NCBI RefSeq assembly: GCF_007747215.1
Contig: NZ_CP036273.1
Coordinates: 2,154,322 to 2,218,321 of the forward strand
DNA from: Urbifossiella limnaea
Lineage (GTDB): Bacteria > Planctomycetota > Planctomycetia > Gemmatales > Gemmataceae
Direction of reading: 5' to 3'
Length of the DNA: 64,000 nt
Each line of letters begins with the position of its first letter. Position 1 is the stretch's first letter. A program made the translations under genes and the position numbers. The notes below the pieces were generated by a model. That model had not been told where the DNA came from. It did not search any database and saw only the letters and a program-made list of their open reading frames with translations. Positions 1 through 64,000 of the stretch are shown piece after piece.

Positions 1-1510
1 TGTTCTGGGCGCGTGTCAGCATCAGTTTCCCGGGCGCGACCTCCTTGATGACGGCGATGTCGCCGGCGTTCCAGGTGGTGGTCAACTCGCCGGCGCCCGC
101 CGCGCGCATCGCGTCGAGGTTGGCGACCTCGGCGACGACTTCGATGGTGGCGCGCCCGTCCCACGTCGCCGGCGCGCGGAGCGTGAAGACCGGCTCGGGG
201 ATCGCTTCCGTGATCGTGACCGGGATATCCTTCGTCTTCACGCTGTCCGGGTAGACGGCTTTCAACTGGAGTGTCGCCGTCTGGTCGCCGACGACCCGGC
301 CGGCGTCGAACGTGTACGCAAGCCGATCGACCGCCACCACCTGTTCGCGTCCGCCGCGTTTGAGCACCCAGTACAACTTCTCCGCGCCGCCGATCTCGGC
401 GGTGACGGTCGCGCGGCCCCCCTCGGCGACGGCTATCTGCGTCGGCGTCACGGAGAACGCCCGCCCCGGCCGCACCACCGGGCCGACGAGCGTCTGGAAC
501 GGCTTCTGGTTCTCGTACTGAAGCCGGATCCACTCGGCGGAGCGGGCCACCTTCGACACCCGCACCTCGTCGATGTCGCCGGTGAACGTGTAGTTGTCGT
601 ACCAGCCGCCGAGCCACAGCCGGGCCGGGCTCTTGATCGCCAGCGGCGCCGACGGAGTCATCGTCACGCCGTCGAGGGCGCCGTTCACGTAGACTCGGGA
701 GTTGCCCTTCTCGTACGTGTGGACGACGTGGACCCACTCCCCCCGGGGGATCGAACTCTTCCCGGCGACGTCCGCGCCCGAGAAGTAGCACTCCATCCGC
801 ACGTGCGGCGGGCTGCGGTAGTGCATCACCACCTTCCCCTGCCCGTGCTCGTTCCCCCACGCGAGGACGAACGAGTTGGGCGTCTCGGGGCGGAACCACG
901 CCTCGGTGGTGTGCGGGCTCGACCCCGTGGGGTAGTCGGCGATCTTGTCGCCCCCGAACACCCCCTTGCGGCCGGGGAAGTGGCGAGCCGGGCCGATCAC
1001 GCCGGCGGCCGGGGTCGTGCCGGTGTCCTTCGATGCGAGCGTGCCGACGTCGTCCGCGACCGGGCCGCTCATGTGCCAGACGCTGAGGAAGCCGTTCGAC
1101 TCGTTGAAGACGGCCTTGCCGCTCGCCTCGCTCCTGGCGTCGGCCTTGCCCCAGTGGAGCTTGATTTCCTGCCGGGCGTTGCCGCGGATCTCGGGCACCC
1201 GCACCCACACGCTGGCGACGCCCTTCGCCGCGTCCCACTCCTCGATCTGGTAGGCGAGGGGCGTCCCGTCGGCCGCCGAGAACCGAAGGTCTTCCCCCCC
1301 GGTCTTTGTTTGGGCAAAGTCGAAAAAGTCCTTGTGCAGGCGGATCAGGAGTGGGAACCCCCGGACCGTCGCGGTCGCGGGAAGGTCGGCCCCGTCGGGC
1401 GTGGTGAGCACGACCACCGACCCCGCGTGCGCCCAGCCCTGGTACGCAGCGGACGCCGGTCCGGCGAGGGTCAGCAGCAGCAGAGGGCCCAGGGCGAGGG
1501 GCGCTTTCAC
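1..1510 (-). CDS. DUF2341/LamG-domain secreted protein, C-terminus outside window
   Basis: The minus-strand frame is open from a GTG at 1510 to the window edge, so the C-terminus is missing. The first ~22 residues are a signal peptide (Lys followed by a Leu-rich core, ending ASA). Residues ~25-150 contain a DUF2341-like segment (FPLLIRLHKDFFDF, then RFSAADGTPLAYQIEEWD). Residues ~160-310 form a concanavalin/LamG lectin fold (FLSVWHM, then HTYEKGNSRVYVNGALDG and GDIDEVRVSKVARS). Ig-like or cadherin-like beta segments follow. Such proteins are common in planctomycete secretomes and probably bind glycans outside the cytoplasm, but no catalytic motif is seen. The GTG start was chosen because it alone places a proper signal peptide at the N-terminus. 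Confidence 0.75.
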   Translation of the reverse strand, partial: MKAPLALGPLLLLTLAGPASAAYQGWAHAGSVVVLTTPDGADLPATATVRGFPLLIRLHKDFFDFAQTKTGGEDLRFSAADGTPLAYQIEEWDAAKGVASVWVRVPEIRGNARQEIKLHWGKADARSEASGKAVFNESNGFLSVWHMSGPVADDVGTLASKDTGTTPAAGVIGPARHFPGRKGVFGGDKIADYPTGSSPHTTEAWFRPETPNSFVLAWGNEHGQGKVVMHYRSPPHVRMECYFSGADVAGKSSIPRGEWVHVVHTYEKGNSRVYVNGALDGVTMTPSAPLAIKSPARLWLGGWYDNYTFTGDIDEVRVSKVARSAEWIRLQYENQKPFQTLVGPVVRPGRAFSVTPTQIAVAEGGRATVTAEIGGAEKLYWVLKRGGREQVVAVDRLAYTFDAGRVVGDQTATLQLKAVYPDSVKTKDIPVTITEAIPEPVFTLRAPATWDGRATIEVVAEVANLDAMRAAGAGELTTTWNAGDIAVIKEVAPGKLMLTRAQN

Positions 1511-1994
1511 TGTGGTTCTTCCTCCGGTTGACTCGGCCGCGGTCGGAGCGGATGTTGTGCGAGGAATTGGTGGCCGTGACCAGCGGTCGAGGTTTGCCCC
1601 GCCGGCGAAGTGGTTCGCCGTCGGAAGATCGGTGGCTCGTCCCAGACCAACATCTCGGACCCGCCGCTGTGGGCGCGGCCGGCGGGGGTGAACACGACCA
1701 GGTGGCCCGAGAATAGATCGGCGTCGAGCCGGGTGCGGGCCGGGTTCGCGAGCCGCATCGAACCCGATGCGGAGGTCGGCGGCGGCCCCGAGCCAGTGCT
1801 CGGTGGTGGGCGGGACAGTCGCCCTGCCGAACCCGGTTGGGCGGAGTACAAGAGTTCCCGCGCGAGGGCGCCCGGTTCGGGAGCCTGCGGCTCCGCGACC
1901 GGCCGGAGAAGGGTGGAAGAACCCGCCGGAGTGGTTCCAGAAGCACGGCTTCGCTTGATGCCCGCGGGCCGACTGCGGCCGCCGTACCGCCCCG
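1511..1994. other. Gap without a convincing gene
   Basis: The open frames here lack start context and recognisable motifs. One short plus-strand frame ends at 1958 with PPEWFQKHGFA, which resembles the C-terminus of some transposases. It may be the worn end of an insertion sequence, but nothing else supports that. Confidence 0.3.
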
Positions 1995-2770
1995 TCACGG
2001 GAGCATGACGACCGACCCGACCGTCTTGCAGCCCTCCAGGTCACGGTGTACCTGTGCCGCCTCCCTCAGCGGGTAGGTGTGCCGGACCTCGACCTTTACC
2101 CTTCCCTCGCGGATCACGTCGAACACGTCCCTCGCGGTCGCCTCCAGGTCAGCCCGCGTCGCCGTGTACGTCGCCAGCGTCGGGCGGGTGAGGTACAGCG
2201 ACCCCTTCTGCGCCAGGATGCCGAGGTCGAACGGGGTCACCTTCCCGGACGAGTTGCCGAAGCTGACCATCAGCCCGAGCGGCCTCAGGCAGTCGAGGGA
2301 GGAGAGGAACGTGTCCTTCCCGACCGAGTCGTACACCACCGGCACGCCCGCCCCGCCCGTGATCTCCTTCACCCTCTTCGCGACGCCCTCCTTCGTGGAG
2401 ACGATCACGTGGTCGCAGCCGTGGGCGCAGGCGACCGCCGCCTTCGCGTCCGACCCGACGGTGCCGATGACGGTCGCCCCGAGGGCCTTCAGCCACTGGC
2501 AGGCGATGAGCCCGACCCCGCCGGCAGCCGCGTGGAACAGCACCGCCTCGCCCGCCCTGACCGGGTAGGTGCGGCAGATCAGGTACTGGGCCGTCATCCC
2601 CTTGAGCATCACCGCCGCGGCGCTCGTGTCGTCCACCCCTGCGGGGATCGGCACCAGGATGTGCGCCGGGACAAGCCGGGCCTCCGAGTACGACCCCGGC
2701 GGCCCGCCCGCGTAAGCGACCCGGTCGCCCGGCTTGACCACGGTGACGCCTGGGCCAACGGCCGCCGTCC
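1995..2770 (-). pseudogene. Quinone oxidoreductase (zeta-crystallin type), 5'-truncated
   Basis: The frame reads into the MDR superfamily from GPGVTVVKPGDRVAY to the end. It includes the nucleotide-binding glycine motif in HAAAGGVGLIACQWLKALGA and a normal C-terminus (YPLREAAQVHRDLEG). Intact NADPH:quinone oxidoreductases are about 325 residues. Here only about 255 C-terminal residues remain, and the first ~75 (the N-terminal part of the catalytic GroES-like domain) are replaced by low-quality sequence carrying short direct repeats. No start codon or ribosome binding site fits, so it is probably inactive. The breakpoint near 2765-2775 was judged from where family similarity stops. Confidence 0.75.
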
Positions 2771-3414
2771 ACGTCCGCCGCGGGGTCCCGGCGGAGGGGC
2801 GAGAGTCGGAAGCGTCGTGCGGGGTCGGCCCCCGGCCACTCCGACGACGCCCACCGGGAGGTCGGTCGCAGGCGAGGGTCGGAAGGGTCGTGCGTCGTGC
2901 GGGAGCGGGTGGCCGCATGTCGCGCGACCCGTACCGGGGGGCCTCAACCACCCGGGCGGCGTCCGTCGGCCTACCCACGGGCGGTCGCGGGCTGGGTCGG
3001 CCGACCGAAACTTAGCCACCCGGCGGCGACGACCGATCCCCCACCAACCGCCCTCGGGCGAGGTGACCGAAGGCACTACTGAGACTGGAGACGCAGCCCA
3101 GCCTGAATGCCGTAGAATCACTTCAACTCCCGCGAGTCCCTGATCCCTGCGAACCCGCCGGCGGTGGCGATCGAGTCCCGCCGGAAGGAGGCCGACCGAG
3201 CGGCCCGCGGCGACCACACCGCACCGTCGCCAACTCGGCGACGGGGGCGAACCCGGGCGAACGCGGAACGGGGCCGGCGCGTTCGCCCGGAGATCGGTCG
3301 GGACGGAAGGCACGACCGCGGCGGCAGGAAAACGCTCGTCATTCGGCACTTGCAGACCGATCGGGGCCATCCAGACCCCGGCTTCATTTGGACGGCTAGA
3401 GAGGGAGGCACCGG
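2771..3414. other. Gap between truncated oxidoreductase and yebC, with short direct repeats
   Basis: No supported gene lies here. The left part has an imperfect direct repeat (GTCGGAAGCGTCGTGCG near 2809 and GGTCGGAAGGGTCGTGCG near 2877) at the site where the oxidoreductase lost its 5' end. A 17-nt string GGGCGAGGTGACCGAAG occurs near 3057 and again near 4200, on either side of yebC. The right end carries the yebC ribosome binding site (GAGGGAGG). Confidence 0.4.
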
Positions 3415-4134
3415 ATGGGACGAATCTTCGAGAAGCGCAAGTACTCCATCTTCAAGACCGCCGCACAGAACTCGAAGCTGTACTCCAAGTACAGCAAGCA
3501 GCTGTACATGGCGGCCAAGAACGGCGTGCCCGACCCGGGCGCCAACCCGGTCCTGCGCGCCATCGTCGAGCGGGCCAAGAAGGAGAACGTCCCGAGCCAC
3601 GTGATCGACAAGGCGATTCAGAAGGCCTCGGGGGCGGGCGGCGAGAACTACCAGCCGGCGCGGTACGAGGGGGTCGGCCCCGGCGGCGCGCTCGTCGTCG
3701 TCGACTGCCTGACAGACAACCCCACGCGCACGATCTCCGACGTCCGCAGTTGCTTCACCAAGACCGGAGCCAAGATGTCGGCCGGCGGGTCGGTGGCGAT
3801 GCTGTTCGACCACTTGGCGGTGATGTCGTTCGGCGGGGCGAGCGAGGAGCAGGTGCTGGAGGCCGTGTTCGCGGCGGGCGTTGCCGTCGAGGAGGTCGAG
3901 AGCCAGGACGGCACGATCACCGTCTTCGCGCCCCCCGCCGAGTTCTACAAGGCCAAGACCGCCCTGCGCGAGGCCTTCCCCGGCCTCGAGTTCGACGTCC
4001 AGGAGATCACCTTCTTCCCGAAGGAGGCAAATGTCCTGGGCGGGGACGAGTTGGCCGCGTTCGAGAAGTTCTTGGGGATGCTGAACGAGTGTGACGACGT
4101 GCAGGAAGTCTACCACAACGTCACCCGCCCGTAG
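3415..4134 (+). CDS. yebC: YebC/PmpR family protein (TACO1-like)
   Basis: The protein has 239 residues, normal for the family, and begins with the characteristic MGR-x-FEKRKYSIFKTAAQNSK segment; the canonical version is MAGHSKWANIKH.K. It continues with NPVLRAIVERAKKENVPSHVIDKAIQKASG and YEGVGPGGALVVVDCLTDNPTRT, the most conserved family block. YebC proteins act in the cytoplasm as transcriptional regulators or as helpers of ribosomes stalled on proline stretches. The N-terminal motif belongs to the less-studied YeeN-like branch. A GAGGGAGG ribosome binding site sits 8 nt before the ATG. The gene appears to be monocistronic. Confidence 0.92.
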   Translation: MGRIFEKRKYSIFKTAAQNSKLYSKYSKQLYMAAKNGVPDPGANPVLRAIVERAKKENVPSHVIDKAIQKASGAGGENYQPARYEGVGPGGALVVVDCLTDNPTRTISDVRSCFTKTGAKMSAGGSVAMLFDHLAVMSFGGASEEQVLEAVFAAGVAVEEVESQDGTITVFAPPAEFYKAKTALREAFPGLEFDVQEITFFPKEANVLGGDELAAFEKFLGMLNECDDVQEVYHNVTRP

Positions 4135-4246
4135 TTCTTAACGTCAGGCTTGTGTACTCCGGTCCGACACACGTCCGACACACCGCGTTGGCCAAACCGG
4201 GCGAGGTGACCGAAGCAGGCAACCACTGGGCAACAGGAATACCGGA

Positions 4247-4564
4247 TTATCCCGGTTCGTGCCGGCAGCGGACGACACGATATCCGGCTGCTGTTGCCAG
4301 GACGGTGTCGGTCCACTCGACTTCGGCGAACAGGTACTGGACCTGGGTCGCTCGCGACGCCCCGGACAGCAATCGCTGGAGAGCCTCCACCAGGGTGGGC
4401 TCGTTGGCGGAGGCGTAGTCGGCCGGGCCTCCCTTCTCCCGGAGGGAGATGATTCTTGCCGCGACGGACAAATCCAGGAAGAGTCGGCGGAGCGTATCCG
4501 CGTCGATCACACCCTCGACCAGGAGCGGAACCGGGGGGCCGTCCGGGAACGTCGGTTGGGTCAT
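4247..4564 (-). CDS. Conserved hypothetical protein, 105 aa
   Basis: The frame is open from 4690, but the first credible start is the ATG at 4564 (MTQPTFPDGPPVPLLVEGVIDADTL). The product is soluble and rich in Leu and Ala, with predicted helices (LRRLFLDLSVAARIISLREKGGP) and a terminal beta-like segment (VQYLFAEVEWTDTVL). No domain was recognised. The sequence looks like genuine coding, because acidic and hydrophobic residues alternate sensibly and there is no low-complexity antisense pattern. Confidence 0.5.
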   Translation of the reverse strand: MTQPTFPDGPPVPLLVEGVIDADTLRRLFLDLSVAARIISLREKGGPADYASANEPTLVEALQRLLSGASRATQVQYLFAEVEWTDTVLATAAGYRVVRCRHEPG

Positions 4565-4709
4565 CGCGGGGCTCCGGTGAAATCGACCCGGTCCAGGGCG
4601 GCGGACGGGGCGTGGCGCTGGGTGCAGCTCGTCAGCCACGGGTGGGGGCTCGGGTGGGCTACCGACGGGGCGTGAGCCATCGGCGGGCATACTTCGACCC
4701 GAGCGGGGA

Positions 4710-5250
4710 TCAGTGCTTGTCCCACGCCTTGTTCGGCTGGTCCCACAGGATGCGGGCGGCGTACACCCGCCCGTTCGCGCCGTACTTCTCCGAGCCCCGC
4801 GGGGACATCCCCTCGGACGTCGTCACCCACGTCTCGTTCTCGCTCACGTCCACCACCGCGAAGTTGCCGAGTTGCGCCCCCTTGTTGGGGACCAGTTCCT
4901 TTTCGGTCGCCTTGAGGACGACGAGTTTCTGCGGATCGACCCGGGCCATGAAGAGCGGGGCGCGGTGGCGGATCACGTTGTCGTTCATGGCCCCGCGGCG
5001 GGTGTAGACCAGGAACAGGCCGTCCGAGTGCGTGACCCAGTGCTGCTGCGTGTTGTAACTGCCCAGGTCGGTGCCGTCGTCGAAGGTCCACTTCTTCGGC
5101 TCGCCGAACTTCAGCCCGTCGTCGCCGACCGCGATGTAACTCGCCCGATCGTTCCGCATCGTGAGGTAGAACTTCCCCTGGAACAGTGCCACAGACGGCT
5201 CGTAGAGCCCGCGGTCGATGTCAACCGAGAGTTCCGGCCCGTGCTCCACG
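4710..5250 (-). pseudogene. Sialidase-like gene, 3' half (split by transposon)
   Basis: This is the C-terminal ~178 residues of a sialidase/BNR-type beta-propeller protein (YEPSVALFQGKFYLTMRN, then DGTDLGSYNTQQHWV and LFLVYTRRG). It has no start codon of its own. Its upstream end at 5250 is the target-site copy GCTCCACG abutting the IS66-type transposon. The missing N-terminal half lies at 16471-17182 on the same strand. Removing the transposon and one target copy joins KELKF to EHGPELSVDIDRG in frame and gives about 414 residues. The intact protein would be secreted and would act on sialic-acid-like or other glycan substrates. Confidence 0.88.
5243..5250. repeat. Target-site duplication, left copy
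   Basis: GCTCCACG directly before the transposon end. The right copy at 16471-16478 is GCTCCTCG, so 7 of 8 bases match. Eight-bp duplications are typical of IS66-family insertions. Confidence 0.8.
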
Positions 5251-5320
5251 GATAGCGTCCGGTGAAGTGGCGTCTTGTGGAGTGAGTTAGTCTGGGGTTT
5301 TCCTCGCCCGCAGGAGCCCC

Positions 5321-5668
5321 ATGATGACCGTGCCTGATACTCATCTCGTCGAACGCTGGCGAACGACCTTCGCCATGTGGCGCAGTTCCGGCCTCTCGGT
5401 GGCCGCGTTCTGCCGCTCGCGTGAACTCAACCTGTCGAGCTTCTACCGCTGGCGGAAGATCCTCGACGATCTCGACCGGCCGTCCACGACCCGGCCCCGA
5501 TCCGAACCCGACCCCCTGCCGATTCCGTCCTTCGTGCCCATCCGCGTGATCCCCGATGCCGTCATCGAGGTGATCCTTCCCTCCGGTGTCCAACTCCGCG
5601 TGCCACTGTCCGCTGATGCCCGGCAACTGGCCTACTTGGTTCAGGCCCTGGGAGCGACACCATGCTGA
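5321..5668 (+). CDS. tnpA: IS66 family accessory protein TnpA
   Basis: The 115-residue product has the typical IS66 TnpA layout. An N-terminal helix-turn-helix of transposase_8 type (HLVERWRTTFAMWRSSGLSVAAFCRSRELNLSSFYRWRK, residues ~8-47) is followed by a short beta-rich tail (IEVILPSGVQLRVPL). It is the first gene inside the left end and helps TnpC recognise or process transposon ends. The neighbouring tnpB begins just before its stop codon, with the overlap usual for this family. Confidence 0.85.
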   Translation: MMTVPDTHLVERWRTTFAMWRSSGLSVAAFCRSRELNLSSFYRWRKILDDLDRPSTTRPRSEPDPLPIPSFVPIRVIPDAVIEVILPSGVQLRVPLSADARQLAYLVQALGATPC

Positions 5669-5989
5669 CCATGGGCACCACCGGCGTCATCTACGTCGCC
5701 GTCGAGCCGCAAGATGCGGCGCAAGGGGATTGACGGACTCGCGGGCGTCGTCCGCACCACACTCGGACGCGATCCCGCTTCCGGCGACCTCTTCGTCTTC
5801 AAGAACCGACGCGGCGACAAGCTCAAGATCCTCGCCTGGATGGGCGATGGGTTCGCCCTGTACCTGCGCCGGCTCGAAAAGGGAACCTTCGCCTTCCCCA
5901 CCGCCACGACCACGCAACTGGCCATGATCTTGGGGGGCGTCGAGTGGGCCAACACCCGCACCCGCACCCGGTTCCAGAAACCGGTGTAA
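5662..5989 (+). pseudogene. tnpB: IS66 family accessory protein TnpB, frameshifted
   Basis: The expected start overlaps the tnpA end (ATG 5662, MLTMGTTGVIYVAVEPQDA). That frame ends after 23 codons. The conserved body MRRKGIDGLAGVVRTTLG, then LFVFKNRRGDKLKIL and RRLEKGTFAFP, is in the +1 frame from an ATG at 5714. Family alignment implies two bases lost around 5712 (or one gained). The 91-residue body alone might be translated from 5714, but it lacks the first beta strand. It is either a pseudogene or a shifted frame. TnpB is essential for transposition in the IS66 members that have been tested, so this copy may be immobile. Confidence 0.7.
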
Positions 5990-6040
5990 TTATTCTCGAC
6001 GGACGTGATAGGTTCGGGCGCGTCGCGCGTCTTGCTTGAC

Positions 6041-6782
6041 ATGGCGGTGTCATCCGAACCCGAACTCCTCACGCCCGGCGAGCAACTCGCTCAGCAGCGC
6101 GCGGAGAACGCACGCCTCCGCGCCCAAGTCGAGGAACTCCTCACGCTGGTTGCCGAACTCCGCGGCACCGTCGAGAAGCAGCAAGACCACATCGCCAAAC
6201 TCGTGAAGATGCACTTCGGTCGCAAGAGCGAACGGATCGAAGGTCCGACCCTCTTCGACGACCTCCCCGGCGATGGGCCGGACGACCCCGCGCCGCCGCC
6301 GGTCGCGCCGGTGATTCCCGAACCGGACGTGTCGGTGCCCAAGCGGAAAGGGCACGGGCGCAAAGCGAACCCGGCGAACCTACCGCGACGACGCGAAGAG
6401 ATCGACCTGAGCGAGGCCGAGAAGGTGTGCCCCTGTTGTGCCGGGGTGCGCATCCGCATCGGCGAGACGATCCGCGAACGTCTCGATTACACCCCGTCGT
6501 CGGTCTTCGTTCGCGAGATTGCGCAGCCCACGTATGCGTGCCGAAGTTGCGAGCAGGCGGCGCGCGATCCGCAGTTCGCGGCCCCGGCGTTCCCTCCCGA
6601 ACCGGTGCCCAGGTCGGGCATCGGGGCCGGACTGCTCGCCCAGGTGATCGTGTCGAAGTGCGTCGTTCACCTGCCGCTGTACCGCCAGGAGTCGATCTTC
6701 GCGCGGCACGGTTGGCCGGTGTGTCGCACCCGCTTGTGCGATCTGGTCGCGGCGTGCGCAACGCTGTTGGATCCGGTCTACC
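6041..6782 (+). pseudogene. tnpC: IS66 transposase TnpC, 5' part (split)
   Basis: This is the N-terminal half of the DDE transposase. It has a coiled-coil leader (LAQQRAENARLRAQVEELL), the basic segment HFGRKSERIEG, a zinc-ribbon (CPCC at ~residues 126-130, CRSCEQA at ~166-172) and the start of the catalytic region (GAGLLAQVIVSKCVVHLPLYRQE). It stops at 6782, where a 7-bp duplication marks the IS21-type insertion. The reading frame continues at 11054 (LLDPVY joins to RAMIVRLKASF). ATG 6041 was preferred over 6005 because MAVSSEPELL matches the family N-terminus better. Confidence 0.88.
6776..6782. repeat. 7-bp target duplication of IS21-type element, left copy
   Basis: GTCTACC, repeated exactly at 11047-11053 on the other side of the element. 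The two copies bracket inverted ends beginning TGTCG. Confidence 0.85.
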
Positions 6783-6863
6783 TGTCGATCGCGGTTTGAA
6801 ACAGGGCCACTTTCGCGGTCGGAGGCGGGCCAGTCGGAGTTGCCGGGCGGAGCGAGCGGACGG

Positions 6864-7673
6864 TCATTTCGCGGCGGGCTTGTCGGGGCGGTGGACGCGG
6901 TAGGACTGGCCCTTCAGCTTCACGATGGTCGCGCCGTCGACGACGCGGTCCAGCAACGCCATCGCCAGCGGCGCGTCGCCGAGGTACTCGGCCCAGTCGC
7001 CGAAGTCGATGTTGGTGATCAGGGCGGTGGAACGCTGCTGGCTGCGGGCGTCGATGATCTTGTACCACAGGCTCGCCGCCTGCGGGCAGAGGCTGCGTTC
7101 GATGCGGTCGAAGCCGAACTCGTCGATGATCAACAGCGGGAAGCGGGCGTAGAAGCGGACGCGGTCGTGGATGGTCTGATCGGCCATCGCGGCGGTGAGG
7201 TCTTCGAGGAGGTCGCCGCTGGTGGTGTAGTAGACCGCCTGTTCGAGCAGGCACGCGGCCAGGCCGATGCTCTGGATGAGCCGACTCTTCCCGAGCCCCG
7301 ACTGCCCGACGAAGACGACGTTCTGCTTGCGGCGGATGAAGTCGCCCTGGGCCAGGGCCTCGATCTGCACGCGGGGGATGGCGGGGTTGAAGGTCCAGTC
7401 GAAGGTGGACAGCGGCAGGGCTTCGCGGAAGCGGGCCTGCTGGACGAGTCGCTCGATGCGACGCTCGCGGCGGAGTCCGGCCTGGTCGGCGAGCAAGCGG
7501 TGCAGGAAGTCGAGGTGCGAGAGGCCGGCATCCTGCGCCTGCTGCAAGGCCGCGTCGAGTTGCTCGGCGGTCACGGGGATGCGCAGGGTCGCGAAGTCGG
7601 CGAGGATCTGGTCACGCCGGCCCGGGGTCGCGGCCGGCGTCGTCTTCGGGGCGGTCTTCGGGCGGGGTGTCAT
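6864..7673 (-). CDS. istB: IS21 helper ATPase IstB
   Basis: The 269-residue AAA+ protein has Walker A in FVGQSGLGKSRL (about residues 108-119), Walker B in LLIIDEFGFD (about 173-182) and sensor-like TALITNIDFGDW. IstB forms ATP-dependent rings that select target DNA and activate the IstA integrase. The upstream-open frame starts at 7892, but ATG 7673 gives the family N-terminus and a 62-nt overlap with istA, which is usual in IS21. The final residues HRPDKPAAK are the normal basic tail. Confidence 0.92.
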   Translation of the reverse strand: MTPRPKTAPKTTPAATPGRRDQILADFATLRIPVTAEQLDAALQQAQDAGLSHLDFLHRLLADQAGLRRERRIERLVQQARFREALPLSTFDWTFNPAIPRVQIEALAQGDFIRRKQNVVFVGQSGLGKSRLIQSIGLAACLLEQAVYYTTSGDLLEDLTAAMADQTIHDRVRFYARFPLLIIDEFGFDRIERSLCPQAASLWYKIIDARSQQRSTALITNIDFGDWAEYLGDAPLAMALLDRVVDGATIVKLKGQSYRVHRPDKPAAK

Positions 7674-9192
7674 CGCCGGGTTCCTCGGGCTCGTCGGACG
7701 CGAGCAGGTGTTGATAGTCGCGGGTGGACCGCGGCCCGATGACATCGTCGCGCAGGGTGGGATCGAGCGAATCGCGGTGGAGTTCGGCGAGTTCGTCGAG
7801 CCGGGGCCGGGGTCGAGCCCGGGCGGCGAGGATGCGGCGGACGGCGGCGAGCGAGAAGGCGCCGAAGCGGACGGCGCGGTCGAGGGCGGCACGCACGTCG
7901 TCCCGCGTGTACTGCGCGGCCAGGGCGAGCAGGTGCTGGGCCTGCAACTTGCCCTGGATCTGCCGGGCGAGCAGGCCGTCGAGGAACGCGGTGCCGACCG
8001 GGCCGAGGTCCGCGAAGCGTTGCCGCAACAGTCGCGTCCGCTCCTCGGGATCGCCGGTCGGATGATGGCTCTGGATCGACTGCCGCACGCCGCTGCGCGT
8101 GGCCGGCACCAGGGGGTGGCGGGCGACCTCCTCCAGACCGACCGAGTAGACGATGACCTCGCCGTCGGCGATGCGGACCGGCAGGACCTGGCCGATGAAC
8201 GACCACGGCACCGAGTAGTGGTTCAATCGGTGCGTGAGGAAGCCCTCGACGTTGACGTGGCGATAGACCACCAGAGCGGTGTCGAAGTCGCGGGTGGGGA
8301 GCGGCAGCAGGTGCGGACGTTCGCGCTCGTGGCGGTCGCGCGGCGACTCCTGGAAGTCGCGCATCACGTGCACATCGGCGACGGTCGCCAGCCACTCGGC
8401 CGTGACTTCGTTGAGGTGGTCGAGCGTCTCGAAGGTGCGGCCGTTGAGCAAACTCATTTCGACGTAGTGGAATTTCCTCTCGACCTTCCCCTTCGTTTGG
8501 GGCCGTCGCACGCGGCAGGCCCGGGGTCGGAAGCCGTAGTGCGTGGCGAAGGCCAGGAACTTCGGGTTGTACAGCGGCCCCTCGGCGTCGTGCCGCAACA
8601 CCACCGCCTTGAAGTTGTCGTACAGGCACGTGCGGGCGATGCCGCCGAGGTGGCGGAAGGCGTTCGCGTGCTCGCGGAGCGTGGTCGGCAGGTCCGTCGA
8701 CTCGACGAAGCGGAGGTACTGGCGGCGGGAGTAGCCGAGCAGGTAGCTGAACAGGTAGACGCGGCGGCGGCCTTCGCGGGTGAAGTCGAGGTCGTAGACG
8801 CCGTGGTCCATCTGGGCCTGGTCGCCCGGTCCCGTCTCGAAGCGCGGCACGGGCGGCGGCGTGGCCCGCGGACGGAGTCGCTTCACCCGCAGGCGGACGA
8901 TCGTGTACCCGCCCGCGAAGCCGCGTGCCCGCAACTCCTGCAGGGCGCGTTCCACGGTCAGGTTCGGGTAGCGGTCGAGCAGTTCCTTCAGGATCGGCTC
9001 GTACGCGTCGAGGCGACTGCCGCGACGCGGCGGCGGATCGCCGGGACCGGTCGAGCCCGTGCGGGCGGCTTCGACCCGGGCCAGCACGCGATCGACGGTG
9101 CCGCGTGAGATCCCCAGCGAACGCGCGATCGACCGCGCCGACGCGCCCTGCTGATGCCGCTGCACGATCTCCAGCCGCGTGGCCTCGTTCAT
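7612..9192 (-). CDS. istA: IS21 family transposase IstA
   Basis: The 526-residue DDE integrase-type transposase begins with an N-terminal helix-turn-helix (VQRHQQGASARSIARSLGISRGTVDRVL, residues ~8-37). The rve catalytic core follows: QAQMDHGVYDLDF gives the first Asp, CLYDNFKAVV the second, and RRPQTKGKVERKFHYVEMSLL the Glu. The C-terminal half carries the beta-barrel and helical region (HRLNHYSVPWSFIGQ). The ATG at 9192 overlaps the stop of the ParB-like gene (ATGA), so translation is probably coupled. Length and motifs are normal and no damage is seen. Confidence 0.92.
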   Translation of the reverse strand: MNEATRLEIVQRHQQGASARSIARSLGISRGTVDRVLARVEAARTGSTGPGDPPPRRGSRLDAYEPILKELLDRYPNLTVERALQELRARGFAGGYTIVRLRVKRLRPRATPPPVPRFETGPGDQAQMDHGVYDLDFTREGRRRVYLFSYLLGYSRRQYLRFVESTDLPTTLREHANAFRHLGGIARTCLYDNFKAVVLRHDAEGPLYNPKFLAFATHYGFRPRACRVRRPQTKGKVERKFHYVEMSLLNGRTFETLDHLNEVTAEWLATVADVHVMRDFQESPRDRHERERPHLLPLPTRDFDTALVVYRHVNVEGFLTHRLNHYSVPWSFIGQVLPVRIADGEVIVYSVGLEEVARHPLVPATRSGVRQSIQSHHPTGDPEERTRLLRQRFADLGPVGTAFLDGLLARQIQGKLQAQHLLALAAQYTRDDVRAALDRAVRFGAFSLAAVRRILAARARPRPRLDELAELHRDSLDPTLRDDVIGPRSTRDYQHLLASDEPEEPGDDTPPEDRPEDDAGRDPGPA

Positions 9193-10106
9193 GGCCGCCT
9201 CCCTTCCCGCAGCACTGCCGGACCGAGCACCCGTTCCGCCACGCGGCTCGCCTGATCCCCCAGGTGCAGCAGCACCGGCTCCACGATCCGACGATCGCGG
9301 TCGGCCAGTTCGCGTTCGCCCGGCGAGACGAGCCACTGCTCCAGACGGGTCAGCACGTCCGCGGCCTGGGTCAGGTGCTTGACGAGCCAGTTGCCGGCCC
9401 GGCTCAGCCGCGGGTCGCGCAGCGCCGTCGGCACGCCGTTCACCTGCCGCAACGCCTCCCGCGGCTTCGCCAGCACGAACGCCGCCTGCTCCGGGCTCGC
9501 GCCGTGAAGCAGGTCGATGACGCCGCCGACTTCCTGCGCCGTCAGCGACGCACGGCGGGTCAACGCCAGCACCGCCTCCTGGTTGCCCGCGGGCAACCGC
9601 ACCAGCTGCCGCGCCAGCGCCGGGCCGAGCAGCCCCAGCCGCAGGTCCTCCACCACCGCTTCGCTCAGCCGCTCCAGCAACGCCAGCCGCCGGCACACCC
9701 AGCTCTTGTGCTGACCCAGCAGGTGCGCCGCTTCGACCTGCGTCAACCCGTCGTCGCGGACGAGCCCCTGCACGACCCACGCTTCCTCCAGCTCCCGCGC
9801 CGCACGCTGGCCGCGATTCAGACCCAGGATCGCCGCCTTCGCCAGCGGCTCGTCCAGCTCCACCACCCGCACGCTCAGACTCGTCGATCCCGCCACCTGC
9901 CGCGCCGCCGCCAGGCGCTTGAAGCCGTCGAGCAACTCCAGGCCGTCGCCGCGGACGCACGCCACGACCGGCGACAACTGACCCCAGCGACGCAGCGAAC
10001 CGGCCATCGCCTCTTCCGCGAGCGGATCGGCCAGGCGGTAGCGGCGGTAGCGTTGACCCAGTCGGTCGAACGCCACCGGCCGCACCACGCCGTGCTCCCA
10101 GTCCAT
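9189..10106 (-). CDS. ParB/Spo0J-like protein encoded in the IS21-type element
   Basis: The 305-residue product has the ParB N-terminal domain order. The segment RRYRLADPLAEEAMAGSLRRWGQLSPVVACVRGDGLELLDGFKRLAAARQ covers the substrate- and CTP-binding region, and the central helix-turn-helix is VEAAHLLGQHKSWVCRRLALLERLSEAVVEDL (about residues 125-155). The typical GERRxRA box is replaced by DGFKRLAAARQ. It overlaps istA by 4 nt and shares its promoter side. A role in target choice, element regulation or replicon partition-like DNA sliding is inference. ParB-like genes are not part of the classical two-gene IS21 layout. Confidence 0.8.
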   Translation of the reverse strand: MDWEHGVVRPVAFDRLGQRYRRYRLADPLAEEAMAGSLRRWGQLSPVVACVRGDGLELLDGFKRLAAARQVAGSTSLSVRVVELDEPLAKAAILGLNRGQRAARELEEAWVVQGLVRDDGLTQVEAAHLLGQHKSWVCRRLALLERLSEAVVEDLRLGLLGPALARQLVRLPAGNQEAVLALTRRASLTAQEVGGVIDLLHGASPEQAAFVLAKPREALRQVNGVPTALRDPRLSRAGNWLVKHLTQAADVLTRLEQWLVSPGERELADRDRRIVEPVLLHLGDQASRVAERVLGPAVLREGRRP

Positions 10107-10248
10107 GCGCGGACCCTCCCCGAACGACCCCGCCCGAAGAACGGAAGCGGACGGACGGAAGGGTCTTCCGACGCGTCCGCTCCTTCCTCCGTGGGGTCGT
10201 GGGACTGTAGACGCCGGGTGAAGTCGACTCCAGGGCCAAAGACGTGAC

Positions 10249-10791
10249 TCACGACGTGTCCGGCGAGTGCCAACGCCCCGTCACTCGACGCGGCCGCCCA
10301 CGCCGGCGACGCCAGCGCCAGCGCGATTCCCGATCCAGGACGCGACGTAACGCCAGCCGGCACGCCACACTGCAGAAGCGACGGCTCGAACCCTCGGACC
10401 GGACCGCGAACTCCACGTGGCACCCCGGCCGATGACACGAGCACGCCTCAAAATCGTCCGGGATTTCCGCCGGGCGCTGGCCCTCGCACGCCGCCGTGGT
10501 CGCCGTCACAACAACGGCAGGTTCCATCGCCGCCGCTCGCTCCTGTCGTCGCAGACGATACCGAACGTGCTGCGCCCGCCGCCGCTCCCGACCCGACTCG
10601 CTCACCCGATACCGACGACTGGCCCGCCACCGCCGCCACTGCTGCGCCGACCGCGCACACGCCTCGCGGCAGTACCGCGACTGCGGACGCGACGGCACAA
10701 ACGCCTGCTCGCACCCCTTGAGCAGGCACCGGCGAACCCGAGAACGACGCCCCGGCTCTGGCCGAAGCGGTGTCGAACAGTGAAATGACAC
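10249..10791 (-). CDS. Zinc-finger-like basic protein of the IS21-type element
   Basis: The 180-residue protein has two cysteine clusters: CLLKGCEQAF with YCREAC (residues ~22-47), and CSCHRPGCHVEF with FCSVACRLALR (residues ~117-150). An extremely Arg-rich linker (ASRRYRVSESGRERRRAQH) separates them. Each cluster looks like a CxxxxC-x10-14-CxxxC zinc-binding knuckle, and the composition suggests DNA or RNA binding. It is the first gene inside the right end, starts at a GTG, and lies in one orientation with the ParB-like gene and istAB. No known name was recognised. Confidence 0.65.
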   Translation of the reverse strand: MSFHCSTPLRPEPGRRSRVRRCLLKGCEQAFVPSRPQSRYCREACARSAQQWRRWRASRRYRVSESGRERRRAQHVRYRLRRQERAAAMEPAVVVTATTAACEGQRPAEIPDDFEACSCHRPGCHVEFAVRSEGSSRRFCSVACRLALRRVLDRESRWRWRRRRGRPRRVTGRWHSPDTS

Positions 10792-10826
10792 GGGCCTTCA
10801 GGGAGGCTTGTCCCCGACGGTCAAGT

Positions 10827-10856
10827 CTCGGAGCCAGGTTGACGCCTGGCTCCGAG
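10827..10856. promoter_or_regulatory. Strong hairpin upstream of the IS21-element operon
   Basis: Perfect 12-bp stem CTCGGAGCCAGG / CCTGGCTCCGAG with a 6-nt loop. It lies between the right terminal repeats and the first gene, so it could block transcription entering the element from outside or be a protein-binding site. Confidence 0.5.
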
Positions 10857-11046
10857 GCGACTTCTTGCGGGTGGATCCAGTTCACATCACGAAGTGCTTC
10901 CAGACTACCACACCGCCCGGCCCACCCGTCCCCGCGAACGACACGCCCACTCCCGCGCCCTGGCTCGGGCCACACCGCGATCAGCCGAGCGCGCCCTGGC
11001 CCGGGCCACACCGCGAAAATGGCCCGGTCTTAAGCCGCTGCCGACA

Positions 11047-11053
11047 GTCTACC
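11047..11053. repeat. 7-bp target duplication of IS21-type element, right copy
   Basis: GTCTACC, identical to the left copy at 6776-6782. Confidence 0.85.
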
Positions 11054-11877
11054 GGGCCATGATCGTGCGGCTGAAGGCGTCGTTCGCGATCCACACCGAC
11101 GAGAGCCCGGTCAGACTCCTGCAACCCCGACGCACCGCGTATGCCTGGCTGTACCTCGGTGACGCGGCCAACCCGTACACGCTGTTCGACTTCACGCCCG
11201 GTCGCGGCGAAGAGTACCCCGCTGCGTTCCTGAGTGGGTACGCGGGGTTCGTGCATGCCGACGGCTACGCCGGGTACAATCCCATCCACGGATCCGGCTC
11301 GCGACATTTGGGCTGCTGGGCTCACGTGCGACGCAAGTTCGTGGAAGCCCGGACGAACAACGCGGCCAAGGCGAGCGAAGCCCTGGCGTACATCCGCACG
11401 CTCTACGCCGTCGAACAGGAGATCCGTGACGAGAAGCTTACGGGCGATGCCGTGGTGTCGCGGCGGCAAACGCGAGCCGGGCCGATCCTGCGGAAGTTGG
11501 GTGCGTGGTTGGACGCGGAACAACGCACGGCGTTGCCGAAAAGCCCCTTCGGCCAGGCCGTGTCGTATGCGCTCAATCTGTGGCCGACGCTGGGCCGGTA
11601 TCTGAACGATGCCCGGTTCACCATCGATAACAACGTGGCCGAACGCACGGTGCGACCGCTGGCGATCGGACGGAAGAACTGGCTGTTCGTGGGCGGTGAC
11701 GGTGGGCTGACGAGTGCCTCGGTGCTGATGAGCCTGTGCGCATCGGCGAAGAGGCATACGTTGGACCCATGGGCGTACCTCACCGACGTGTTGACGCAAC
11801 TGACCGCCAAACCGGCCGACGTGACGCATCTGTTGCCCGACGCCTGGGCCAAGCAGCACCTGCCCGCCAGCCACTGA
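11054..11877 (+). pseudogene. tnpC: IS66 transposase TnpC, 3' part (split)
   Basis: This is the C-terminal half of the IS66 DDE transposase. FAIHTDESPVRLL gives the first catalytic Asp, GFVHADGYAGYN the second, and RFTIDNNVAERTVRPLAIGRKNWLFVGGDGG carries the catalytic Glu and the IS66 signature. The C-terminal helical tail ends in PDAWAKQHLPASH, normal for the family. The plus-strand frame is open further upstream only because it reads through IS21-element sequence. Joined to 6041-6782 it would make about 520 residues, the expected TnpC length. Confidence 0.9.
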
Positions 11878-11883
11878 GTTCTT

Positions 11884-12143
11884 AACTCCGCTCGCCCGAA
11901 CACGACGCACACGAACCACTTCATCGCGGGCGACAACTTGAGGCAGACCCATTCCCTGTTCCGCAGGGCGAACACCTTCGGGATCAGCTCCCCGAAAATG
12001 ATGGTCACGTCGGTCAGCGGCACGACGACCGTCGTGACCGCCAAAAGCTCCGAAGTCCCCAGCGACAGGTCGAACCAGGCCCTGTATTCCGGGGCCAGTC
12101 GCCATTCCGCCCCGGCGTCGCCAGCGAGTGGATCGTCAGCCAT
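11884..12143 (-). pseudogene. CNNM/DUF21 (CorC-HlyC type) transmembrane domain fragment
   Basis: The minus-strand frame contains VVVPLTDVTIIFGELIPKVFALRN, the signature of the DUF21/CNNM transmembrane domain of hemolysin-like and CorC-type transporters, followed by VCLKLSPAMKWFVCVVF. The N-terminal helices and everything after residue ~90 are missing, and the frame then runs into antisense of tnpC. It is a decayed piece trapped between the transposase and ppk2 within the transposon. Confidence 0.7.
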
Positions 12144-12513
12144 GCCGAGTTGACACGAATCCGGAACGAAGGTCTGTTACCCGATTCACGAGCGTTTCGG
12201 CCAATCATGTGATTGGCACACACAAGTCACCGCCGCGTCTTCGGCTGGCCCTCCCGCAGGTCGTCAGTCACACCTCCAGGACCGTCAGAGCGACAAGCAA
12301 AAATTCAATGGATGGCACAGCACTGTCGGTGAAGAACCCTTGAAATCGTGGGTTTCCACCCCATGAGCGGCTATGAAATAGGGCGCGGATTTCGAGACGA
12401 ATCGGATCTCCTCCAACGATTCAAGACTACAATATCCTCTTTAGCCGAAGGCGGATGCCACTCGCCCCGTGAGTCCGACGTGAGGCACCGGTCACTGCCG
12501 CTGGAGCACAACG
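12144..12513. other. AT-richer gap before ppk2 with a short palindrome
   Basis: No gene seen. It contains the inverted repeat CCAATCA-TG-TGATTGG at 12201-12216, a possible operator. Base composition is lower in GC than the flanking host DNA. This is the likely promoter region for ppk2. Confidence 0.4.
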
Positions 12514-13671
12514 ATGTCAGACAGCTCGTCCACTCGCAATAGTACCGTGAGCCTCCCCACCACGGCTCGCCCCGTCGAGGACGGCGACACGCTGGAACAC
12601 CTGACGCCCGCCGAAGCCGAACACGAGGCCATCGACCGCGGCACCTTGCGGTCCCAGACCGGGAACGAACTCACCTTGCGAGACATTCTCGCTCGCCACG
12701 GCAAGGGGGAGCCAGGCGGGGAGGCGATTTCCAGTCTGCGGGTGCTGTTGGAGGGGGCCGCCCCGGACGAACGCAAGGCCCTCAAGAAACTGCTCTGGGC
12801 ACCGACACACGCCGAGCTGGACGAGGACCACGACCCCGATCGCGAACTTTCCCGCCGATGGCGGGACGGCGGCTACCCGTACAAGAACCTGCTGTCTCGA
12901 AAAGCCTATGAGCGGCAGAAGTACTACCTCCAAGTGGAATTGCTCAAGCTGCAGGCGTGGGTCAAGGAAACGGGCCAGCGAGTGGTCATCCTGTTCGAGG
13001 GTCGCGACGCCGCCGGCAAAGGCGGCGCGATCAAGCGGCTCATGGAGCATCTCAACCCCCGCGGCGCGCGGGTGGTTGCGTTGGAGAAGCCGACGGAGAA
13101 CGAACGAGGACAGTGGTACTTCCAACGGTACATCCAGAACCTGCCTACCCGCGGAGAGATCGTCCTCTTTGATCGAAGTTGGTACAATCGCGCCGGGGTC
13201 GAGCGGGTGATGGGCTTCTGCTCCGACGCTGAGTACAGCGAGTTTCTCCGCCAGGCTCCGGAGTTCGAGCGGCAACTGGTCCGGAGCGGGTTGCACCTTT
13301 TCAAGTTCTGGTTCTCGGTCAGCCGCGAGGAACAGCGGCGGCGATTCAAGGAGCGGCAGATCCACCCGCTCAAGCAGTGGAAACTTAGCCCCATCGACCT
13401 CGCCTCGCTCGATAAGTGGAAAGAGTATACGGAAGCGAAGGAGACCATGTTCCTGCACACCGACACGCCGGACGCCCCCTGGACGGTGATCAAGTCGGAC
13501 TGCAAGAAGCGGGCGAGGCTGAACGCCATGCGATACGTGCTGCATCGGTTGCGGTACGACAAGCGGGACGCGAAACGGATCGGCCCGGTCGATCCGCTGC
13601 TGGTCGGCCGACCCGGCCTCTCGTCCGCGACTCACGACACACTCGCTCTGGGTGGCGCGAACGGCGACTGA
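12514..13671 (+). CDS. ppk2: Polyphosphate kinase 2 (PPK2)
   Basis: The 385-residue protein has a PPK2 core starting near residue 120 (GGYPYKNLLSRKAYERQKYYLQVELLKLQAWV). Walker A is GRDAAGKGG (residues 163-171), followed by FQRYIQNLPTRGEIVLFDRSWYNR with Walker B (about 217-226) and the lid module FKERQIHPLKQWKLSPID. PPK2 enzymes transfer phosphate between polyphosphate and nucleotides, usually phosphorylating GDP or ADP. The ~115-residue acidic N-terminal extension is longer than in minimal members. It lies inside the IS66-type transposon as cargo. Single-domain layout and motifs suggest class I, but the substrate is not resolved. Confidence 0.92.
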   Translation: MSDSSSTRNSTVSLPTTARPVEDGDTLEHLTPAEAEHEAIDRGTLRSQTGNELTLRDILARHGKGEPGGEAISSLRVLLEGAAPDERKALKKLLWAPTHAELDEDHDPDRELSRRWRDGGYPYKNLLSRKAYERQKYYLQVELLKLQAWVKETGQRVVILFEGRDAAGKGGAIKRLMEHLNPRGARVVALEKPTENERGQWYFQRYIQNLPTRGEIVLFDRSWYNRAGVERVMGFCSDAEYSEFLRQAPEFERQLVRSGLHLFKFWFSVSREEQRRRFKERQIHPLKQWKLSPIDLASLDKWKEYTEAKETMFLHTDTPDAPWTVIKSDCKKRARLNAMRYVLHRLRYDKRDAKRIGPVDPLLVGRPGLSSATHDTLALGGANGD

Positions 13672-13753
13672 ACGGATCACCGCTCTCGCGCGAAGAGATC
13701 AACGGCACGTGGCAACGAGCCCCGACCTCGCATCCCACCCGAAAGTACCGCAC

Positions 13754-14773
13754 ATGAAACCGATCGAAGTTCTTTTGCTATCTCGAACCGACATTCTCGC
13801 CCTGGAGTTGACGCCACAACAGGTTGTCGAGGCTGTCGAGCAGGCGTTGACCGAGCACGCGGCAGGCACCTACGAAATGCATCCGAAGATCGGTGTGCAT
13901 CCCACGGGTACGGACCCTGCGAACTTCATCCACGCGATGCCTGCCTATCTGAAACAACTGGGAGCCTGCGGATTGAAGTGGGTCGCCGGTTTCGCCAAGA
14001 ACTACCAGCGCGACTTGCCCAACGTTACCGGCTTGCAGGTCTACAACGACACGGCGACCGGCGTCCCGCTGGCGGTGATGGAGTGCGGGTATCTGACCGG
14101 TCTGCGAACCGCGGCGGTCAGCGCCATCATCGCCCGCGAGTGCGCAAGACCGGGGGCCGCAACACTCGCACTCGCGGGATGCGGGTTTGAAGGAACGATG
14201 CACCTCCGGTTCATCCTCGACCAGATCCCCACAATTCGCGAAGTTCGACTCCGGGATATCCGCCCCGCCGCGATGCATGATTTGAAGGAGCGTGCCGGAA
14301 AGTATTTCACCGGCGAGATCAAGATCTGCGAGGACAATCGGAGTTGCTTCGACGGCGCCGACGTGATTTCGACCTGCACCAACGGCGATGAGCAGCTGGT
14401 CCGGCCCGAGTGGTTCCTGCCCGGAGCCTTTGCAGTCGGCATTGAAGGGGGATGCGCGTACACCGCGGAAGCCTTGCACAGTGCGGACAAGTTCATCGTC
14501 GATGACATACCGCTGGCTGAGTACTTCGACAAACTAGGCCGGACTCGCCTCACGGAAGACGGTCAGCCCGATCCGGAATTCCCGGGCGGTTTGCCCGAGA
14601 TCTATGCGACGATCGGAGAGGTTGTCACCAAACGCAAGCCGGCGCGATCATCGGACACGGAACGTATCGTCGCGATTCCAATTGGGATGGCCATCTGCGA
14701 TGTCGCCCTCGGGCATCTGACATACAGGAAAGCGATCGAAATCGGAGTGGGTCAAAAGTTCGGGCTGGCTTGA
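13754..14773 (+). CDS. Ornithine cyclodeaminase / mu-crystallin family protein
   Basis: The 339-residue protein begins LLLSRTDILALELTPQQVVEAVEQAL, typical of the family, with the substrate region MHPKIGVHP and GLKWVAGFAKN. The NAD(P)-binding Rossmann motif lies near residue 140 (LALAGCGFEGTMH). Further blocks are STCTNGDEQLVRPEWFLPGAFAVGIEG and SADKFIVDDIPLAEYF. Members deaminate ornithine to proline, reduce imines, or act as dehydrogenases for amino-acid-like substrates, so the exact reaction cannot be read here. The longer frame from 13652 overlaps intergenic sequence; ATG 13754 fits. It is transposon cargo with GC content below the host regions. Confidence 0.88.
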   Translation: MKPIEVLLLSRTDILALELTPQQVVEAVEQALTEHAAGTYEMHPKIGVHPTGTDPANFIHAMPAYLKQLGACGLKWVAGFAKNYQRDLPNVTGLQVYNDTATGVPLAVMECGYLTGLRTAAVSAIIARECARPGAATLALAGCGFEGTMHLRFILDQIPTIREVRLRDIRPAAMHDLKERAGKYFTGEIKICEDNRSCFDGADVISTCTNGDEQLVRPEWFLPGAFAVGIEGGCAYTAEALHSADKFIVDDIPLAEYFDKLGRTRLTEDGQPDPEFPGGLPEIYATIGEVVTKRKPARSSDTERIVAIPIGMAICDVALGHLTYRKAIEIGVGQKFGLA

Positions 14774-14932
14774 AACCTCGAAAGTCACAGAATCACGTCC
14801 CTGTTGAAATATTTAATCTAACGGCCGTGTTTCATCGCACTTGTTTGGTGCGACCTCGGGCGAACAGGGGGGCGGACCTGTGGCGTGGTGCCATAAGTCT
14901 CCGCAAGCGGCATTCAACGTGGGTGAGAGATC

Positions 14933-16174
14933 GTGATCGACACGTTATTCACGGCCGGCAACTTGTTAGCGATGGCGAGTTGGGGGCTCCTCATTTTCTT
15001 GCCCCGGTGGCGAGGAGTGGCCCAGGCCGTGTCGACAGTCGTAGCACCGGCCCTTCTCTCGGTGGCCTACTCGGCTCTGATCGGCGTGTGGTGGAGTCGC
15101 GGTCAAGGAGGGTTCGGCTCACTTGATGAAGTCCACTCTCTATTTCAGACCCGGGGGGCGCTCCTCGCGGGATGGCTTCACTACCTGGCGTTCGACCTCA
15201 TGATTGGCGCTTGGATTGCCCGAAAATCACGGCATGAGGGAATTCCGCACTTAGTGGTAATCCCGATCTTGATCCTGACTTTTCTTTTCGGCCCGATGGG
15301 TTATTTGGCTTCGCTGATTGTTGGGGCCGCCGGGCGAATTGGGGCGACCCGACCTGGGCAGATAACGGAACACTGGCAATTCAAACGGACCTTGAGCAGT
15401 CTCGCCGGACGTGAGCCACGACTGATGGCGTCTGCCTTCATGTGCTTCGCGATGATCATCCCGATCGCTGTCGCTGCAATGATTGATGACCGCACCCTGG
15501 GAGAGGTAAACGTCTGGATCAAGCCCCTGAAGTTTTTGGTATCCACAGGCCTATTCTTGGCAACGCTCGGCTTCTTCATGCCGATGACCAATGAAGCTTT
15601 CCGCAGGTCGGCGTCGGGCCGCTTCGTGGTCTGGGGCTCGATCGCAACAACCCTCTTTGAGTTGGTTTACATCATCTGGCGGGCGTCACGAGGAGAGGCC
15701 TCGCATTTCAACACATCGACGCCCCTGGCTGGTACCCTGTATGGCCTGATGGGAATCGCCGCGATCACCCTCGCCGCGACCGGGCCTATCCTCGCTTGGG
15801 GTATCGCACGGAGCGATGCGAAGCATACCCACCCGACCTATCGGTTGGCAGTTGTGCTCGGCCTGATCTTAACGTTCGCCCTCGGGGCCACGAGCGGAGT
15901 TGTGATGTCGGTCGGCGCCGGACATTTCGTGGGGACGGCTCCTGCCGGCGGTTCGATCCTACCCCTAGTCGGCTGGTCACGGACAGTGGGAGATTTGAGG
16001 GTTCCCCACTTCATGGGACTTCACGCCCAGCAAGTTATGGCGATCGTAGGGTTTCTCGTCGCAGGGCTCTATCGTGGCAGGGCGGTGGTGATCGGCTTCG
16101 CCTGCTGGTATTCGATCATCGTTATCGGCCTGTTCCTCCAAGCTCTCGCGGGGCATCCCGTGCTGCCCGGTTGA
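14933..16174 (+). CDS. ABA4-like multi-pass membrane protein with extra C-terminal domain
   Basis: The product has 413 residues and about ten hydrophobic segments. Residues 1-135 match the ABA4-like family (DUF4281): GNLLAMASWGLLIFLPRW, GGFGSLDEVHSLF, then LAGWLHYLAFDLMIGAWIARK and LTFLFGPMGYLASL. In plants ABA4 acts in neoxanthin formation; bacterial roles are unknown. The remaining ~270 residues form a second hydrophobic domain with MIIPIAVAAMIDDRTLGEVNVWIKPLKFLVS and a His-containing HFMGLHAQQVMAIVGFL. Start GTG 14933 follows a weak ribosome binding site. It is the last cargo gene before the right transposon end. Confidence 0.75.
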   Translation: MIDTLFTAGNLLAMASWGLLIFLPRWRGVAQAVSTVVAPALLSVAYSALIGVWWSRGQGGFGSLDEVHSLFQTRGALLAGWLHYLAFDLMIGAWIARKSRHEGIPHLVVIPILILTFLFGPMGYLASLIVGAAGRIGATRPGQITEHWQFKRTLSSLAGREPRLMASAFMCFAMIIPIAVAAMIDDRTLGEVNVWIKPLKFLVSTGLFLATLGFFMPMTNEAFRRSASGRFVVWGSIATTLFELVYIIWRASRGEASHFNTSTPLAGTLYGLMGIAAITLAATGPILAWGIARSDAKHTHPTYRLAVVLGLILTFALGATSGVVMSVGAGHFVGTAPAGGSILPLVGWSRTVGDLRVPHFMGLHAQQVMAIVGFLVAGLYRGRAVVIGFACWYSIIVIGLFLQALAGHPVLPG

Positions 16175-16470
16175 CGGAGAATCTCGATTATAAGCCGACC
16201 GATGGCAGGAACCATCCGATACTGGTTGCGAAGCATCCGTTGACACTCGCGTGGGAGTAACTTACGGAGACGCTCGAAGAGGGTTTCGGTTGCTTCCTCG
16301 AAATCGATCTCGAACCGCTGACGGAGAACCGGGTCCGGCAGTTGCTTCCCCTCGTCGTTGTCTCTGCACCGCTATTCTTGTTTCGAGATCCTTGATCGCA
16401 GCCCGGTGTTCAACAATTTGCTGGCGCAGATGGACTATCTGCCACTGGGGCGAATTCACCGGACGCGTAC
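16175..16470. other. Right end region of the IS66-type transposon
   Basis: No gene supported. The minus strand reads LRQQIVEHRAAIKDLETRIA here, a coiled-coil-like string that could be a trace of another transposase N-terminus, but there is no start and the frame then enters the sialidase half. The last bases TTCACCGGACGCGTAC are the terminal inverted repeat. Confidence 0.4.
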
Positions 16471-16478
16471 GCTCCTCG
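16471..16478. repeat. Target-site duplication, right copy
   Basis: GCTCCTCG directly after the transposon end; the partner at 5243-5250 is GCTCCACG. Confidence 0.8.
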
Positions 16479-17182
16479 AACTTTAGTTCCTTGCCATCGA
16501 AGCGGCAGCGGGCGACCGTCGTGAAGTACGCCTTGGCGTCGCGGGGCTTGGCGTAGAGCGGCAGCAGGACGTCGCCGTTCTCCAGGTCCACCCGCTGCGT
16601 GCTGCCCGCCCCCGAGTTCCACCACTTCGGATCGTCGGGCATCTTGAGGATGTCCCACTTCGACCACGTCTTCTTCGCCGGGTCGTACGCCGACCAGACC
16701 GCTTCACGCGGGCGCACGGGGATGAGTTTGTCGTCCTTGTACCGCACCGTGTGCCCGGTGCCGAGAAGCGTCTTCGACGCCGCGTGCCACTTCGGGGTGA
16801 AGTCGCAGACGCCGACCACGACCCCGTTCGCCTCGGGCCGCCGTCCGAGGGTGTCGGCGTGCTCGACGACGGGCGTCCACGACTTGCCGAGGTTCTTCGA
16901 CTCCTGCGACTGCACCGGCAGGAACAGGTCGCTCGCCTTGATGTCCCACTTCTGCATCGTCAGGACGACCGTCGGCGTCGCTCCCGGGATGGCCCCGGCC
17001 CGCGGGTGGAACCAGCACGTCTTGCCGTCGTACCCGTCGCTGACGACGTCGAGTTGGAGCTTGAAGCCGACCGGCTTCGCCGAGATGCCGCCCTTTCCCT
17101 TCGGAGCGGGATCGTCCTTCGGTTGAGCCGCCGCATTCACGACGCAGGCGAGAGAGAGGACCAGGATCGGTCGAACTGCCAT
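16471..17182 (-). pseudogene. Sialidase-like gene, 5' half (split by transposon)
   Basis: This is the N-terminal ~237 residues of the same sialidase-like protein as 4710-5250. The signal peptide is MAVRPILVLSLACVVNAAA, followed by FKLQLDVVSDGYDGKTCWFHPRAG, TVVLTMQKWDIKASDLF and DLENGDVLLPLYAKP. At 16478-16471 the host sequence ends in the target copy (minus strand CGAGGAGC) and the frame continues into transposon DNA. The copies differ by one base (GTG/GAG, Val/Glu), so either the target duplicate has mutated or the gene had already diverged. Confidence 0.88.
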
Positions 17183-17294
17183 TTCCAGCCCCCGGAGGAG
17201 GGTTCATCGCCCCAGCAGTGTACCCGAACCATCGGCACCACGGCCACCGTATCGGCACCGCGCCGATCGCATCCGACTGGTGAGCGGCGCGGCG

Positions 17295-19214
17295 TCACGG
17301 GGTGTCTACCTTGACCGGCTTCCCCTCCTTCAGCCACGCCTCGTTGAACGCCACGCAGCGGATGGCGCTGCCCCGCGGGCCGAGCAGGTAGAGGACGCCG
17401 TTCGGCCCCTGGGCCAGGGACAGGTAACCGCCCGGCCCCTCCACCTTGCGGACGTGCGGCCAAGTCTTCCCATCGTCGAGCGAGAGAGCCGCGAACAGCC
17501 CCCCGCCGACCAACTGCTTCTTGCTGTCGAAGCTGCACAACAGCAACCCGCCGCCCGCCAACGTCAGCGCCGCCGCCTTCGACCCGACCGAGATGCCCGG
17601 GAACGGCGTCGGCACCGGCTCCCACGGCCCGCCCCCGTCCTTCGACGCGAACGCCGGCATCGGGTCCGGGCCGCGAACGAACGCCAGGTACGCGCCGTCG
17701 CCGCGCTGGACCGCCGCCGGGTGGATCGCGTACTTCCCCGCGGCCTTGCGGATGTCGCCCGCCCCGACCGACCACGTCTTCCCGCCGTCCCCGCTCGTCA
17801 TCACCCGCGTGTCGCGGTGGCCGAAGTCGCCGTCCACGGCCAGCACCAACTTCCCGTCGGCCGCGACGAACGCCGAGCACGGCTGGCTCATCCGCATGGG
17901 GTCTTCGCGAGGCAGGATCACACGCGGCTTCGACCACGTCGCCCCGCTGTCGTCGGACGTCCGCATGCAGTCGGCCGCGTCGTCCCACCCGTTGAGCGAC
18001 TGGGTGAAGAAGTGGTACAGCCGCTTGCCGTCGGAGAGGAGGACCGGGGCGTGTGTGTTGCAGTCCGGGGTGCCGAAGAAGAACGACGGCTCGTCCCAGG
18101 TGTCGGAACCCGCCCGGAGTCGGCACGCCGCCTGGGCGCACTCGGGGCCGGACTCCGACACGCAGGTGTACCACGCCGCCAGCACGTCGCCGTTCGGGCA
18201 CACGCTCACCGCCGAGAAGTGGTTCCACGCCCCGTAGATCGGCCCCCAGGCGTCGTTCGGCACGCGGAGGTTCTTCGTCAGGTCGGCGAAGTACGGCCTG
18301 GTCGGGTCGGGGCCGTCCTTCGGGGTCGGGGTCTGCTTCACGTTCTTCTGATTCAACGGCGGTGGGGCAACGGGATGCGGTCGCGTTGCGGGCATCTCAC
18401 CCAGCACGACGCGGAACCCTGTGACGCGGTTGGCGTCGTCGGGCAGGTATCCCGAGCGGTTCGACGAGCGGCAGTACCGCACCGCCCCGAGTTTGTGTGA
18501 CGCCGGGAGGTAGCTCCATCCGCGGGTGACCTTTGCCCAGCCGTCGGCCCGGCCCACGGGGTCGGTCTGCTCGCCGGGCTCGTAGGGGCCGTACCAGTCG
18601 AGGCACCACTCTGCGACGTTCCCGTGGGTGTCGTGGAGCCCCCAGGCGTTCGGCTTGTAGCTCCCCACGGCGACGGTGGAGAGCCGCTTCTTGTCGGCCC
18701 CGACGCCGAAGTTCGCCTGCTCCCAGGTCAGCGTGTCGCCGGTCTGGTATGCCGTGGTGGTGCCCGCCCGGCAGGCGTACTCCCATTCCGCTTCCGTCGG
18801 CAGGCGGTACGGCTTCCCCTCCTTCTTCGAGAGCCACGCGCAGAAATCGACCGCCTGTTGCCACGTCACCATCACGACCGGGTCGGCGTCGCCCTTGCCG
18901 GTGCCGTGCGAACCGCGGAGTTTCTTGTGCCCGGGGTCGAACTGCTCGTACCGGGCGTTCGTGACCTCGGTCGCCCCCATGAAGAACGCCTTCGAGATCT
19001 TCACCTTGTGGGCGGGCGCCTCGTCCCACTCGCGGGCGTCCCACTCCTCGCGGGTCCGCGGCGGGGCGTCGCCCGAACCCATGACGAACTCGCCGGCCTC
19101 GACCCGCACCAGCTTCATCCCGATGCTGTTGACGTGTTCGGCACCCGACGGCAGTTGGGCGGGGGCGAGCGAGATCACCGACAGCAGGGCGACGGCGGTT
19201 GCGGTGCGACACAT
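17295..19214 (-). CDS. SUMF1/FGE-like domain fused to sialidase-like propeller
   Basis: The 639-residue secreted protein has a signal peptide MCRTATAVALLSVISLAPAQ. Residues ~28-285 form a formylglycine-generating-enzyme-like (SUMF1) fold: SIGMKLVRVEAGEFVMGSGD, EVTNARYEQF, PYRLPTEAEWEYACRAGTTT, then HGNVAEWCLDWYG and RVTGFRVVLG. Residues ~330-639 are a BNR/sialidase-like propeller with repeated Asp-box-like loops (SDDSGATW, SGDGGKTW, SLDDGKTW). SUMF1-like domains often act as ligand- or substrate-binding modules rather than sulfatase activators in planctomycetes. The long frame upstream of 19214 is antisense of the next gene, so ATG 19214 was chosen. It neighbours the transposon-split sialidase, which suggests a glycan-degradation cluster. 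Confidence 0.82.
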   Translation of the reverse strand: MCRTATAVALLSVISLAPAQLPSGAEHVNSIGMKLVRVEAGEFVMGSGDAPPRTREEWDAREWDEAPAHKVKISKAFFMGATEVTNARYEQFDPGHKKLRGSHGTGKGDADPVVMVTWQQAVDFCAWLSKKEGKPYRLPTEAEWEYACRAGTTTAYQTGDTLTWEQANFGVGADKKRLSTVAVGSYKPNAWGLHDTHGNVAEWCLDWYGPYEPGEQTDPVGRADGWAKVTRGWSYLPASHKLGAVRYCRSSNRSGYLPDDANRVTGFRVVLGEMPATRPHPVAPPPLNQKNVKQTPTPKDGPDPTRPYFADLTKNLRVPNDAWGPIYGAWNHFSAVSVCPNGDVLAAWYTCVSESGPECAQAACRLRAGSDTWDEPSFFFGTPDCNTHAPVLLSDGKRLYHFFTQSLNGWDDAADCMRTSDDSGATWSKPRVILPREDPMRMSQPCSAFVAADGKLVLAVDGDFGHRDTRVMTSGDGGKTWSVGAGDIRKAAGKYAIHPAAVQRGDGAYLAFVRGPDPMPAFASKDGGGPWEPVPTPFPGISVGSKAAALTLAGGGLLLCSFDSKKQLVGGGLFAALSLDDGKTWPHVRKVEGPGGYLSLAQGPNGVLYLLGPRGSAIRCVAFNEAWLKEGKPVKVDTP

Positions 19215-19388
19215 GGCGGACTCCGGGGTGGGAGATCGGGGCAGCCTACCACCGCGCCGGAACGGCAACAACCGCCTGTTGCCTACCCCGAATGGCAATC
19301 CCGCGGGCAATTCTTCACCGCCGCTTGTCTTCTCGGTCGCGTCGGGAGAGAACGACACCGCCCCCGCCTCCCCCGCCACGGCACCGCC

Positions 19389-21712
19389 ATGCCCCGCACC
19401 ACGCTGGCCGTTCTCGCTCTCTCCGTCGCCGTCGTGCCCGCCGGTGCGGCACCACCGGACAACCTCGCCGAGCAACTTCGCGCCCTCGATCCCGGGGTCG
19501 TGGTGCGTGGTCCCGTGCGACAGCAACCGCTCGCGGGGATGCTCGCCCGGGAACACGCCGCCCGTTTGCGCGACGCCGTTGCCGCCGACCGCGCCGCGTG
19601 GGCCGAGGTCCGCGACCGGGCGGGCTGGGAGAAGTTCCGCGAGACTCGCCTCCACGCCCTGCGGGCGTCGCTCGGTACGTTCCCCGATCCGCCGAAGGAA
19701 CTGAGGGTGCGGGTGACCGGAACCCACGACGGCGACGGCTACCGGGTCGAGAACCTCGTCGTCGAGACGCGGCCGGGGTTGCTCATGGCGGCGAACGTGT
19801 ACCTCCCGGCGAAGCCGGCCGCGTCCATGCCCGGCGTGCTGATCGTGACCAGCCACCAGCAACCCAAACACACCGGGTGGCGGCAGGACATGGCGATGAC
19901 GTGGGCACGCTCCGGGTGCGTCGTCGTCGTGCCGGACCATGTCGGCCACGGCGAGCGGAAGCAGCATCCGTTCCCCGAGTCGAGTCCGCACGACTACCAC
20001 TTCCGGTTCGACGCCGCGATCCAGTTCTACCTGACGGGCGACAGCCTGATGGGCTGGATGGTGTGGGACCAGATGCGGGCCGTGGACGTGCTGCTGAAGC
20101 AACCGGGAGTCGATCCGAAGCGGGTGCTGGCGGTGTCCGAACCGGCGGGCGGCGGGGATGTGGCCGCGGTCACGGCCGCCCTCGACCCGCGGATCTCGGC
20201 CGTCGTGGTGAACAACTTCGGCGGCCCGCAGCCCGAGACGCCGTACCCGCTGCCGCCGGACGCCGAGACGTCGTTCGAGTATGCCGGGTTCGGGAACTGG
20301 GAAACGACGCGGAACCTGCGGCTGTCGGCCCGCGACGGGTTCCTGCCGTGGCTCATCGTCGCCTCGATCGCCCCGCGGCGGGTCGTGTACTACCACGAGT
20401 TCACTGGGACCGGGAGCGAGACCCGGTGTGGAAGCGCCTTCAGAAGGTGTGGGGCTTCTACGGGGCGGCCGACGACCTCGCCGGGATCGCCGGGCGCGGG
20501 TTCGTCGTCGGGGCGGAACCGCTGAACACGCACTGGATCGCCGAGAGCCGCGAGATCCTGTACCCGCAGTTCAAGAAGTGGTTCGACGTCCCCAATCCCG
20601 GCAAGGAGTACAGCAACCGCCGGCCCGTCGAGGACCTGCTGTGCGTCACGCCCGAAATCGCCAAGGAGCACCGGCCGGCGCACGAACTCGCCGCCCGCCT
20701 CGGGGCCGAGCGCACGGGCCGCGCACGGGAGTCCCTCGCTCCGATGAACGCCGACGAGCGCCGCAAGCGACTGCGCCGGGACTGGGGTACCATGCTCGGG
20801 GATGTCGCACCCGGGAAGTCGTCGCGGAACGGCGACCCGCTCCCCGCGGAGATGCTCGGCGACGTGCGTGTCGAGCGGCTTCACCTCACCACCGAACCCG
20901 GGATCGTGGTGCCGACGCTGCTGCTCGTCCCGCCGACGCCGAAGGGGAAACTGCCGCCGGTCGTGGTCGCCGTGTCACAGCACGGGAAGGCGGAGGTCCT
21001 GAAGCAGCGGACGACCGATGTCGCGAGCCTGCTGCGGGCCGGCGTCGCGGTCTGTCTGCCGGACGTTCGCGGCACCGGGGAGACGGCTCCGGGCAACGAC
21101 CGCGACCGGAGGAGTTCGGCCACGGCGACCGCTGCCGGTGAACTGATGCTCGGCCGCACCGTTCTCGGCGGGCGGGTGCGTGACCTGCGATCCGTGCTGA
21201 TATACCTCCGTACCCGGGCCGACGTGGACGCCCGCCGCGTCGCCCTGTGGGGCGATACGTTCGCCCCGGCGAACGCCGCCGATGCCGACTTGAAGGTGCC
21301 GTACACCGCCGAGAAGCGCCCGGCGCAGTCGGAACCGCTCGGCGGGTTGCTCGCCCTCCTCGGGGCGCTCTACGAGGACGACGTGCGTGCCGTGATCGCC
21401 CGGGGCGGACTGTCGGATTACCAGTCGGTTCTCGACACGCCGTTCACATACCTGCCGTTCGACGCGGTGGTGCCGGGCGTGCTGACGACGGGAGACCTGC
21501 CCGACCTCGCCGCCGCGATCGCTCCACGACCGCTGCGGCTGGAGGCGCTCGTGGACGGCACCAACCGTCGCGTTCCCGCCGACCGCCTGACTCGCACCTG
21601 CGCCCCCGCCGTCGCGGCCTACAAGGCCGCGGGCCAGCCCGCACGGTTGCTGATCGAGCCGACGGACGCCCCTCCGGTCGCCGACTGGCTGACGGCCGCC
21701 TTCCGTGACTGA
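19389..21712 (+). pseudogene. Two-domain alpha/beta-hydrolase (acetyl xylan esterase type), frameshifted
   Basis: The signal peptide MPRTTLAVLALSVAVVPAGA starts at ATG 19389. The first hydrolase domain runs to about 20400 (GVLIVTSHQQPKHTGWRQDMAMTWARSG, then VLAVSEPAGGGDVAAVTAALDPRI). There the frame shifts by one base: HEF is followed in the second frame by WDRERDPVWKRLQKVWGFYG and a second hydrolase-like domain (VVVAVSQHGKAE, VCLPDVRGTGETAPG, ALWGDTFAPANA). A single-base loss near 20404 (or a sequencing error) explains it. The intact product would be about 774 residues and exported. Neither half shows a clean GxSxG nucleophile elbow, although SEPAGG and WGDTF occupy the right positions. Confidence 0.72.
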
Positions 21713-21731
21713 CCAGCCCCGGAGTGTTGCC

Positions 21732-22841
21732 ATGCCCTGCCGAACCTGCCTTCTCCTCGCGGTCGTGGTCCCGTCGGTGCTCTCCGCGGCGGAGCCGGCG
21801 CGGAACCCGGACCTGCTCAAGCTCGAACCGGATCGGTGGGTCAAGATCCACGAGCCCAAGGCGGGAGAGGCGACGTTCCGCCGCCAGCCGCACGGCGGCA
21901 GTTGTTTCGACACGAAGCGAGGCCGTCTGGTGTTGTTCGGCAGCGACTCGCACGGCCGCGACTTCACGAACAGCCCGCTGTTCTTCTCGCCGGTCGAACT
22001 GAAGTGGTCGCGGGCCTACGACGACGACCTACGCGGCACCTACGACGTGACCGCGGACGGGTTGGCCGTCGCCGGCAAGAAGGGCGACCACCCGTGGGCG
22101 ATGCACACGTTCGGGTCGGTGGTGTACGACGCCGCCCGCGACGAGATGATCGTCCCCATCTTCGACGACCACCTCGTCCCCGGCCGGTTCACGGACGTGT
22201 TCAAGGACCTCTGGCCGAAGGTGAAGCGGAAGCCGACCTGGGTGTACGGGCTGGAGAAGGGCGAGTGGGCGGCGCTCCCCGGCGACGGGGTGAGTTGCTT
22301 TCCGTACTGCGCCGCCTACGACCTGGACCGCAAGGTCGTGGTCGCGGTCCGGCCGGACGGCGTCCACGAACTCGGCGGCGAGCCGCGGGCCTGGAAGCGG
22401 GTCGTGAAGGCCGGGCACTTCGGGTGGCACACCAACTGCGCCTACGACGCGAGGCAGAAGGCCGTCGTCGTCTTCGGGTCGAACGAGAACCGGGACGACG
22501 TCGCGGCGTACGTCCCGAAGACCGGCGAGTACAAGCTCATGCCGACGCCGGGGCCGCGACCGCCGAAGGACGAGCACAACCCGATGGAGTTCCACCCCGA
22601 CCTCGGCAAGACGGTGGTTCTGGTGGACCGCGTCGAGGGCGATACGAAGCAGACGGAGACGTGGCTGTACGACCTCGGGGCCGACGCCTGGACGCAGGTG
22701 AAGACGGCAACCCTGCCGTTCGCCTGCGGGATGAACTACAACCTGGAGTTCGACCCGGGGCACCGGGTCATGCTGCTGGTCACCGGCGGCGACGGCACCC
22801 CGACCCGCGTCTGGGCGCTGCGTCTTTCTGCGGGAAAGTAA
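21732..22841 (+). CDS. Secreted Kelch-like beta-propeller protein
   Basis: The 369-residue protein has a signal peptide (MPCRTCLLLAVVVPSVLSAA). Repeated Kelch-like units follow: GGSCFDTKRGRLVLFGSD, FGSVVYDAARDEMIVPIF, CAAYDLDRKVVVAVRP, NCAYDARQKAVVVFGSN and MEFHPDLGKTVVLVD. The pattern of Tyr/Phe-Asp followed by Lys-Val-Val-Val-Phe-Gly defines propeller blades seen in galactose-oxidase-like folds. No active-site residues are identified. It lies 19 nt after the preceding hydrolase and 35 nt before the next gene, all plus strand, so the three may form one transcript. Confidence 0.75.
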   Translation: MPCRTCLLLAVVVPSVLSAAEPARNPDLLKLEPDRWVKIHEPKAGEATFRRQPHGGSCFDTKRGRLVLFGSDSHGRDFTNSPLFFSPVELKWSRAYDDDLRGTYDVTADGLAVAGKKGDHPWAMHTFGSVVYDAARDEMIVPIFDDHLVPGRFTDVFKDLWPKVKRKPTWVYGLEKGEWAALPGDGVSCFPYCAAYDLDRKVVVAVRPDGVHELGGEPRAWKRVVKAGHFGWHTNCAYDARQKAVVVFGSNENRDDVAAYVPKTGEYKLMPTPGPRPPKDEHNPMEFHPDLGKTVVLVDRVEGDTKQTETWLYDLGADAWTQVKTATLPFACGMNYNLEFDPGHRVMLLVTGGDGTPTRVWALRLSAGK

Positions 22842-22876
22842 CCCCCTGACGACCCCGAACCCCGGAGCCACGACCC

Positions 22877-24751
22877 GTGACGCGATTCCTTTCGCTCGCC
22901 GCCTCGCTGCTCATCGTGGCGGGTGCGGTCGCGGCCGACCCCGAGGTCGCCGGCATCAAGGCGGTCCACCGCCACGGGCAGACGTTCGTCACCTGGACCG
23001 ACGCGGCCGAGGGCGAGGCCGGGGCGAAGTTCCGGTACAGTCTGTACCGCTCCGACAAGCCTATCGCCGCCGACAGCCTCAAGGACGCGGAACTCTGTTA
23101 CCACGGTGTACTGCACAACTCCGCACGCCTGTTCGGTACGGCGTTCAACGCCAAGGACCGCACCGACCCCAAGAAGCCGATGGCGGTCATCGTCGAGGGC
23201 GGTACGCCGCTGCCGATGTGGAGCGGGCTCGCGGTCCACACCGTCCGCAAGCCGGCGACGGCGTACTACGCCGTCGTCGCCACCGACGAGAAGTTCACGC
23301 CGCTGTCGAAGGTCGTCCCCGGCAGGAGCGCGACGACCGAGCCCGTCGAGGAGAAGGTCGCGCCCATCGAGCCGATCAAGTTGCACGACTCGAAGTCACG
23401 CGGGATCTACTCGCCGCAGACGTCGATCACCGGGCAGAAGGGGTTGCCGCTGCGGGTGGAACTGCACGCCAGTCAGGGTCAGGGCGGCCCCGCGGGCGAC
23501 TACGGCGACTACTACCTGTACTTCGCCACCCCGGAGATGGGTTACCGCGACGGCCTGCCCGGCGTCTTCTCCGTCGAGGAGCGGCGAGACAAGCCGGGGA
23601 ACTACCTGCTCCTCCGCGGTCGCGAGGCGATCGAGCACCCCGGTGGCACCCGGGCGATGGAGACGTACTGGTTCGGCTACCTGTGCGTCCCGCAGCACGC
23701 GACCCACCCCGAGCCGCGGGCGTACCCGTTCACCGAGCGCCGCCAGGAGTGGATCACCGACTGGGTGACGAAGGCCTACGCCGCCGACCCCGAGCGTGTG
23801 ACGGCGTCCGGCGGGTCGATGGGGGCGTGGGGCTCGACCACCTACGCGCTGCGGCACCGGGAGCGGTTCGCGGCCGTGTACCCGAACCGCCCCCGCACCC
23901 GCCAGCGCGGCCTGCCGAGCCTCGTCGCCCAGCCCGCGAAGGGCGCGACCGCGTTCCTGGACGACGGGAAGACCGACTACTTCGCCCGCATGGACATGGT
24001 GAAGTTCGCCGCGGACCACCCGGCCGACCTGCCGTTCCTCGGGTGGTGCTGCGGTCGGCGGGACGGGTTCGCGTCGTGGCAGGAGCAGGTCGACATGGTG
24101 AAGGCGATGGCCGCCGCCCGGCACGGGTTCGCGTTCGCCTGGAACGACGGCGACCACAGTTCCGGGGCGCAACCGATGGCGAAGGTGCTGAAGTACTACC
24201 CGCCGGAACTCTTCGCCCGGAACAAGAGCTACCCGGCGTTCGCGAACAGCTCCATCGACCAGAAGCTCGGCACCGGCGACCCCAAGGACGGGGACCTTGA
24301 GGGCGGCATTAACCTCGGGTTCAAGTGGTCCGACGTCGTGGACGAGGACGCGAAGTGGTCCGTGCGGCTGTCGAATGAACTGGCGACGGGCGACATGACC
24401 GTGGACGTCACCCCACGGCGGTGCCAAAAGTTCAAGGCTCGCCCGAATGCCGAGGCGAAATGGGAATCCTCCACGGGCGACTCGGGCAAGGTGACCGCCG
24501 ACGCCGCCGGGCTGGTGACCGTGCCGCGGGTGAAGCTCTCGCCCGGGAAGGACACCGTCCTGACCATCGGCCCGGGAGGACATGCGGGGCCGGTTGCCGT
24601 GCCGCATCTCCGGCGCGACCGGGTCGGCTACTTGTCCTTCTTCGGGGCGTACCCCTTCCACACCCACTCGATGGCGTGCGGCAGGAACTGCTGCTGGGCA
24701 CCGCCGATGCCGTGCCCCTGTCCGAGGCAGAACAGGTACTGGTACTCGTAG
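22877..24751 (+). CDS. Secreted alpha/beta-hydrolase-like protein with suspect C-terminus
   Basis: The signal peptide MTRFLSLAASLLIVAGAVAA starts at GTG 22877. A fibronectin-like segment follows (residues ~25-145, TFVTWTDAAEGEAGAKFRYSLYRSD), then a hydrolase region with the nucleophile-elbow-like GGSMGAWGSTTYAL (about residues 313-326) and a late His-containing NDGDHSSGAQPM. The last ~40 codons (from about 24628) overlap the opposite gene in antisense and look unnatural, so the original stop has probably been lost by a small deletion. The family substrate is unknown. The last credible residues are VLTIGPGG. Confidence 0.68.
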   Translation: MTRFLSLAASLLIVAGAVAADPEVAGIKAVHRHGQTFVTWTDAAEGEAGAKFRYSLYRSDKPIAADSLKDAELCYHGVLHNSARLFGTAFNAKDRTDPKKPMAVIVEGGTPLPMWSGLAVHTVRKPATAYYAVVATDEKFTPLSKVVPGRSATTEPVEEKVAPIEPIKLHDSKSRGIYSPQTSITGQKGLPLRVELHASQGQGGPAGDYGDYYLYFATPEMGYRDGLPGVFSVEERRDKPGNYLLLRGREAIEHPGGTRAMETYWFGYLCVPQHATHPEPRAYPFTERRQEWITDWVTKAYAADPERVTASGGSMGAWGSTTYALRHRERFAAVYPNRPRTRQRGLPSLVAQPAKGATAFLDDGKTDYFARMDMVKFAADHPADLPFLGWCCGRRDGFASWQEQVDMVKAMAAARHGFAFAWNDGDHSSGAQPMAKVLKYYPPELFARNKSYPAFANSSIDQKLGTGDPKDGDLEGGINLGFKWSDVVDEDAKWSVRLSNELATGDMTVDVTPRRCQKFKARPNAEAKWESSTGDSGKVTADAAGLVTVPRVKLSPGKDTVLTIGPGGHAGPVAVPHLRRDRVGYLSFFGAYPFHTHSMACGRNCCWAPPMPCPCPRQNRYWYS

Positions 24752-25725
24752 CCCTTCTCCTTGAGCACCTTCGCCATCCGGTGGTTGGCCTCCACCCAGT
24801 CGTGCATCCCGTCCCGCATCACGTTCGGGTTGAGCGAGTCCCTGTCGCCGACGGAGAGGAAGATGCGGATCGGCTTCTTCGGCTCCTTCGGAATGAGCGT
24901 CTCGTGGAACCCCCACGCGCCGTCCGGGTACTTGGGGTCGAACGGCCACGCCTGGTTCACGAACGTGCCCGAGGTCGTCAGTACGCGGTGGTACAGGTCG
25001 TTGCGGAACCAGGCCATGATGAGCGCGCAGGACCCGCCGGAGCTGCTGCCCATCGCCGCCCGGCCGTCGGGGTCCTTCGTCAGCTTCACCTTGCAGTTCT
25101 TCTCCACCCGCGGCAGCACCTCGTCCTCGATGTACGTGGCGTAGTCGCCGTTCATGTTGTCGTACTCCTTGCCCCGCTCGTGCCCCTGGGCGTCGCCCCC
25201 GCCGTTCTGGATTGAAATGAGAACGATCGGCGGAATGCGTTTCTGGGCAATCAGGTTGTCGAGGATCGTCTTGTACCCGGCGGCCTGGCCGGGGCCGTCG
25301 TGAACCACCATGAACGGGGCCTCGGTGCCCTCCTTGTACCCCGGCGGAATGTAGACGCCGATCTTGCGCTTGTAGTCGATGGCGTGCGTCTCGACGATTA
25401 CGGTTTTCGGATTGTTCGGATCGAGCTTTGGCGTCGTCTTGCCGCGGGAGGTGCCGGGGTTGAAGAGCTTCGTGTCCTTCGAGTCGATCTCGAACTGCTC
25501 TACCTTGCCCTCGGGCACGCCCTCGACCTTCTTGCGCTCCGGCGCGGGGACATACTTCGGCCCGATCACGAAGTTGTCGTACGCATCGAGCGGCGGGTTC
25601 TCGCCTTCCTTCAGCACCTTGAAGGGCGGGGCACCCTTGTCGTCGTACTTCCGGACCGGCGGTTGTGCGGACGAGATCGAGGAGGCGAAGAGGGTGAGCA
25701 GAACGGCCATCCGCAGCTTGAACAT
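24628..25725 (-). CDS. Secreted esterase, enterochelin-esterase/EstD-like
   Basis: The 365-residue protein has a signal peptide MFKLRMAVLLTLFASSISSA and an N-terminal linker. The alpha/beta hydrolase of Fes/EstD type follows: RKIGVYIPPGYKEGTEAPFMVVHDGPGQ, the nucleophile elbow MGSSSGGSCALIMAW (about residues 229-243), the acid in LSVGDRDSLN and the catalytic His in CLGQGHGIGGAQ. These enzymes cleave ester bonds in siderophores or carbohydrate esters outside or in the periplasm. It converges on the plus-strand gene, overlapping it by 124 nt. Confidence 0.85.
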   Translation of the reverse strand: MFKLRMAVLLTLFASSISSAQPPVRKYDDKGAPPFKVLKEGENPPLDAYDNFVIGPKYVPAPERKKVEGVPEGKVEQFEIDSKDTKLFNPGTSRGKTTPKLDPNNPKTVIVETHAIDYKRKIGVYIPPGYKEGTEAPFMVVHDGPGQAAGYKTILDNLIAQKRIPPIVLISIQNGGGDAQGHERGKEYDNMNGDYATYIEDEVLPRVEKNCKVKLTKDPDGRAAMGSSSGGSCALIMAWFRNDLYHRVLTTSGTFVNQAWPFDPKYPDGAWGFHETLIPKEPKKPIRIFLSVGDRDSLNPNVMRDGMHDWVEANHRMAKVLKEKGYEYQYLFCLGQGHGIGGAQQQFLPHAIEWVWKGYAPKKDK

Positions 25726-25836
25726 GAGGTGCCTCGTTTTCTCTCGGCCGGCGGGTTCGCCGGCGGGACTCGGGTGAGCGGCGTGGTGGGTGTTCTACCC
25801 GATCCCGGTCCGAGTTGCACCGGCTCGCCCGCCTAC

Positions 25837-25958
25837 TAAGGAAGCGTCCACGAACTAGGCCGTGTTCTTCTCGGCATGCGTGTGCATCTGCCTGGAATTT
25901 CAGACGATTTCGTGGGGTCTGCAACAAGAACACGGCCTAGTTCTTGGACGCTTCCTAA
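25837..25958. mobile_element. MITE-like inverted-repeat element
   Basis: The ends read GGAAGCGTCCACGAACTAGG and its continuation, and pair with CCTAGTTCTTGGACGCTTCC and its continuation; about 29 of 30 bases are complementary. The ~60-bp centre has no gene. It looks like a non-autonomous transposon of about 120 bp. No transposase with these ends is in the window and the target duplication is unclear. Confidence 0.65.
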
Positions 25959-26049
25959 CCGGGAAAGACCGGGCCTCAAGCGAGCGTGGCGCGGCCGTCC
26001 GCGGAACCCGACGACGACCTGCTCGCACTCGACAAGGCACGTAGCCGGC

Positions 26050-28110
26050 TCACGGCTTCGTGGGTTGGAACACCTCGTCCAGCGCGGCCTTCAGGTTCAG
26101 GCGGCGGAACGTCAGGCCCGTTGCCGGGTCTTTCACCGACCGGCCGGTCCGCTGCAAGATGGCCATCATCGCCTCGGGCAGGTTCGGGCCGTCCTTCGTC
26201 CAGTCGTACTTCGCCTTTTCGATGCCCTCCCGCAGCAGCAGGACCGAACCGCACAGGATGGCGTTCGACGACGAGGTGGCGGCGGCCGGGACCACCAGAT
26301 CGACCTTCGCGTGCCGGTCGAGGTAGACCTCGTCCTTGCCCGGCCGCACCGCCCCGACGGCGAAGCAGTTCGGCTGACATGCCGGCCAGGAGATGCCCTT
26401 GGTGAAGTTGTGGTTGCCCGCCGGGGCGCTGACCCAGATGCCGAGTTCGCGGAGCTTCTTCAGCTTCGCGTCGATGTCGGTCGGGACCGGGGCGCCGTGC
26501 TCCAGGTCATCGACCGGGGCGAGGTTGACCGCCGTGATCTTGTACTTCGCGTGGTTGTCGATGACCCACTGCAACCCGGCGGCCAGCGTCTTGGCGTCCT
26601 TCACGTTGCAGTGGCAGCACTCCAGCGCCCGGACCACGGCCACCTGGTTGTTGAACGCGACCCCATGTCGCCCCTTGAGGTTCAGCGACGACGGGATGCC
26701 GATGGTCGAGCCGTGGTAGCCCTTGCCCTCGTGCTTCGGGTCGTCGTCGCCGTCCACGCTGTCGTGGGAGACGAGCACCTTCGGGACGCCGTCCACGACC
26801 GCCGTCCATTCCGGCATCGACAGCTTGCACCCGTCGTCGAGCAGGGCGAGCGTCTGCCCCTTCCCGAACGTGAGTTTCCCGGCGTACGCGGCCCATGCGT
26901 CCGTCACCCCGGCGTGCTTGAACGAGACCGGTTCCACCGGCGTCGGCCCGGCCGGGACCGGCTGCCAGTGGCCGTGCATCGCGCACGAACCTTCGGAAAC
27001 GCTCGTGACCGGGCGGACGTCCTTGCCCTCGGTCGTGGCGGCGTAGAGTTGCATCGTGCCGGTGCGGTCGGAGCCGAACAGAATCCAATTCCCGTCCGGC
27101 GAGGCGGCCGGGTGGTAGTGGCGCGTCCCCGGCTTCGACTTCGTCAACTGCGTCGCGGTGCCGTCCAACTCGACCCGCATCAGTTCGACGCTCTCGCCCA
27201 CCTTCGCCGTGTAGAACACGCGGCGGCCGTCCGCGGACCACACGGGGACGTCGCTGCTCTCGCTGTGGAAGTCCGGGTGCGTGAGCCGCTCGACCACGCC
27301 GCGATACCCGCCCCGGTCGGCGAGCTTCCTCTGGCCGGTGCCGTCCTTCTTCACGACGTGGGGGTGGCAGTTGTAGTGCTCGCCCGAGACGAACAGCAAC
27401 CACTCGCCGTCGGGGGACCACTGCGGCGCGAAGTTGAACGGGTTCCTCGTCTCGACCTTCCGCTTGTCGCCGCCGTCGGGGTTCGACAAGTACACCTGGT
27501 AGTTCTCGTGGTAGCTGATGCGCTTGCCGTCGGGCGAGGCCGAGTACCCGTAGGCGAACCCGCCGCCCTGACCCGACACGTCGCGCTTGTTCCTGCCGTC
27601 GGGGTCCATGACGTAGGGCTTCGACACGCCCTTGATGAGCGGGGTGAACCCGAACCCCTTCCCGCCGGGGAGGTAGAACAGGCCGGTGTTGTAGTCACTC
27701 ACCCGATCGACAGCCGTCAGGTTGGCGACCTTGCCCGTCGCGAGGTCGAGCAGGCACGCGTCGGACAGCCACCCCTCGGTCATGCGGAACGTCTTGTTCC
27801 GGCGCTCCCACGCCGCGTTCTCCGGGCTCTCCCAGTGCGAGCCGATGATCGCCGTCTTCCCGTCCGGCGACCAGCCCGCGAACTGCGTCCAGGTGTGCTC
27901 CTTCCGCGTCAACTCTTCCGCGAGCACCCGCCGCCCCGTGCCGTCGGCCCGCACCACGCAGGCGCGGTTGGTCACCCAGTTCACGAACTGCCCGCCCGGC
28001 AGGTCGTTGCGGCCCTCCGTGTAGCCGATCAGGCGGGCCGGCGTCGCGTCGTCGGCGCGTGCGCCGGCCGGCACCAGAAGGAGTACCAGGGGCACAAGGT
28101 GCAGTTTCAT
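26050..28110 (-). CDS. TolB-like propeller fused to subtilisin-like (S8) protease
   Basis: The 686-residue exported protein has a signal peptide MKLHLVPLVLLLVPAGARA. Residues ~25-385 carry TolB/WD40-like blades with FAGWSPDGKTAII, YSASPDGKRISYH, APQWSPDGEWLLF, VWSADGRRVFYT and AASPDGNWILFGSD. Residues ~400-650 form an S8-like peptidase: Asp in LALLDDGC, His in GYHGSTIG, an oxyanion-type Asn in SAPAGNHN and Ser in AATSSSNAI. The usual GTSMAxP is ATSSSNA and HGTxVAG is HGSTIG, so the active-site blocks are divergent but all triad positions are filled. The frame extends far upstream only as antisense. The substrate is unknown. Confidence 0.8.
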   Translation of the reverse strand: MKLHLVPLVLLLVPAGARADDATPARLIGYTEGRNDLPGGQFVNWVTNRACVVRADGTGRRVLAEELTRKEHTWTQFAGWSPDGKTAIIGSHWESPENAAWERRNKTFRMTEGWLSDACLLDLATGKVANLTAVDRVSDYNTGLFYLPGGKGFGFTPLIKGVSKPYVMDPDGRNKRDVSGQGGGFAYGYSASPDGKRISYHENYQVYLSNPDGGDKRKVETRNPFNFAPQWSPDGEWLLFVSGEHYNCHPHVVKKDGTGQRKLADRGGYRGVVERLTHPDFHSESSDVPVWSADGRRVFYTAKVGESVELMRVELDGTATQLTKSKPGTRHYHPAASPDGNWILFGSDRTGTMQLYAATTEGKDVRPVTSVSEGSCAMHGHWQPVPAGPTPVEPVSFKHAGVTDAWAAYAGKLTFGKGQTLALLDDGCKLSMPEWTAVVDGVPKVLVSHDSVDGDDDPKHEGKGYHGSTIGIPSSLNLKGRHGVAFNNQVAVVRALECCHCNVKDAKTLAAGLQWVIDNHAKYKITAVNLAPVDDLEHGAPVPTDIDAKLKKLRELGIWVSAPAGNHNFTKGISWPACQPNCFAVGAVRPGKDEVYLDRHAKVDLVVPAAATSSSNAILCGSVLLLREGIEKAKYDWTKDGPNLPEAMMAILQRTGRSVKDPATGLTFRRLNLKAALDEVFQPTKP

Positions 28111-28154
28111 CGTCGGGAGTCCCGGGTGGCGGAAGTGATCCCTTCGTCGGTCGC

Positions 28155-30770
28155 TCACGGTTTCGGCGGCTCCGCCGCGAGCGCCCGGATCTCGCCGGGG
28201 CTGAGGGTTCGGCCCCACACGCGGAGGTCGTCGAGTCGGCCGTTCAGCGGGCCGTTCGTTCCCGTGCCCAGACGCAGCGGCGCGGCGGAGTCGAGGTCGT
28301 AGCCGTCGGCCTCGAAAGGCGGCGTTTGGGCGACGAGGGCACCGTCCACGTACAGTCGCAGTCGGCTCGCGGACTTCACGGCGGCGACGTGGTGCCGGCC
28401 GGGGGGCAGCGGGTGACCCCAGGACGCCTGCCGGCCGGCCGAGAAGGCGAAGACCTTCCCCGACGGCAGCGTCGAGCAGAAGACTTGGCCGTCGTGCTCG
28501 GCCATCGTCCACGCCCGGCGGTAGGCGACGTCCGGGGTGTGGTCGAGCCGCGTCATCCGCTTCCAGCCGTCCTTCCCCTCGTAGGAGTACACCTCGGCGA
28601 GCGGCAGCGTCCCGGCGATCAGCCGGCCGTTGTGGGCCAGCATGCCCATGACCTCCAACTCCTCCCCGAGGCGGCCGACGTCGGTCCAGCGGTTGACGCC
28701 CTCGAAGCGGTAGACGCGACCGCTCCGCCAGGTGCCGACGTGCAGCGCCCCCTCGTGCCGGGCGAAGGAGTAGGTCTGAGTGTTCTCGCCGAGCCGCCCG
28801 CAGTCGGCCCACTTCTCGCCGTCGAACCGGTACACGTGCCCGCCGTCGTAACTGCCCGCGTAGACGTAGCCGTCGTGGACGGTGAGCGAGACCACCCGCT
28901 TCGGGACCGTCTTGCCGCCGGCGGGGTCGGGGCCGTCGGGGACGGGCAGGCGTGTCCAGCGCGTCTCGCCCTCGTACCGGAAGAACCCCGCCGGCTTGTA
29001 CAGCGACGATGCATACAGCTTGCCGCGGAACACCACCAGCCCGCCGACCGCTTCGGTGTCCGGCAGTTGACCGCAGTCGATCCAGCGGGTGCCCCCGCCG
29101 TACCGGAACACCCGCCCACCCAAGGTCAGGTTCTCCGATTCCGGCAGGGCCGAGCCGGCGAGCCGGTACTTGCCCGTCCCGGCGTACAGCGCCCCGTCGT
29201 GGACCGCGAGCGTGGTAACCGTGTTCGACCCGTCGGGGGCACCGCAGGCGATCCAGTGCCCCGGCCCGGCGAAGCGGTACACCCTGCCCGTCTCGCTCTT
29301 CCCCGGCTCGCAGGTGCTCGCGTACAGCGACCCCTCGTGGACGACGAGGGCGAAGGCCAGCAGCGCGTTCCCCGGCCGGCCGCAATCGGTCCACTCCGAC
29401 GCGCGGCCGTCGTCGATGCCGAACTGGAGGTGCCGCCAGTTCGCCTGGCTCGTCGTCACGCCCGGGTTGCTCTTGAGCGTGAGGTGGAACCCCCGCCGCG
29501 TCTTCAGGTCGTACATGGAGACCAGGTCGCCGGGTAGGCGGTCGGCGGCGTCGCACGTCACCCACACCGACAGTGAGAAGTCGCCCTTGCCGAGCCGCGG
29601 TGCCTGATCGGCCGGAACCTCACACGGCTTGTCCACCACCGGCCACCGGGCGACGGGGCCGGCCGCAGGGGCCTTCGGGGCGACGCCGGGCCGCAGGTGC
29701 CGGTCGAGGAAGGCGTACGCCGCCTGTCGCTCCGCCGCCGGGAAACTGTGCCCCGCGTCCGGGTGGCGCGCGACGAGGTTGTCCGCCGCCTTGAAGACCT
29801 CCCGGTACACCGGGATCGCGGCCTTGAAGCAGTCCCGCACGCCGGACACCTCGAAGTCGGGGGCGTCGTGCAGGGGCGCGTTCACGAACACCGGCCGGGG
29901 TGCCAGGGCCGCGAGCACCTCGGTGAAGTCGAACGGGATCTTGGCCGGGTCGTCGCCGTACGCGGTCTTGATCCGCGGCATGTAGTAGCGACTGCTCCAG
30001 GCCCGCACGTCGCCGCGGTTGTGCTTGGCGAACACGTTGAACCCGCAGCTCGACACCACCGCCTTGACGCGGGCGTCGAACGCCGCCAGGAACAGGGCGT
30101 TGTGCCCGCCGAGCGAGTGCCCGATGACACCGACCGCCTCGCCATCGACGAACGGGAGCGACCGGAGCAGGTCCACCCCGCGGCGGTGGTTCACGACGCC
30201 CTTCATCGTCGCACTCGCGTACCCCAGCTTGTACGGGTCGGTCGTGTATTCCGTCGTATGCAACAGCGGGTAGTCCATCACGAGGCACACGTACCCCCGC
30301 TCGGCCAGTTCGTGGGCGTACGCCATGCCCGCGTCGTCGGTCAGCCCGGCGGGCCGGTCCTTACCCGGGGCGGAACTGCCGGGCAGGCAGACCATCGCCG
30401 GCAGGCGGCCGTCGCCGGCCGCGCGATGCGGCACCAGCAGCCAGGCGGGAACGCGATCTCCGGGTTCTGCGACGAAGGTGACGTGCTCCCGCGTGTAGTG
30501 CCGCAGGCGCACCGTCTTGTCGGTCCGCGGGTCCAGCGGCACGTCCTTCGGTGCCGGCAGAGCGCCCATCACCAGTTCCATGTTCGCGCGGGTGTGGGCG
30601 GCCCGGCGTGCCCAGTCCGCGGCGTTCTTGACGGGCTGCGAGCGGCCCTGGACGTCCTGGTAGAAGAGGAGGTTCGCCCGGTCGGCGTACCACGGCGCGC
30701 CGCGTTCCTGTGCCGCCGACGGGGGGACGAATAGGAGCCACGCGGCGACGAGATGAGGGACGAGTTTCAT
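28155..30770 (-). CDS. Alpha/beta-hydrolase fused to beta-propeller and LamG-like domain
   Basis: The 871-residue exported protein has a signal peptide MKLVPHLVAAWLLFVPPSAA. The hydrolase domain (residues ~100-375) has LPAMVCLPGSS, elbow VGVIGHSLGGHNALF, acid near PVFVNAPLHDAPDF and His in HPDAGHSFPA. It belongs to the dienelactone-hydrolase/abhydrolase type. The second half is a six- to seven-bladed propeller with repeated LAVHDGALYAGT, LVVFRGKLYASS and LTVHDGYVYAGS units between LamG half-domains (WVTCDAADRLPG, and YVDGALVAQTPPFEADG with LDDLRVWGRTLSPGEI). The propeller appears to be inserted inside the LamG domain. A role in processing surface glycans or peptides is likely but not shown. 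Confidence 0.8.
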   Translation of the reverse strand: MKLVPHLVAAWLLFVPPSAAQERGAPWYADRANLLFYQDVQGRSQPVKNAADWARRAAHTRANMELVMGALPAPKDVPLDPRTDKTVRLRHYTREHVTFVAEPGDRVPAWLLVPHRAAGDGRLPAMVCLPGSSAPGKDRPAGLTDDAGMAYAHELAERGYVCLVMDYPLLHTTEYTTDPYKLGYASATMKGVVNHRRGVDLLRSLPFVDGEAVGVIGHSLGGHNALFLAAFDARVKAVVSSCGFNVFAKHNRGDVRAWSSRYYMPRIKTAYGDDPAKIPFDFTEVLAALAPRPVFVNAPLHDAPDFEVSGVRDCFKAAIPVYREVFKAADNLVARHPDAGHSFPAAERQAAYAFLDRHLRPGVAPKAPAAGPVARWPVVDKPCEVPADQAPRLGKGDFSLSVWVTCDAADRLPGDLVSMYDLKTRRGFHLTLKSNPGVTTSQANWRHLQFGIDDGRASEWTDCGRPGNALLAFALVVHEGSLYASTCEPGKSETGRVYRFAGPGHWIACGAPDGSNTVTTLAVHDGALYAGTGKYRLAGSALPESENLTLGGRVFRYGGGTRWIDCGQLPDTEAVGGLVVFRGKLYASSLYKPAGFFRYEGETRWTRLPVPDGPDPAGGKTVPKRVVSLTVHDGYVYAGSYDGGHVYRFDGEKWADCGRLGENTQTYSFARHEGALHVGTWRSGRVYRFEGVNRWTDVGRLGEELEVMGMLAHNGRLIAGTLPLAEVYSYEGKDGWKRMTRLDHTPDVAYRRAWTMAEHDGQVFCSTLPSGKVFAFSAGRQASWGHPLPPGRHHVAAVKSASRLRLYVDGALVAQTPPFEADGYDLDSAAPLRLGTGTNGPLNGRLDDLRVWGRTLSPGEIRALAAEPPKP

Positions 30771-30820
30771 GTTTCGGTCCCCGGATCCGGGCTCAACGAG
30801 TGCCTCGCTCACAACGCCGA

Positions 30821-32215
30821 TCATTCCTTCTTGGCCGCGGATGCTTTCTCGGTGAGCTTGGCCAGGAAGATGTCGTTGCTGCCGCGGTGCGGGATTGCGT
30901 GCGGCCCGAACATTGCGGGTCCGCTGCACGCGCCCGACAGGTACAGCCCGCCCTTGCCGTCCGACACGATCGTGTAGGCGTGGTCGGTGCGGTCGCTGCC
31001 GGCCCGCACGAACCACCGCTGCCTGCCGTCGCGGTCGTACTTCGCGACCAGGATGTCCGACGCCGCGCCGGCGCTCGCCTGGGCCGTGCCGTCGAACTCG
31101 ACCCGGCCCGTGAACGACCCGGTGAGGAAGCTGTTCCCCTTCCCGTCGGTCGCGACGCCGAGGCCGTAGTCGATGCCCGCACCGCCGGCCGTCCTCGTCC
31201 ACAGCCGCTTCCCGGACGGGTCGAAACTCGTCAGGAGCAGGTCGTGCTGCCCCTGGTTCGTCACGCCGCGGTCCCCGAGCTTCAACTCGTTCTTGAACAT
31301 GCCCGAGGCCCACACGTTGCCGTCGGCGTCGGCGGTGAGTTCGTGGACCATCGCCGACGAACTGCCGTGCCCCGCGTGGAGCCAGCCGAGCTTGCCCTTC
31401 GCGTCGAACTTCGCGACGAGAACGTCCTGCCCCGCCGCGTTGGCGATCTTCTGCCCGCCGAACGTGCTCGCGCCGCCCGCGTAGCCGCCGACGTAGCAGT
31501 TGCCCTTCCGGTCGGCGGCGACCCTGTGCCCGGAACTCGAACCCGTGCCGTCGGCCGCGTGCGCCCACAGCAACTTGCCGTCGCCGTCGAGCGCCAGGCA
31601 GAAGACGTGGGCCGGGCCGGGGTGACCGAGCTTTTCGCCAGCGAACCGCCCCTCGCCGACGACGGCCCCCGTGACGAACACGTTCCCGTGCCCGTCCGCG
31701 GCAATCCCGTGCCCGTAGTCGTACCCCGGGCCGCCGCCGGAGTGGGCCCAGACGAGCCTGCCCCGCGGGTCATACTTGGCGACGAACAGGTCGTAGCCGC
31801 CGCCGCTCTTGACGATCGTCGCGTCGAACTTCGCCTCGGGACTCTCGAAGTGTCCGGTCACGTAGCAATTGCCGGCGGGGTCCGTGGCGACCGCATACCC
31901 GCGGTCGATCTTCTCCCCGCCGCCGGTGCGGACCCAGAGGAACTTGCCCCGCGGATCGACTTTCGCCACGAAGCAGTCCATCGAGCCGGCGCTCGTCACC
32001 GTGTGCTCGCCGAAGGTCGCCGTGCCGGTGAACTCGCCGGTGAGCAGGACGTTCCCGTCCGCGTCGAGGGCGATGCCGCGCGTCTTGTCGTGCAGCGTCC
32101 CGCCTGCCGAGACGGCCCACTCGAACGTCGGCGCGGCTTCCGGCTCGGCCGCCCCGACCGGTTGGGATGCCAGCAGGCACGCGGCAATGCACGCCGAGAA
32201 TCGGGTTCCATTCAT
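30821..32215 (-). CDS. SBBP-type beta-propeller repeat protein
   Basis: The 464-residue protein is exported (MNGTRFSACIAACLLASQPVGAA). It is built of about seven repeats of the form AxDxxGNxYVTGxFxGxAxFGG followed by DxFVAKxDxxGKxLWxxxAGG, the SBBP motif common in planctomycetes, myxobacteria and Bacteroidetes. Each blade has a Gly-Asn turn and ends with a Trp. No catalytic residue is seen, so a binding or structural role is likely. It lies in a run of minus-strand secreted genes (32303-33025, 28155-30770, 26050-28110). Confidence 0.82.
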   Translation of the reverse strand: MNGTRFSACIAACLLASQPVGAAEPEAAPTFEWAVSAGGTLHDKTRGIALDADGNVLLTGEFTGTATFGEHTVTSAGSMDCFVAKVDPRGKFLWVRTGGGEKIDRGYAVATDPAGNCYVTGHFESPEAKFDATIVKSGGGYDLFVAKYDPRGRLVWAHSGGGPGYDYGHGIAADGHGNVFVTGAVVGEGRFAGEKLGHPGPAHVFCLALDGDGKLLWAHAADGTGSSSGHRVAADRKGNCYVGGYAGGASTFGGQKIANAAGQDVLVAKFDAKGKLGWLHAGHGSSSAMVHELTADADGNVWASGMFKNELKLGDRGVTNQGQHDLLLTSFDPSGKRLWTRTAGGAGIDYGLGVATDGKGNSFLTGSFTGRVEFDGTAQASAGAASDILVAKYDRDGRQRWFVRAGSDRTDHAYTIVSDGKGGLYLSGACSGPAMFGPHAIPHRGSNDIFLAKLTEKASAAKKE

Positions 32216-32302
32216 GGGCCAGTCTCGTGAGGGGTGGGTTCTGCTCGCCGCGTACCCGCGTGACGTAGTCCACGGGTCGGCTCCCGGCTCGCCTCGGAAA
32301 AC

Positions 32303-33025
32303 TCACTTCCCCAATGCCTTCTTGACCTCGGCCGACACCCGTTCGGCGAGCGCCTTCGACCCGTCGGCGGTGAAGTGGACGTTCTTCGGCAGTTGCCCCT
32401 CTCCCTTCCGGCCGCGGACGAACTCGCCCAGGTCGTTCACCGCCACGCCGTGCTTCTTCATCACCTCCAGCGCCGCCGCGTTGTACTCCTTGTCACTGTC
32501 GGCCTTCCGCTGCGGCTCGCCCGCGGGGACCGGGGTGGTCGTCGCGAAGATCAACTTCGCGCCGGTCTTCTTCATCCGCGACACGAGGGCGTCGAGGTTC
32601 TTCTTGTAGTCCTCGATCGGCACCTGGAGTTTGCCCTTCTCGGGGCTGGTGTTCATGCCCTTCTCGTCCACGAACTTCAGGTCGTGCAGGCCGAAGTTGA
32701 AGTGGATCACGTCCCACTTGCCGTCCCCGAGCCACTTCTCGATCTGCTCGACGCCGCGCGTACTCGGCCCGCAGTTGGTCGACGGGCGGTGGACGTTCGC
32801 CACGCCCTTGAGTTGCTCCCGCACGGGCAGGGTGTAGCCCATCGAGATGGAGTCGCCGATGAGCAGCACGCGCGGCAACCCCGGCACGTCCTCGACCGCG
32901 GCGAGGACCGCGTTCGGCTCTTTCTTCGCCGGCTGCTTCGGCGGGTCTTTCTCGGGCTCTTGCGCCGCGGCGAGTGTCGCGGCGACGGCGAGGAGTGCGG
33001 CGAGTGGGAGGATGCGTGTGTGCAT
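32303..33025 (-). CDS. Secreted SGNH/GDSL hydrolase
   Basis: The 240-residue protein has a signal peptide MHTRILPLAALLAVAATLAAA. Block I is RVLLIGDSISMGY with nucleophile Ser. A further conserved region is WDVIHFNFGLHDLKFV, where the block III Asn of GxND is His in GLHD. Then come KLIFATTTPVP and the C-terminal DLGEFVRG and NVHFTADGSKALAERV with the D-x-x-H-like pair (here VHFT). SGNH hydrolases deacetylate polysaccharides or cleave lipid esters. The GLHD variant is frequent in planctomycete members, and I would not call it inactive. Confidence 0.85.
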   Translation of the reverse strand: MHTRILPLAALLAVAATLAAAQEPEKDPPKQPAKKEPNAVLAAVEDVPGLPRVLLIGDSISMGYTLPVREQLKGVANVHRPSTNCGPSTRGVEQIEKWLGDGKWDVIHFNFGLHDLKFVDEKGMNTSPEKGKLQVPIEDYKKNLDALVSRMKKTGAKLIFATTTPVPAGEPQRKADSDKEYNAAALEVMKKHGVAVNDLGEFVRGRKGEGQLPKNVHFTADGSKALAERVSAEVKKALGK

Positions 33026-33138
33026 GGCGGCTCCGAGTGAGAATCGGGGCGATTGTACCACCCGAGATGGCGGCCGCAAAAAGCGGAACGGCGGAGTTTG
33101 CCGCGAAGCCCCCGCCGCCCGCACCGGCTACCGAGGCG

Positions 33139-33425
33139 TCACTTAAACTTCTTGAGCATCGACTCGGCTGCGTCGACGGGCTCGTCGGCGAACGAACAGG
33201 CTGGCATCGTGGGGTGTCTCCAGTGGGGAACAGGCGTGTTTCGCACTGGACGACGGGTCACTTCGGAGCGACACCGGCGCGGGCCTTGACGAACTTCACC
33301 AGCATGGGGAACGCCGGCTCCGTCATGCCGGACAGCGCCCCGAGGTGGGGGCCGTTTGAATCGAGTTCGACGCCCGCGTCCGTCTGGAATTCGTTCGCAG
33401 TCTCCGGCCGCGGGTGGTAGAGAAT
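33139..33425 (-). pseudogene. Remnants of one or two small genes
   Basis: The minus strand from about 33425 to 33258 reads LYHPRPETANEFQTDAGVEL and then GALSGMTEPAFPMLVKFVKA before a stop. This looks like the genuine C-terminal end of a longer protein whose beginning is gone; the next gene starts at 33449 on the other strand. A second small frame (33139-33207) encodes MPACSFADEPVDAAESMLKKFK behind a reasonable spacing. I recognise neither. Confidence 0.35.
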
Positions 33426-33448
33426 GCACACCACCCGAGGACCTCCGC

Positions 33449-34321
33449 ATGCGTCACGTCTTACGCCCGGGGCTCGCCCTCCTCGCCACCGGGCTGCTCC
33501 TCGCGACGGGGCGGGCCGACGAGGCCGCCGTCCGCAAGGCGGTCACCTTTTACGCGTCGTTCGACGAGGCCGTGAAGGGCGACTTCGGCGGGGGCGATCT
33601 CGACGCGGGGACGCGATACCCACACCCGACCGAGAAGGGGCGGTTCGTCTTCGAGAAGGGGGCCGACGCGACCGTGCTCAAGATCGCGAAGGGAAAGGGG
33701 GTGGCCGGCGGGGCGTTCGAGGCGACCGACGTGGTGCCGAAGAACGGCTGGGTGTACTTCCCGGTGAAGGGCAACCTGGCGTACAAGAAGGACGGCTGGT
33801 CCGGGTCCGTGTCGGTCTGGTGCAACACCGACCCCGACCGGCTCATCAAGGCGAAGTTCTGCGACCCGGTGCAGATCACCCAGAGGGGCTACGACAACGG
33901 CGCGCTGTGGTTCGACTTCAACGACGCGAAGCCGCGGGCCCTCCGGTTCGGCGCGTTCACGGCCCGCCCCGCCGGGCAGAAGGCGGTCGCCGAGTCCGAT
34001 CCGAAGGCACCGCTGGTCCGCCTGCCGGAGGTGGGCTGGAAGGCGGGCGAGTGGCACCACGTGGTGCTCACGTTCCGGAACCTCGACACGGGCAAGCCGG
34101 ACGCCGCGACCGCGCTGTACATCGACGGCAAGCGGGTCGGCGAGGTGAAGGACCAGGCAATCGCGATGGGCTGGGACGTCGAGAAGGCCGGGGTGTACCT
34201 CTCCCTCGGGTACGTCGGCCTCCTGGACGAGTTCGCGCTCTTCGACCGGGCCCTGACGGCCGAGGACGTGGCGCTGCTGCACAAGAAGCCCGACCTGCTG
34301 GCCCCACTCAAGCGGAAATGA
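33449..34321 (+). CDS. Secreted LamG-domain protein
   Basis: The 290-residue protein has a signal peptide MRHVLRPGLALLATGLLLATGRA. A concanavalin/LamG lectin-type domain covers almost all of the rest: KAVTFYASFDEAVKGDFGGG, then NGWVYFPVKGNLAYKKDGWSGSVSVW, GWKAGEWHHVVLTFRNLD, ALYIDGKRVGEVKD and LDEFALFDRALTAEDVALLHK. It is the single-domain version of the module seen in larger neighbours, probably binding extracellular carbohydrate. Promoter and start are clear because the preceding frame has only antisense sequence. Confidence 0.82.
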   Translation: MRHVLRPGLALLATGLLLATGRADEAAVRKAVTFYASFDEAVKGDFGGGDLDAGTRYPHPTEKGRFVFEKGADATVLKIAKGKGVAGGAFEATDVVPKNGWVYFPVKGNLAYKKDGWSGSVSVWCNTDPDRLIKAKFCDPVQITQRGYDNGALWFDFNDAKPRALRFGAFTARPAGQKAVAESDPKAPLVRLPEVGWKAGEWHHVVLTFRNLDTGKPDAATALYIDGKRVGEVKDQAIAMGWDVEKAGVYLSLGYVGLLDEFALFDRALTAEDVALLHKKPDLLAPLKRK

Positions 34322-34515
34322 CGGCCCGCTCGCGGAGCCGACCGCGGACGTGGGACCGGGGTCCTCGGACCTCGGCAGCGAAGTCCCGATCACGACCTTC
34401 GGCGTGGTGGCTCCCGACACCCTGCTGACCCACTTCGGTGCCCGGACCCCGTCACCCCAGAACACTGCGGTCCGACCAATGAAGCTCGTCATCCACCCAC
34501 CGGTCGAATCTCGAA

Positions 34516-34668
34516 CTACTTCCAGAGGACGAGGGCCACTTCCTGCATGACATCCGGCACGTCGGTACGCAACGGAACCAGCCGCCGCAGGAACGCCCGG
34601 ATCGCGGGTTCGTGTGCCGAGTAGTGCCTCAAGAACTGCTCGTGCCGTGACGCCGGCTCCTCGTTCAT
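34516..34668 (-). pseudogene. ECF sigma factor, N-terminal fragment
   Basis: ATG 34668 begins MNEEPASRHEQFLRHYSAHE and continues AIRAFLRRLVPLRTDVPDVMQEVALVLWK before a stop. This is the region-2 start of the planctomycete/Verrucomicrobia-type sigma-70 (ECF) factors. Only 50 residues remain of about 170, and region 4 is absent. Base loss or insertion just after VLWK ended the frame. Confidence 0.7.
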
Positions 34669-34736
34669 CAGTCACTCCCACTCATACACTCCGCACGCCG
34701 ATGCGTTTTTACGCCTCCTGTTGGCCGGGATTGAAA

Positions 34737-34762
34737 GAACGCCCGGCTCGTGCCGGGCGTTC
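34737..34762 (-). terminator. Rho-independent terminator
   Basis: Perfect 11-bp stem GAACGCCCGGC / GCCGGGCGTTC with a 4-nt loop, followed on the minus strand by TTTC. It lies 20 nt beyond the stop of the 34783-35121 gene. Confidence 0.8.
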
Positions 34763-34782
34763 AGCGGCGGATGCGGTTCACG

Positions 34783-35121
34783 TCAGTCGTTCGCCTTACC
34801 CTTGCCCTTGCCCATCCCGGTGATCTTGACCTCGGTCAGCACGCCGTCCTTCGCCTCGAACGTCAGCTTCTCGCCGACTTTCAGCGCCTTCTCGAAGTCG
34901 GCGTAGATGCCCTCCTTGGCCTGCCCCTTGCCGCCCTTCGCCTTCCCGCCGGCGACGGTCACTTTCACCATGTCGGTGAACTTGTACTCGTTGTCCTTGT
35001 CACCTTCCTTGATCGTGACAGTCTTCTTATCCAGATCGACCTTGCTGATCGTCCCCTCGGCCGCGACCACCAGTCCGGCTGTGAGGAACATCACGCCCAT
35101 CGGCCCGAGCCATTTTCTCAT
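34783..35121 (-). CDS. Small exported protein, planctomycete-type
   Basis: The 112-residue product has a signal peptide (MRKWLGPMGVMFLTAGLVVA). The mature part is an OB- or SH3-like beta domain (GTISKVDLDKKTVTIKEGDKD, YKFTDMVKVTVAGG, LKVGEKLTFEAKDGVLTEVKI) with a Lys/Gly-rich internal stretch and tail. Proteins of this type are frequent in planctomycetes and have no assigned role. A hairpin terminator follows. Confidence 0.75.
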   Translation of the reverse strand: MRKWLGPMGVMFLTAGLVVAAEGTISKVDLDKKTVTIKEGDKDNEYKFTDMVKVTVAGGKAKGGKGQAKEGIYADFEKALKVGEKLTFEAKDGVLTEVKITGMGKGKGKAND

Positions 35122-35635
35122 CGAATCGACCTCCCAAGCGGTTGCTGAAGCGGGTAGTAGTTCGCCTCCCGCAGATGCACTCCGCCAGTTTCACCGCATT
35201 CACGGCCGGTCGAGCTTATACTTCTTCCGTGTGCCGTGACCGTAGCGCGCGTCGGTCCGACACGCCGGAGTTGGATCGTGTTAGCTTTATCCTTTGCCCC
35301 TTCGATTTTTACCGAGGTGCCTGCGCTTGCGGCCCGTGCATCCCTTGCCACCCGCCGCACTCGCACGCTGTCAGCGGGTTGTGGGCAGCAAGGCGGTCGG
35401 GGCGGAGGGTCGCACGGGCCGCTGGAGTTGCTGTGGCAAGGCACACAGCCGTTACGACCGGTTCTCGTCCCAGAAGTTGAAGAAGGGTGAGAGATCTGCC
35501 ACGGGCAGTCCGAGTTCACTGCCGAGGCCCACTGTGAGAGCGCATGGGGGCTTGACGAGGCGCTCACCTGCCGGCGTTCCCGTCGGTGTCGTTCAGGCGT
35601 GTGAACCAGCCGAGTACGTCGGGTTTTCTGGCCAC
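35122..35635. other. Gap before second IS66-type element
   Basis: No gene supported. Several short open frames are rich in Arg, Pro and Gly and look like translated non-coding GC-rich DNA. Confidence 0.4.
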
Positions 35636-37116
35636 GCTTGCGCGCAAGTACTTGTTTAGCGCCCCCGCTGGCACGCAGGGGGAGCTGATCGCGGCCCGAT
35701 TTCCTACCCTGCCGTCATGGACGAGCCCGCGTGTCCCGGCTGCCGGGAACTCCTCCAACGCGTCGCCGCTCTCGAAGCCCGGGTCGCCGAACTGACCCGG
35801 ATGCTCGAGGACGCCCGCCGCGCGGGCAAGCGGCAGGCCGCCCCGTTCCGCAAAGGTCCGCCCAAGCCCGACCCGAAGACCCCCGGCCGCAAGTCGGGCG
35901 CCGCCCACGGTACCCACGGCCACCGGCCCCCGCCGCCGCCCGACCAGATCGCCGAGTGCCACGACGCCCACCTCCCCGACGCCTGCCCGCACTGCCCGGG
36001 CCGCATCGTCGAGACCGGCACCGCCGACCAGTTCCAGACCGACATCCCACGCCGCCCGCTCGTGCGGAAGTTCCGCATCCACGTCGGTCACTGCGACACG
36101 TGCGGCAAGCGGACCCAGGGCCGGCACCCGCTCCAGACGTCCGACGCCCTCGGCGCGGCCGCCAGCCAGGTCGGCCCCGACGCCCAGGCCGCGGCCGCGA
36201 CCTTGCACACCCAGATGGGGCTGTCGCACGGCAAGGTGGCCGCCGTCTTCGACGCCCTGTTCGGCATCACGCTCACCCGCGGGGCCAGCGCCCAGATCAA
36301 CCTCCGGGCGGCGACGCGACTCGAACCGGACTACCACCTCATCCTCGGTGAGGTGCGGACGTCCGAGCAGATCGCGGCCGACGAGACGGGGTGGCGGATC
36401 GGGGGGCACCCCGCCTGGCTCCACGCCTGGGTCGGTGACCGGGCCACCGCGTACGCCATCGACTCCCAACGCAGTGCGGCCGTCCTGGAGCGGGTCATCG
36501 GCGTGGACTGGTCGGGCATCCTGAGCCACGACGGTTTCGCCTCGTACGACCGGTTCGAGGGTGCGATCCATCAGCAGTGCGTGGCCCACGTGCTGCGGCG
36601 CGCCCGCGACCTGCTGGCGACGGCCACCCGGGGAGCCGTGCGGTTCCCGCGGCAGGTGATCGCGTTGTTCACGGAGGCGATCCACTGGCGGAACGGGTAC
36701 GCGCCCGGGGCGTGGACGTCGGACCAGTTGGAGGAGCACCGGGAGGGGTTCGACGACCGGTTGCGGCGGCTGGTGCTCCGGCCGCGTGCGGTCCCGGCGC
36801 ACGCCACGCTGGCGCGGCACCTGTGGCGTCACTTCGAGCAGTGGTTCGGGTTCGTGTTCGACCCGCGGGTCGAGCCGACGAACTGGGCGGCCGAGCAGGC
36901 GATCCGGCCGGCGGTGGTGAACCGGAAGGTGTGGGGCGGGAACCGAACGGCGGCTGGCGCGTGGGCGCAGGGGGTGCTGATGTCAGTGCTGGAGACGTGC
37001 CGGCGACGGGGTCATGCGGTCGTGGACTACATCAGCCAGACGCTCCGCGCGGCCGGCAACGGGCTGGTCCCGCGACCGGTGCTACTGCCGACGGGCTAAT
37101 CAAGTACGCGCGCAAG
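35636..37116 (+). mobile_element. Single-gene IS66-type insertion sequence
   Basis: The plus-strand left end CTTGCGCGCAAGTACTTG and the right end CAAGTACGCGCGCAAG form an imperfect inverted pair bracketing one transposase gene. There are no tnpA or tnpB companions, as in the ISBst12-like branch of IS66. Exact ends and target duplication were not resolved. Confidence 0.6.
35717..37099 (+). CDS. IS66-type transposase (stand-alone)
   Basis: The 460-residue transposase has an N-terminal coiled coil (LLQRVAALEARVAELTRMLED), a zinc-ribbon (CPHC and CDTCGKR at about residues 94-132) and a DDE core. IAADETGWRIGG carries the first Asp, LSHDGFASYDRF the second, and PTNWAAEQAIRPAVVNRKVWGGN the Glu with the IS66-like NxxAE signature. 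The C-terminus (GVLMSVLETCRRRG) is complete. It seems intact, unlike the split TnpC at 6041-11877, and belongs to a different IS66 branch. Confidence 0.88.
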   Translation: MDEPACPGCRELLQRVAALEARVAELTRMLEDARRAGKRQAAPFRKGPPKPDPKTPGRKSGAAHGTHGHRPPPPPDQIAECHDAHLPDACPHCPGRIVETGTADQFQTDIPRRPLVRKFRIHVGHCDTCGKRTQGRHPLQTSDALGAAASQVGPDAQAAAATLHTQMGLSHGKVAAVFDALFGITLTRGASAQINLRAATRLEPDYHLILGEVRTSEQIAADETGWRIGGHPAWLHAWVGDRATAYAIDSQRSAAVLERVIGVDWSGILSHDGFASYDRFEGAIHQQCVAHVLRRARDLLATATRGAVRFPRQVIALFTEAIHWRNGYAPGAWTSDQLEEHREGFDDRLRRLVLRPRAVPAHATLARHLWRHFEQWFGFVFDPRVEPTNWAAEQAIRPAVVNRKVWGGNRTAAGAWAQGVLMSVLETCRRRGHAVVDYISQTLRAAGNGLVPRPVLLPTG

Positions 37117-37324
37117 ATGTAGCAGTATGTAGTTAATCCCCCGAATGCCAACCCGAATCCTGGATCATGCAATTCCCGGTTGAGCTGAACTCGACATGGA
37201 AATCGAAAGGAAATCGAGGGGTCATGCGCGAACGGTACATTTGGCTAATCCCTATCGTCGGCGAGGATGACAAGAAGTGTTGTTCCGTCCCCTTTGCAGA
37301 CGCAAACGGGACGGTACAGCACGC

Positions 37325-37390
37325 CTCGATGAAGCCAAGACTTTCGAGCTACGGCACCAAAGGTTGAAGGTTCAAATCCTTCTGGGTGTA
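37325..37390 (+). other. Candidate 3' fragment of a tRNA gene
   Basis: GAAGG-TTCAAAT-CCTTC forms a perfect T-arm (5-bp stem, 7-nt loop) at 37366-37382, followed by a 7-nt acceptor-like strand and A. No matching 5' acceptor, D-arm or anticodon arm was found upstream. The antisense reads HPEGFEPSTFG, a string typical of spurious translations of tRNA genes. Such 3' pieces are often left by integrative elements. Confidence 0.35.
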
Positions 37391-37474
37391 CTAGAAAACA
37401 AGGGGTTTCAGGAGTCAAGTAACGCGAGGTGCACCAAACTCTGCACCAAACCCCCAGAATCGTCCCAGAACTCT

Positions 37475-37498
37475 GCCCCGGTTTCGCCGGGGCTTTTT
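37475..37498 (+). terminator. Rho-independent terminator
   Basis: Stem GCCCCGG / CCGGGGC with a 5-nt loop followed by TTTTT. It sits after the tRNA-like fragment and before the gene at 37547. Confidence 0.8.
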
Positions 37499-37546
37499 CA
37501 TTTGGTGCATCTCGCGCTCCAGTCGCGATCGTGTTACTCTCCGGCC

Positions 37547-37900
37547 ATGCCCGAGCCGGAACCCATCGGCCCAACCCTCGCGAAGCTGCTCGACGACGCC
37601 CTGCGTCCGATGTTTGCGGAGAACCCTGCCGCGTACCACACCGAAGTTCAACGGCACGACGCGGAAGCCCGTGAACTCATCGACCGCGCCCGGCGCGTGA
37701 CGCAGGAGAAGATCGACGAGGCTCTCGACCGGCTGACTTTCTTCGGCGGCGACCGGCTTGCTCTGTTGCCGGAAGCCACGCGGAACACCGCCGCGCAGCG
37801 TGAGGCGATCGACAGGGAGCTTCACGACGCACTTCTGGAAGCTCGGGAGCGGTTCAATCGGCGGGTGAACGCCCTGCGGGTGGTTGCGGACGAGAAGTGA
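37547..37900 (+). CDS. Hypothetical protein, 117 aa, helical
   Basis: The frame opens upstream, but ATG 37547 follows the terminator and is the first start with a normal N-terminus (MPEPEPIGPTLAKLLDDALRPMF). The product is almost entirely helical and highly charged (LIDRARRVTQEKIDEALDRL, ELHDALLEARERFNRRVNAL), suggesting a coiled coil. No domain recognised. It is 48 nt upstream of the DAC-like gene in the same orientation and may be part of that operon. Confidence 0.55.
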   Translation: MPEPEPIGPTLAKLLDDALRPMFAENPAAYHTEVQRHDAEARELIDRARRVTQEKIDEALDRLTFFGGDRLALLPEATRNTAAQREAIDRELHDALLEARERFNRRVNALRVVADEK

Positions 37901-37948
37901 CAGCATAAGATCGACGCGAACAACACTCTTTGGCTAACAGAGCCACTC

Positions 37949-39301
37949 ATGGCAAAGCAACCGAAGCGATCCGCCACGGATCGGGTCTATCCGCGTGACC
38001 TGGCCGCGACCCTTCTGCGCACGTGGAACCCTGAACCGTTCTTCGAGGGGTGGCCGCGGGTGGAGCTTCCGCCGAAGGCCGTACTGGGGCAGTTCCTCGA
38101 CGTCTGCTACCACGCGAGCATGTTGACCGAGGAAGGACGCCCGACCGTCTTCCGAATCGTGCTGCAGGACAGTAAATCCCCGGTATCCCCACGGCACGGC
38201 GAAGAACTGCCGCCGGTGACGCGGTACACATTCACGAAACCGATCCCGTTCACCGAAACGGAGCTGCGGCGGTTGGCGCCGGTCGCCGACCCCCGCAAGG
38301 TGTTGATCGCAGTCGAGAGTACCGGCGAAGGCGATCAGGCACAGTTGCAGATTTACGGTCTGGTGGACATTGGAATGGCGTTGTGGGAGATGGCGCGGCA
38401 CGAGCGGGTGATGGGCCATTCATCGCCAGAAGCGCTCGTCGTCGTATCCACCCGGCCGGGAGAGTTGAGCATTTCCCGAGGTGACCGCCCCGTGGTCAGA
38501 CTGCGCGACGGTCGTATCGTGAGCCCGACCGATAGCGTTCTGCACGAGGGGCCGATTGCTGAGTTCTTCTCACCTGCCTCAACTGTCTTCATCAACAACG
38601 CCTGCCAGCTCGCGGAGATCGACCAGGATCCCGACGAGGATGATGGGCTGCGGATGGCCCATCAGACCTTTATCGAGTCTCTCCTGCTCTACACGGCGGA
38701 TCTGCACCACGGCGGGACGCTGCTGTTCGTGCCCGAGGAGATGGCGCACGACGATCCACGACTCCTGAGCCGGGTGTCGATCAAGTACGTACTGCCGAGC
38801 ACCAGGCCGCGTGACGCGCTGGTGTCCGCAATGGCCGCACGACTGCAGCACAACGCTGTGATGACGAGTCTTGAGGACCGGAAAACGGTCAAAATCGAAG
38901 TGCTGCAGGCACTGGAGGCACTGGCCGAACGTGAACAGGAGTGCGACGACGCGGCGAAGGATGCCGCCCGGTTTATCGCGTCGCTCACAGCGGTCGACGG
39001 TGCGGTTGTGCTGACCGACACGCTGCGGATTATCGGATTCGGTGCCGAGGTGATCGCGGCACCAGCCGCCACAGACACCGTGCACATCGCTCAAACTGCG
39101 CAAGGGGACGAGTCGCGGCCTATAGAGTTCACGGAGTTCGGAACCCGGCACCGGTCGGCTTATCGGTTCACCGCGGGGCTGGACAACTCGGTCGCGTTCG
39201 TGCTCTCCGAGGACGGCGGGATCAAGGCGGTGCGGCAGGTCGGCCCGCGTCTGCTGCTTTGGCCATACTTCAATATCGGGTTCGTCACCGCATTGACGTA
39301 G
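37949..39301 (+). CDS. DACNV-type sensor with diadenylate-cyclase-like domain
   Basis: The 450-residue protein has a long N-terminal region (residues 1-320) resembling the DACNV-type sensor domains proposed in nucleotide-signalling networks. The C-terminal part looks like the diadenylate cyclase (DisA_N/DAC) fold: DGAVVLTDTLRIIGFGAEVI (near residue 349) holds the DGA motif and FGTRHRSAYRF (near 397) the RHR motif. SEDGGIKAV follows, like the SEETG region of DisA. Both catalytic motifs are present, so synthesis of a cyclic dinucleotide is possible. It lies upstream of a CD-NTase in the same orientation. Family naming is from memory. Confidence 0.65.
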   Translation: MAKQPKRSATDRVYPRDLAATLLRTWNPEPFFEGWPRVELPPKAVLGQFLDVCYHASMLTEEGRPTVFRIVLQDSKSPVSPRHGEELPPVTRYTFTKPIPFTETELRRLAPVADPRKVLIAVESTGEGDQAQLQIYGLVDIGMALWEMARHERVMGHSSPEALVVVSTRPGELSISRGDRPVVRLRDGRIVSPTDSVLHEGPIAEFFSPASTVFINNACQLAEIDQDPDEDDGLRMAHQTFIESLLLYTADLHHGGTLLFVPEEMAHDDPRLLSRVSIKYVLPSTRPRDALVSAMAARLQHNAVMTSLEDRKTVKIEVLQALEALAEREQECDDAAKDAARFIASLTAVDGAVVLTDTLRIIGFGAEVIAAPAATDTVHIAQTAQGDESRPIEFTEFGTRHRSAYRFTAGLDNSVAFVLSEDGGIKAVRQVGPRLLLWPYFNIGFVTALT

Positions 39302-39776
39302 AACGCGTACGGCGGAAGGTGGCGGTGGCGCTGGAGGGGAAACGGGATGAGTGGGCGACCTTGGCTGTCAGCCTGACAGTCTAACGGCCCAAGCCAAGCC
39401 AAAACGACAGCCGTACACTACTGGAGTTTTGTGTAGATACGATGAAGAGCCACGGAAGTGCTTGCAGTATTTGGAGATGCGGAAAACGACGTAGAAATCC
39501 CGCGAACGGCACACGCCGTGCGTAGAATGGCGGCATCTCGATCGCGATGCGCCGGCGCAGACACAGCTATACGCAGTACGCTTGATATATAGTTCGTGTT
39601 CGCCGCGGCAACAAAAAAAAATCCGCGGACCGGTTCGGTCGAGACAACGGGGCTGCGTATCGCCCCGGCACTCGCGATGGAATTCGACGAGCCCGGCCGC
39701 CCCCTCCTCCCACCGGCCCCGCCCGCACCCATTTCACCGCCTGATGTTGGTCAGTTCCACCAGCAGAGGGTCCGCA
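39302..39776. other. Intergenic region before the first CD-NTase
   Basis: No gene seen. It includes an AT-rich patch with GATATATAG near 39585 and an A9 tract near 39612, the most likely promoter location for the CD-NTase. Confidence 0.4.
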
Positions 39777-40859
39777 ATGGCTTTTGGCGACTTCCCCACG
39801 TTCTACAGCAAGGCCCGTGAGCGATCGGTTGCCGGTGTCTTCGACGAGTTCCTCGATCAGCACATCAACATCACCCGCGGCATCCGCAACCGCGCCGGCA
39901 CCAGCCAGAACCACCTCCGCGAGTTCCTCGCCGACGAGACCGACCGCGACGAAGGCTTCCCCCGCGTGCTGAGCATCGAGGACTGGGACTTCCTCGGCGG
40001 CTCGTTCGCCCGGCACACCAAAATCTGGCCGCTCGACGACATCGACGTTTACCTGCCGCTCGACGGCACCGGCCTGGTCTACACCGGGGCGTACGGCGTG
40101 CTGCCGTACACGGTCGTCAACGACGGCGTCCTGGACGAGAACCCGCTGCTCGTCGACCGCAAGCGGTGGATGGACGGGTACAACCTGTCGTCCGAGAAGC
40201 TGATCGACGGGTTCGCGAAGATTCTCCGCCGGCACTACCCCGAGACGACGAAGGTGCGGCGCGTCGGCGAGGCCGTGAACGTGCGGCTCACGGTCGGCGC
40301 CGGCGAAGACAACGACGGCCTGGGGTTCGACGTGGTGCCGTGCTTCAGCCTGAAGCCCGTGAACTACGGCCAGCAGCCCTTCTACCTGATCCCGAACGGC
40401 GACGACGGGTGGATCCACACGAACCCGCGGATTGACCAGGAATACTCGGACAACCTCAACCGCGCCAACGGCCGCACGCTCCGCAAGGGCGTCAAGCTGT
40501 TCAAGTGGTGGAACGGCGAATTCGCCGGCGGCCGGGTCGAGTCGTACTACGCCGAACTCGCGGTCATGCGGGCGTTCCAGATGCGAAACGCGTTCGGCCA
40601 GACCGTCACCACGATCGCGGAAGCGGCCGAGGTGGCGTTCCGGGCCGTGCGGGACGCGATCAACGCCGGCGACCAGCAGCCGCTCCTCAACGGGGCGCCG
40701 ACCGTGGAACGCGGGCCGGTGACCAACGGGGACATGACCCTGCTGAACGCCGCCGTGACGCTGAGCCAGAGGGCACGCCAGCTCGAGCTGTACGGCCGCC
40801 AGGCCGAGGCGATCGGCGTGTGGGGCCAGGTGTTCGGCGAAGAGTTCCCGACGGCGTGA
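39777..40859 (+). CDS. CD-NTase (cGAS/DncV-like nucleotidyltransferase), copy A
   Basis: The 360-residue protein has the pol-beta type nucleotidyltransferase signature GGSFARHTKIWPLDDIDVYL, with GS at 75-76 and metal-binding Asp at 88 and 90. The third acid is in the downstream strand GFDVVPCF, and the helical C-terminal core LRKGVKLFKWWN matches SMODS-type CD-NTases. Such enzymes make cyclic oligonucleotides on phage infection and activate an effector. ATG 39777 follows an AGAGGGTC-type site. It is plus strand, convergent with a minus-strand CD-NTase/effector operon, so the locus has two CD-NTases. Confidence 0.82.
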   Translation: MAFGDFPTFYSKARERSVAGVFDEFLDQHINITRGIRNRAGTSQNHLREFLADETDRDEGFPRVLSIEDWDFLGGSFARHTKIWPLDDIDVYLPLDGTGLVYTGAYGVLPYTVVNDGVLDENPLLVDRKRWMDGYNLSSEKLIDGFAKILRRHYPETTKVRRVGEAVNVRLTVGAGEDNDGLGFDVVPCFSLKPVNYGQQPFYLIPNGDDGWIHTNPRIDQEYSDNLNRANGRTLRKGVKLFKWWNGEFAGGRVESYYAELAVMRAFQMRNAFGQTVTTIAEAAEVAFRAVRDAINAGDQQPLLNGAPTVERGPVTNGDMTLLNAAVTLSQRARQLELYGRQAEAIGVWGQVFGEEFPTA

Positions 40860-41228
40860 TTACGCACCGGGAAACCACGAGCGGATCAGCCCATCGACCA
40901 GCATGACAAAGTAGATCATGCTGCCGATCAACGTCAGCAGCACGGCCCAAGCGGCCCCCGCGCGCACCACGAGGAAGGAATCCTCGTGGTGTGCGTACAT
41001 GTGCCCGATCAGGTCGTTCACGACCAAATCGACCAGGAAATGCGGCATGCCCAGGAGCAGGCGGAGGATGATGTAGCCGCCGATCAGGGCGAACGCGATT
41101 TTCAGCTGGTGTCCGGCGATCGTTGCACGAGCCCGAAATCGCCTTGAAAAACCGCTTGTCCGGGCCGCAGAAGCGGCTGGAAAAGCGGGCGTGCAATGAT
41201 CCCCGGACACCACCCGACCTCCGACCAC
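40860..41228 (-). CDS. Small membrane protein downstream of the S-4TM effector
   Basis: About 122 codons are open; the C-terminal ~80 residues (LKIAFALIGGYIILRLLLGM, then HHEDSFLVVRAGAAWAVLLTLIG and IYFVMLVDGLIRSWF) form three hydrophobic helices and look genuinely coding. The N-terminal 35 residues are doubtful and the true start may lie near 41105 or 41055. It ends 1 nt from the convergent CD-NTase stop. Position after the CD-NTase and S-4TM genes suggests a third operon member. Confidence 0.5.
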   Translation of the reverse strand: MVGGRVVSGDHCTPAFPAASAARTSGFSRRFRARATIAGHQLKIAFALIGGYIILRLLLGMPHFLVDLVVNDLIGHMYAHHEDSFLVVRAGAAWAVLLTLIGSMIYFVMLVDGLIRSWFPGA

Positions 41229-41327
41229 CCACAGCCCCCGTTGATCGCTGCATCTGCGGCATGTACTCCTGGGTCAACAAGCCCGAGCCGCACGCCGTCT
41301 TTTCCCTCGCCCTGACTTCATTCCGGA

Positions 41328-42269
41328 TCACGGCCCTGGTGCCGCCGGTGGCGCGGCGAGCTTCGTGAGTACCTCGTCGACCATCACCTGCGCCCCGTAC
41401 TTCATCTGCTGCTCTTGCGACTCGCGCCGCCACGCATAGAGCCGCTCCGGGACCGTCGGCGACTGCTTGCGTCGGTCGAACAACTCGTCCTGCAGACGCC
41501 GCGATTCATCTGCCATCTCCGCAGCAGGGACGTTTTTGGCGATTGCGTCCTTCCAGTACCCCTCCAGCAGGGTCCGCGCACGCTCCGATGCCGCGGCCGA
41601 CTTGTCGTGCTTCTTTGCTTCGCGCCAGAGCTTGATGCCGGCAGGGACCAGCGGTGCAAGAACCGCAAGGACGAACTGGATGAACGTCAGGTGCTTGAAA
41701 ACCCCGTAGAGGAGCGCCCCGACGGCCAGCACGGCAACCGCGAGGAAGAAGTAGAAGACGTAGTACTTCCGCAGCGACGAGTCCCACTGCATGCTGGATC
41801 GTTGGCAGACCAATCGGCCGTATTCGAGCGGCACCGGCCCCACCTCGACGGGATACCAGTCTTCCTTCTTCTTCAGCAGTTCGGGAGTGGCTTTCTTCTT
41901 GAAATCCTCGGCCAACTCGAGCGTTTCCTCCGGGGTCGGCTTAGCCCCGGCCCGGTGCGTGTTCCACGGAATCTGGAACAGTTCGGTGTCGAACACCTCT
42001 TGGAGCCTCGCCCCAAGATGTTGGTAACGCTCCGCCGCTGACTCGAGGAACATGGCGTCGATCAACGCCGCGACGACCGCGAGGATCGCCCCCACGATCG
42101 CGGCCTCCGGTTCGATAGCGGCGATCAGCGGCCCAAGGATGGCCGCTAAGAGGATCAGGCTCGTCTGCCAGCCCCCGATGGACTTCGCCAGCCCGTAAGC
42201 CTGGCTCGAAGCGTGGACGTACCGCAGCAGCTCGGGGCTGTTCTGCCGCGCCGGGATGTCGTTGGGCAC
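41328..42269 (-). CDS. S-4TM family pore-forming effector
   Basis: The 313-residue protein starts at GTG 42269 (VPNDIPARQNSPELLRYVHASSQAYGLAKSI). It has four transmembrane helices as two pairs, residues ~36-52 and 56-75, then ~170-190 and 194-212. Between them lies a charged cytoplasmic region (ELAEDFKKKATPELLKKKEDW, YGRLVCQRSSMQWDSSLRKYY). This layout and the WQTSLILLAAILGP and CQRSSMQWDS segments fit the S-4TM putative pore-forming effectors described with CD-NTases. In CBASS such effectors would permeabilise the membrane when bound by a cyclic nucleotide. It is 13 nt downstream of CD-NTase B and so is co-transcribed. Confidence 0.8.
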   Translation of the reverse strand: MPNDIPARQNSPELLRYVHASSQAYGLAKSIGGWQTSLILLAAILGPLIAAIEPEAAIVGAILAVVAALIDAMFLESAAERYQHLGARLQEVFDTELFQIPWNTHRAGAKPTPEETLELAEDFKKKATPELLKKKEDWYPVEVGPVPLEYGRLVCQRSSMQWDSSLRKYYVFYFFLAVAVLAVGALLYGVFKHLTFIQFVLAVLAPLVPAGIKLWREAKKHDKSAAASERARTLLEGYWKDAIAKNVPAAEMADESRRLQDELFDRRKQSPTVPERLYAWRRESQEQQMKYGAQVMVDEVLTKLAAPPAAPGP

Positions 42270-42282
42270 CGAAGGCTCCTGT

Positions 42283-43149
42283 TCAGCCGTAGGCCGGGAA
42301 GTACGTGTCGAAGACCATCCGCCACTTGTCGTAGGCATCCTTGACCTTGCCGGTCGCCGCCAGCTTCACGGCCTCGGCCGACCGCTCGTAGGCCCGCTGC
42401 AGCCGTTGCTGAACATCGGCCAGGGCGTTCTTTTCGAGCAGGTACTTACCGATGTTGTCGCCGTATCCAGCGAGGTCGGCGACGGTCGATGCCACCCACG
42501 TGCGGGCCTTATCGAAGAAGTACCGCACCCCAGACGGGTAATCAGAGATCGTGACCCCGCTGAAGATGCGCAGGATCATCGTTTCGAGGTGGAACGACCG
42601 GAACAGGGCGCTGTGCGTCTTGTTCCAGCCCTTGATCATCTTGATGAGCGGCACGAGGCTGCCGGAGTGGGCCGTGTTCTGCGAACTCCAGATTTCGACG
42701 TGCTTCTTCGGGTCAGTCGGGATCCACCGCTTGCCGCGGGCGTCGGGGATCAGAAAACCGCCGCCGGTGCGGTAGAACCCCGGCACGACGTCCATCGAAA
42801 AGGACGCGAACTTGATCGTCACGGCCTGGCCGTTCCGGGAGATGTCCGTGGCCTCCGTGTACGACTTCTTCAGCACCCCGCGGACCTTGTCGAGGAGCGT
42901 TGCGTACCCGTCCTGGGAGTAGTACTTCGCGTCCAGAACGATGAACACGTCCACGTCCGCGTCGCTGAGCGGCGCGATCATCGTGCTACGCATGTAGCTG
43001 CCGGTCAGGAAGTCTTCGAGGACCGTCATTTCCTTGGCGACGTTCGCCCGGGCGTTCTGCTGCCGGGTCGAGACGGTGCTGGCCTGGAGGCCGCTGATTT
43101 CGAGGTTCTGCCGCAGTTTGTCGAAGCCGGACGTGATCGTGGTGGGCAT
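42283..43149 (-). CDS. CD-NTase (SMODS-type nucleotidyltransferase), copy B
   Basis: The 288-residue protein has LTGSYMRSTMIAPLSDADVDVFIVLD, with GS at 50-51 and metal-binding Asp at 65 and 67. The third acid is in FSMDVVPGF, and KMIKGWNKTHSALFRSFHLETMIL gives the C-terminal helical core. It differs clearly from copy A and belongs to another branch. The minus-strand frame opens far upstream, but ATG 43149 gives a normal start. Together with the S-4TM effector it makes a minimal two-gene, type I-like CBASS operon lacking Cap2/Cap3 ancillary genes. Confidence 0.85.
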   Translation of the reverse strand: MPTTITSGFDKLRQNLEISGLQASTVSTRQQNARANVAKEMTVLEDFLTGSYMRSTMIAPLSDADVDVFIVLDAKYYSQDGYATLLDKVRGVLKKSYTEATDISRNGQAVTIKFASFSMDVVPGFYRTGGGFLIPDARGKRWIPTDPKKHVEIWSSQNTAHSGSLVPLIKMIKGWNKTHSALFRSFHLETMILRIFSGVTISDYPSGVRYFFDKARTWVASTVADLAGYGDNIGKYLLEKNALADVQQRLQRAYERSAEAVKLAATGKVKDAYDKWRMVFDTYFPAYG

Positions 43150-43261
43150 GGGTTGAACCCAGGGCCAGGGGTTCGCTCGCGACGGTGCGGTGGCGAATTT
43201 GGTAATTATACGGTTGTCGGAACCGGGAAAGCGATGTCCGTAGGACAGACGCAGGCCGGAG

Positions 43262-43519
43262 TCAGTGCCGCAGGTACGCCACGTTCTTCGTCTCGCTCCA
43301 ACACTCGGTGCATCCGTGAGTTCCGCAGTTTCCGCCCTCCTTCGAGGTCGGGCACGTCGCCTCGCGCTTCCTCGTCGTGACCGTGGACGTGGTGGGCCAG
43401 ATCCTCGATCGCTCGCCATCCACCCGTGACGCCGACAGCCGGATCCGCAGGTTCGGCGGTATCTCCTCCCGGCACCGTAGGATCGTGTCGTATTCACGTG
43501 TGGGCAGCCAGTGCCGCAA
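43262..43519 (-). pseudogene. gp88-like protein, C-terminal remnant
   Basis: The minus-strand frame reads HWLPTREYDTILRC, then PPNLRIRLSASRVDG and CPTSKEGGNCGTHGCTECW ending KNVAYLRH. This fits the C-terminal part of gp88-like phage/plasmid proteins (WLPTRE, CPA..QGG.CG.C.ACW). The N-terminal two thirds are gone and no good start exists. Confidence 0.5.
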
Positions 43520-44053
43520 CGTCCGGCGTCTCCAGGCAACGCCACCCTCACCGGCTCGACGTACCGCCTCAGCACAGCCCTTGCTTCCTCCGGTACGCTC
43601 GTCTTGGACGGGAATGTGGGGCTGAAGGGAACGGTCACCGGCCTGACGCTCACGGACGGCACGATCTGCCGCGGCGACTGGTTTGAGGGCGACCTGTACA
43701 TCACGAACACCACCGACGGCCTCCGCAGGCTCGTCTTCGGGAAGCTCAAGGGGGCAGCGACGCTCGGGGATGTGGCCATAACCGTCGATCCGGTCATGGA
43801 CGCCCGCCTGACGGTCTTCGTGGCCTCATCCGCGTCATCGGGCAAAGGTGCGGCACTCGGAGTACGCCTCGGTCGAGTGCTGGATGCGAGCCCAGCCGAG
43901 CATCAGGTTCACCTTCCGGACGAACTCGGCCCGCTCGGGCGGGGACACGCCCTGGTCCCACGTCTTGTCCGCGTACGCCTGCCATCCCCGCCCGCGGTAG
44001 CGGGTTGGCCCCGGAGGGCGGGTGGTATTTACACTCGTTCGCTTCGCCGCTGA
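43511..44053 (+). CDS. Possible hypothetical protein, doubtful
   Basis: The first ~110 codons read as plausible beta-rich protein (TLTGSTYRLSTALASSGTLV, then GTVTGLTLTDGTICRGDW and LFVFGKL-like RRLVFGKLKGAATLGD). The last ~70 codons look like antisense of another decayed frame. There is no ribosome binding site. It may be a fragment of a phage-like or surface protein. Confidence 0.3.
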   Translation: MPQRPASPGNATLTGSTYRLSTALASSGTLVLDGNVGLKGTVTGLTLTDGTICRGDWFEGDLYITNTTDGLRRLVFGKLKGAATLGDVAITVDPVMDARLTVFVASSASSGKGAALGVRLGRVLDASPAEHQVHLPDELGPLGRGHALVPRLVRVRLPSPPAVAGWPRRAGGIYTRSLRR

Positions 44054-44080
44054 CCCGGCACAGGCTTAATAGCTGGGGAA
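43835..44080 (-). pseudogene. C-terminal remnant of an unknown gene
   Basis: The minus strand reads RYRGRGWQAYADKTWDQGV, then PPERAEFVRKVNLMLGWARI and a stop at 43835. The amphipathic, charged pattern looks coding, but an in-frame stop lies about 75 codons upstream and no start was found. The protein is not recognised. Confidence 0.35.
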
Positions 44081-44083
44081 ATC

Positions 44084-44580
44084 GTGTCACTATTACTTGA
44101 TGGAGAGATCTATCTATCAGAGTCCCTGACCACGGACCGGCCTTCCAGCTTGGTCGGCACTGAGATGTCAGCCGTGGGCGAAGCGGGAGGTCAGCCGTCT
44201 GCGATCGGCGAGACTCGCGTTGATTGACTGCTCGGTCGTCGAACGCTACGGGGGATGGTCGGCGTCCCGGTCTTCGCCGGGGTCGGCCTCGCCGGGGCGG
44301 GCGTCGGGGCGGTGCGCGGGATGGTGACTCACGCGGCCGGGTTCTTCCCCGTAGGGCTCGCGTGCGGCGCGGCGGTCGGGGCGGTTGTCGGCAACAATCC
44401 ACTCGCCCGAGAACGTCGTGACGGATGACGGCGTGCCGGACCGCCCACCGGCTCCCACTCATCTGGGGCCGGGGTTGAGGTCGCCGCCCTCGCCGGCCCG
44501 TGGGCATCGCCGCCACCCCGAGTGGTCGTCGATGTGACGGACGCACGACTAAAGATCGGCGGAAAACGCGTCACTATTAC
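44084..44580. repeat. Pair of direct repeats
   Basis: GTGTCACTATTACTTGATGG (near 44093) and GCGTCACTATTACATGACGG (near 44568) share about 16 of 20 positions plus part of the preceding GGAAA(T/A)C. The ~470 bp between them has no supported gene. They may be ends of an old insertion or repeated control sites. Confidence 0.4.
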
Positions 44581-44680
44581 ATGACGGGAGGACGTAGCTC
44601 TTGGAACCTCTCCGGGGTGGGGCGACACCCTTCATCTCCTCGTCGGCACCGGACTGCCAAGCGTTACGCCCGATTCACAT

Positions 44681-44709
44681 TTGACTGCGGTCGGGGGAGT
44701 TGCTATTCT
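44681..44709 (+). promoter_or_regulatory. Sigma70-type promoter of the recombinase operon
   Basis: TTGACT at 44681-44686, a 17-nt spacer and TATTCT at 44704-44709. Predicted transcription starts near 44716, 27 nt before the first gene. No terminator is visible between this promoter and the cassette array, so read-through into the array is possible. Confidence 0.65.
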
Positions 44710-44742
44710 TTGGTTGCCCAAGTTGGATAACTGAGGTCCGGC

Positions 44743-45240
44743 ATGGACATGGCCGAACTTGCCTCCCTCACCGGGCTGCCGGTCCGCAAGCTCCGCTACG
44801 TGTCCGACCATCGAGTGCTGCCGGGGCTGCGCGACACCTCGGCCGGCCACGGCGTCCCGCGGACGTTCACCGCCTTCGAGGGGTTTGGCATCGCCCTGGC
44901 CGCCCGCCTCCTGGCCGCCGGCCTGACCCGCAAGGTGGTCGCCACCGTACTCGACGCCGCCTGCCGCCCGGTCGGACCGACCCGCGCGCCCGCCGACGTC
45001 CCGCTCTACCGCGCGTACGCCGCCCGGGCCGGGCGGCTGGAGATCGGGGACGGGCGACACCTGCGGCTGCGGACGCCGAAACGTCCCGGCCTGGCGAGCG
45101 CCCTCGACACCGGGTGGCTCCCACTGGGGACCAGCGGGAGGGCCGGCTGCGACCACACCCCGGTGGTGCACGTGACCGTCGAGCTCGGCGGGCTGGCGGA
45201 CGCCCTTCAAGCGCGCCGGGGTAACGCGGACTGGGAGTAG
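44743..45240 (+). CDS. MerR-like helix-turn-helix protein
   Basis: The 165-residue protein begins with a MerR-type winged helix-turn-helix (MAELASLTGLPVRKLRYVSDHRVLPGLRD, residues ~3-31), followed by FTAFEGFGIALAARLLAAGLTRKVVATVL. The C-terminal ~80 residues are unlike known effector domains (GRLEIGDGRHLRL, VVHVTVELGGLADAL). It likely binds DNA and may regulate its own operon or act as a directionality factor for the recombinase two genes downstream. A GAGGTC ribosome binding site precedes ATG 44743. Confidence 0.7.
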   Translation: MDMAELASLTGLPVRKLRYVSDHRVLPGLRDTSAGHGVPRTFTAFEGFGIALAARLLAAGLTRKVVATVLDAACRPVGPTRAPADVPLYRAYAARAGRLEIGDGRHLRLRTPKRPGLASALDTGWLPLGTSGRAGCDHTPVVHVTVELGGLADALQARRGNADWE

Positions 45241-45294
45241 GGTTTACGTCCGATTCCACCGGGCCCGCACGCTTCGGGGCCGAAGGAGGCCAGG

Positions 45295-45789
45295 ATGGTC
45301 GCCGGTGTCCCGCCCGAAGTCCTCCGCCAGTACCCGGCGGACCTGATCCGGTTCGCGGTCGACGAGGCCGGCCGGGACGCCGAGGACGTCGCCGCCTTCC
45401 TCGCCGCCGCGGGCCTGGCACCGCCGCCGGGTGAGACCCGCGGCTGGCCACCCGGCGTCCTGCTCGACCTCGGGGCCTTCGTGCGGCTGCGGCGCTGGGA
45501 GGCGTCCGGGTACACGTTCCACGTCGAGGCCGGGCTCCCCACCGCCCGCATGGCGCTGCGCCGCGTCATCACGACGCTCATCGGCGCGGCGGCGGACCGC
45601 GCTATGCTTGCCGCCGCCGGCGAGTTGGGCCTGGCCGTGTTCGGCTTGACGGTGTCCCGGTTCGCTTGGACCGCGAGGCCGCAACTCGGGTCCGACGTCG
45701 TGCTGGATCTCGGCGACGAGGACGCCCTGGTCGAGGTGCTCGCGCAGCTCATGTGGGCGCTCCGGCAGGGAGACCCCGCCGGCGAATAA
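45295..45789 (+). CDS. Unknown protein between MerR-like gene and recombinase
   Basis: The 164-residue soluble protein has helical N-terminal (PPEVLRQYPADLIRFAVDEA, DVAAFLAAAGL) and beta/alpha C-terminal parts (VLLDLGAFVRLRRWEASGYTF, MALRRVITTLIGAA). No domain recognised. The 54-nt gap from the MerR-like gene and 12-nt gap to the recombinase indicate one operon. Its conserved partnership suggests a recombination or regulatory partner, by inference. Confidence 0.6.
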   Translation: MVAGVPPEVLRQYPADLIRFAVDEAGRDAEDVAAFLAAAGLAPPPGETRGWPPGVLLDLGAFVRLRRWEASGYTFHVEAGLPTARMALRRVITTLIGAAADRAMLAAAGELGLAVFGLTVSRFAWTARPQLGSDVVLDLGDEDALVEVLAQLMWALRQGDPAGE

Positions 45790-45801
45790 AGGATCCCGCT
45801 C

Positions 45802-47781
45802 ATGACGAAGCGACCGGAGAAGGGCCGCGGGCTGTTCTACCACCGCGACTCGGAGGCCCACTCCGAGTTGGCCCCGCCGCAGTACGTCGAGTGGGCGCGG
45901 GGCGAGGCCGCGCGGCTCGGCGTGTCCTTCTCCGGCACCCCGGAGGCGATCACCGCGATGATCGCCCGCGGCCAGCCCGCCGACGGCGACCTGTACCTCG
46001 ATTACGGCGTCAGCGGGAACCTGTTGAGCCGCCCCGGCTTCGACCAGTTCCGCGAGCGGGCGGCGTCCGACCCCTCGGTGTCGCACCTGTTCGTCAGCAA
46101 GCGCGACCGCCTCGGCCGCCCCGACAACCCGCTCGACAGCATGCTCATCGAGTACCAGCTCCGGTCGGCCGGACTGACCATCGTGCTGATGGGCGGGAAG
46201 GTGCTCCCGGCCGTCGGACCCGGGGAGCGGATCGAGCTGGCCGACCTGCTCACCAGCCTGATCGAGTACAACGAGTCGGGGAAGTTCCGCCGGGATCTGG
46301 CCGAGAAGCTGATCCACGCCAAGATCCGGCTCGCCCGCGGCGGGTTCTCGATCGGCGGCGAGCCGCTCTACGGCTTCCGCCGGTGGCTGTGCGCCGAGGA
46401 CGGCACCCGGAAGCGGCAACTCGAGGACCACGAGCGGGTGAAGCTGCCCGGGCACCACGTCCTCTGGCTGCCCACCGCGACCGAGGAGTTGGCCGTGGTC
46501 CGGCGGATCCTGGACCTGATCGAGGCGACGCCGGCGGCGCGGGTCGCGCGGATCCTGAATGCGGAGGGCATCCCCTCGCCGAAGGCCGGGCACGTGCGGA
46601 CGCGGAACGGGGTCAAGTTCGAGACCAGCGGCCAATGGACGCAAAACACGGTGCGGAACATCGCCACGCACCCCCTCCTGATCGCGGTGTGGGAGTACGG
46701 CAAGCGCTCCGAAGGCGACCAACTCCGGTTCACCAAGGACGGCCCCCGCGCACTCGGGCGAGGCGACTACTCCCCCGACGGCAAGCTCAAGACGGTGGCC
46801 AACCCGGCAGACCAGATCATCCGCACGCCGGCCAAGTCGGACGCGGTGACGACGCCGGAGAAGTTCGAGCTCGTTCGGGAGGTGATCGCGGCCCGCGGCC
46901 GGCACCTGAAGGGTAAGGCGCGTACCCGCGGGCAGTCCCCGAACCCGCTCGGTGGTCGGATCTACGACCTGACCTGCGGCTGGCTGATGTACCGCTACGC
47001 GAAGCGGGGGAAGTGGTGCTACGGGTGCGGGCTGTACCAGAACTCGGAGGCGAGGTGCTGCCGCCACAACACGGTCCAGGGCGAGACGGCGACGCGGTTC
47101 GTCCTCGACTGCCTTCGCCAGCTGGTGCTCACCCCGTCCAGGCTCGCCAAGTTGAAAACGCGGTTGGGCGAGCTGGCGGACGCCGAACGGGGGGACGACC
47201 CGGCGCAGCGTCAACTGGACGCAGTCCGGACTGACCTGGCGGGTCTCCGCCGTAAGGTGCAGAAGGCGGCAGAGAACATGGCGCTATCGGAGACACGGGA
47301 GGAACGGGCTGCGGTCGCGGAGGTGTTCCTGAGGCTGAAGGACCAGGAGTCCGCGCTCGAGCGGCGGCTCGCGACCCACCGACCCGCCCCCTCGCGGGTG
47401 GACCCTCAGCGGCAGGTCGAAGCCGCCCTCGGCGCACTTGACCGGTTAGCCGAGTCCCTCGGCGCCGGTGCCGCGGACTGGGCCGCCGTCGGCAGCGCCT
47501 TCGCCCGGACGAACGCCAACCTTTACCTCCGGTTCTCGGAGGTCGTGAAGGGGCGGAAGACGTTCAACGTCCCGGCTGGCGGGGTGGTGACCTTCGGGTC
47601 GGCCGCGCCGCCGGGGCCGCTGTACACGGGACCGACCGACCGGCCAATCATCCGCAAGATGTTGGCCGCCGGCGAGCCGGTCACCGCGTCCCCGGGGCGA
47701 GTTACCCCGGGAGATTCCAACGCCGGCCAGGACGTGACAGGGTCAGCTAACGTGCAACGGGGCACCCGTCGCTGCAGCTGA
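45802..47781 (+). CDS. Large serine recombinase at the head of the attC-like array
   Basis: The 659-residue protein has an N-terminal resolvase domain: FYHRDSEA has Arg15 and the nucleophile Ser17, then DYGVSGNLLSRPGFDQFRER and HLFVSKRDRLGRPDN with the catalytic Arg cluster. A recombinase domain follows (LYGFRRWL, VARILNAEGIPSPKAG and TVRNIATHPLL, residues ~180-290). A zinc-ribbon lies at about 391-420 (LTCGWLMYR, WCYGCGLY, CCRH) and a charged coiled coil at ~455-520. All features of an active large serine recombinase are present. Its last codons and TGA (47779-47781) lie inside attC-like site 1, in a different frame from the cassette tails. Whether it moves the cassettes or merely inserted at the head of the array is not known. 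Confidence 0.9.
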   Translation: MTKRPEKGRGLFYHRDSEAHSELAPPQYVEWARGEAARLGVSFSGTPEAITAMIARGQPADGDLYLDYGVSGNLLSRPGFDQFRERAASDPSVSHLFVSKRDRLGRPDNPLDSMLIEYQLRSAGLTIVLMGGKVLPAVGPGERIELADLLTSLIEYNESGKFRRDLAEKLIHAKIRLARGGFSIGGEPLYGFRRWLCAEDGTRKRQLEDHERVKLPGHHVLWLPTATEELAVVRRILDLIEATPAARVARILNAEGIPSPKAGHVRTRNGVKFETSGQWTQNTVRNIATHPLLIAVWEYGKRSEGDQLRFTKDGPRALGRGDYSPDGKLKTVANPADQIIRTPAKSDAVTTPEKFELVREVIAARGRHLKGKARTRGQSPNPLGGRIYDLTCGWLMYRYAKRGKWCYGCGLYQNSEARCCRHNTVQGETATRFVLDCLRQLVLTPSRLAKLKTRLGELADAERGDDPAQRQLDAVRTDLAGLRRKVQKAAENMALSETREERAAVAEVFLRLKDQESALERRLATHRPAPSRVDPQRQVEAALGALDRLAESLGAGAADWAAVGSAFARTNANLYLRFSEVVKGRKTFNVPAGGVVTFGSAAPPGPLYTGPTDRPIIRKMLAAGEPVTASPGRVTPGDSNAGQDVTGSANVQRGTRRCS

Positions 47782-47853
47782 CCCGGCCCGCCTCGGCGCG
47801 ACTGTGACCCGTAGCTCACGCAGCGGGCCGGGCAGCTGAGCTTTATGTTCGGC
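47759..47853 (+). repeat. attC-like site 1 (degenerate R'')
   Basis: First site of the array, 95 bp. R'' is decayed to GGGGCAC, but L'' (CGCTGCAGCTGACCCGG), L' (CCGGGCAGCTGAGC) and R' GTTCGGC at 47847 are intact. The recombinase gene ends inside it. Stem class with GACCCGGCCCGCC, shared with sites 18 and 19. Confidence 0.75.
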
Positions 47854-47871
47854 GGCGGAGGGCTTTGCGGC

Positions 47872-48231
47872 GTGGAGTTGCGTGTCCATAAGGTGAGGCA
47901 GATGTCGAGCGGGGCGTCCTACGTCGCCATCTACGAGGCGGACGTGGAGTTGTGCCCCGCCGAGGCCGGCGTCACGGTTGAGGTTCTCCGCACGCAGCCG
48001 TCCGACGCCGACGCGGGTGCCGTGGCCGAGGCCCGAGAGGCGATCCGCTCGGGCGCAGAATGGGTGCTGCGTCCTCGCGGGCTCGGTGCCGTCATCCGAG
48101 TTCAGCGGGTCGTGGTGCATCCGGTGGACTTCTCGCCGGCCCGCTACGAGATGCTGACCTCGGAGGCATTGCTACAGGTGCTGCCCCAAGACGCCGAACC
48201 CGGCGCTGCAGCAGACGGCCCCCGCCTGTAG
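47872..48231 (+). CDS. Cassette 1 protein, unknown
   Basis: GTG 47872 lies 9 nt after GGAGGG; an ATG inside the R' box (47845) is too early. The 119-residue product (VELRVHKVRQMSSGASYVAI) has alternating beta strands (LCPAEAGVTVEVLR, VIRVQRVVVHPVDF) and no recognised domain. The stop lies inside attC-like site 2, which supplies the C-terminal tail AEPGAAADGPRL. Confidence 0.65.
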   Translation: MELRVHKVRQMSSGASYVAIYEADVELCPAEAGVTVEVLRTQPSDADAGAVAEAREAIRSGAEWVLRPRGLGAVIRVQRVVVHPVDFSPARYEMLTSEALLQVLPQDAEPGAAADGPRL

Positions 48232-48288
48232 GTTTTTCGTGACCACAGCTCACACGGGCGGGGGCCGCTGCTGAGCTTCCTGTTCGGC
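48193..48288 (+). repeat. attC-like site 2
   Basis: 96 bp, R'' GCCGAAC at 48193, R' GTTCGGC at 48282. The stem is extended by GACGGCCCCCGCC pairing with GGGCGGGGGCC. Cassette 1 gene stops within it. Confidence 0.9.
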
Positions 48289-48304
48289 CCCGGAGGGCAT
48301 CGCG

Positions 48305-48706
48305 GTGGAAGGTGTGCGGGATCTGGACTCGGTCTACGCCTTTTACCGCGAGCCGGACCACGCCCTGCACGGCGGGCCGGAGATGGTCCGGTTCCTCGAC
48401 TCCGTGGCCGACATCCTCCGAGCCAAGCGGGTGTACCTCGGCACCTCGCACATGCGGCTCTCGCTCTCCCGTGCGGCAACGTTCGCGGAGTCGTCGCAGC
48501 AGCCGTGCATCATGGTGTTCGCCGACGGGCGGTACGTGAACTTGTCGTACCACGAGAGGTGGGAGGAGGGCGACCTCGTCCGCACACGTGAGGAGGGCAT
48601 CCGGTGCCCTGCCGGGCAGGCGCGGGCCGCGCTGCTGGAGTTGCTCGCCCGCCTCAAGCCCGCAAGGGCCGAACCCGGCGCTGCAGCAGACGGCCCCCGC
48701 CTATAG
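48305..48706 (+). CDS. Cassette 2 protein, unknown
   Basis: GTG 48305 follows GGAGGG. The 133-residue alpha/beta product (VEGVRDLDSVYAFYREPDHA, then MRLSLSRAATFAESSQQPCI and MVFADGRYVNLSYHERWEEG) is not recognised. The tail AEPGAAADGPRL comes from attC-like site 3. It starts 17 nt after the preceding R' box. Confidence 0.65.
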   Translation: MEGVRDLDSVYAFYREPDHALHGGPEMVRFLDSVADILRAKRVYLGTSHMRLSLSRAATFAESSQQPCIMVFADGRYVNLSYHERWEEGDLVRTREEGIRCPAGQARAALLELLARLKPARAEPGAAADGPRL

Positions 48707-48763
48707 GTTTCTGGTGGCCACAGCTCACACGGGCGGGGGCCGCTGCTGAGCTGGGTGTTCGGC
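48668..48763 (+). repeat. attC-like site 3
   Basis: 96 bp, R'' at 48668, R' at 48757. Same GGCCCCCGCC stem class as site 2; spacer before R' is TGGGT. Cassette 2 gene stops within it. Confidence 0.9.
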
Positions 48764-48779
48764 CCCGGAGGGCTTGCCA

Positions 48780-49301
48780 GTGCGTGTGGGGCGTTGGACA
48801 CGGCGGCTCCTGCTCGCTGCGCTCGCCTGCTCCCCATGCCTGTGGTGCTGGGGCTGCTGGACGGTGGGGTCCATCCCCCACGACCGCTTCTTGCGGCTGC
48901 TCCGCGGGGATCAGGAGGTCCGCGTCACGCGGGTCGAGGGGATGCACCTTGCGACACCGTTCGTCATCGACGACCCGGAGTCGCTCGACTACCTGACCGC
49001 CGCCCTCCGCGCCGCCGAGCCGGACGGGTACGTGCCCAAGCGGCGGGACGAGTCCGACCGGACTGGCCCCACCCTTGGCGTTCGGGTCTGGGCCGGCCGA
49101 TTCGGCCCCTACGAGACGAGCTTCGATCTGCCGAACGACGAGCGGGTCAGCGGCATGACCGTGTTCTGCGAGCTGGACGACCACTACTACTTCTGGGTGC
49201 CGCTACCGCAGCCGGTCCCACCCCCGCTGGCCAGGGCGTTCGCCGCAAAGCGGGAGTGGGACAGGGCCAATCGACCGTTGCCCCCTGGACATACACGCTG
49301 A
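48780..49301 (+). CDS. Cassette 3 protein, N-terminally anchored, unknown
   Basis: GTG 48780 lies 7 nt after GGAGGG; the TTG at 48774 is too close. The 173-residue product has a hydrophobic N-terminus rich in Cys and Trp (WTRRLLLAALACSPCLWCWG), a membrane anchor or lipoprotein-like signal. It is followed by a soluble domain (LLRGDQEVRVTRVEGMHLAT, DDHYYFWVPLPQP). The TGA ends 1 nt before attC-like site 4. Confidence 0.65.
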   Translation: MRVGRWTRRLLLAALACSPCLWCWGCWTVGSIPHDRFLRLLRGDQEVRVTRVEGMHLATPFVIDDPESLDYLTAALRAAEPDGYVPKRRDESDRTGPTLGVRVWAGRFGPYETSFDLPNDERVSGMTVFCELDDHYYFWVPLPQPVPPPLARAFAAKREWDRANRPLPPGHTR

Positions 49302-49302
49302 G

Positions 49303-49411
49303 GCCGAACCCCACGCTGCAGCAGGCCGCCGGCTCATTCGCGCGTTTCAGCGGCAGCGCTGGGCCGGTCCGTGATACGATTCCAGGGCGGCTGCTGAGCT
49401 TTTTGTTCGGC
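49303..49411 (+). repeat. attC-like site 4
   Basis: 109 bp, the longest class, R'' at 49303, R' at 49405. The inner part has GCCGGCTCATTCGCG and GATACGATTCCAGGGCGG. Confidence 0.88.
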
Positions 49412-49429
49412 CACCGGAGGCTTCCGAGG

Positions 49430-49861
49430 GTGACGCCGATTCAGCACCGTAGCGAGTTTGCCGCGGCGCTGGCCCAGCCGCGGGCGTTCCTGTTCCTGTG
49501 GGTCAACTGGGCCGTCCACGCCATGCACTCGCGGGCGCTGGTCGCCACGGCCGTCGCGGCGTGGCGGGCTGAACACCCTGACCAGCTCGTGCCGTGCTAC
49601 ATGGCCGATGTCAGCGACCAGTGCGGCGAGCTGTGGGACGCGCTGGCCGAGTGGCTGACGGCGGAACGCCGCCCGGCCGGGCAACTGATGATGTCCGGGG
49701 CCGGCCCCCTGCTCTGGCTGCGGTCGGGGCATGTGGTCCTACATGTACCCGCCCCGTTGCAGTACGATGCTGCCAGGCTCGCGGTCGTCAGCCGGAGTGT
49801 GTTCACGGTAGAGGCCGAACCCCACGCTGCAGCAGACCGCCAGCTCCTTGGCGATTCGTAG
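49430..49861 (+). CDS. Cassette 4 protein, thioredoxin-like shape, unknown
   Basis: GTG 49430 follows GGAGG; the frame opens far upstream by chance. The 143-residue product reads FAAALAQPRAFLFLWVNWAV, then HPDQLVPCYMADVSDQCGELWDALAEWL, resembling the beta-alpha-beta of thioredoxin folds with SDQCGEL instead of a CxxC. The stop lies in attC-like site 5, giving tail AEPHAAADRQLLGDS. The fold assignment is tentative. Confidence 0.55.
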   Translation: MTPIQHRSEFAAALAQPRAFLFLWVNWAVHAMHSRALVATAVAAWRAEHPDQLVPCYMADVSDQCGELWDALAEWLTAERRPAGQLMMSGAGPLLWLRSGHVVLHVPAPLQYDAARLAVVSRSVFTVEAEPHAAADRQLLGDS

Positions 49862-49921
49862 CATGCTCGTAGGCATCGGTCGCGGTTGCCGGCTCGGCGG
49901 CTGCTGAGCTTTTTGTTCGGC
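49814..49921 (+). repeat. attC-like site 5
   Basis: 108 bp, R'' at 49814, R' at 49915. Cassette 4 gene stops within it at 49861. Confidence 0.88.
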
Positions 49922-49937
49922 CTCTCGGTGCATTTGC

Positions 49938-50357
49938 ATGGCGGACGCCGACTTTTACATCGCGTTCGAGGGGACCGCAGCTCGTTACGCCGCGCTTGCC
50001 CGGTTCTTCGATGGCCTGCAGTCGGCGAAGACGGCGCTGGAGCGAGACGCGGAGGCTGACCGGGACGCGGTCGTGCGGAACCCGAGGTGGATCGACCTGC
50101 TCGACGCTGACGCGATCGAGGCGATGTCGGGTCCGGAGTGGTCGCTGGAGGATCTGTTGGACTGCATTCTGGCCGGCGACTACGAGCTGGTCGGACTGAC
50201 GTTCGACGGGCGGGCCGGCCGGCTGGAGTACAACCCCTGGGGGTATCCGTTCGGGGGTACGGACCCGCTGAAGGCGCTGGTCGAGGCGTTCGGGTTGGAG
50301 GTCACCCGCGACTCGTTCCACGACGGGTTCGCCGAGTGGCAGGAGCGGCAGGGGTGA
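49938..50357 (+). CDS. Cassette 5 protein, unknown
   Basis: ATG 49938 has no clear Shine-Dalgarno, unusual for this array. The 139-residue acidic protein (FYIAFEGTAARYAALARFFD, SLEDLLDCILAGDYELVGLT, GRAGRLEYNPWGYPFGG, LVEAFGLEVTRDSFHDGF) has a regular alpha/beta pattern but no recognised domain. TGA ends 5 nt before attC-like site 6. Confidence 0.65.
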   Translation: MADADFYIAFEGTAARYAALARFFDGLQSAKTALERDAEADRDAVVRNPRWIDLLDADAIEAMSGPEWSLEDLLDCILAGDYELVGLTFDGRAGRLEYNPWGYPFGGTDPLKALVEAFGLEVTRDSFHDGFAEWQERQG

Positions 50358-50362
50358 GCCCG

Positions 50363-50470
50363 GCCGAACCCGGCGCTGCAGCAGACCGCCGGCTCACTGG
50401 CGCTTTCTGCTGGCTCGGCGGCTCCGGTCGTGACATCATGCCCGGGCGGCTGCTGAGCTTCATGTTCGGC
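50363..50470 (+). repeat. attC-like site 6
   Basis: 108 bp, R'' at 50363, R' at 50464. Long class with GCCGGCTCACTGGCG. Confidence 0.88.
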
Positions 50471-50485
50471 CACGGAGGTCATCAG

Positions 50486-51070
50486 ATGCCGGCCCTCAGG
50501 CTGATGCTCGCCGTGATCGCGGCCTCCACAGCCGCTCTCGCGCTCCCCGTCCAAGACGAAGCGACGCATCCCGCGGACGCGCTGGACGATCAAGCTCTTC
50601 GGGATGAGCCCCTGACGATCCTCTTCTGCAGGCATGGTGGCTACCCCACGCCGGGTCGGCCCTACCGGTGGGTTTGGAGCATCAACTCAGGCGGTGACGG
50701 CGAGCTTACCACTGGAAGCCACCCGAAAGCGGAGCGGAGCCGATTCACCGTCCCAGCCGGGCGAGCGGGGTCCTTCCGCCAGGTCCTACGTCAGGAGCGG
50801 TATCCGACTCTCCGGCGCGAGTACGGCCCGCTCGCCCTTCACGGCGGATGGGACACCCTCACAGTACTCGCCGGCGAGCACGTCAACAGGACCGTACGGT
50901 TCGAGTCCGTGGGTGCCTGGGCGGAGGAGGAGGGGAGGGGGAAACTGGCCGAGTTGGCTCCGGCAGCCCGGGTCTGGCTCGCGGCCGCCGGCATGTTAGA
51001 CCCTGACGCAAAAGTACTCACGGAGCAGAAGGGGTTAGCGGCCGCCCTGGATGCACTGAAGAAGAAGTAA
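50486..51070 (+). CDS. Cassette 6 protein, secreted
   Basis: ATG 50486 follows GGAGG. The 194-residue product has a clear signal peptide (MPALRLMLAVIAASTAALAL) and a beta-rich mature domain (LTILFCRHGGYPTPGRPYRW, RFTVPAGRAGSFRQVLRQER, WDTLTVLAGEHVNRTVRFES). One of few exported cassette products. No family recognised; the stop is 22 nt before the next site. Confidence 0.68.
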   Translation: MPALRLMLAVIAASTAALALPVQDEATHPADALDDQALRDEPLTILFCRHGGYPTPGRPYRWVWSINSGGDGELTTGSHPKAERSRFTVPAGRAGSFRQVLRQERYPTLRREYGPLALHGGWDTLTVLAGEHVNRTVRFESVGAWAEEEGRGKLAELAPAARVWLAAAGMLDPDAKVLTEQKGLAAALDALKKK

Positions 51071-51092
51071 GCCGGGCGACCAGGCCCGAGGT

Positions 51093-51186
51093 GCCGAACC
51101 CCGCGCTGCAGCAGACGGCGGGGCGTGATTTGCTTCTGCGGCCCACAGCTCACACAGCCCCGCCGCTGCTGAGCTATATGTTCGGC
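51093..51186 (+). repeat. attC-like site 7
   Basis: 94 bp, R'' at 51093, R' at 51180. Stem class GACGGCGGGGC pairing with GCCCCGCCGC. Confidence 0.9.
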
Positions 51187-51202
51187 GAGGGAAGCGCACC
51201 AG

Positions 51203-51496
51203 ATGGCGTTCGTCTTCCGCTTCGGGTACGAGTCGCCGCAGCAGTCGTCGGCCAACGCCCGCGCCGGGTGGGACGATGAGTCGAGCCAGTGGGTCGTCAT
51301 CGACGCCCCGGACGAGGCCGCCGCCCTGGCCTGGGGCCGCGAGGTCGCCGAACTGTTCGTCCGGGAGTTGGGCGGCGGCTCGTGGCAGGCCGGCGGGTTC
51401 GCCCACTGGGTCGAGCCGCTGGGCGCGTGCCCGTGGGCGGTCGGGCGGCCGCGGGTAGCAGTCGGGCAGTTCCCGGGGGCAGCAGGGTGGGTGTAG
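51203..51496 (+). CDS. Cassette 7 protein, unknown
   Basis: ATG 51203, spaced 16 nt from R'. The 97-residue soluble product (FVFRFGYESPQQSSANARAG, SSQWVVIDAPDEAAALAWG, FAHWVEPLGACPWAVGRP) is not recognised. The first ~65 residues look like a beta-beta-alpha domain. TAG is 7 nt before the next site. Confidence 0.62.
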   Translation: MAFVFRFGYESPQQSSANARAGWDDESSQWVVIDAPDEAAALAWGREVAELFVRELGGGSWQAGGFAHWVEPLGACPWAVGRPRVAVGQFPGAAGWV

Positions 51497-51503
51497 GCGT
51501 CGC

Positions 51504-51594
51504 GCCGAACCCTACGCTGCAGCAGACCGCGGCCTCGGTAGCGATTCCTGACGTGTAGCGCTCACGGCCGCGGCTGCTGAGCTATATGTTCGGC
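51504..51594 (+). repeat. attC-like site 8
   Basis: 91 bp, R'' at 51504, R' at 51588. Stem class GACCGCGGCC pairing with GGCCGCGGC, also in sites 11, 12, 20, 21 and 24. Confidence 0.9.
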
Positions 51595-51611
51595 GGCTGG
51601 AGGGCCTCGGG

Positions 51612-51887
51612 GTGCGAGTCGCCACCATTGAAGGCTCCCGCGTGACGAGCGAAGCCGCGTTCTGGCGGGAGTACCTAGCTGTGGTGCAGCCCGACGGCGC
51701 GGCGTACTTCGGCCGCAACCTCGACGCGTTTCGCGATGCCATCGTCGCCGGCGGCCCTGGCTGGCCGGGCGGGCCGTGCCAGTTGAGGGTCGCCGACCAC
51801 ACGGCGGCCGGGGTCGGGCCGGAGTTCTTCGCCCGGCTCGCCGAGATCGCGGCCGAGGCCACAGGTTTCGAGTTGATGCTGGCGTAG
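51612..51887 (+). CDS. Cassette 8: barstar-like RNase inhibitor
   Basis: GTG 51612. The 91-residue protein has the barstar hallmark YFGRNLDAFRDAIVAGG (residues 32-48), an N-terminal beta strand with FWREYLAVVQ, and FARLAEIAAEATGFELML at the end. This matches the barstar fold in length and order. Barstars neutralise extracellular or toxin RNases of the barnase type. No RNase gene is next to it, so it would be an orphan inhibitor, perhaps against RNases of competitors or phages. Confidence 0.8.
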   Translation: MRVATIEGSRVTSEAAFWREYLAVVQPDGAAYFGRNLDAFRDAIVAGGPGWPGGPCQLRVADHTAAGVGPEFFARLAEIAAEATGFELMLA

Positions 51888-51909
51888 CCCGCAGCAGCGA
51901 CAAAGGCAC

Positions 51910-52006
51910 GCCGAACCAGGCGCTGCAGCAGACGGCGGGGCAGTCATTGGTTTTCGTGATCCATAAGCTCAGCGTGCCCCGCCGCTGCTGAGCTTGATCG
52001 TTCGGC
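51910..52006 (+). repeat. attC-like site 9
   Basis: 97 bp, R'' at 51910, R' at 52000. Spacer before R' is 6 nt (TTGATC) rather than 5. GACGGCGGGGC stem class. Confidence 0.88.
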
Positions 52007-52022
52007 GGCCGGAGGGTGCCCG

Positions 52023-52301
52023 ATGGGCGTGGCGTCCGAACTCAACGATGTGCCGATCGCGTCTGTGGAGCGGATTCGTTTGCGGAGCGGCGTCGTGACG
52101 ATCGCCACGCTGGGTGTCAGCTACCTGCACGCTATGCAGTTGCCGTGGCCTCGGACCGTACTTGTGTTGCCCGGCGGAGAGCGCCGGCCGGTGGCTGCAG
52201 AGTTAGGGTTCGTCGCTCCGCTTGACGCGCCGGCAGTCGTCACCCTGGCGCTCGATGCCGAGGTCGTTCTGCCAGGGAGTCGGCTGTCGTTCGTGCCGTA
52301 G
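52023..52301 (+). CDS. Cassette 9 protein, unknown
   Basis: ATG 52023 behind GGAGGG. The 92-residue product is beta-rich (VERIRLRSGVVTIATLGVSY, WPRTVLVLPGGERRPV, VVTLALDAEVVLPGSRLSFV). No domain recognised. TAG lies 12 nt before the next site. Confidence 0.62.
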   Translation: MGVASELNDVPIASVERIRLRSGVVTIATLGVSYLHAMQLPWPRTVLVLPGGERRPVAAELGFVAPLDAPAVVTLALDAEVVLPGSRLSFVP

Positions 52302-52313
52302 TGAGCCGCAGGC

Positions 52314-52420
52314 GCCGAACCCCACGCTGCAGCAGACCGCCGGCTCATTCGCGGTTTCTGCTTGTTCGCGCGGCCGGGTCGTGGTCTGATCACCGGCGGC
52401 TGCTGAGCTTTTTGTTCGGC
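52314..52420 (+). repeat. attC-like site 10
   Basis: 107 bp, R'' at 52314, R' at 52414. Long class with GCCGGCTCATTCGCG. Confidence 0.88.
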
Positions 52421-52433
52421 GTCGGAGGTGGAG

Positions 52434-52700
52434 GTGATCGACTGGCGAGCTATCGAGAGTTGCACACCCTCGTCATGCGAGAATTGCGGGGGCTCCAACT
52501 TCGAGAACCTTGGCACGAGTCATCCGAACGGACCCCGCGGGCTGGGCATCGGCCGGTACGTTCGCTGTCGCAGCTGCGGCACAGCTTGGACGGCGCTGGC
52601 TCTGCTCGACTCCGTGGCGGAGGGCAAGCCGTTGGAGTGGTTCAGCCCAGGCGCCGAACCCGGCGCTGCAGCAGACCGCGGCCTCGGTAGCGATTCGTGA
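52434..52700 (+). CDS. Cassette 10: small zinc-ribbon protein
   Basis: GTG 52434 is 5 nt after GGAGG; the in-frame GTG 52428 overlaps it. The 88-residue product has two CxxC knuckles, CENCGGSNFENLG and YVRCRSCGTAW (about 25 residues apart), a four-Cys zinc ribbon. A short helix follows (LALLDSVAEGKPLEW), and the tail AEPGAAADRGLGSDS is encoded in attC-like site 11. Nucleic-acid or protein binding is likely. Confidence 0.68.
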   Translation: MIDWRAIESCTPSSCENCGGSNFENLGTSHPNGPRGLGIGRYVRCRSCGTAWTALALLDSVAEGKPLEWFSPGAEPGAAADRGLGSDS

Positions 52701-52743
52701 CCCACAGCGCCAGCGGCCGCGGCTGCTGAGCTTTTTGTTCGGC
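52653..52743 (+). repeat. attC-like site 11
   Basis: 91 bp, R'' at 52653, R' at 52737. CGCGGCC stem class. Cassette 10 gene stops within it. Confidence 0.9.
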
Positions 52744-52776
52744 GTTGAAGGCCCGAGCCGGCGGAGGGTGGAGCAA

Positions 52777-53124
52777 GTGGACGAGGCGTACTTCTGGGGC
52801 AGCCTGGAGTTCCGCCTGTGCCGCGAGTTCGCGGGGCTGCCGGAACGCCGCTACCAGTACTTCTGGTGCGACGGCTTCGCCCCCCGTGACTACATCCTCG
52901 ACGGCCCGTCGCCACGGATCACAGGTGGGTGCTGGATCTGCAACGGCCCCGCCCAAGCCGAGTGGGATTTCGCCCTGCTCCTGCCTGGGCCGGTCGGCTC
53001 GCGGGCGGAGATCGACTGGGCGGCGCTTCACCTGGCCGAGAACGTCACCCGCTGGATGTCCTTCGACGAGGGCCGACGGTACATCGAGATCGAGCCTGCA
53101 GTCGCGGTGCCCGACCTCCGCTGA
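52777..53124 (+). CDS. Cassette 11 protein, unknown, two-cysteine motif
   Basis: GTG 52777 lies 8 nt after GGAGGG; the leader after R' is longer (33 nt). The 115-residue product reads VDEAYFWGSLEFRLCREFAG, then YQYFWCDGFAPRDYI and GGCWICNGPAQAEW, with a CxxC after an earlier Cys. A further segment is FALLLPGPVGSRAEIDWAAL. The pattern resembles small single-domain zinc proteins, but the fold is unknown. TGA lies 8 nt before the next site. Confidence 0.6.
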   Translation: MDEAYFWGSLEFRLCREFAGLPERRYQYFWCDGFAPRDYILDGPSPRITGGCWICNGPAQAEWDFALLLPGPVGSRAEIDWAALHLAENVTRWMSFDEGRRYIEIEPAVAVPDLR

Positions 53125-53132
53125 GGCCGAGC

Positions 53133-53225
53133 GCCGAACCTCTCGCTGCAGCAGACCGCGGCCTCGACAGTGAGTAACATCAGGACAGCTCGCACCGGCC
53201 GCGGCTGCTGAGCTAGTTGTTCGGC
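53133..53225 (+). repeat. attC-like site 12
   Basis: 93 bp, R'' at 53133, R' at 53219. L'' follows a CTCTC spacer; CGCGGCC stem class. Confidence 0.88.
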
Positions 53226-53239
53226 CACCGGAGGCGCTC

Positions 53240-53734
53240 ATGCGCGAGGTCGCACTCGACATCCGCGGCCTCGGCTTGATCTTGTACTCCCCGCCAGCGG
53301 TCGCACACATCCCCGAGGGCGCGGACTACCTCCGCTCCGACTTCTGGAACCCGGCCGACGTGGCTCGACACGTGATGGAGTGCCAGCTCACCGCGTTCGC
53401 CACCGGCTCACCTGGTTCGTTCCGGTTCCGGTTCACCGAGGGGCTGCCGGACGAGGCCGCTGTCCAGGCGGCAGCGTTCAAGTTGCGGCTCGGGCTCCAT
53501 GTCCGAAGCGGCACGATCTGCGTCCGCGACCTGTACGACCTGATGGAGTGGTCGGCCGAATGCCCTGCGCCTCAGCAGCTCCGTGCCGCCGACGGGTGGT
53601 ATCGGCTGACCGTGTTCTCCTCGCCCCCGCCGAGTGGTATTCTCGGGGACGGGCAGGTAGTCGAGGTCGCGCTGGAGCGGGTGAGCCATAAACCGGCACT
53701 GCAATGGGAGGGCGTCCCACCTCTCCACAGCTAG
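53240..53734 (+). CDS. Cassette 12 protein, unknown
   Basis: ATG 53240 follows GGAGGC. The 164-residue product alternates strand and helix (REVALDIRGLGLILYSPPAV, FRFRFTEGLPDEAAVQAAAF, RLGLHVRSGTICVRDLYDLM) and ends in a beta segment (WYRLTVFSSPPPSG, VVEVALERVSHKPALQWEGV). Such small alpha/beta proteins are often immunity-like, but I found no family signature. TAG lies 3 nt before the next site. Confidence 0.65.
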   Translation: MREVALDIRGLGLILYSPPAVAHIPEGADYLRSDFWNPADVARHVMECQLTAFATGSPGSFRFRFTEGLPDEAAVQAAAFKLRLGLHVRSGTICVRDLYDLMEWSAECPAPQQLRAADGWYRLTVFSSPPPSGILGDGQVVEVALERVSHKPALQWEGVPPLHS

Positions 53735-53737
53735 CTG

Positions 53738-53845
53738 GCCGAACCCCGCGCTGCAGCAGACCGCCTGCTCACTCGCGCTTTTCAGCGGCCACGTTGCTAC
53801 CGGTCGTGGTACGATGCCCGGCGGCTGCTGAGCTTTATGTTCGGC
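53738..53845 (+). repeat. attC-like site 13
   Basis: 108 bp, R'' at 53738, R' at 53839. Long class (GCCTGCTCACTCGCG). Confidence 0.88.
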
Positions 53846-53860
53846 CGCGGAGGAGCCTGC

Positions 53861-54157
53861 ATGTCCGCCGCTGACCTGTACGGGCCGTGGATCGACGACC
53901 CGGAGTGGCAGACCGGTCTGCTCGAACGGCTCAAGCTATGGTGGTCGGTGCCGATTGCCGACCTCCCGGACGCTGGGCTGGCATTGTTCCTGCGGCAGCG
54001 CACCGCGGACGGACCTGTGCTTGCCGAGGCCCGCCGGCGGCTCGCGGCTGGGCAGCCGGACGAATCCGAGCAGTACGACGGCGAGCTGGCGGACGCGGTC
54101 GCAGCCGCCGAGCAAAGGCAGGCCGAACCCGGCGCTGCAGCAGACGGCGGGGCATGA
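53861..54157 (+). CDS. Cassette 13 protein, unknown
   Basis: ATG 53861 behind GGAGGAG; an ATG inside R' (53837) was rejected. The 98-residue product is helical (WQTGLLERLKLWWSVPIADL, ALFLRQRTADGPVLAEARRR). TGA falls in attC-like site 14, giving tail AEPGAAADGGA. No domain recognised. Confidence 0.6.
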   Translation: MSAADLYGPWIDDPEWQTGLLERLKLWWSVPIADLPDAGLALFLRQRTADGPVLAEARRRLAAGQPDESEQYDGELADAVAAAEQRQAEPGAAADGGA

Positions 54158-54215
54158 TTCGTTTCTGCGACCCATAGCTCACACAGCCCCACCGCTGCTG
54201 AGCTTGTTGTTCGGC
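54122..54215 (+). repeat. attC-like site 14
   Basis: 94 bp, R'' at 54122, R' at 54209. GACGGCGGGGC stem class. Cassette 13 gene stops within it. Confidence 0.9.
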
Positions 54216-54232
54216 CACCGGAGGCACACCGG

Positions 54233-54580
54233 ATGGTTGAGGCGGAACCGAGGCTCGACGCACTCCGCGCTGCCGTCCAGTTGGCGTGTCAGCCGCAGAA
54301 CGCCGGCCGGATTGTCGCGGGTCGTAACCAGGTGCTCGCCATGCCCCGGCCCTGGGTGATGGCCCATGTCGAGCGAGTGGCCGCCGAGGCGCTGGACCTG
54401 TCCGACTATTGGGAGTACCGTCGGCTGTTGGAACTGGCGGAGTTGCTCGACGCAGGGTTGGTGCAGCGGCTGGTCCCTCTGGGGCTGAGCAGCAGCGACC
54501 CGGACGTGCGGGAGGCCGCTGAGGACTACAACCCCAAGCGGGCCGAACCCGGCGCTGCAGCAGACGGCCCCCGCCTGTAG
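54233..54580 (+). CDS. Cassette 14 protein, helical, unknown
   Basis: ATG 54233 follows GGAGG. The 115-residue product is helical (LDALRAAVQLACQPQNAGRI, PWVMAHVERVAAEALDLSDY, YRRLLELAELLDAGLVQRLV) with a hint of paired helices like HEAT or TPR units. The tail AEPGAAADGPRL comes from attC-like site 15. Confidence 0.62.
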   Translation: MVEAEPRLDALRAAVQLACQPQNAGRIVAGRNQVLAMPRPWVMAHVERVAAEALDLSDYWEYRRLLELAELLDAGLVQRLVPLGLSSSDPDVREAAEDYNPKRAEPGAAADGPRL

Positions 54581-54637
54581 GTATGTCGTGACCACAGCTC
54601 GCACGGGCGGGGGCCGCTGCTGAGCTTTATGTTCGGC
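54542..54637 (+). repeat. attC-like site 15
   Basis: 96 bp, R'' at 54542, R' at 54631. GGCCCCCGCC stem class, nearly identical to site 2. Cassette 14 gene stops within it. Confidence 0.9.
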
Positions 54638-54654
54638 GACGGAGGGCTTCGGCG

Positions 54655-55104
54655 GTGCGAGTCGCGGTGCCCCCGGAACTGTCAGCGTGGATCGCGGCCC
54701 GGATTGCCAGCTACCCGGCCGAGGCGACCGAGCCATACCACCACTGGGAGGCCGCGGCAGTCGGGGAGTTCGCCGCCCTCCCGCTGATCCGTCACTGGTT
54801 CGAGACGTTCGGGCTGCGGGCCGACGGCGAGGTGGTCCGGTGGTCCACCGACGGCGACGCCCCGTACCCCGGCACGCAGCCGGTCGAGGGTCGATGCGAC
54901 TGGCTGTCGGCGCTGGTCGAGGGGGCGCGGCGGTGGCCAGAGTTGGCGGCGCTCCTGCCCGCACGGCCCCCGGCGGCGGTCGCATGCCGGTGCGTCGGGC
55001 ATCCAGCGTTCGAGCCGGGCAAGTTCCTCTGCCCGGAGTGTTGCGGGCTGCGGTGGGTCGCAGCAGATGCCGAACCCGTCGCTGCAGCAGACGGCAGGGC
55101 ATGA
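54655..55104 (+). CDS. Cassette 15 protein with C-terminal zinc-knuckle
   Basis: GTG 54655. The 149-residue product has a conserved-looking N-terminal domain (SAWIAARIASYPAEATEPYH, HWFETFGLRADGEVVRWST) and a C-terminal cysteine cluster (VACRCVGH, FLCPECCGLRW), probably zinc-binding. TGA lies in attC-like site 16; tail AEPVAAADGRA. Not recognised as a family. Confidence 0.63.
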   Translation: MRVAVPPELSAWIAARIASYPAEATEPYHHWEAAAVGEFAALPLIRHWFETFGLRADGEVVRWSTDGDAPYPGTQPVEGRCDWLSALVEGARRWPELAALLPARPPAAVACRCVGHPAFEPGKFLCPECCGLRWVAADAEPVAAADGRA

Positions 55105-55162
55105 CTCGTTCCTGCGACTCGTAGCTCACTCAGCCCCGCCGCTGCTGAGCTATTTGTTCGGC
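55069..55162 (+). repeat. attC-like site 16
   Basis: 94 bp, R'' at 55069, R' at 55156. Stem GACGGCAGGGC / GCCCCGCCGC. Cassette 15 gene stops within it. Confidence 0.88.
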
Positions 55163-55178
55163 GGACAGGAGACATTCT

Positions 55179-56231
55179 GTGACAGTCGCCTGTCGTTCAT
55201 TGGTGGTGTTTGGGCTTCTCGCCTTGCCCGGCACGGGTGCCGGCCAAGATCGGCTCAAGGAGCGGGCAGTACTCCGTGGCCACACCCGGTACGTCAACTC
55301 GGTAGCCTATAGCCCTGACGGTACGCTTCTGGCCAGCGCCGCGGAGGACGGGACCGTCCGCCTCTGGGACGTGAGGACGGCCCGGGAGAAGGCCACGTTC
55401 GAAGCCTCTGGCACCGAGTTCGTCTCACTCGCATTCAGCCCGGATGGCAAGACCATCGCTGCCGCAGGCGGCGACTTCGCTGGAGGGGAGGAAGACCGGC
55501 GCCTTTTACCGAGCGCCATCCGGCTCTGGGACGCGAGGACCGGCAAGACACGGGCCATCCTCAAAGGCCACGCCGGGCACATTTCCGCAATCGCCTTCAG
55601 CCCCGATGGCCGAACCCTGGCATCGGGGGGTAACACGTCAACGAGTTTCTTAGACTTCGCCGGGCAGATCAAGCTGTGGGAGACAGCTGACGCGACCCAG
55701 AGGGCCGCGCTCGGTTCGGAGTTGAGTGTCGTGACCTCGTTGGTGTTCACACCAGACGGGCGGGCGTTGGTCGCGGGGTGCGACTCCACCGAGACCGTGC
55801 GGGTATGGGAGGTGGAGACCGGGAAGGAGCGGGCCGGGTTCAAGGGCCACAAGAAATTGAGCGCGTGCGTGGCCGTTAGCCGGGACGGGACATTGGTGGC
55901 TTGCGCCGGCAGTCGGGGAGCGGTGGAGGTGTGGGACGCCCGGACCCGGGAGACGCGGCCTCCAGTAACTCTCGGGGATGTACAGTCCGCCAGGGTGGCA
56001 TTCAGCCCGGACAACCGTCTACTGGCGGTATCGACCTGGGACGGGCGGCCAGGCAAGGCAACGGACGCTCGAGTGGGGGTCTACGACGTGGCCACGGGTA
56101 AGGCCCTCGCGGTGTCCGGTCTGTACCCGGACCAGTTCGGAGACATGGTATTCAGCCCCGACGGGCGGACCTTGGCGGCGGGTAGCGGCGACCAAACGGT
56201 GAAGCTCTGGCAGGTTCCGGCTGGAAAGTAG
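55179..56231 (+). CDS. Cassette 16: secreted WD40-repeat protein
   Basis: GTG 55179. The 350-residue product, the largest complete cassette protein, has a signal-like N-terminus (VTVACRSLVVFGLLALPGTG). Seven WD40 blades follow with VNSVAYSPDGTLLASAAEDG, LAFSPDGKTIAAAGG, IAFSPDGRTLASGG, LVFTPDGRALVAG, AVSRDGTLVACAG, VAFSPDNRLLAVST and MVFSPDGRTLAAGS, each followed by a RLWD- or KLW-type end. The WD40 fold is unusually large for integron cassettes. The function is unknown, probably a protein-binding propeller outside the cytoplasm. Confidence 0.85.
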   Translation: MTVACRSLVVFGLLALPGTGAGQDRLKERAVLRGHTRYVNSVAYSPDGTLLASAAEDGTVRLWDVRTAREKATFEASGTEFVSLAFSPDGKTIAAAGGDFAGGEEDRRLLPSAIRLWDARTGKTRAILKGHAGHISAIAFSPDGRTLASGGNTSTSFLDFAGQIKLWETADATQRAALGSELSVVTSLVFTPDGRALVAGCDSTETVRVWEVETGKERAGFKGHKKLSACVAVSRDGTLVACAGSRGAVEVWDARTRETRPPVTLGDVQSARVAFSPDNRLLAVSTWDGRPGKATDARVGVYDVATGKALAVSGLYPDQFGDMVFSPDGRTLAAGSGDQTVKLWQVPAGK

Positions 56232-56241
56232 GGGTTACGCC

Positions 56242-56336
56242 GCCGAACCCGGCGCTGCAGCAGACGGCCCCCGCCTATAGGCTTTTCGTGACCATAGCTC
56301 GCACGGCGGGGGCCGCTGCTGAGCTTCATGTTCGGC
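56242..56336 (+). repeat. attC-like site 17
   Basis: 95 bp, R'' at 56242, R' at 56330. GGCCCCCGCC stem class. Confidence 0.9.
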
Positions 56337-56351
56337 CCCAGAGGGTAACTG

Positions 56352-56783
56352 ATGGGTGTGGCAGAGCGTCGGGGCCGTGCCGTCTTGGGCACTGTCCTCG
56401 GCTGGCTTCTGATCGGGCAGGCGATCTACTACGCAATCGTCTGGAATTCTGGTGAACCGGTCACGAATGGGGAAGCGGTAGGCGAAGTGTTCAAGACACT
56501 CGTCTCTCTCTACGCCGTCGTAGCACTACTCCGAGGCCGGCGAGGCTGGCTCTGGCTGGCACTCGTCGTCATGCTCGTGCGCGGTTGGACCTTTGGTGCG
56601 GCAGCCTGGGTATACTCCACCTGGGAACCGGGCTCAGATAGCGGACCACCGCGGTTCGGCCAAGAGGCCGGCCCGGTGTTCGCCATTCTGTCGGCCGGTT
56701 ATCTGACATCGTTGGGTCTGTTGCTTCTCCCGGTTGTGTCCAAGTACATGTCAAGCGTGAACCCCGATGGTCCAACAACATAA
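56352..56783 (+). CDS. Cassette 17: four-helix membrane protein
   Basis: ATG 56352. The 143-residue product has four hydrophobic helices (AVLGTVLGWLLIGQAIYYAI, VFKTLVSLYAVVALL, WLWLALVVMLVRGWTFGAAA, AILSAGYLTSLGLLLLPVV). It is a small inner-membrane protein without recognised family. The stop is 9 nt before the next site. Confidence 0.68.
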   Translation: MGVAERRGRAVLGTVLGWLLIGQAIYYAIVWNSGEPVTNGEAVGEVFKTLVSLYAVVALLRGRRGWLWLALVVMLVRGWTFGAAAWVYSTWEPGSDSGPPRFGQEAGPVFAILSAGYLTSLGLLLLPVVSKYMSSVNPDGPTT

Positions 56784-56792
56784 CCACAGCAG

Positions 56793-56887
56793 GCCGAACC
56801 CGTAGCTGCAGCTGACCCGGCCCGCCTCAGCGCGTTTGTGACACTGAGCTGTCCGTGCGGGCCGGGCAGCTGAGCTTGTTGTTCGGC
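56793..56887 (+). repeat. attC-like site 18
   Basis: 95 bp, R'' at 56793, R' at 56881. L'' GCTGCAGCTGACCC pairs with GGGCAGCTGAGC; same class as site 1 but with intact R''. Confidence 0.9.
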
Positions 56888-56907
56888 CACCGGAGGCGAA
56901 CGTAGGC

Positions 56908-57234
56908 ATGACGCGGTTGCAGCAGGAACTGGCTCAGCGGCTGAGGCTGGCGGCCGGTGATTCCGGCGACCGGCGGGTCGTCTACCGGACGGAGTATCTG
57001 GGGTATCTGCCCTTCGGCCAGTACCACTGGGTCTTGGTGGGCGACGAGGACGTGTCGAGTGCGTGCCCGGAGGGCTGGGAGTGGAGCGACCTCGAAGCGC
57101 TGGCGGACGCCGGTGTACTCGCCCGCGTCTCGCTGTGGGTCAACCCGCAAGATGACAGCGACCGGGAGTCGCAGTACGACGTGGCAGCGAGTCCGGCCGA
57201 ACCCTCCGCTGCACCTGACCCGGCCCGCCTCTAG
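56908..57234 (+). CDS. Cassette 18 protein, unknown
   Basis: ATG 56908. The 108-residue soluble product (RLQQELAQRLRLAAGDSGDR, RVVYRTEYLGYLPFGQYHWV, GWEWSDLEALADAGVLARVS) is not recognised. TAG falls inside attC-like site 19, giving tail AEPSAAPDPARL, the variant tail of this stem class. Confidence 0.62.
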   Translation: MTRLQQELAQRLRLAAGDSGDRRVVYRTEYLGYLPFGQYHWVLVGDEDVSSACPEGWEWSDLEALADAGVLARVSLWVNPQDDSDRESQYDVAASPAEPSAAPDPARL

Positions 57235-57291
57235 GTTTTCCGTGACCACAGCCCACACGTGCGGGCCGGGCAGGTGAGCTTTTCGTTCGGC
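57196..57291 (+). repeat. attC-like site 19
   Basis: 96 bp, R'' at 57196, R' at 57285. L'' GCTGCACCTGACCC pairs with GGGCAGGTGAGC: both arms changed relative to site 18, a compensatory pair. Cassette 18 gene stops within it. Confidence 0.9.
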
Positions 57292-57428
57292 TACCGGCGT
57301 CGCCGCGGGCGAGTCAGCCGACATGCGAACGTCTATCGTGGACTGCGCCCCACGCCACCATTCCTGCGCCACTTGAGCCTGCTGCAAGTCGCTAGTATGC
57401 CTGCCTGATCGACTACCGGAGACCTCCG

Positions 57429-58103
57429 ATGCCGTCGCGCCTGGCACTTGCAGCAGTTATGGTCCTGCTCGCCCTTCAGACCGGTTGCGGAGGCTCAGCC
57501 TCATCAGGCTCAGATTCCGGCGGGACCAACGGAGGTAAGGCCTCGGACACCGAGAAGGGCGGCCGGGCAGGCGACCTCGCCAACCTCCAGAAGCTCTTTG
57601 ATTCGATGCCCGAAGACCATAAGCCGAAGGCCGAAAGGAATGCGGTCATCGAGCTCGACAAGGCGAACGCCTGGCTCAAGACGCGTGCCGACGGACAGAC
57701 GGTCGAGGTGACCTGCAAGGTAGAGAAGGTGACCCTGAAGCCCGACCCCAACCAGTCCGGCCGGTACGTCTACGAGATCAAGCTTGGCGAGGAGACCGGG
57801 TACAACCTGGAAGGAGCCGATGTGTTCGGGCTGTATGTCGCCGGCAAGGTCAAGCTCGGCGGGGCGGAGTGGACCACCTGCATTCACGCCTACCCGAACG
57901 GGCGCAACGGGGCATCGCCGTCGGCTGCCGAAGCTGACGCAAAGCGGTTGCAGGGCATGGAGGGTAAAATGGTCGCGGTGAAGGGAAACATCTCGGGAGC
58001 CAAGTTCGACCTGTTCCCGCCCACCTCCAAGAAGTTCGTCTCCCGGTTCGAGTTCGACCTGGTTCAGGTGACGATCGACGGCTTCGACACGCAGAAGAAG
58101 TAA
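57429..58103 (+). CDS. Cassette 19: lipoprotein
   Basis: ATG 57429 lies 137 nt after R', unlike the others (13-33 nt), and the leader has GGAGACC close to the start. The 224-residue product has a lipoprotein signal with lipobox LQTGC (Cys at residue 20) and a Gly/Ser-rich linker. An OB- or SH3-like mature domain follows (TVEVTCKVEKVTLKPDPNQS, GKVKLGGAEWTTCIHAYPNG, MVAVKGNISGAKFDLFPPTS). The stop is ~200 nt before attC-like site 20. It could carry its own promoter. The role is unknown. Confidence 0.75.
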   Translation: MPSRLALAAVMVLLALQTGCGGSASSGSDSGGTNGGKASDTEKGGRAGDLANLQKLFDSMPEDHKPKAERNAVIELDKANAWLKTRADGQTVEVTCKVEKVTLKPDPNQSGRYVYEIKLGEETGYNLEGADVFGLYVAGKVKLGGAEWTTCIHAYPNGRNGASPSAAEADAKRLQGMEGKMVAVKGNISGAKFDLFPPTSKKFVSRFEFDLVQVTIDGFDTQKK

Positions 58104-58190
58104 CCAACCCGAGTAGCCGGCCTGTATGCTCATCAGGCGTTGATATTGCCTACGTCATCCGCCTGCCTACGCGGCACTACTGGTGGAGCT

Positions 58191-58287
58191 GCTAAGCAGG
58201 TCCGCAAAAGTCTTTTCACACTAACAAGCCGATTCCCCTCGAAATGGCAGGGGTTGTTGCGAAAGAACTTCTGCGGACCTGCTTAGC
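58191..58287. repeat. 97-bp foldback element inside cassette 19
   Basis: Perfect terminal inverted repeat GCTAAGCAGGTCCGCA / TGCGGACCTGCTTAGC, extended by imperfect pairing (AAAAGTCTTTTC with GAAAGAACTTC) and an inner CCCCTCGAAATGGCAGGGG hairpin. It is AT-richer than its surroundings. It looks like a small non-autonomous insertion between the lipoprotein gene and its attC. Confidence 0.65.
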
Positions 58288-58304
58288 CGGGTGCGTCCCA
58301 GCGG

Positions 58305-58396
58305 GCCGAACCCGGCGCTGCAGCAGACCGCGGCCTCAATAGCGGTTCGTGACCCGGTGCAGCCACGGGCCGCGGCTGCTGAGCTTCATGTTCGGC
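58305..58396 (+). repeat. attC-like site 20
   Basis: 92 bp, R'' at 58305, R' at 58390. CGCGGCC stem class. Confidence 0.9.
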
Positions 58397-58416
58397 GGAA
58401 CACGAGCGGAGCCATA

Positions 58417-58893
58417 GTGACTGATGCCGAGTGGCGAGCCTGCGAGCACCCACGAGCGATGCTGGAGGCGTTATGCGATCACCCGGACCGAGACACGTTC
58501 CGGCTGCTAGCCTGCCTCTGGTGCCTGTCGTCTGACGTGCGACGACTGCTGGAGAGCCAACGCGCGACGCAGTTCCTGGCCGCGGCGGAGTTGTTCGTCG
58601 CCGGCCGGATCACCACCGATGAACTCCTGCAGGGGGTCCACTCAGCTCCCAAGAGCTGGAGGAGCGGCGGCCCGTGGCGGAGCCCGAACCCGGTCCGGCT
58701 GGCCCCGGCCTCACAGGCACTCCGGGCGGTCGCGGCACTGGCGGCCCCCGACCCATACGAGGCCGCGTGGGGCGTGGCGCGGGAGGCCGTGAACCTCCTC
58801 GGGCCGGCTGACTGTGAGCTGGTCCGCGGCCTCTTCGAGCGCGGGCCGACGGAGTCCACCAGCGAGGTGAGGCGCGGCACCACGGACGAGTAG
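58417..58893 (+). CDS. Cassette 20, first gene: Gemmata-type EWxxC/ML domain protein
   Basis: GTG 58417 (VTDAEWRACEHPRAMLEALC). The 158-residue helical product resembles the N-terminal module common in Gemmata proteins that begin TEAEWL.C.DP..ML and continue RKLRLFACACCRRVW. Here that becomes TFRLLACLWCLSSDVRRLLE, with AELFVAGRITTDELL following. The module's role is unknown. The next gene in the same cassette starts 6 nt after its stop, an unusual two-gene cassette. Confidence 0.68.
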   Translation: MTDAEWRACEHPRAMLEALCDHPDRDTFRLLACLWCLSSDVRRLLESQRATQFLAAAELFVAGRITTDELLQGVHSAPKSWRSGGPWRSPNPVRLAPASQALRAVAALAAPDPYEAAWGVAREAVNLLGPADCELVRGLFERGPTESTSEVRRGTTDE

Positions 58894-58898
58894 CGGGT

Positions 58899-59393
58899 GT
58901 GCATCAGTTTCTAACCGCGTTAATCGAGCGGTTCCGCCACGCCCAAGACCGGGGCGTCGCGTTCGTCGTCGAGGTGCTGGGGCCGACGCTCGGCGTGCGG
59001 TTGCCCACCACCGCGGACGAGTGGGTGACCATCTGCGGCGAGACGGGCCTCTACAACGCCCGGTGGGTCAACGGGGTCGGGGTGTACTCGCACGGGTACG
59101 GCATCGAGCTGACCTTCCCCGGGCTGACGATCGACTTCGACTGGGGCGAGTTCGGGGAGCCGGACGGGTTCGACATCTGGCGGCTGTACCACTTCGCCCG
59201 GCTCAACCCGTGCGGGGTGCCCACCCCGACACACGCCGAGGTGACGGCCTGGGTCGAGGAGGCCGTTGCAGCAGGCGAGCTGACGGCGAACCGTCCGTGG
59301 CAATACGGGCTGTATTACTCGCCCGCCCACCGGGCCGTGCAAAGGCACGCCGAACCCTTCGCTACAGCAGACCGCGGCCTCTCAAGCGAGTAG
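58899..59393 (+). CDS. Cassette 20, second gene: DUF6896-like protein
   Basis: GTG 58899, 5 nt after the previous stop. The 164-residue product reads FLTALIERFRHAQDRGVAFV, then GVYSHGYGIELTFPGLTIDFDWGEFGEPDGFDIWRLYHFA. The short helix, central beta hairpin with HGYGIEL, acidic DFDWG and FDIWRL motif fit the DUF6896-like family that I recall as common among small immunity-like genes. The tail AEPFATADRGLSSE comes from attC-like site 21. Confidence 0.65.
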   Translation: MHQFLTALIERFRHAQDRGVAFVVEVLGPTLGVRLPTTADEWVTICGETGLYNARWVNGVGVYSHGYGIELTFPGLTIDFDWGEFGEPDGFDIWRLYHFARLNPCGVPTPTHAEVTAWVEEAVAAGELTANRPWQYGLYYSPAHRAVQRHAEPFATADRGLSSE

Positions 59394-59440
59394 CATGGGG
59401 TCACCGCTCACTGCCGCGGCTGCTGAGCTATATGTTCGGC
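59349..59440 (+). repeat. attC-like site 21
   Basis: 92 bp, R'' at 59349, R' at 59434. L'' is GCTACAGCAG, one base different. Cassette 20 gene 2 stops within it. Confidence 0.88.
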
Positions 59441-59468
59441 GTTGAAGCCCCGAGCCGCAGAGGGTTTG

Positions 59469-59927
59469 ATGTCACGGCCGACGTGGGCCGACCAGATAAT
59501 CGACGACATCACGCCCGACCAGTTCGAGGCGTGGCTCGCCCCGTGGGCCGGGCTGGTCGGCGGCACCGTCGCCCCGGCCTTCATGAGCAAGTTCGGGGTT
59601 TGGTTCCTCCGCCGGCCGACCGGGGCCGTCGAGATGCTCGACGTGTTCACCGGCCAGTTGCAGCCGATGGCCGATAGCTACGAAGGATTCGTCGGCGAGG
59701 TCAACGAGCAATGGTGGCAGGAAGTGTACCTGCTCTCGGAGCTGGTTCTACGACTGCACGAGGCGGGGAAGGTGCCGGGGCCAGGCCAGTGCTACGCGAT
59801 CGCTCCGCACCCGGCGCTCGGCGGCCCCAACCCGGCCAACGGCGACGCAGTCGATCCGCGGTTCGTGATGGTCGTTGATGTGGTCGTTTGGCAGTCCATT
59901 TGTGCGCAGTCGTTGGGTTTGAGTTAG
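59469..59927 (+). CDS. Cassette 21: Tdi1/DUF1851-like immunity-type protein
   Basis: ATG 59469 after AGAGGG. The 152-residue product contains APAFMSKFGVWFLRRPTGAV, EMLDVFTGQLQPMADSYEGF and AGKVPGPGQCYAIAPHPALG. The order FGxWFLRxxxGxVxxLDxxxGxxxxxAxSxxEF is that of the T6SS immunity Tdi1 C-terminal/DUF1851 region. Members protect against toxins or occur as orphans. The assignment is tentative. Confidence 0.6.
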   Translation: MSRPTWADQIIDDITPDQFEAWLAPWAGLVGGTVAPAFMSKFGVWFLRRPTGAVEMLDVFTGQLQPMADSYEGFVGEVNEQWWQEVYLLSELVLRLHEAGKVPGPGQCYAIAPHPALGGPNPANGDAVDPRFVMVVDVVVWQSICAQSLGLS

Positions 59928-59931
59928 CCCG

Positions 59932-60039
59932 GCCGAACCCCACGCTGCAGCAGACCGCCGGCTCATTGGCGCTTTTCGCTGGCTCGGCTGCTCCGGTCGT
60001 GGTCTGCTACCCGGGCGGCTGCTGAGCTGTTTGTTCGGC
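59932..60039 (+). repeat. attC-like site 22
   Basis: 108 bp, R'' at 59932, R' at 60033. Long class; inner sequence nearly identical to site 23, a recent duplicate. Confidence 0.9.
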
Positions 60040-60053
60040 GTCGGAGGCGACCG

Positions 60054-60617
60054 GTGTCCCAGACGAACCCGTCCGCATTGTTGCCGCTGGAGTACCCCGC
60101 CGGGACAACTTTACAGGAGAAGCTACAAATCGGGTCGGCCCGGGTCGCGCTCGCAAAACTGCTGGGGCGTGTTGCTTCGCTGGCCCCGATCGGGTTCGCC
60201 AGCCCAGTCGCCGGCCTGATCGACGTGCAGGTGGCCGTCCGCGAATGCCTCCGGCGAGACGCGCCGACTCTGGCCCTCCTGCCCGAGGCGGCGGTTGACA
60301 GCGCGGCCGGCCCGGTCCTGTCGGCCCTCGCCCGGGAGTACCTTGGCGGCCCAGCCGAGGGCTACCTGTCGGTCCTGACGTGCCGGTGGGAGCGCGAGCT
60401 GTCGATGATGTCGTGCCTGCCCTGGGTCCGGGTCGCCGTCCGCGACTCCGCCGGGTGGGCGGACGACCTCTGGCGAGCCGGGGTGCGGGACTTCGTGTTC
60501 GCCGAGCCGACGGGGGCTCGGGTGTTTGCGGTGATCCACGACGACCACGACGACGAGGTTACTGTCGTCGGAGCCGAGGCGGCAGAGTTGACGCGGCGGG
60601 CCGCCGGGCGCGAGTAG
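60054..60617 (+). CDS. Cassette 22 protein, unknown
   Basis: GTG 60054 follows GGAGG. The 187-residue product is alpha/beta (LQEKLQIGSARVALAKLLGR, VAVRECLRRDAPTLALLPEA, FVFAEPTGARVFAVIHDDHD). No family recognised. TAG is 8 nt before site 23. Confidence 0.62.
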   Translation: MSQTNPSALLPLEYPAGTTLQEKLQIGSARVALAKLLGRVASLAPIGFASPVAGLIDVQVAVRECLRRDAPTLALLPEAAVDSAAGPVLSALAREYLGGPAEGYLSVLTCRWERELSMMSCLPWVRVAVRDSAGWADDLWRAGVRDFVFAEPTGARVFAVIHDDHDDEVTVVGAEAAELTRRAAGRE

Positions 60618-60625
60618 GTGGTCAC

Positions 60626-60733
60626 GCCGAACCCCACGCTGCAGCAGACCGCCGACTCATTCGCGCTTGTTACTGGCTCGGCTGCTCCGGTCGTGGTCTG
60701 CTACCCGGGCGGCTGCTGAGCTGTTTGTTCGGC
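60626..60733 (+). repeat. attC-like site 23
   Basis: 108 bp, R'' at 60626, R' at 60727. Long class. Confidence 0.9.
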
Positions 60734-60749
60734 GGCGGAGGGCTTCGGA

Positions 60750-61175
60750 GTGGGCGAGGCGAAGAAGCCAGCGGACTACCTGCGTCCGGTTTTCGACCGC
60801 CACGCCGACCGGCTGGACGCGGCGCTCCGGGCTGCTCTCGCCGAGCCGATTCCGATGGACGAGGGCCGTCGGTTGCAGCTCGAGGTGTGCCCGTACTTCT
60901 ACCGGGTCGTCCTCACCGACACCGATGAGGAGATCCTGCCCGATGGCTGGCTCGACCTGCCCAGCGAGGTCTTGATGGCAGTCGAGGCGGCCGGCGGGGA
61001 GTCGCCCGAGGCCGAGACCGAGTTCTTGGTGCGGTGGCTCGCCGACGGGTGGGAGCGGGTTGGCGGGCCGAGGCAGTATAGCCCAGCATTCGCGTTCTAC
61101 CACGGCTACCACGACGGGCAGTTCGATTTGGAACAGCGCCGCTGGTTGTCCGCCGAGGAGGCGTTCCGGAAGTAG
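60750..61175 (+). CDS. Cassette 23 protein, unknown
   Basis: GTG 60750 after GGAGGG. The 141-residue product (DYLRPVFDRHADRLDAALRA, CPYFYRVVLTDTDEEILPDG, FAFYHGYHDGQFDLEQRRWL) has a tidy alpha/beta pattern and an aromatic C-terminus; not recognised. TAG is 7 nt before the next site. Confidence 0.62.
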   Translation: MGEAKKPADYLRPVFDRHADRLDAALRAALAEPIPMDEGRRLQLEVCPYFYRVVLTDTDEEILPDGWLDLPSEVLMAVEAAGGESPEAETEFLVRWLADGWERVGGPRQYSPAFAFYHGYHDGQFDLEQRRWLSAEEAFRK

Positions 61176-61182
61176 CGCAGCC

Positions 61183-61274
61183 GCCGAACCCTGCGCTGCA
61201 GCAGACCGCGGCCTCAATAGCGAGTAGCATCGGGTCAGCGCTCACGGCCGCGGCTGCTGAGCTAGATGTTCGGC
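61183..61274 (+). repeat. attC-like site 24
   Basis: 92 bp, R'' at 61183, R' at 61268. CGCGGCC stem class. Confidence 0.9.
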
Positions 61275-61290
61275 GACGGAGGGCGCACCG

Positions 61291-61755
61291 ATGGGGGCGA
61301 GCGAGTTCCGCGACTCGTTCGCCACGTTCGTTGGCCCCGACCGCTACCGCCAGTTCGTCCGCGCGCTGAACCGCGAGGGCCGGTGGCGGGGGCGGCTCCT
61401 GTTCTGGCAGGAGGAACTACTCGCCCGGTTTGCCGCCAGCGCCCCATACCCCAACGTGGGGTTCGAGCGGGTCGAGGTGTGGCTTCGGGTGTGCGAGCTG
61501 CATGGGGCCGAGCTGGCCGCCGACCCCGAGGCGATGTCCCAGCGGTGCCGGGGCGCGGTCACGGACTTCACCCGCGCGGGGGCCGAGCGGTTCCCCAACA
61601 CCGACTGCGGGCCAGTGGTCATGGGTCACCGGTTCGACAACTTTCGCCGTGGGCTGTGGTACTGCCCCGCGTGTCGGGTGGCCGAGGCGGACTGGCTCGC
61701 GAGGCACGCCGAACCCCGCGCTGCAGCAGACCGCCGTCCCATTGGCGATTCGTAG
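61291..61755 (+). CDS. Cassette 24 protein with CxxH and CxxC motifs
   Basis: ATG 61291. The 154-residue product has CELHGAEL (about residue 69) and LWYCPACRVAEADW (about residue 123), a possible split zinc site. The N-terminal part is helical (FATFVGPDRYRQFVRALNRE, LLFWQEELLARFAA). The stop is in attC-like site 25, giving tail AEPRAAADRRPIGDS. Protein family unknown to me. Confidence 0.63.
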   Translation: MGASEFRDSFATFVGPDRYRQFVRALNREGRWRGRLLFWQEELLARFAASAPYPNVGFERVEVWLRVCELHGAELAADPEAMSQRCRGAVTDFTRAGAERFPNTDCGPVVMGHRFDNFRRGLWYCPACRVAEADWLARHAEPRAAADRRPIGDS

Positions 61756-61815
61756 CGTGTCAGTGGGCATCGGTCGCGGTTGGGGGCTCGGCGGCTGCTG
61801 AGCTTTTTGTTCGGC
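61708..61815 (+). repeat. attC-like site 25
   Basis: 108 bp, R'' at 61708, R' at 61809. Long class, close to site 5 (ends GTAGC, GGTCGCGGTTG). Cassette 24 gene stops within it. Confidence 0.88.
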
Positions 61816-61830
61816 CCGGAGGGCTCCCGG

Positions 61831-62367
61831 GTGGAGCAAGTCAGCGTACAGCAAGCTGCGGAACTACGGAGCCTGATGGCTGCCGGTCGCGCCGGGATGC
61901 GTGTCCGCGCGCTCCAAGCGATTCATGACGGGCTTCCGCGGGAATTGTGCCTGGAACTCGTACGACGCGGATTGGCAGATCGGAGCCGATTGGTTCGACA
62001 CTCGGCAGCGGATGTCTGCCGCCGCTACCGGCTGACCGAACTCACCGCAGTGGTGGAAGCGGTAGCAGCGGCCGAGCATCACACGCCGACCCGCCAGGAG
62101 ATGGAGTTGGTCGCTGGAATGTTACGGGGCGTGTATTACCGCTACGTTCGGGATGACGGGTCGCAGGCGTTCGTTATCCGCGTGTCGGACGGCTTCCCCG
62201 CCTCAATGCTGTGGCCGGGGCCGAGCTGGTGTCCGGAACCACGAGACGACTGCGAGGCCCAAGAGTTCGCAGAACGGATCCGCCAACAACTCACTCATAC
62301 CTGGCGGCCGTTACGATGGGACCAAGAGGCCGAACCCGGCGCTGCAGCAGACGGCCCCCGCCTGTAG
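61831..62367 (+). CDS. Cassette 25: HEAT-like repeat protein
   Basis: GTG 61831. The 178-residue product has an alpha-helical first half with HEAT-like units (MRVRALQAIHDGLPRELCLE, LVRRGLADRSRLVRHSAADV) and a beta-rich end (GVYYRYVRDDGSQAFVIRVS). The tail AEPGAAADGPRL is encoded in attC-like site 26. HEAT units suggest protein binding. Confidence 0.62.
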   Translation: MEQVSVQQAAELRSLMAAGRAGMRVRALQAIHDGLPRELCLELVRRGLADRSRLVRHSAADVCRRYRLTELTAVVEAVAAAEHHTPTRQEMELVAGMLRGVYYRYVRDDGSQAFVIRVSDGFPASMLWPGPSWCPEPRDDCEAQEFAERIRQQLTHTWRPLRWDQEAEPGAAADGPRL

Positions 62368-62424
62368 GTTTCTCGTGACCACCGCTTCAGCGGGCGGGGG
62401 CCGCTGCTGAGCTTGTTGTTCGGC
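62329..62424 (+). repeat. attC-like site 26
   Basis: 96 bp, R'' at 62329, R' at 62418. GGCCCCCGCC stem class. Cassette 25 gene stops within it. Confidence 0.9.
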
Positions 62425-62437
62425 CACGGAGGAGCGG

Positions 62438-62938
62438 ATGCGACGAAGTCGCTGGTTGCTCGTCGCCGTAGCCCTCGCCGCCATCGGCGGTGGTGTCTAC
62501 CTACTGGCCGCCCGTGACGATCGGCACCGCGGACAGTTCCCGGAACTCAAGCCGGACCTCGCCGCTCCGGAGGGCTACGCCTGGGAGTTCCGCGACGGCC
62601 CCGACTTCTACACCTGGGTGTTGGCCGAGCCGGTCGAGGCCGGGAAGCGGTCCCGATCCGGGGCCGGGGTGTACGTCGGCCACCACCCGAACCCGTCCAA
62701 GACCGCCGGGGACGAGGGGCGGGTCCCGGGGCGGGTATGTGGTCGAGACGTGACGTGGCTGATCGAGCGGAGTGACGCCCCGGCCGATCGGTGGGTCCGG
62801 CGAGACGTTGTGTTCGGGTACGACCACGGCCCCGGATACGCTCCGGTCCGGTTACACGTGTGGGTGTGGGGACCGACCGAGGATGTCGTCGCCGGTCTGG
62901 CCGGCCGCCTCGGGGATTTGACGTTCAGCCCCAGGTGA
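62438..62938 (+). CDS. Cassette 26 protein, membrane-anchored, unknown
   Basis: ATG 62438 after GGAGGAG. The 166-residue product has one N-terminal helix (MRRSRWLLVAVALAAIGGGV) and an extracytoplasmic domain (FRDGPDFYTWVLAEPVEAGK, DVTWLIERSDAPADRWVRRD, YAPVRLHVWVWGPTEDVVAG). No family recognised. TGA is 13 nt before site 27. Confidence 0.65.
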   Translation: MRRSRWLLVAVALAAIGGGVYLLAARDDRHRGQFPELKPDLAAPEGYAWEFRDGPDFYTWVLAEPVEAGKRSRSGAGVYVGHHPNPSKTAGDEGRVPGRVCGRDVTWLIERSDAPADRWVRRDVVFGYDHGPGYAPVRLHVWVWGPTEDVVAGLAGRLGDLTFSPR

Positions 62939-62951
62939 TGGCAGCGCGGGG

Positions 62952-63042
62952 GCCGAACCCGGCGCTGCAGCAGACGGCCGCCTCCGTTGCGATTCGTGAC
63001 CCACAGCCAGTAGCGCGGCCGCTGCTGAGCTAGATGTTCGGC
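62952..63042 (+). repeat. attC-like site 27
   Basis: 91 bp, R'' at 62952, R' at 63036. Stem GACGGCCGCC / GCGGCCGC. Last site in the window. Confidence 0.9.
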
Positions 63043-63060
63043 CGAGGGAGATCATCCGGT

Positions 63061-64000
63061 ATGCGGCTCATCTTCCTGTGTTGCGCCTTCGGCCTCGCCG
63101 ACGGACACGCCCGGCTATTGGCGGCCCCGGTCCCGAGAAGCGAGCCCCCGGTCCCGCTCCCCGAGACGGTGACCCGGGCGTGGGTCAAGGCCGGGGCCGA
63201 GGTCGGGTGGATGAGCCCTGACGACGGCTCGCACCGGTTCCGCGCCGGCAGCCCAGGCCGGCCCGGCGAGGTGCCCGCGTTCCGATTCGGGTTCCGCGCT
63301 GCGGTCGCGCTCGCCGGTCTTCCCGCCCCACCCGTGCCCTTCGGGATCGACCTTGGCTTCTCCAGGGGAACAACCGAGGACAACCTCAAGGCCCTCGGTC
63401 GGTTCCCCACCCTCCACGCCCTCGGCCTCAGCCACCAGGATCTCGACACCCCGCTGACCGACGCCGGGCTCGCCCACCTCGCCGGGCTCCGTCAACTCCG
63501 CGGCCTCGACATCAGCTCGTCGATCGACGTTTCCGACGCGGGACTTCGGCACCTCGCCGAGCTGGCTGACCTCCGGACTCTCAACCTCGGGTTCACCAAG
63601 GCCACGCCGGACGGGCTTGACCACCTCCGCGGGCTGGCCCGCCTCCAGCACCTCGACCTCGCGGGCCTTCGGGTTGGAGACGAGGGGCTGCGGAAGCTCG
63701 CGGCCTTCAAGGACCTCCGCGGCCTTCACCTGTACGGCACCGGCGTGACGGGCGCGGGCCTGAAGCATCTGGCCGCCCTTCCCGAGCTCCGGACCTTGAG
63801 CATCCCCGGTGCGCAGGGCGTGGACCGGGGCGCGGCCGACCTGGCCCGGATGAAGCAACTCCGGGATCTCCACCTGGACGAAACCGACGTGACGGACGCC
63901 GGGCTGAAGGATCTCGCCGGCCTGACCGCAGTCCGCACCCTCAACCTGCGCGGCACCCGGGTCACGGACGACGGCCTCGCCCACCTCGCCGGACTGTCTC
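63061..64000 (+). CDS. Cassette 27: leucine-rich-repeat protein, cut by window end
   Basis: ATG 63061 is 18 nt after R'. The frame stays open to the window end (313 codons). A short hydrophobic N-terminus (MRLIFLCCAFGLADGHARLL) is followed by LRR units of about 24 residues. The consensus is LTDAGLAHLAGLRQLRGLDI, with SDAGLRHLAELADLRTLNLG, VGDEGLRKLAAFKDLRGLHL and VTDAGLKDLAGLTAVRTLNL among them. It is the planctomycete-type LRR with TxVTDxGL. Where the gene and its attC end is outside the window. Confidence 0.85.
   Translation, partial: MRLIFLCCAFGLADGHARLLAAPVPRSEPPVPLPETVTRAWVKAGAEVGWMSPDDGSHRFRAGSPGRPGEVPAFRFGFRAAVALAGLPAPPVPFGIDLGFSRGTTEDNLKALGRFPTLHALGLSHQDLDTPLTDAGLAHLAGLRQLRGLDISSSIDVSDAGLRHLAELADLRTLNLGFTKATPDGLDHLRGLARLQHLDLAGLRVGDEGLRKLAAFKDLRGLHLYGTGVTGAGLKHLAALPELRTLSIPGAQGVDRGAADLARMKQLRDLHLDETDVTDAGLKDLAGLTAVRTLNLRGTRVTDDGLAHLAGLS

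Follow-up and report, generated by a model that had tools for sequence, protein, structure and literature searches.

A recently mobile four-gene IS21-family insertion sequence carrying a zinc-finger gene and a ParB-like gene that overlaps istA

Positions 6783 to 11046 of a 64,000-nt stretch of the Urbifossiella limnaea genome (contig NZ_CP036273.1; the whole stretch is hereafter referred to as the window) are an IS21-family insertion sequence that is mobile and carries two extra genes, one encoding a ParB-like protein and one a zinc-finger protein. Elements with ParB next to istA are known here from three or more bacterial phyla. We propose, at roughly even confidence, that the ParB-like and zinc-finger proteins act as transposition regulators in a deep IS21 lineage rather than as a partition system.

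The element is 4264 bp (4.26 kb) long, with the terminal dinucleotides TG...CA. Its left end, from 6783, reads TGTCGATCGCGG, and its right end, closing at 11046, reads CCGCTGCCGACA. Aligned as inverted repeats, the ends match at 30 of their first 40 bases, compared to a mean of 11 and a maximum of 21 for shuffles, and they contain sub-terminal repeats spaced about 24 bp apart. All four genes are on the minus strand, in the order zinc finger, ParB-like, istA, istB, and the open reading frames between 6783 and 11046 include no further gene and no parA. The IstA protein scores 279.8 bits against NCBIfam NF033546 (cut-off 160) and IstB 207.1 bits against NF038214 (cut-off 200); istB lies downstream of istA and starts inside its end. 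A preliminary description had proposed clear ends with a 7-bp duplication, an intact istAB pair of IS21 type, and two accessory genes sharing its operon, one for a zinc-finger protein and one ParB-like, the latter overlapping istA by 4 nt. All of this proved correct: the ends are exact, GTCTACC stands on both sides, both ist genes are intact and above their cut-offs, and the overlap reads ATGA. The description further suggested that the extras may govern target choice, copy number or partition-like DNA sliding, roles that stand as candidates.

Table 1. Features of the element, in window coordinates (TSD, target-site duplication)
Feature	Position	Strand	Remarks
TSD, left copy	6776..6782		GTCTACC
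Left terminal inverted repeat	6783..6832	+	two sub-terminal repeats; 30/40 match to right end
Left sub-terminal repeats	begin near 6790 and 6814		CGCGGT...GGGCC; spacing about 24 bp
istB, AAA+ helper ATPase, 269 aa	6864..7673	-	NF038214; Pfam IstB_IS21 4e-52
istA, DDE transposase, 526 aa	7612..9192	-	NF033546; rve and Mu-transpos_C_2 domains
ParB/Noc/KorB-like DNA-binding protein gene (predicted), 305 aa	9189..10106	-	HTH_ParB; Spo0J; Foldseek
Zinc-finger protein gene, 180 aa	10249..10791	-	two Cys4 motifs; basic arginine-rich segments
Palindrome CTCGGAGCCAGG-N6-CCTGGCTCCGAG	10827..10856		upstream of zinc-finger gene
Right terminal inverted repeat	10962..11046	-	three sub-terminal repeats
TSD, right copy	11047..11053		GTCTACC

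The insertion splits an IS66 tnpC gene, which becomes an open frame of 538 aa when the two flanks are rejoined with a single GTCTACC. This IS66-type target element (tnpA/tnpB/tnpC) occupies 5321-6775 and 11047-11877 of the window.

The ParB-like gene is directly upstream of istA. Its product reaches 31.9 bits against Pfam HTH_ParB (cut-off 22.6) and matches Spo0J (1vz0) at E=7e-9 in phmmer. With a structure model of moderate confidence (pLDDT 62), built on an alignment of window and L027 sequences only, the top Foldseek matches were all Noc, ParB or KorB at probability 1.00, with low whole-chain TM-scores; the KorB returned by this search is a transcriptional repressor. Sequence and modeled fold together place the protein in the ParB/Noc/KorB superfamily. 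At residues 60-64 the canonical CTP motif GERR is replaced by DGFKR, and DG-x-x-R is invariant in an alignment of 11 IS-borne ParBs, as are P46, D60, G61, R64, W136 and R140 among others; of these, P46, G61 and R64 fall in the nucleotide-binding region, where N97 is also kept in most sequences. Against the curated partition model parB_part (TIGR00180), the protein scores 27.6 bits, below the cut-off of 58.45. Because the CTP motif differs and the partition model is not reached, we refer to the protein as ParB-like and place it outside the partition-protein family. No close ParB relatives turned up in phages or IMG/VR, nor, for the ParB query P0002, in plasmids. The chromosomal ParBs that P0002 matched (L032, L035-L041, L043) were set aside, as their surroundings are those of ordinary chromosomal genes and include no neighbouring IstA.

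The zinc-finger ORF has an uncertain start at a GTG codon. Its Cys4 motifs are C22/C27/C41/C45 and C119/C124/C140/C144, the first of which is kept in eight relatives. No Pfam model reached its cut-off with this protein, the best being zf-CGNR (E=0.02), and the predicted structure is of low confidence (pLDDT 53).

The host genome holds four copies of the element: the window copy and three others (L002, L003 and L004), which are 98% identical to it. L002 and L003 are identical across the entire 4264 bp and have different TSDs, from which it follows that the element moved recently as a four-gene unit. L004 differs from these two by indels only, which disrupt both its zf and its istA. The window copy has approximately 70 positions differing from the other copies, most within istA. 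We note that these substitutions cluster at 8317-8670, a pattern such as gene conversion involving a diverged copy would leave. The TSDs of the three other copies are TCCTGGT, ATCCTGGC and TGGGAG, such that all four are different and range from 6 to 8 bp. Based on gene names read from translations, the insertion sites are the IS66 tnpC, a YD-repeat gene, a nuclease-like gene and one unclear site. Site-specific targeting was considered and dropped, as the four flanks have nothing obvious in common beyond TSD length. Across 95 genomes of the host family, intact copies are present in the window genome only; one genome (G711) has a relic in which an ATGA overlap links a ParB C-terminus to istA, and another (G757) has a copy cut by a contig end. 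This restricted occurrence, together with a match in Chloroflexota, suggests horizontal arrival.

The Chloroflexota match came from a single named-genome scan, in which a groundwater MAG (L027) showed the same four-gene order, ZF-ParB-istA-istB. Its ParB and istA are each 74-75% identical to those of the window and its zinc finger 55%, and its terminal repeats match the window ends at 45/60 and 40/60 bases. No matching TSD accompanies this copy, whose flanks may be rearranged. The preliminary description would have been refuted by extra genes not conserved among copies, and had pointed to four-gene elements with the same ends as a check; the genes are kept in all four host copies and in relatives from other phyla, and one such element is that of the Chloroflexota MAG.

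Diverged ParB-bearing versions are present in roughly ten further genomes from the phylum of the host, in which a ParB profile search covered 392 genomes. In this search the IS-type ParBs scored at least 125 bits and chromosomal ParBs below 100 bits, a gap that is partly expected because most high scorers, though not G306 and G037, were used in building the profile. Where the contig allows, ParB is directly upstream of istA-istB (L028, in which istA is cut short, L029, L031, L033, L042, L078 and L079), and several elements have parB and istA overlapping by a few nucleotides. Three further ParB-bearing elements (L115, L121 and L123) were reached through istA. On the Desulforapulum plasmid pHRM2a (Thermodesulfobacteriota; L143 3441-7661), a short gene comes first, followed by ParB, IstA and IstB, and the annotation calls this ParB a chromosome partitioning protein. 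Beyond IstB the plasmid has a CHC2 zinc-finger gene. At one other locus (L034 5358-8261), zinc-finger and ParB-like genes of this type adjoin an IS481-like DDE transposase fragment instead of istA. Among the open-licence literature we found no papers that connect IS21 with accessory genes of the ParB or zinc-finger kind.

The relatives, a sample biased by an istA profile built from ParB-bearing elements, differ in their accessory genes. ParB occurs with a zinc finger, with a zinc finger and a winged helix, or with a winged helix and no recognisable zinc finger (L042, L078). Zinc finger and winged helix without ParB are found in L114, and a zinc finger alone in L117-L120 and, in Pseudomonadota, L154 and L155; plain two-gene elements are also present. 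The winged-helix label is a reading of the sequence and not a domain match. This gene encodes about 105-120 aa (L078 6392-6733, L042 1551-1871, L029 6815-7126 and L114 1234-1581), and at three of the four loci it overlaps or abuts the ParB start. We also note that the plasmid annotation misses the Pseudomonadota zinc-finger ORFs before istA (L154 3501-3920, L155 3501-3905) or puts them on the wrong strand, and that a small ORF comes after istB there.

In the IstA tree the ParB bearers fall into three groups, and forcing them into one is not rejected (p-AU 0.31). A single ancient ParB acquisition is possible. Between the window and L027, dN/dS (Nei-Gojobori) is about 0.42 for zf, 0.31 for parB, 0.22 for istA and 0.23 for istB, and the values for zf and parB indicate that both extra genes encode constrained proteins.

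The palindrome upstream of the zinc-finger gene has 12-bp arms, is conserved in the Chloroflexota copy and is confined, in the host genome, to the four element copies; L079 has a similar one. We considered it as a ParB operator and abandoned this idea, since two-gene IS21 controls (L135-L138, 37-50 bp before istA) and the zinc-finger-only element L118 (before its first gene) have comparable or stronger palindromes. Its presence in the two-gene controls points to a wider IS21 feature, and with such palindromes in the controls we found no parS-like site specific to ParB-bearing elements. Nor is the sequence at 10827-10856 a classical intrinsic terminator. The palindromes of L135-L138, found in 4/6 two-gene IS21 elements tested, are perfect, with arms of 11-20 bp, and may form a hairpin that limits transcriptional read-through or else serve in regulation.

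In the proposed reading, IstA (DDE transposase) and IstB (AAA+ helper) would move the element via the usual IS21 route. The ParB-like protein would be made just before IstA, translationally coupled to it, and would most likely bind DNA of the element or nearby as a KorB/Noc-like dimer. Together with the zinc-finger protein, it may tune operon expression, assembly of the IstA-IstB complex, or both. From the fold, the position of the gene and its coupling to istA, we infer that the protein binds DNA and plays a part in regulation or in a nucleoprotein assembly. Several results argue for regulation: four copies, each with a TSD of its own and two of which are identical from end to end; the same genes and ends in Chloroflexota; ParB beside istA in diverged elements of the phylum and on the Thermodesulfobacteriota plasmid; the clear score gap to chromosomal ParBs; purifying selection on parB and zf; the recurrent overlaps; and fold matches to ParB, Noc and KorB. 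Counting against it, palindromes comparable to the upstream one are also found in elements without ParB, and some relatives drop ParB yet keep the zinc finger, alone or with the winged helix. The missing ParB in these relatives implies that even within this lineage not every element needs it. Two-gene IS21 elements are able to transpose with neither a ParB-like nor a zinc-finger gene, so the extras are unnecessary for IS21 chemistry in general.

The ParB-like protein could instead select targets or confer target immunity, acting as a CTP-dependent clamp that steers IstB-IstA to or away from sites. The superfamily fold and the conserved P46, G61, R64 and N97 would suit such a clamp, as would the reported immunity of IS21 to repeated transposition, the mechanism of which is unknown (PMC11208146). 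However, DGFKR stands in place of GERR, the four insertions are in unrelated places sharing only TSD length, and no ParB-specific parS-like site emerged, and we regard this role as rather unlikely. That a ParB-type nucleotide-switch clamp has been recruited as a dedicated IS transposition factor, marking DNA for or against IstB-IstA, we regard as quite improbable. We also regard it as rather unlikely that the zinc-finger protein is the main IstA partner, in end binding or target tethering, with the ParB-like protein a secondary addition in a sub-lineage. Zinc-finger genes before istA are indeed more widespread than ParB, and elements with a zinc finger and no ParB occur in both the host's phylum and Pseudomonadota, but L042 and L078 combine ParB with a winged helix and have no recognisable zinc finger.

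The partition annotation on pHRM2a and membership of the ParB superfamily would also be consistent with cargo, whereby the ParB-like gene aids carrier replicons in a partition-like or host-interacting role and does not control transposition. We consider this very unlikely given an element without parA, a ParB gene that immediately precedes istA on every contig long enough to show it, usually with an overlap, and a score less than half of the parB_part cut-off. Finally, unrelated ORFs might lie beside an ordinary IS21 by chance. This has practically no probability: order, overlaps and coding constraint are the same in three phyla, both extra genes are inside the terminal repeats, and their conservation refutes a chance juxtaposition.

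IS21 is the two-gene model of ATPase-controlled transposition, and a deep lineage of the family that keeps a transposase-coupled ParB-fold protein is a candidate new control layer. If the clamp proposal were true, it would represent a principle of transposon control distinct from the MuB, TnsC and TniQ types. In addition, ParB genes called partition genes on plasmids or contigs can be insertion-sequence genes, as on pHRM2a.

Compared to the IS21 family (IS21, IS5376 and the two-gene ISMtsp8 and ISMex13), the element has the same IstA DDE core with a Mu-type C-terminal domain, IstB AAA+ helper, TG...CA ends, repeats about 23-24 bp apart and target duplications of 6-8 bp; that of IS5376 is 5 bp. 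Its sub-terminal repeats resemble the L1/L2 and R1/R2 repeats carried by the IS5376 ends (PMC10122671). Unlike these elements, it has four genes in 4.26 kb, with the ParB-like and zinc-finger genes before istA; the two-gene layout usual for IS21 is descriptive rather than defining (PMC10122671). With the ParB/Noc/KorB superfamily the ParB-like protein shares the HTH_ParB domain and the predicted ParB N-terminal fold, with Spo0J, Noc, ParB and KorB as best PDB matches. It differs in having DGFKR for GERR, no ParA and no known parS, and in that its gene is part of an insertion sequence, where it is coupled to a transposase gene. Like Mu and Tn7, the element combines a transposase and an AAA+ target-handling ATPase with extra DNA-binding proteins, here predicted; whereas no MuB/TnsC filament type or TniQ was recognised, its extra proteins have a ParB fold and zinc fingers.
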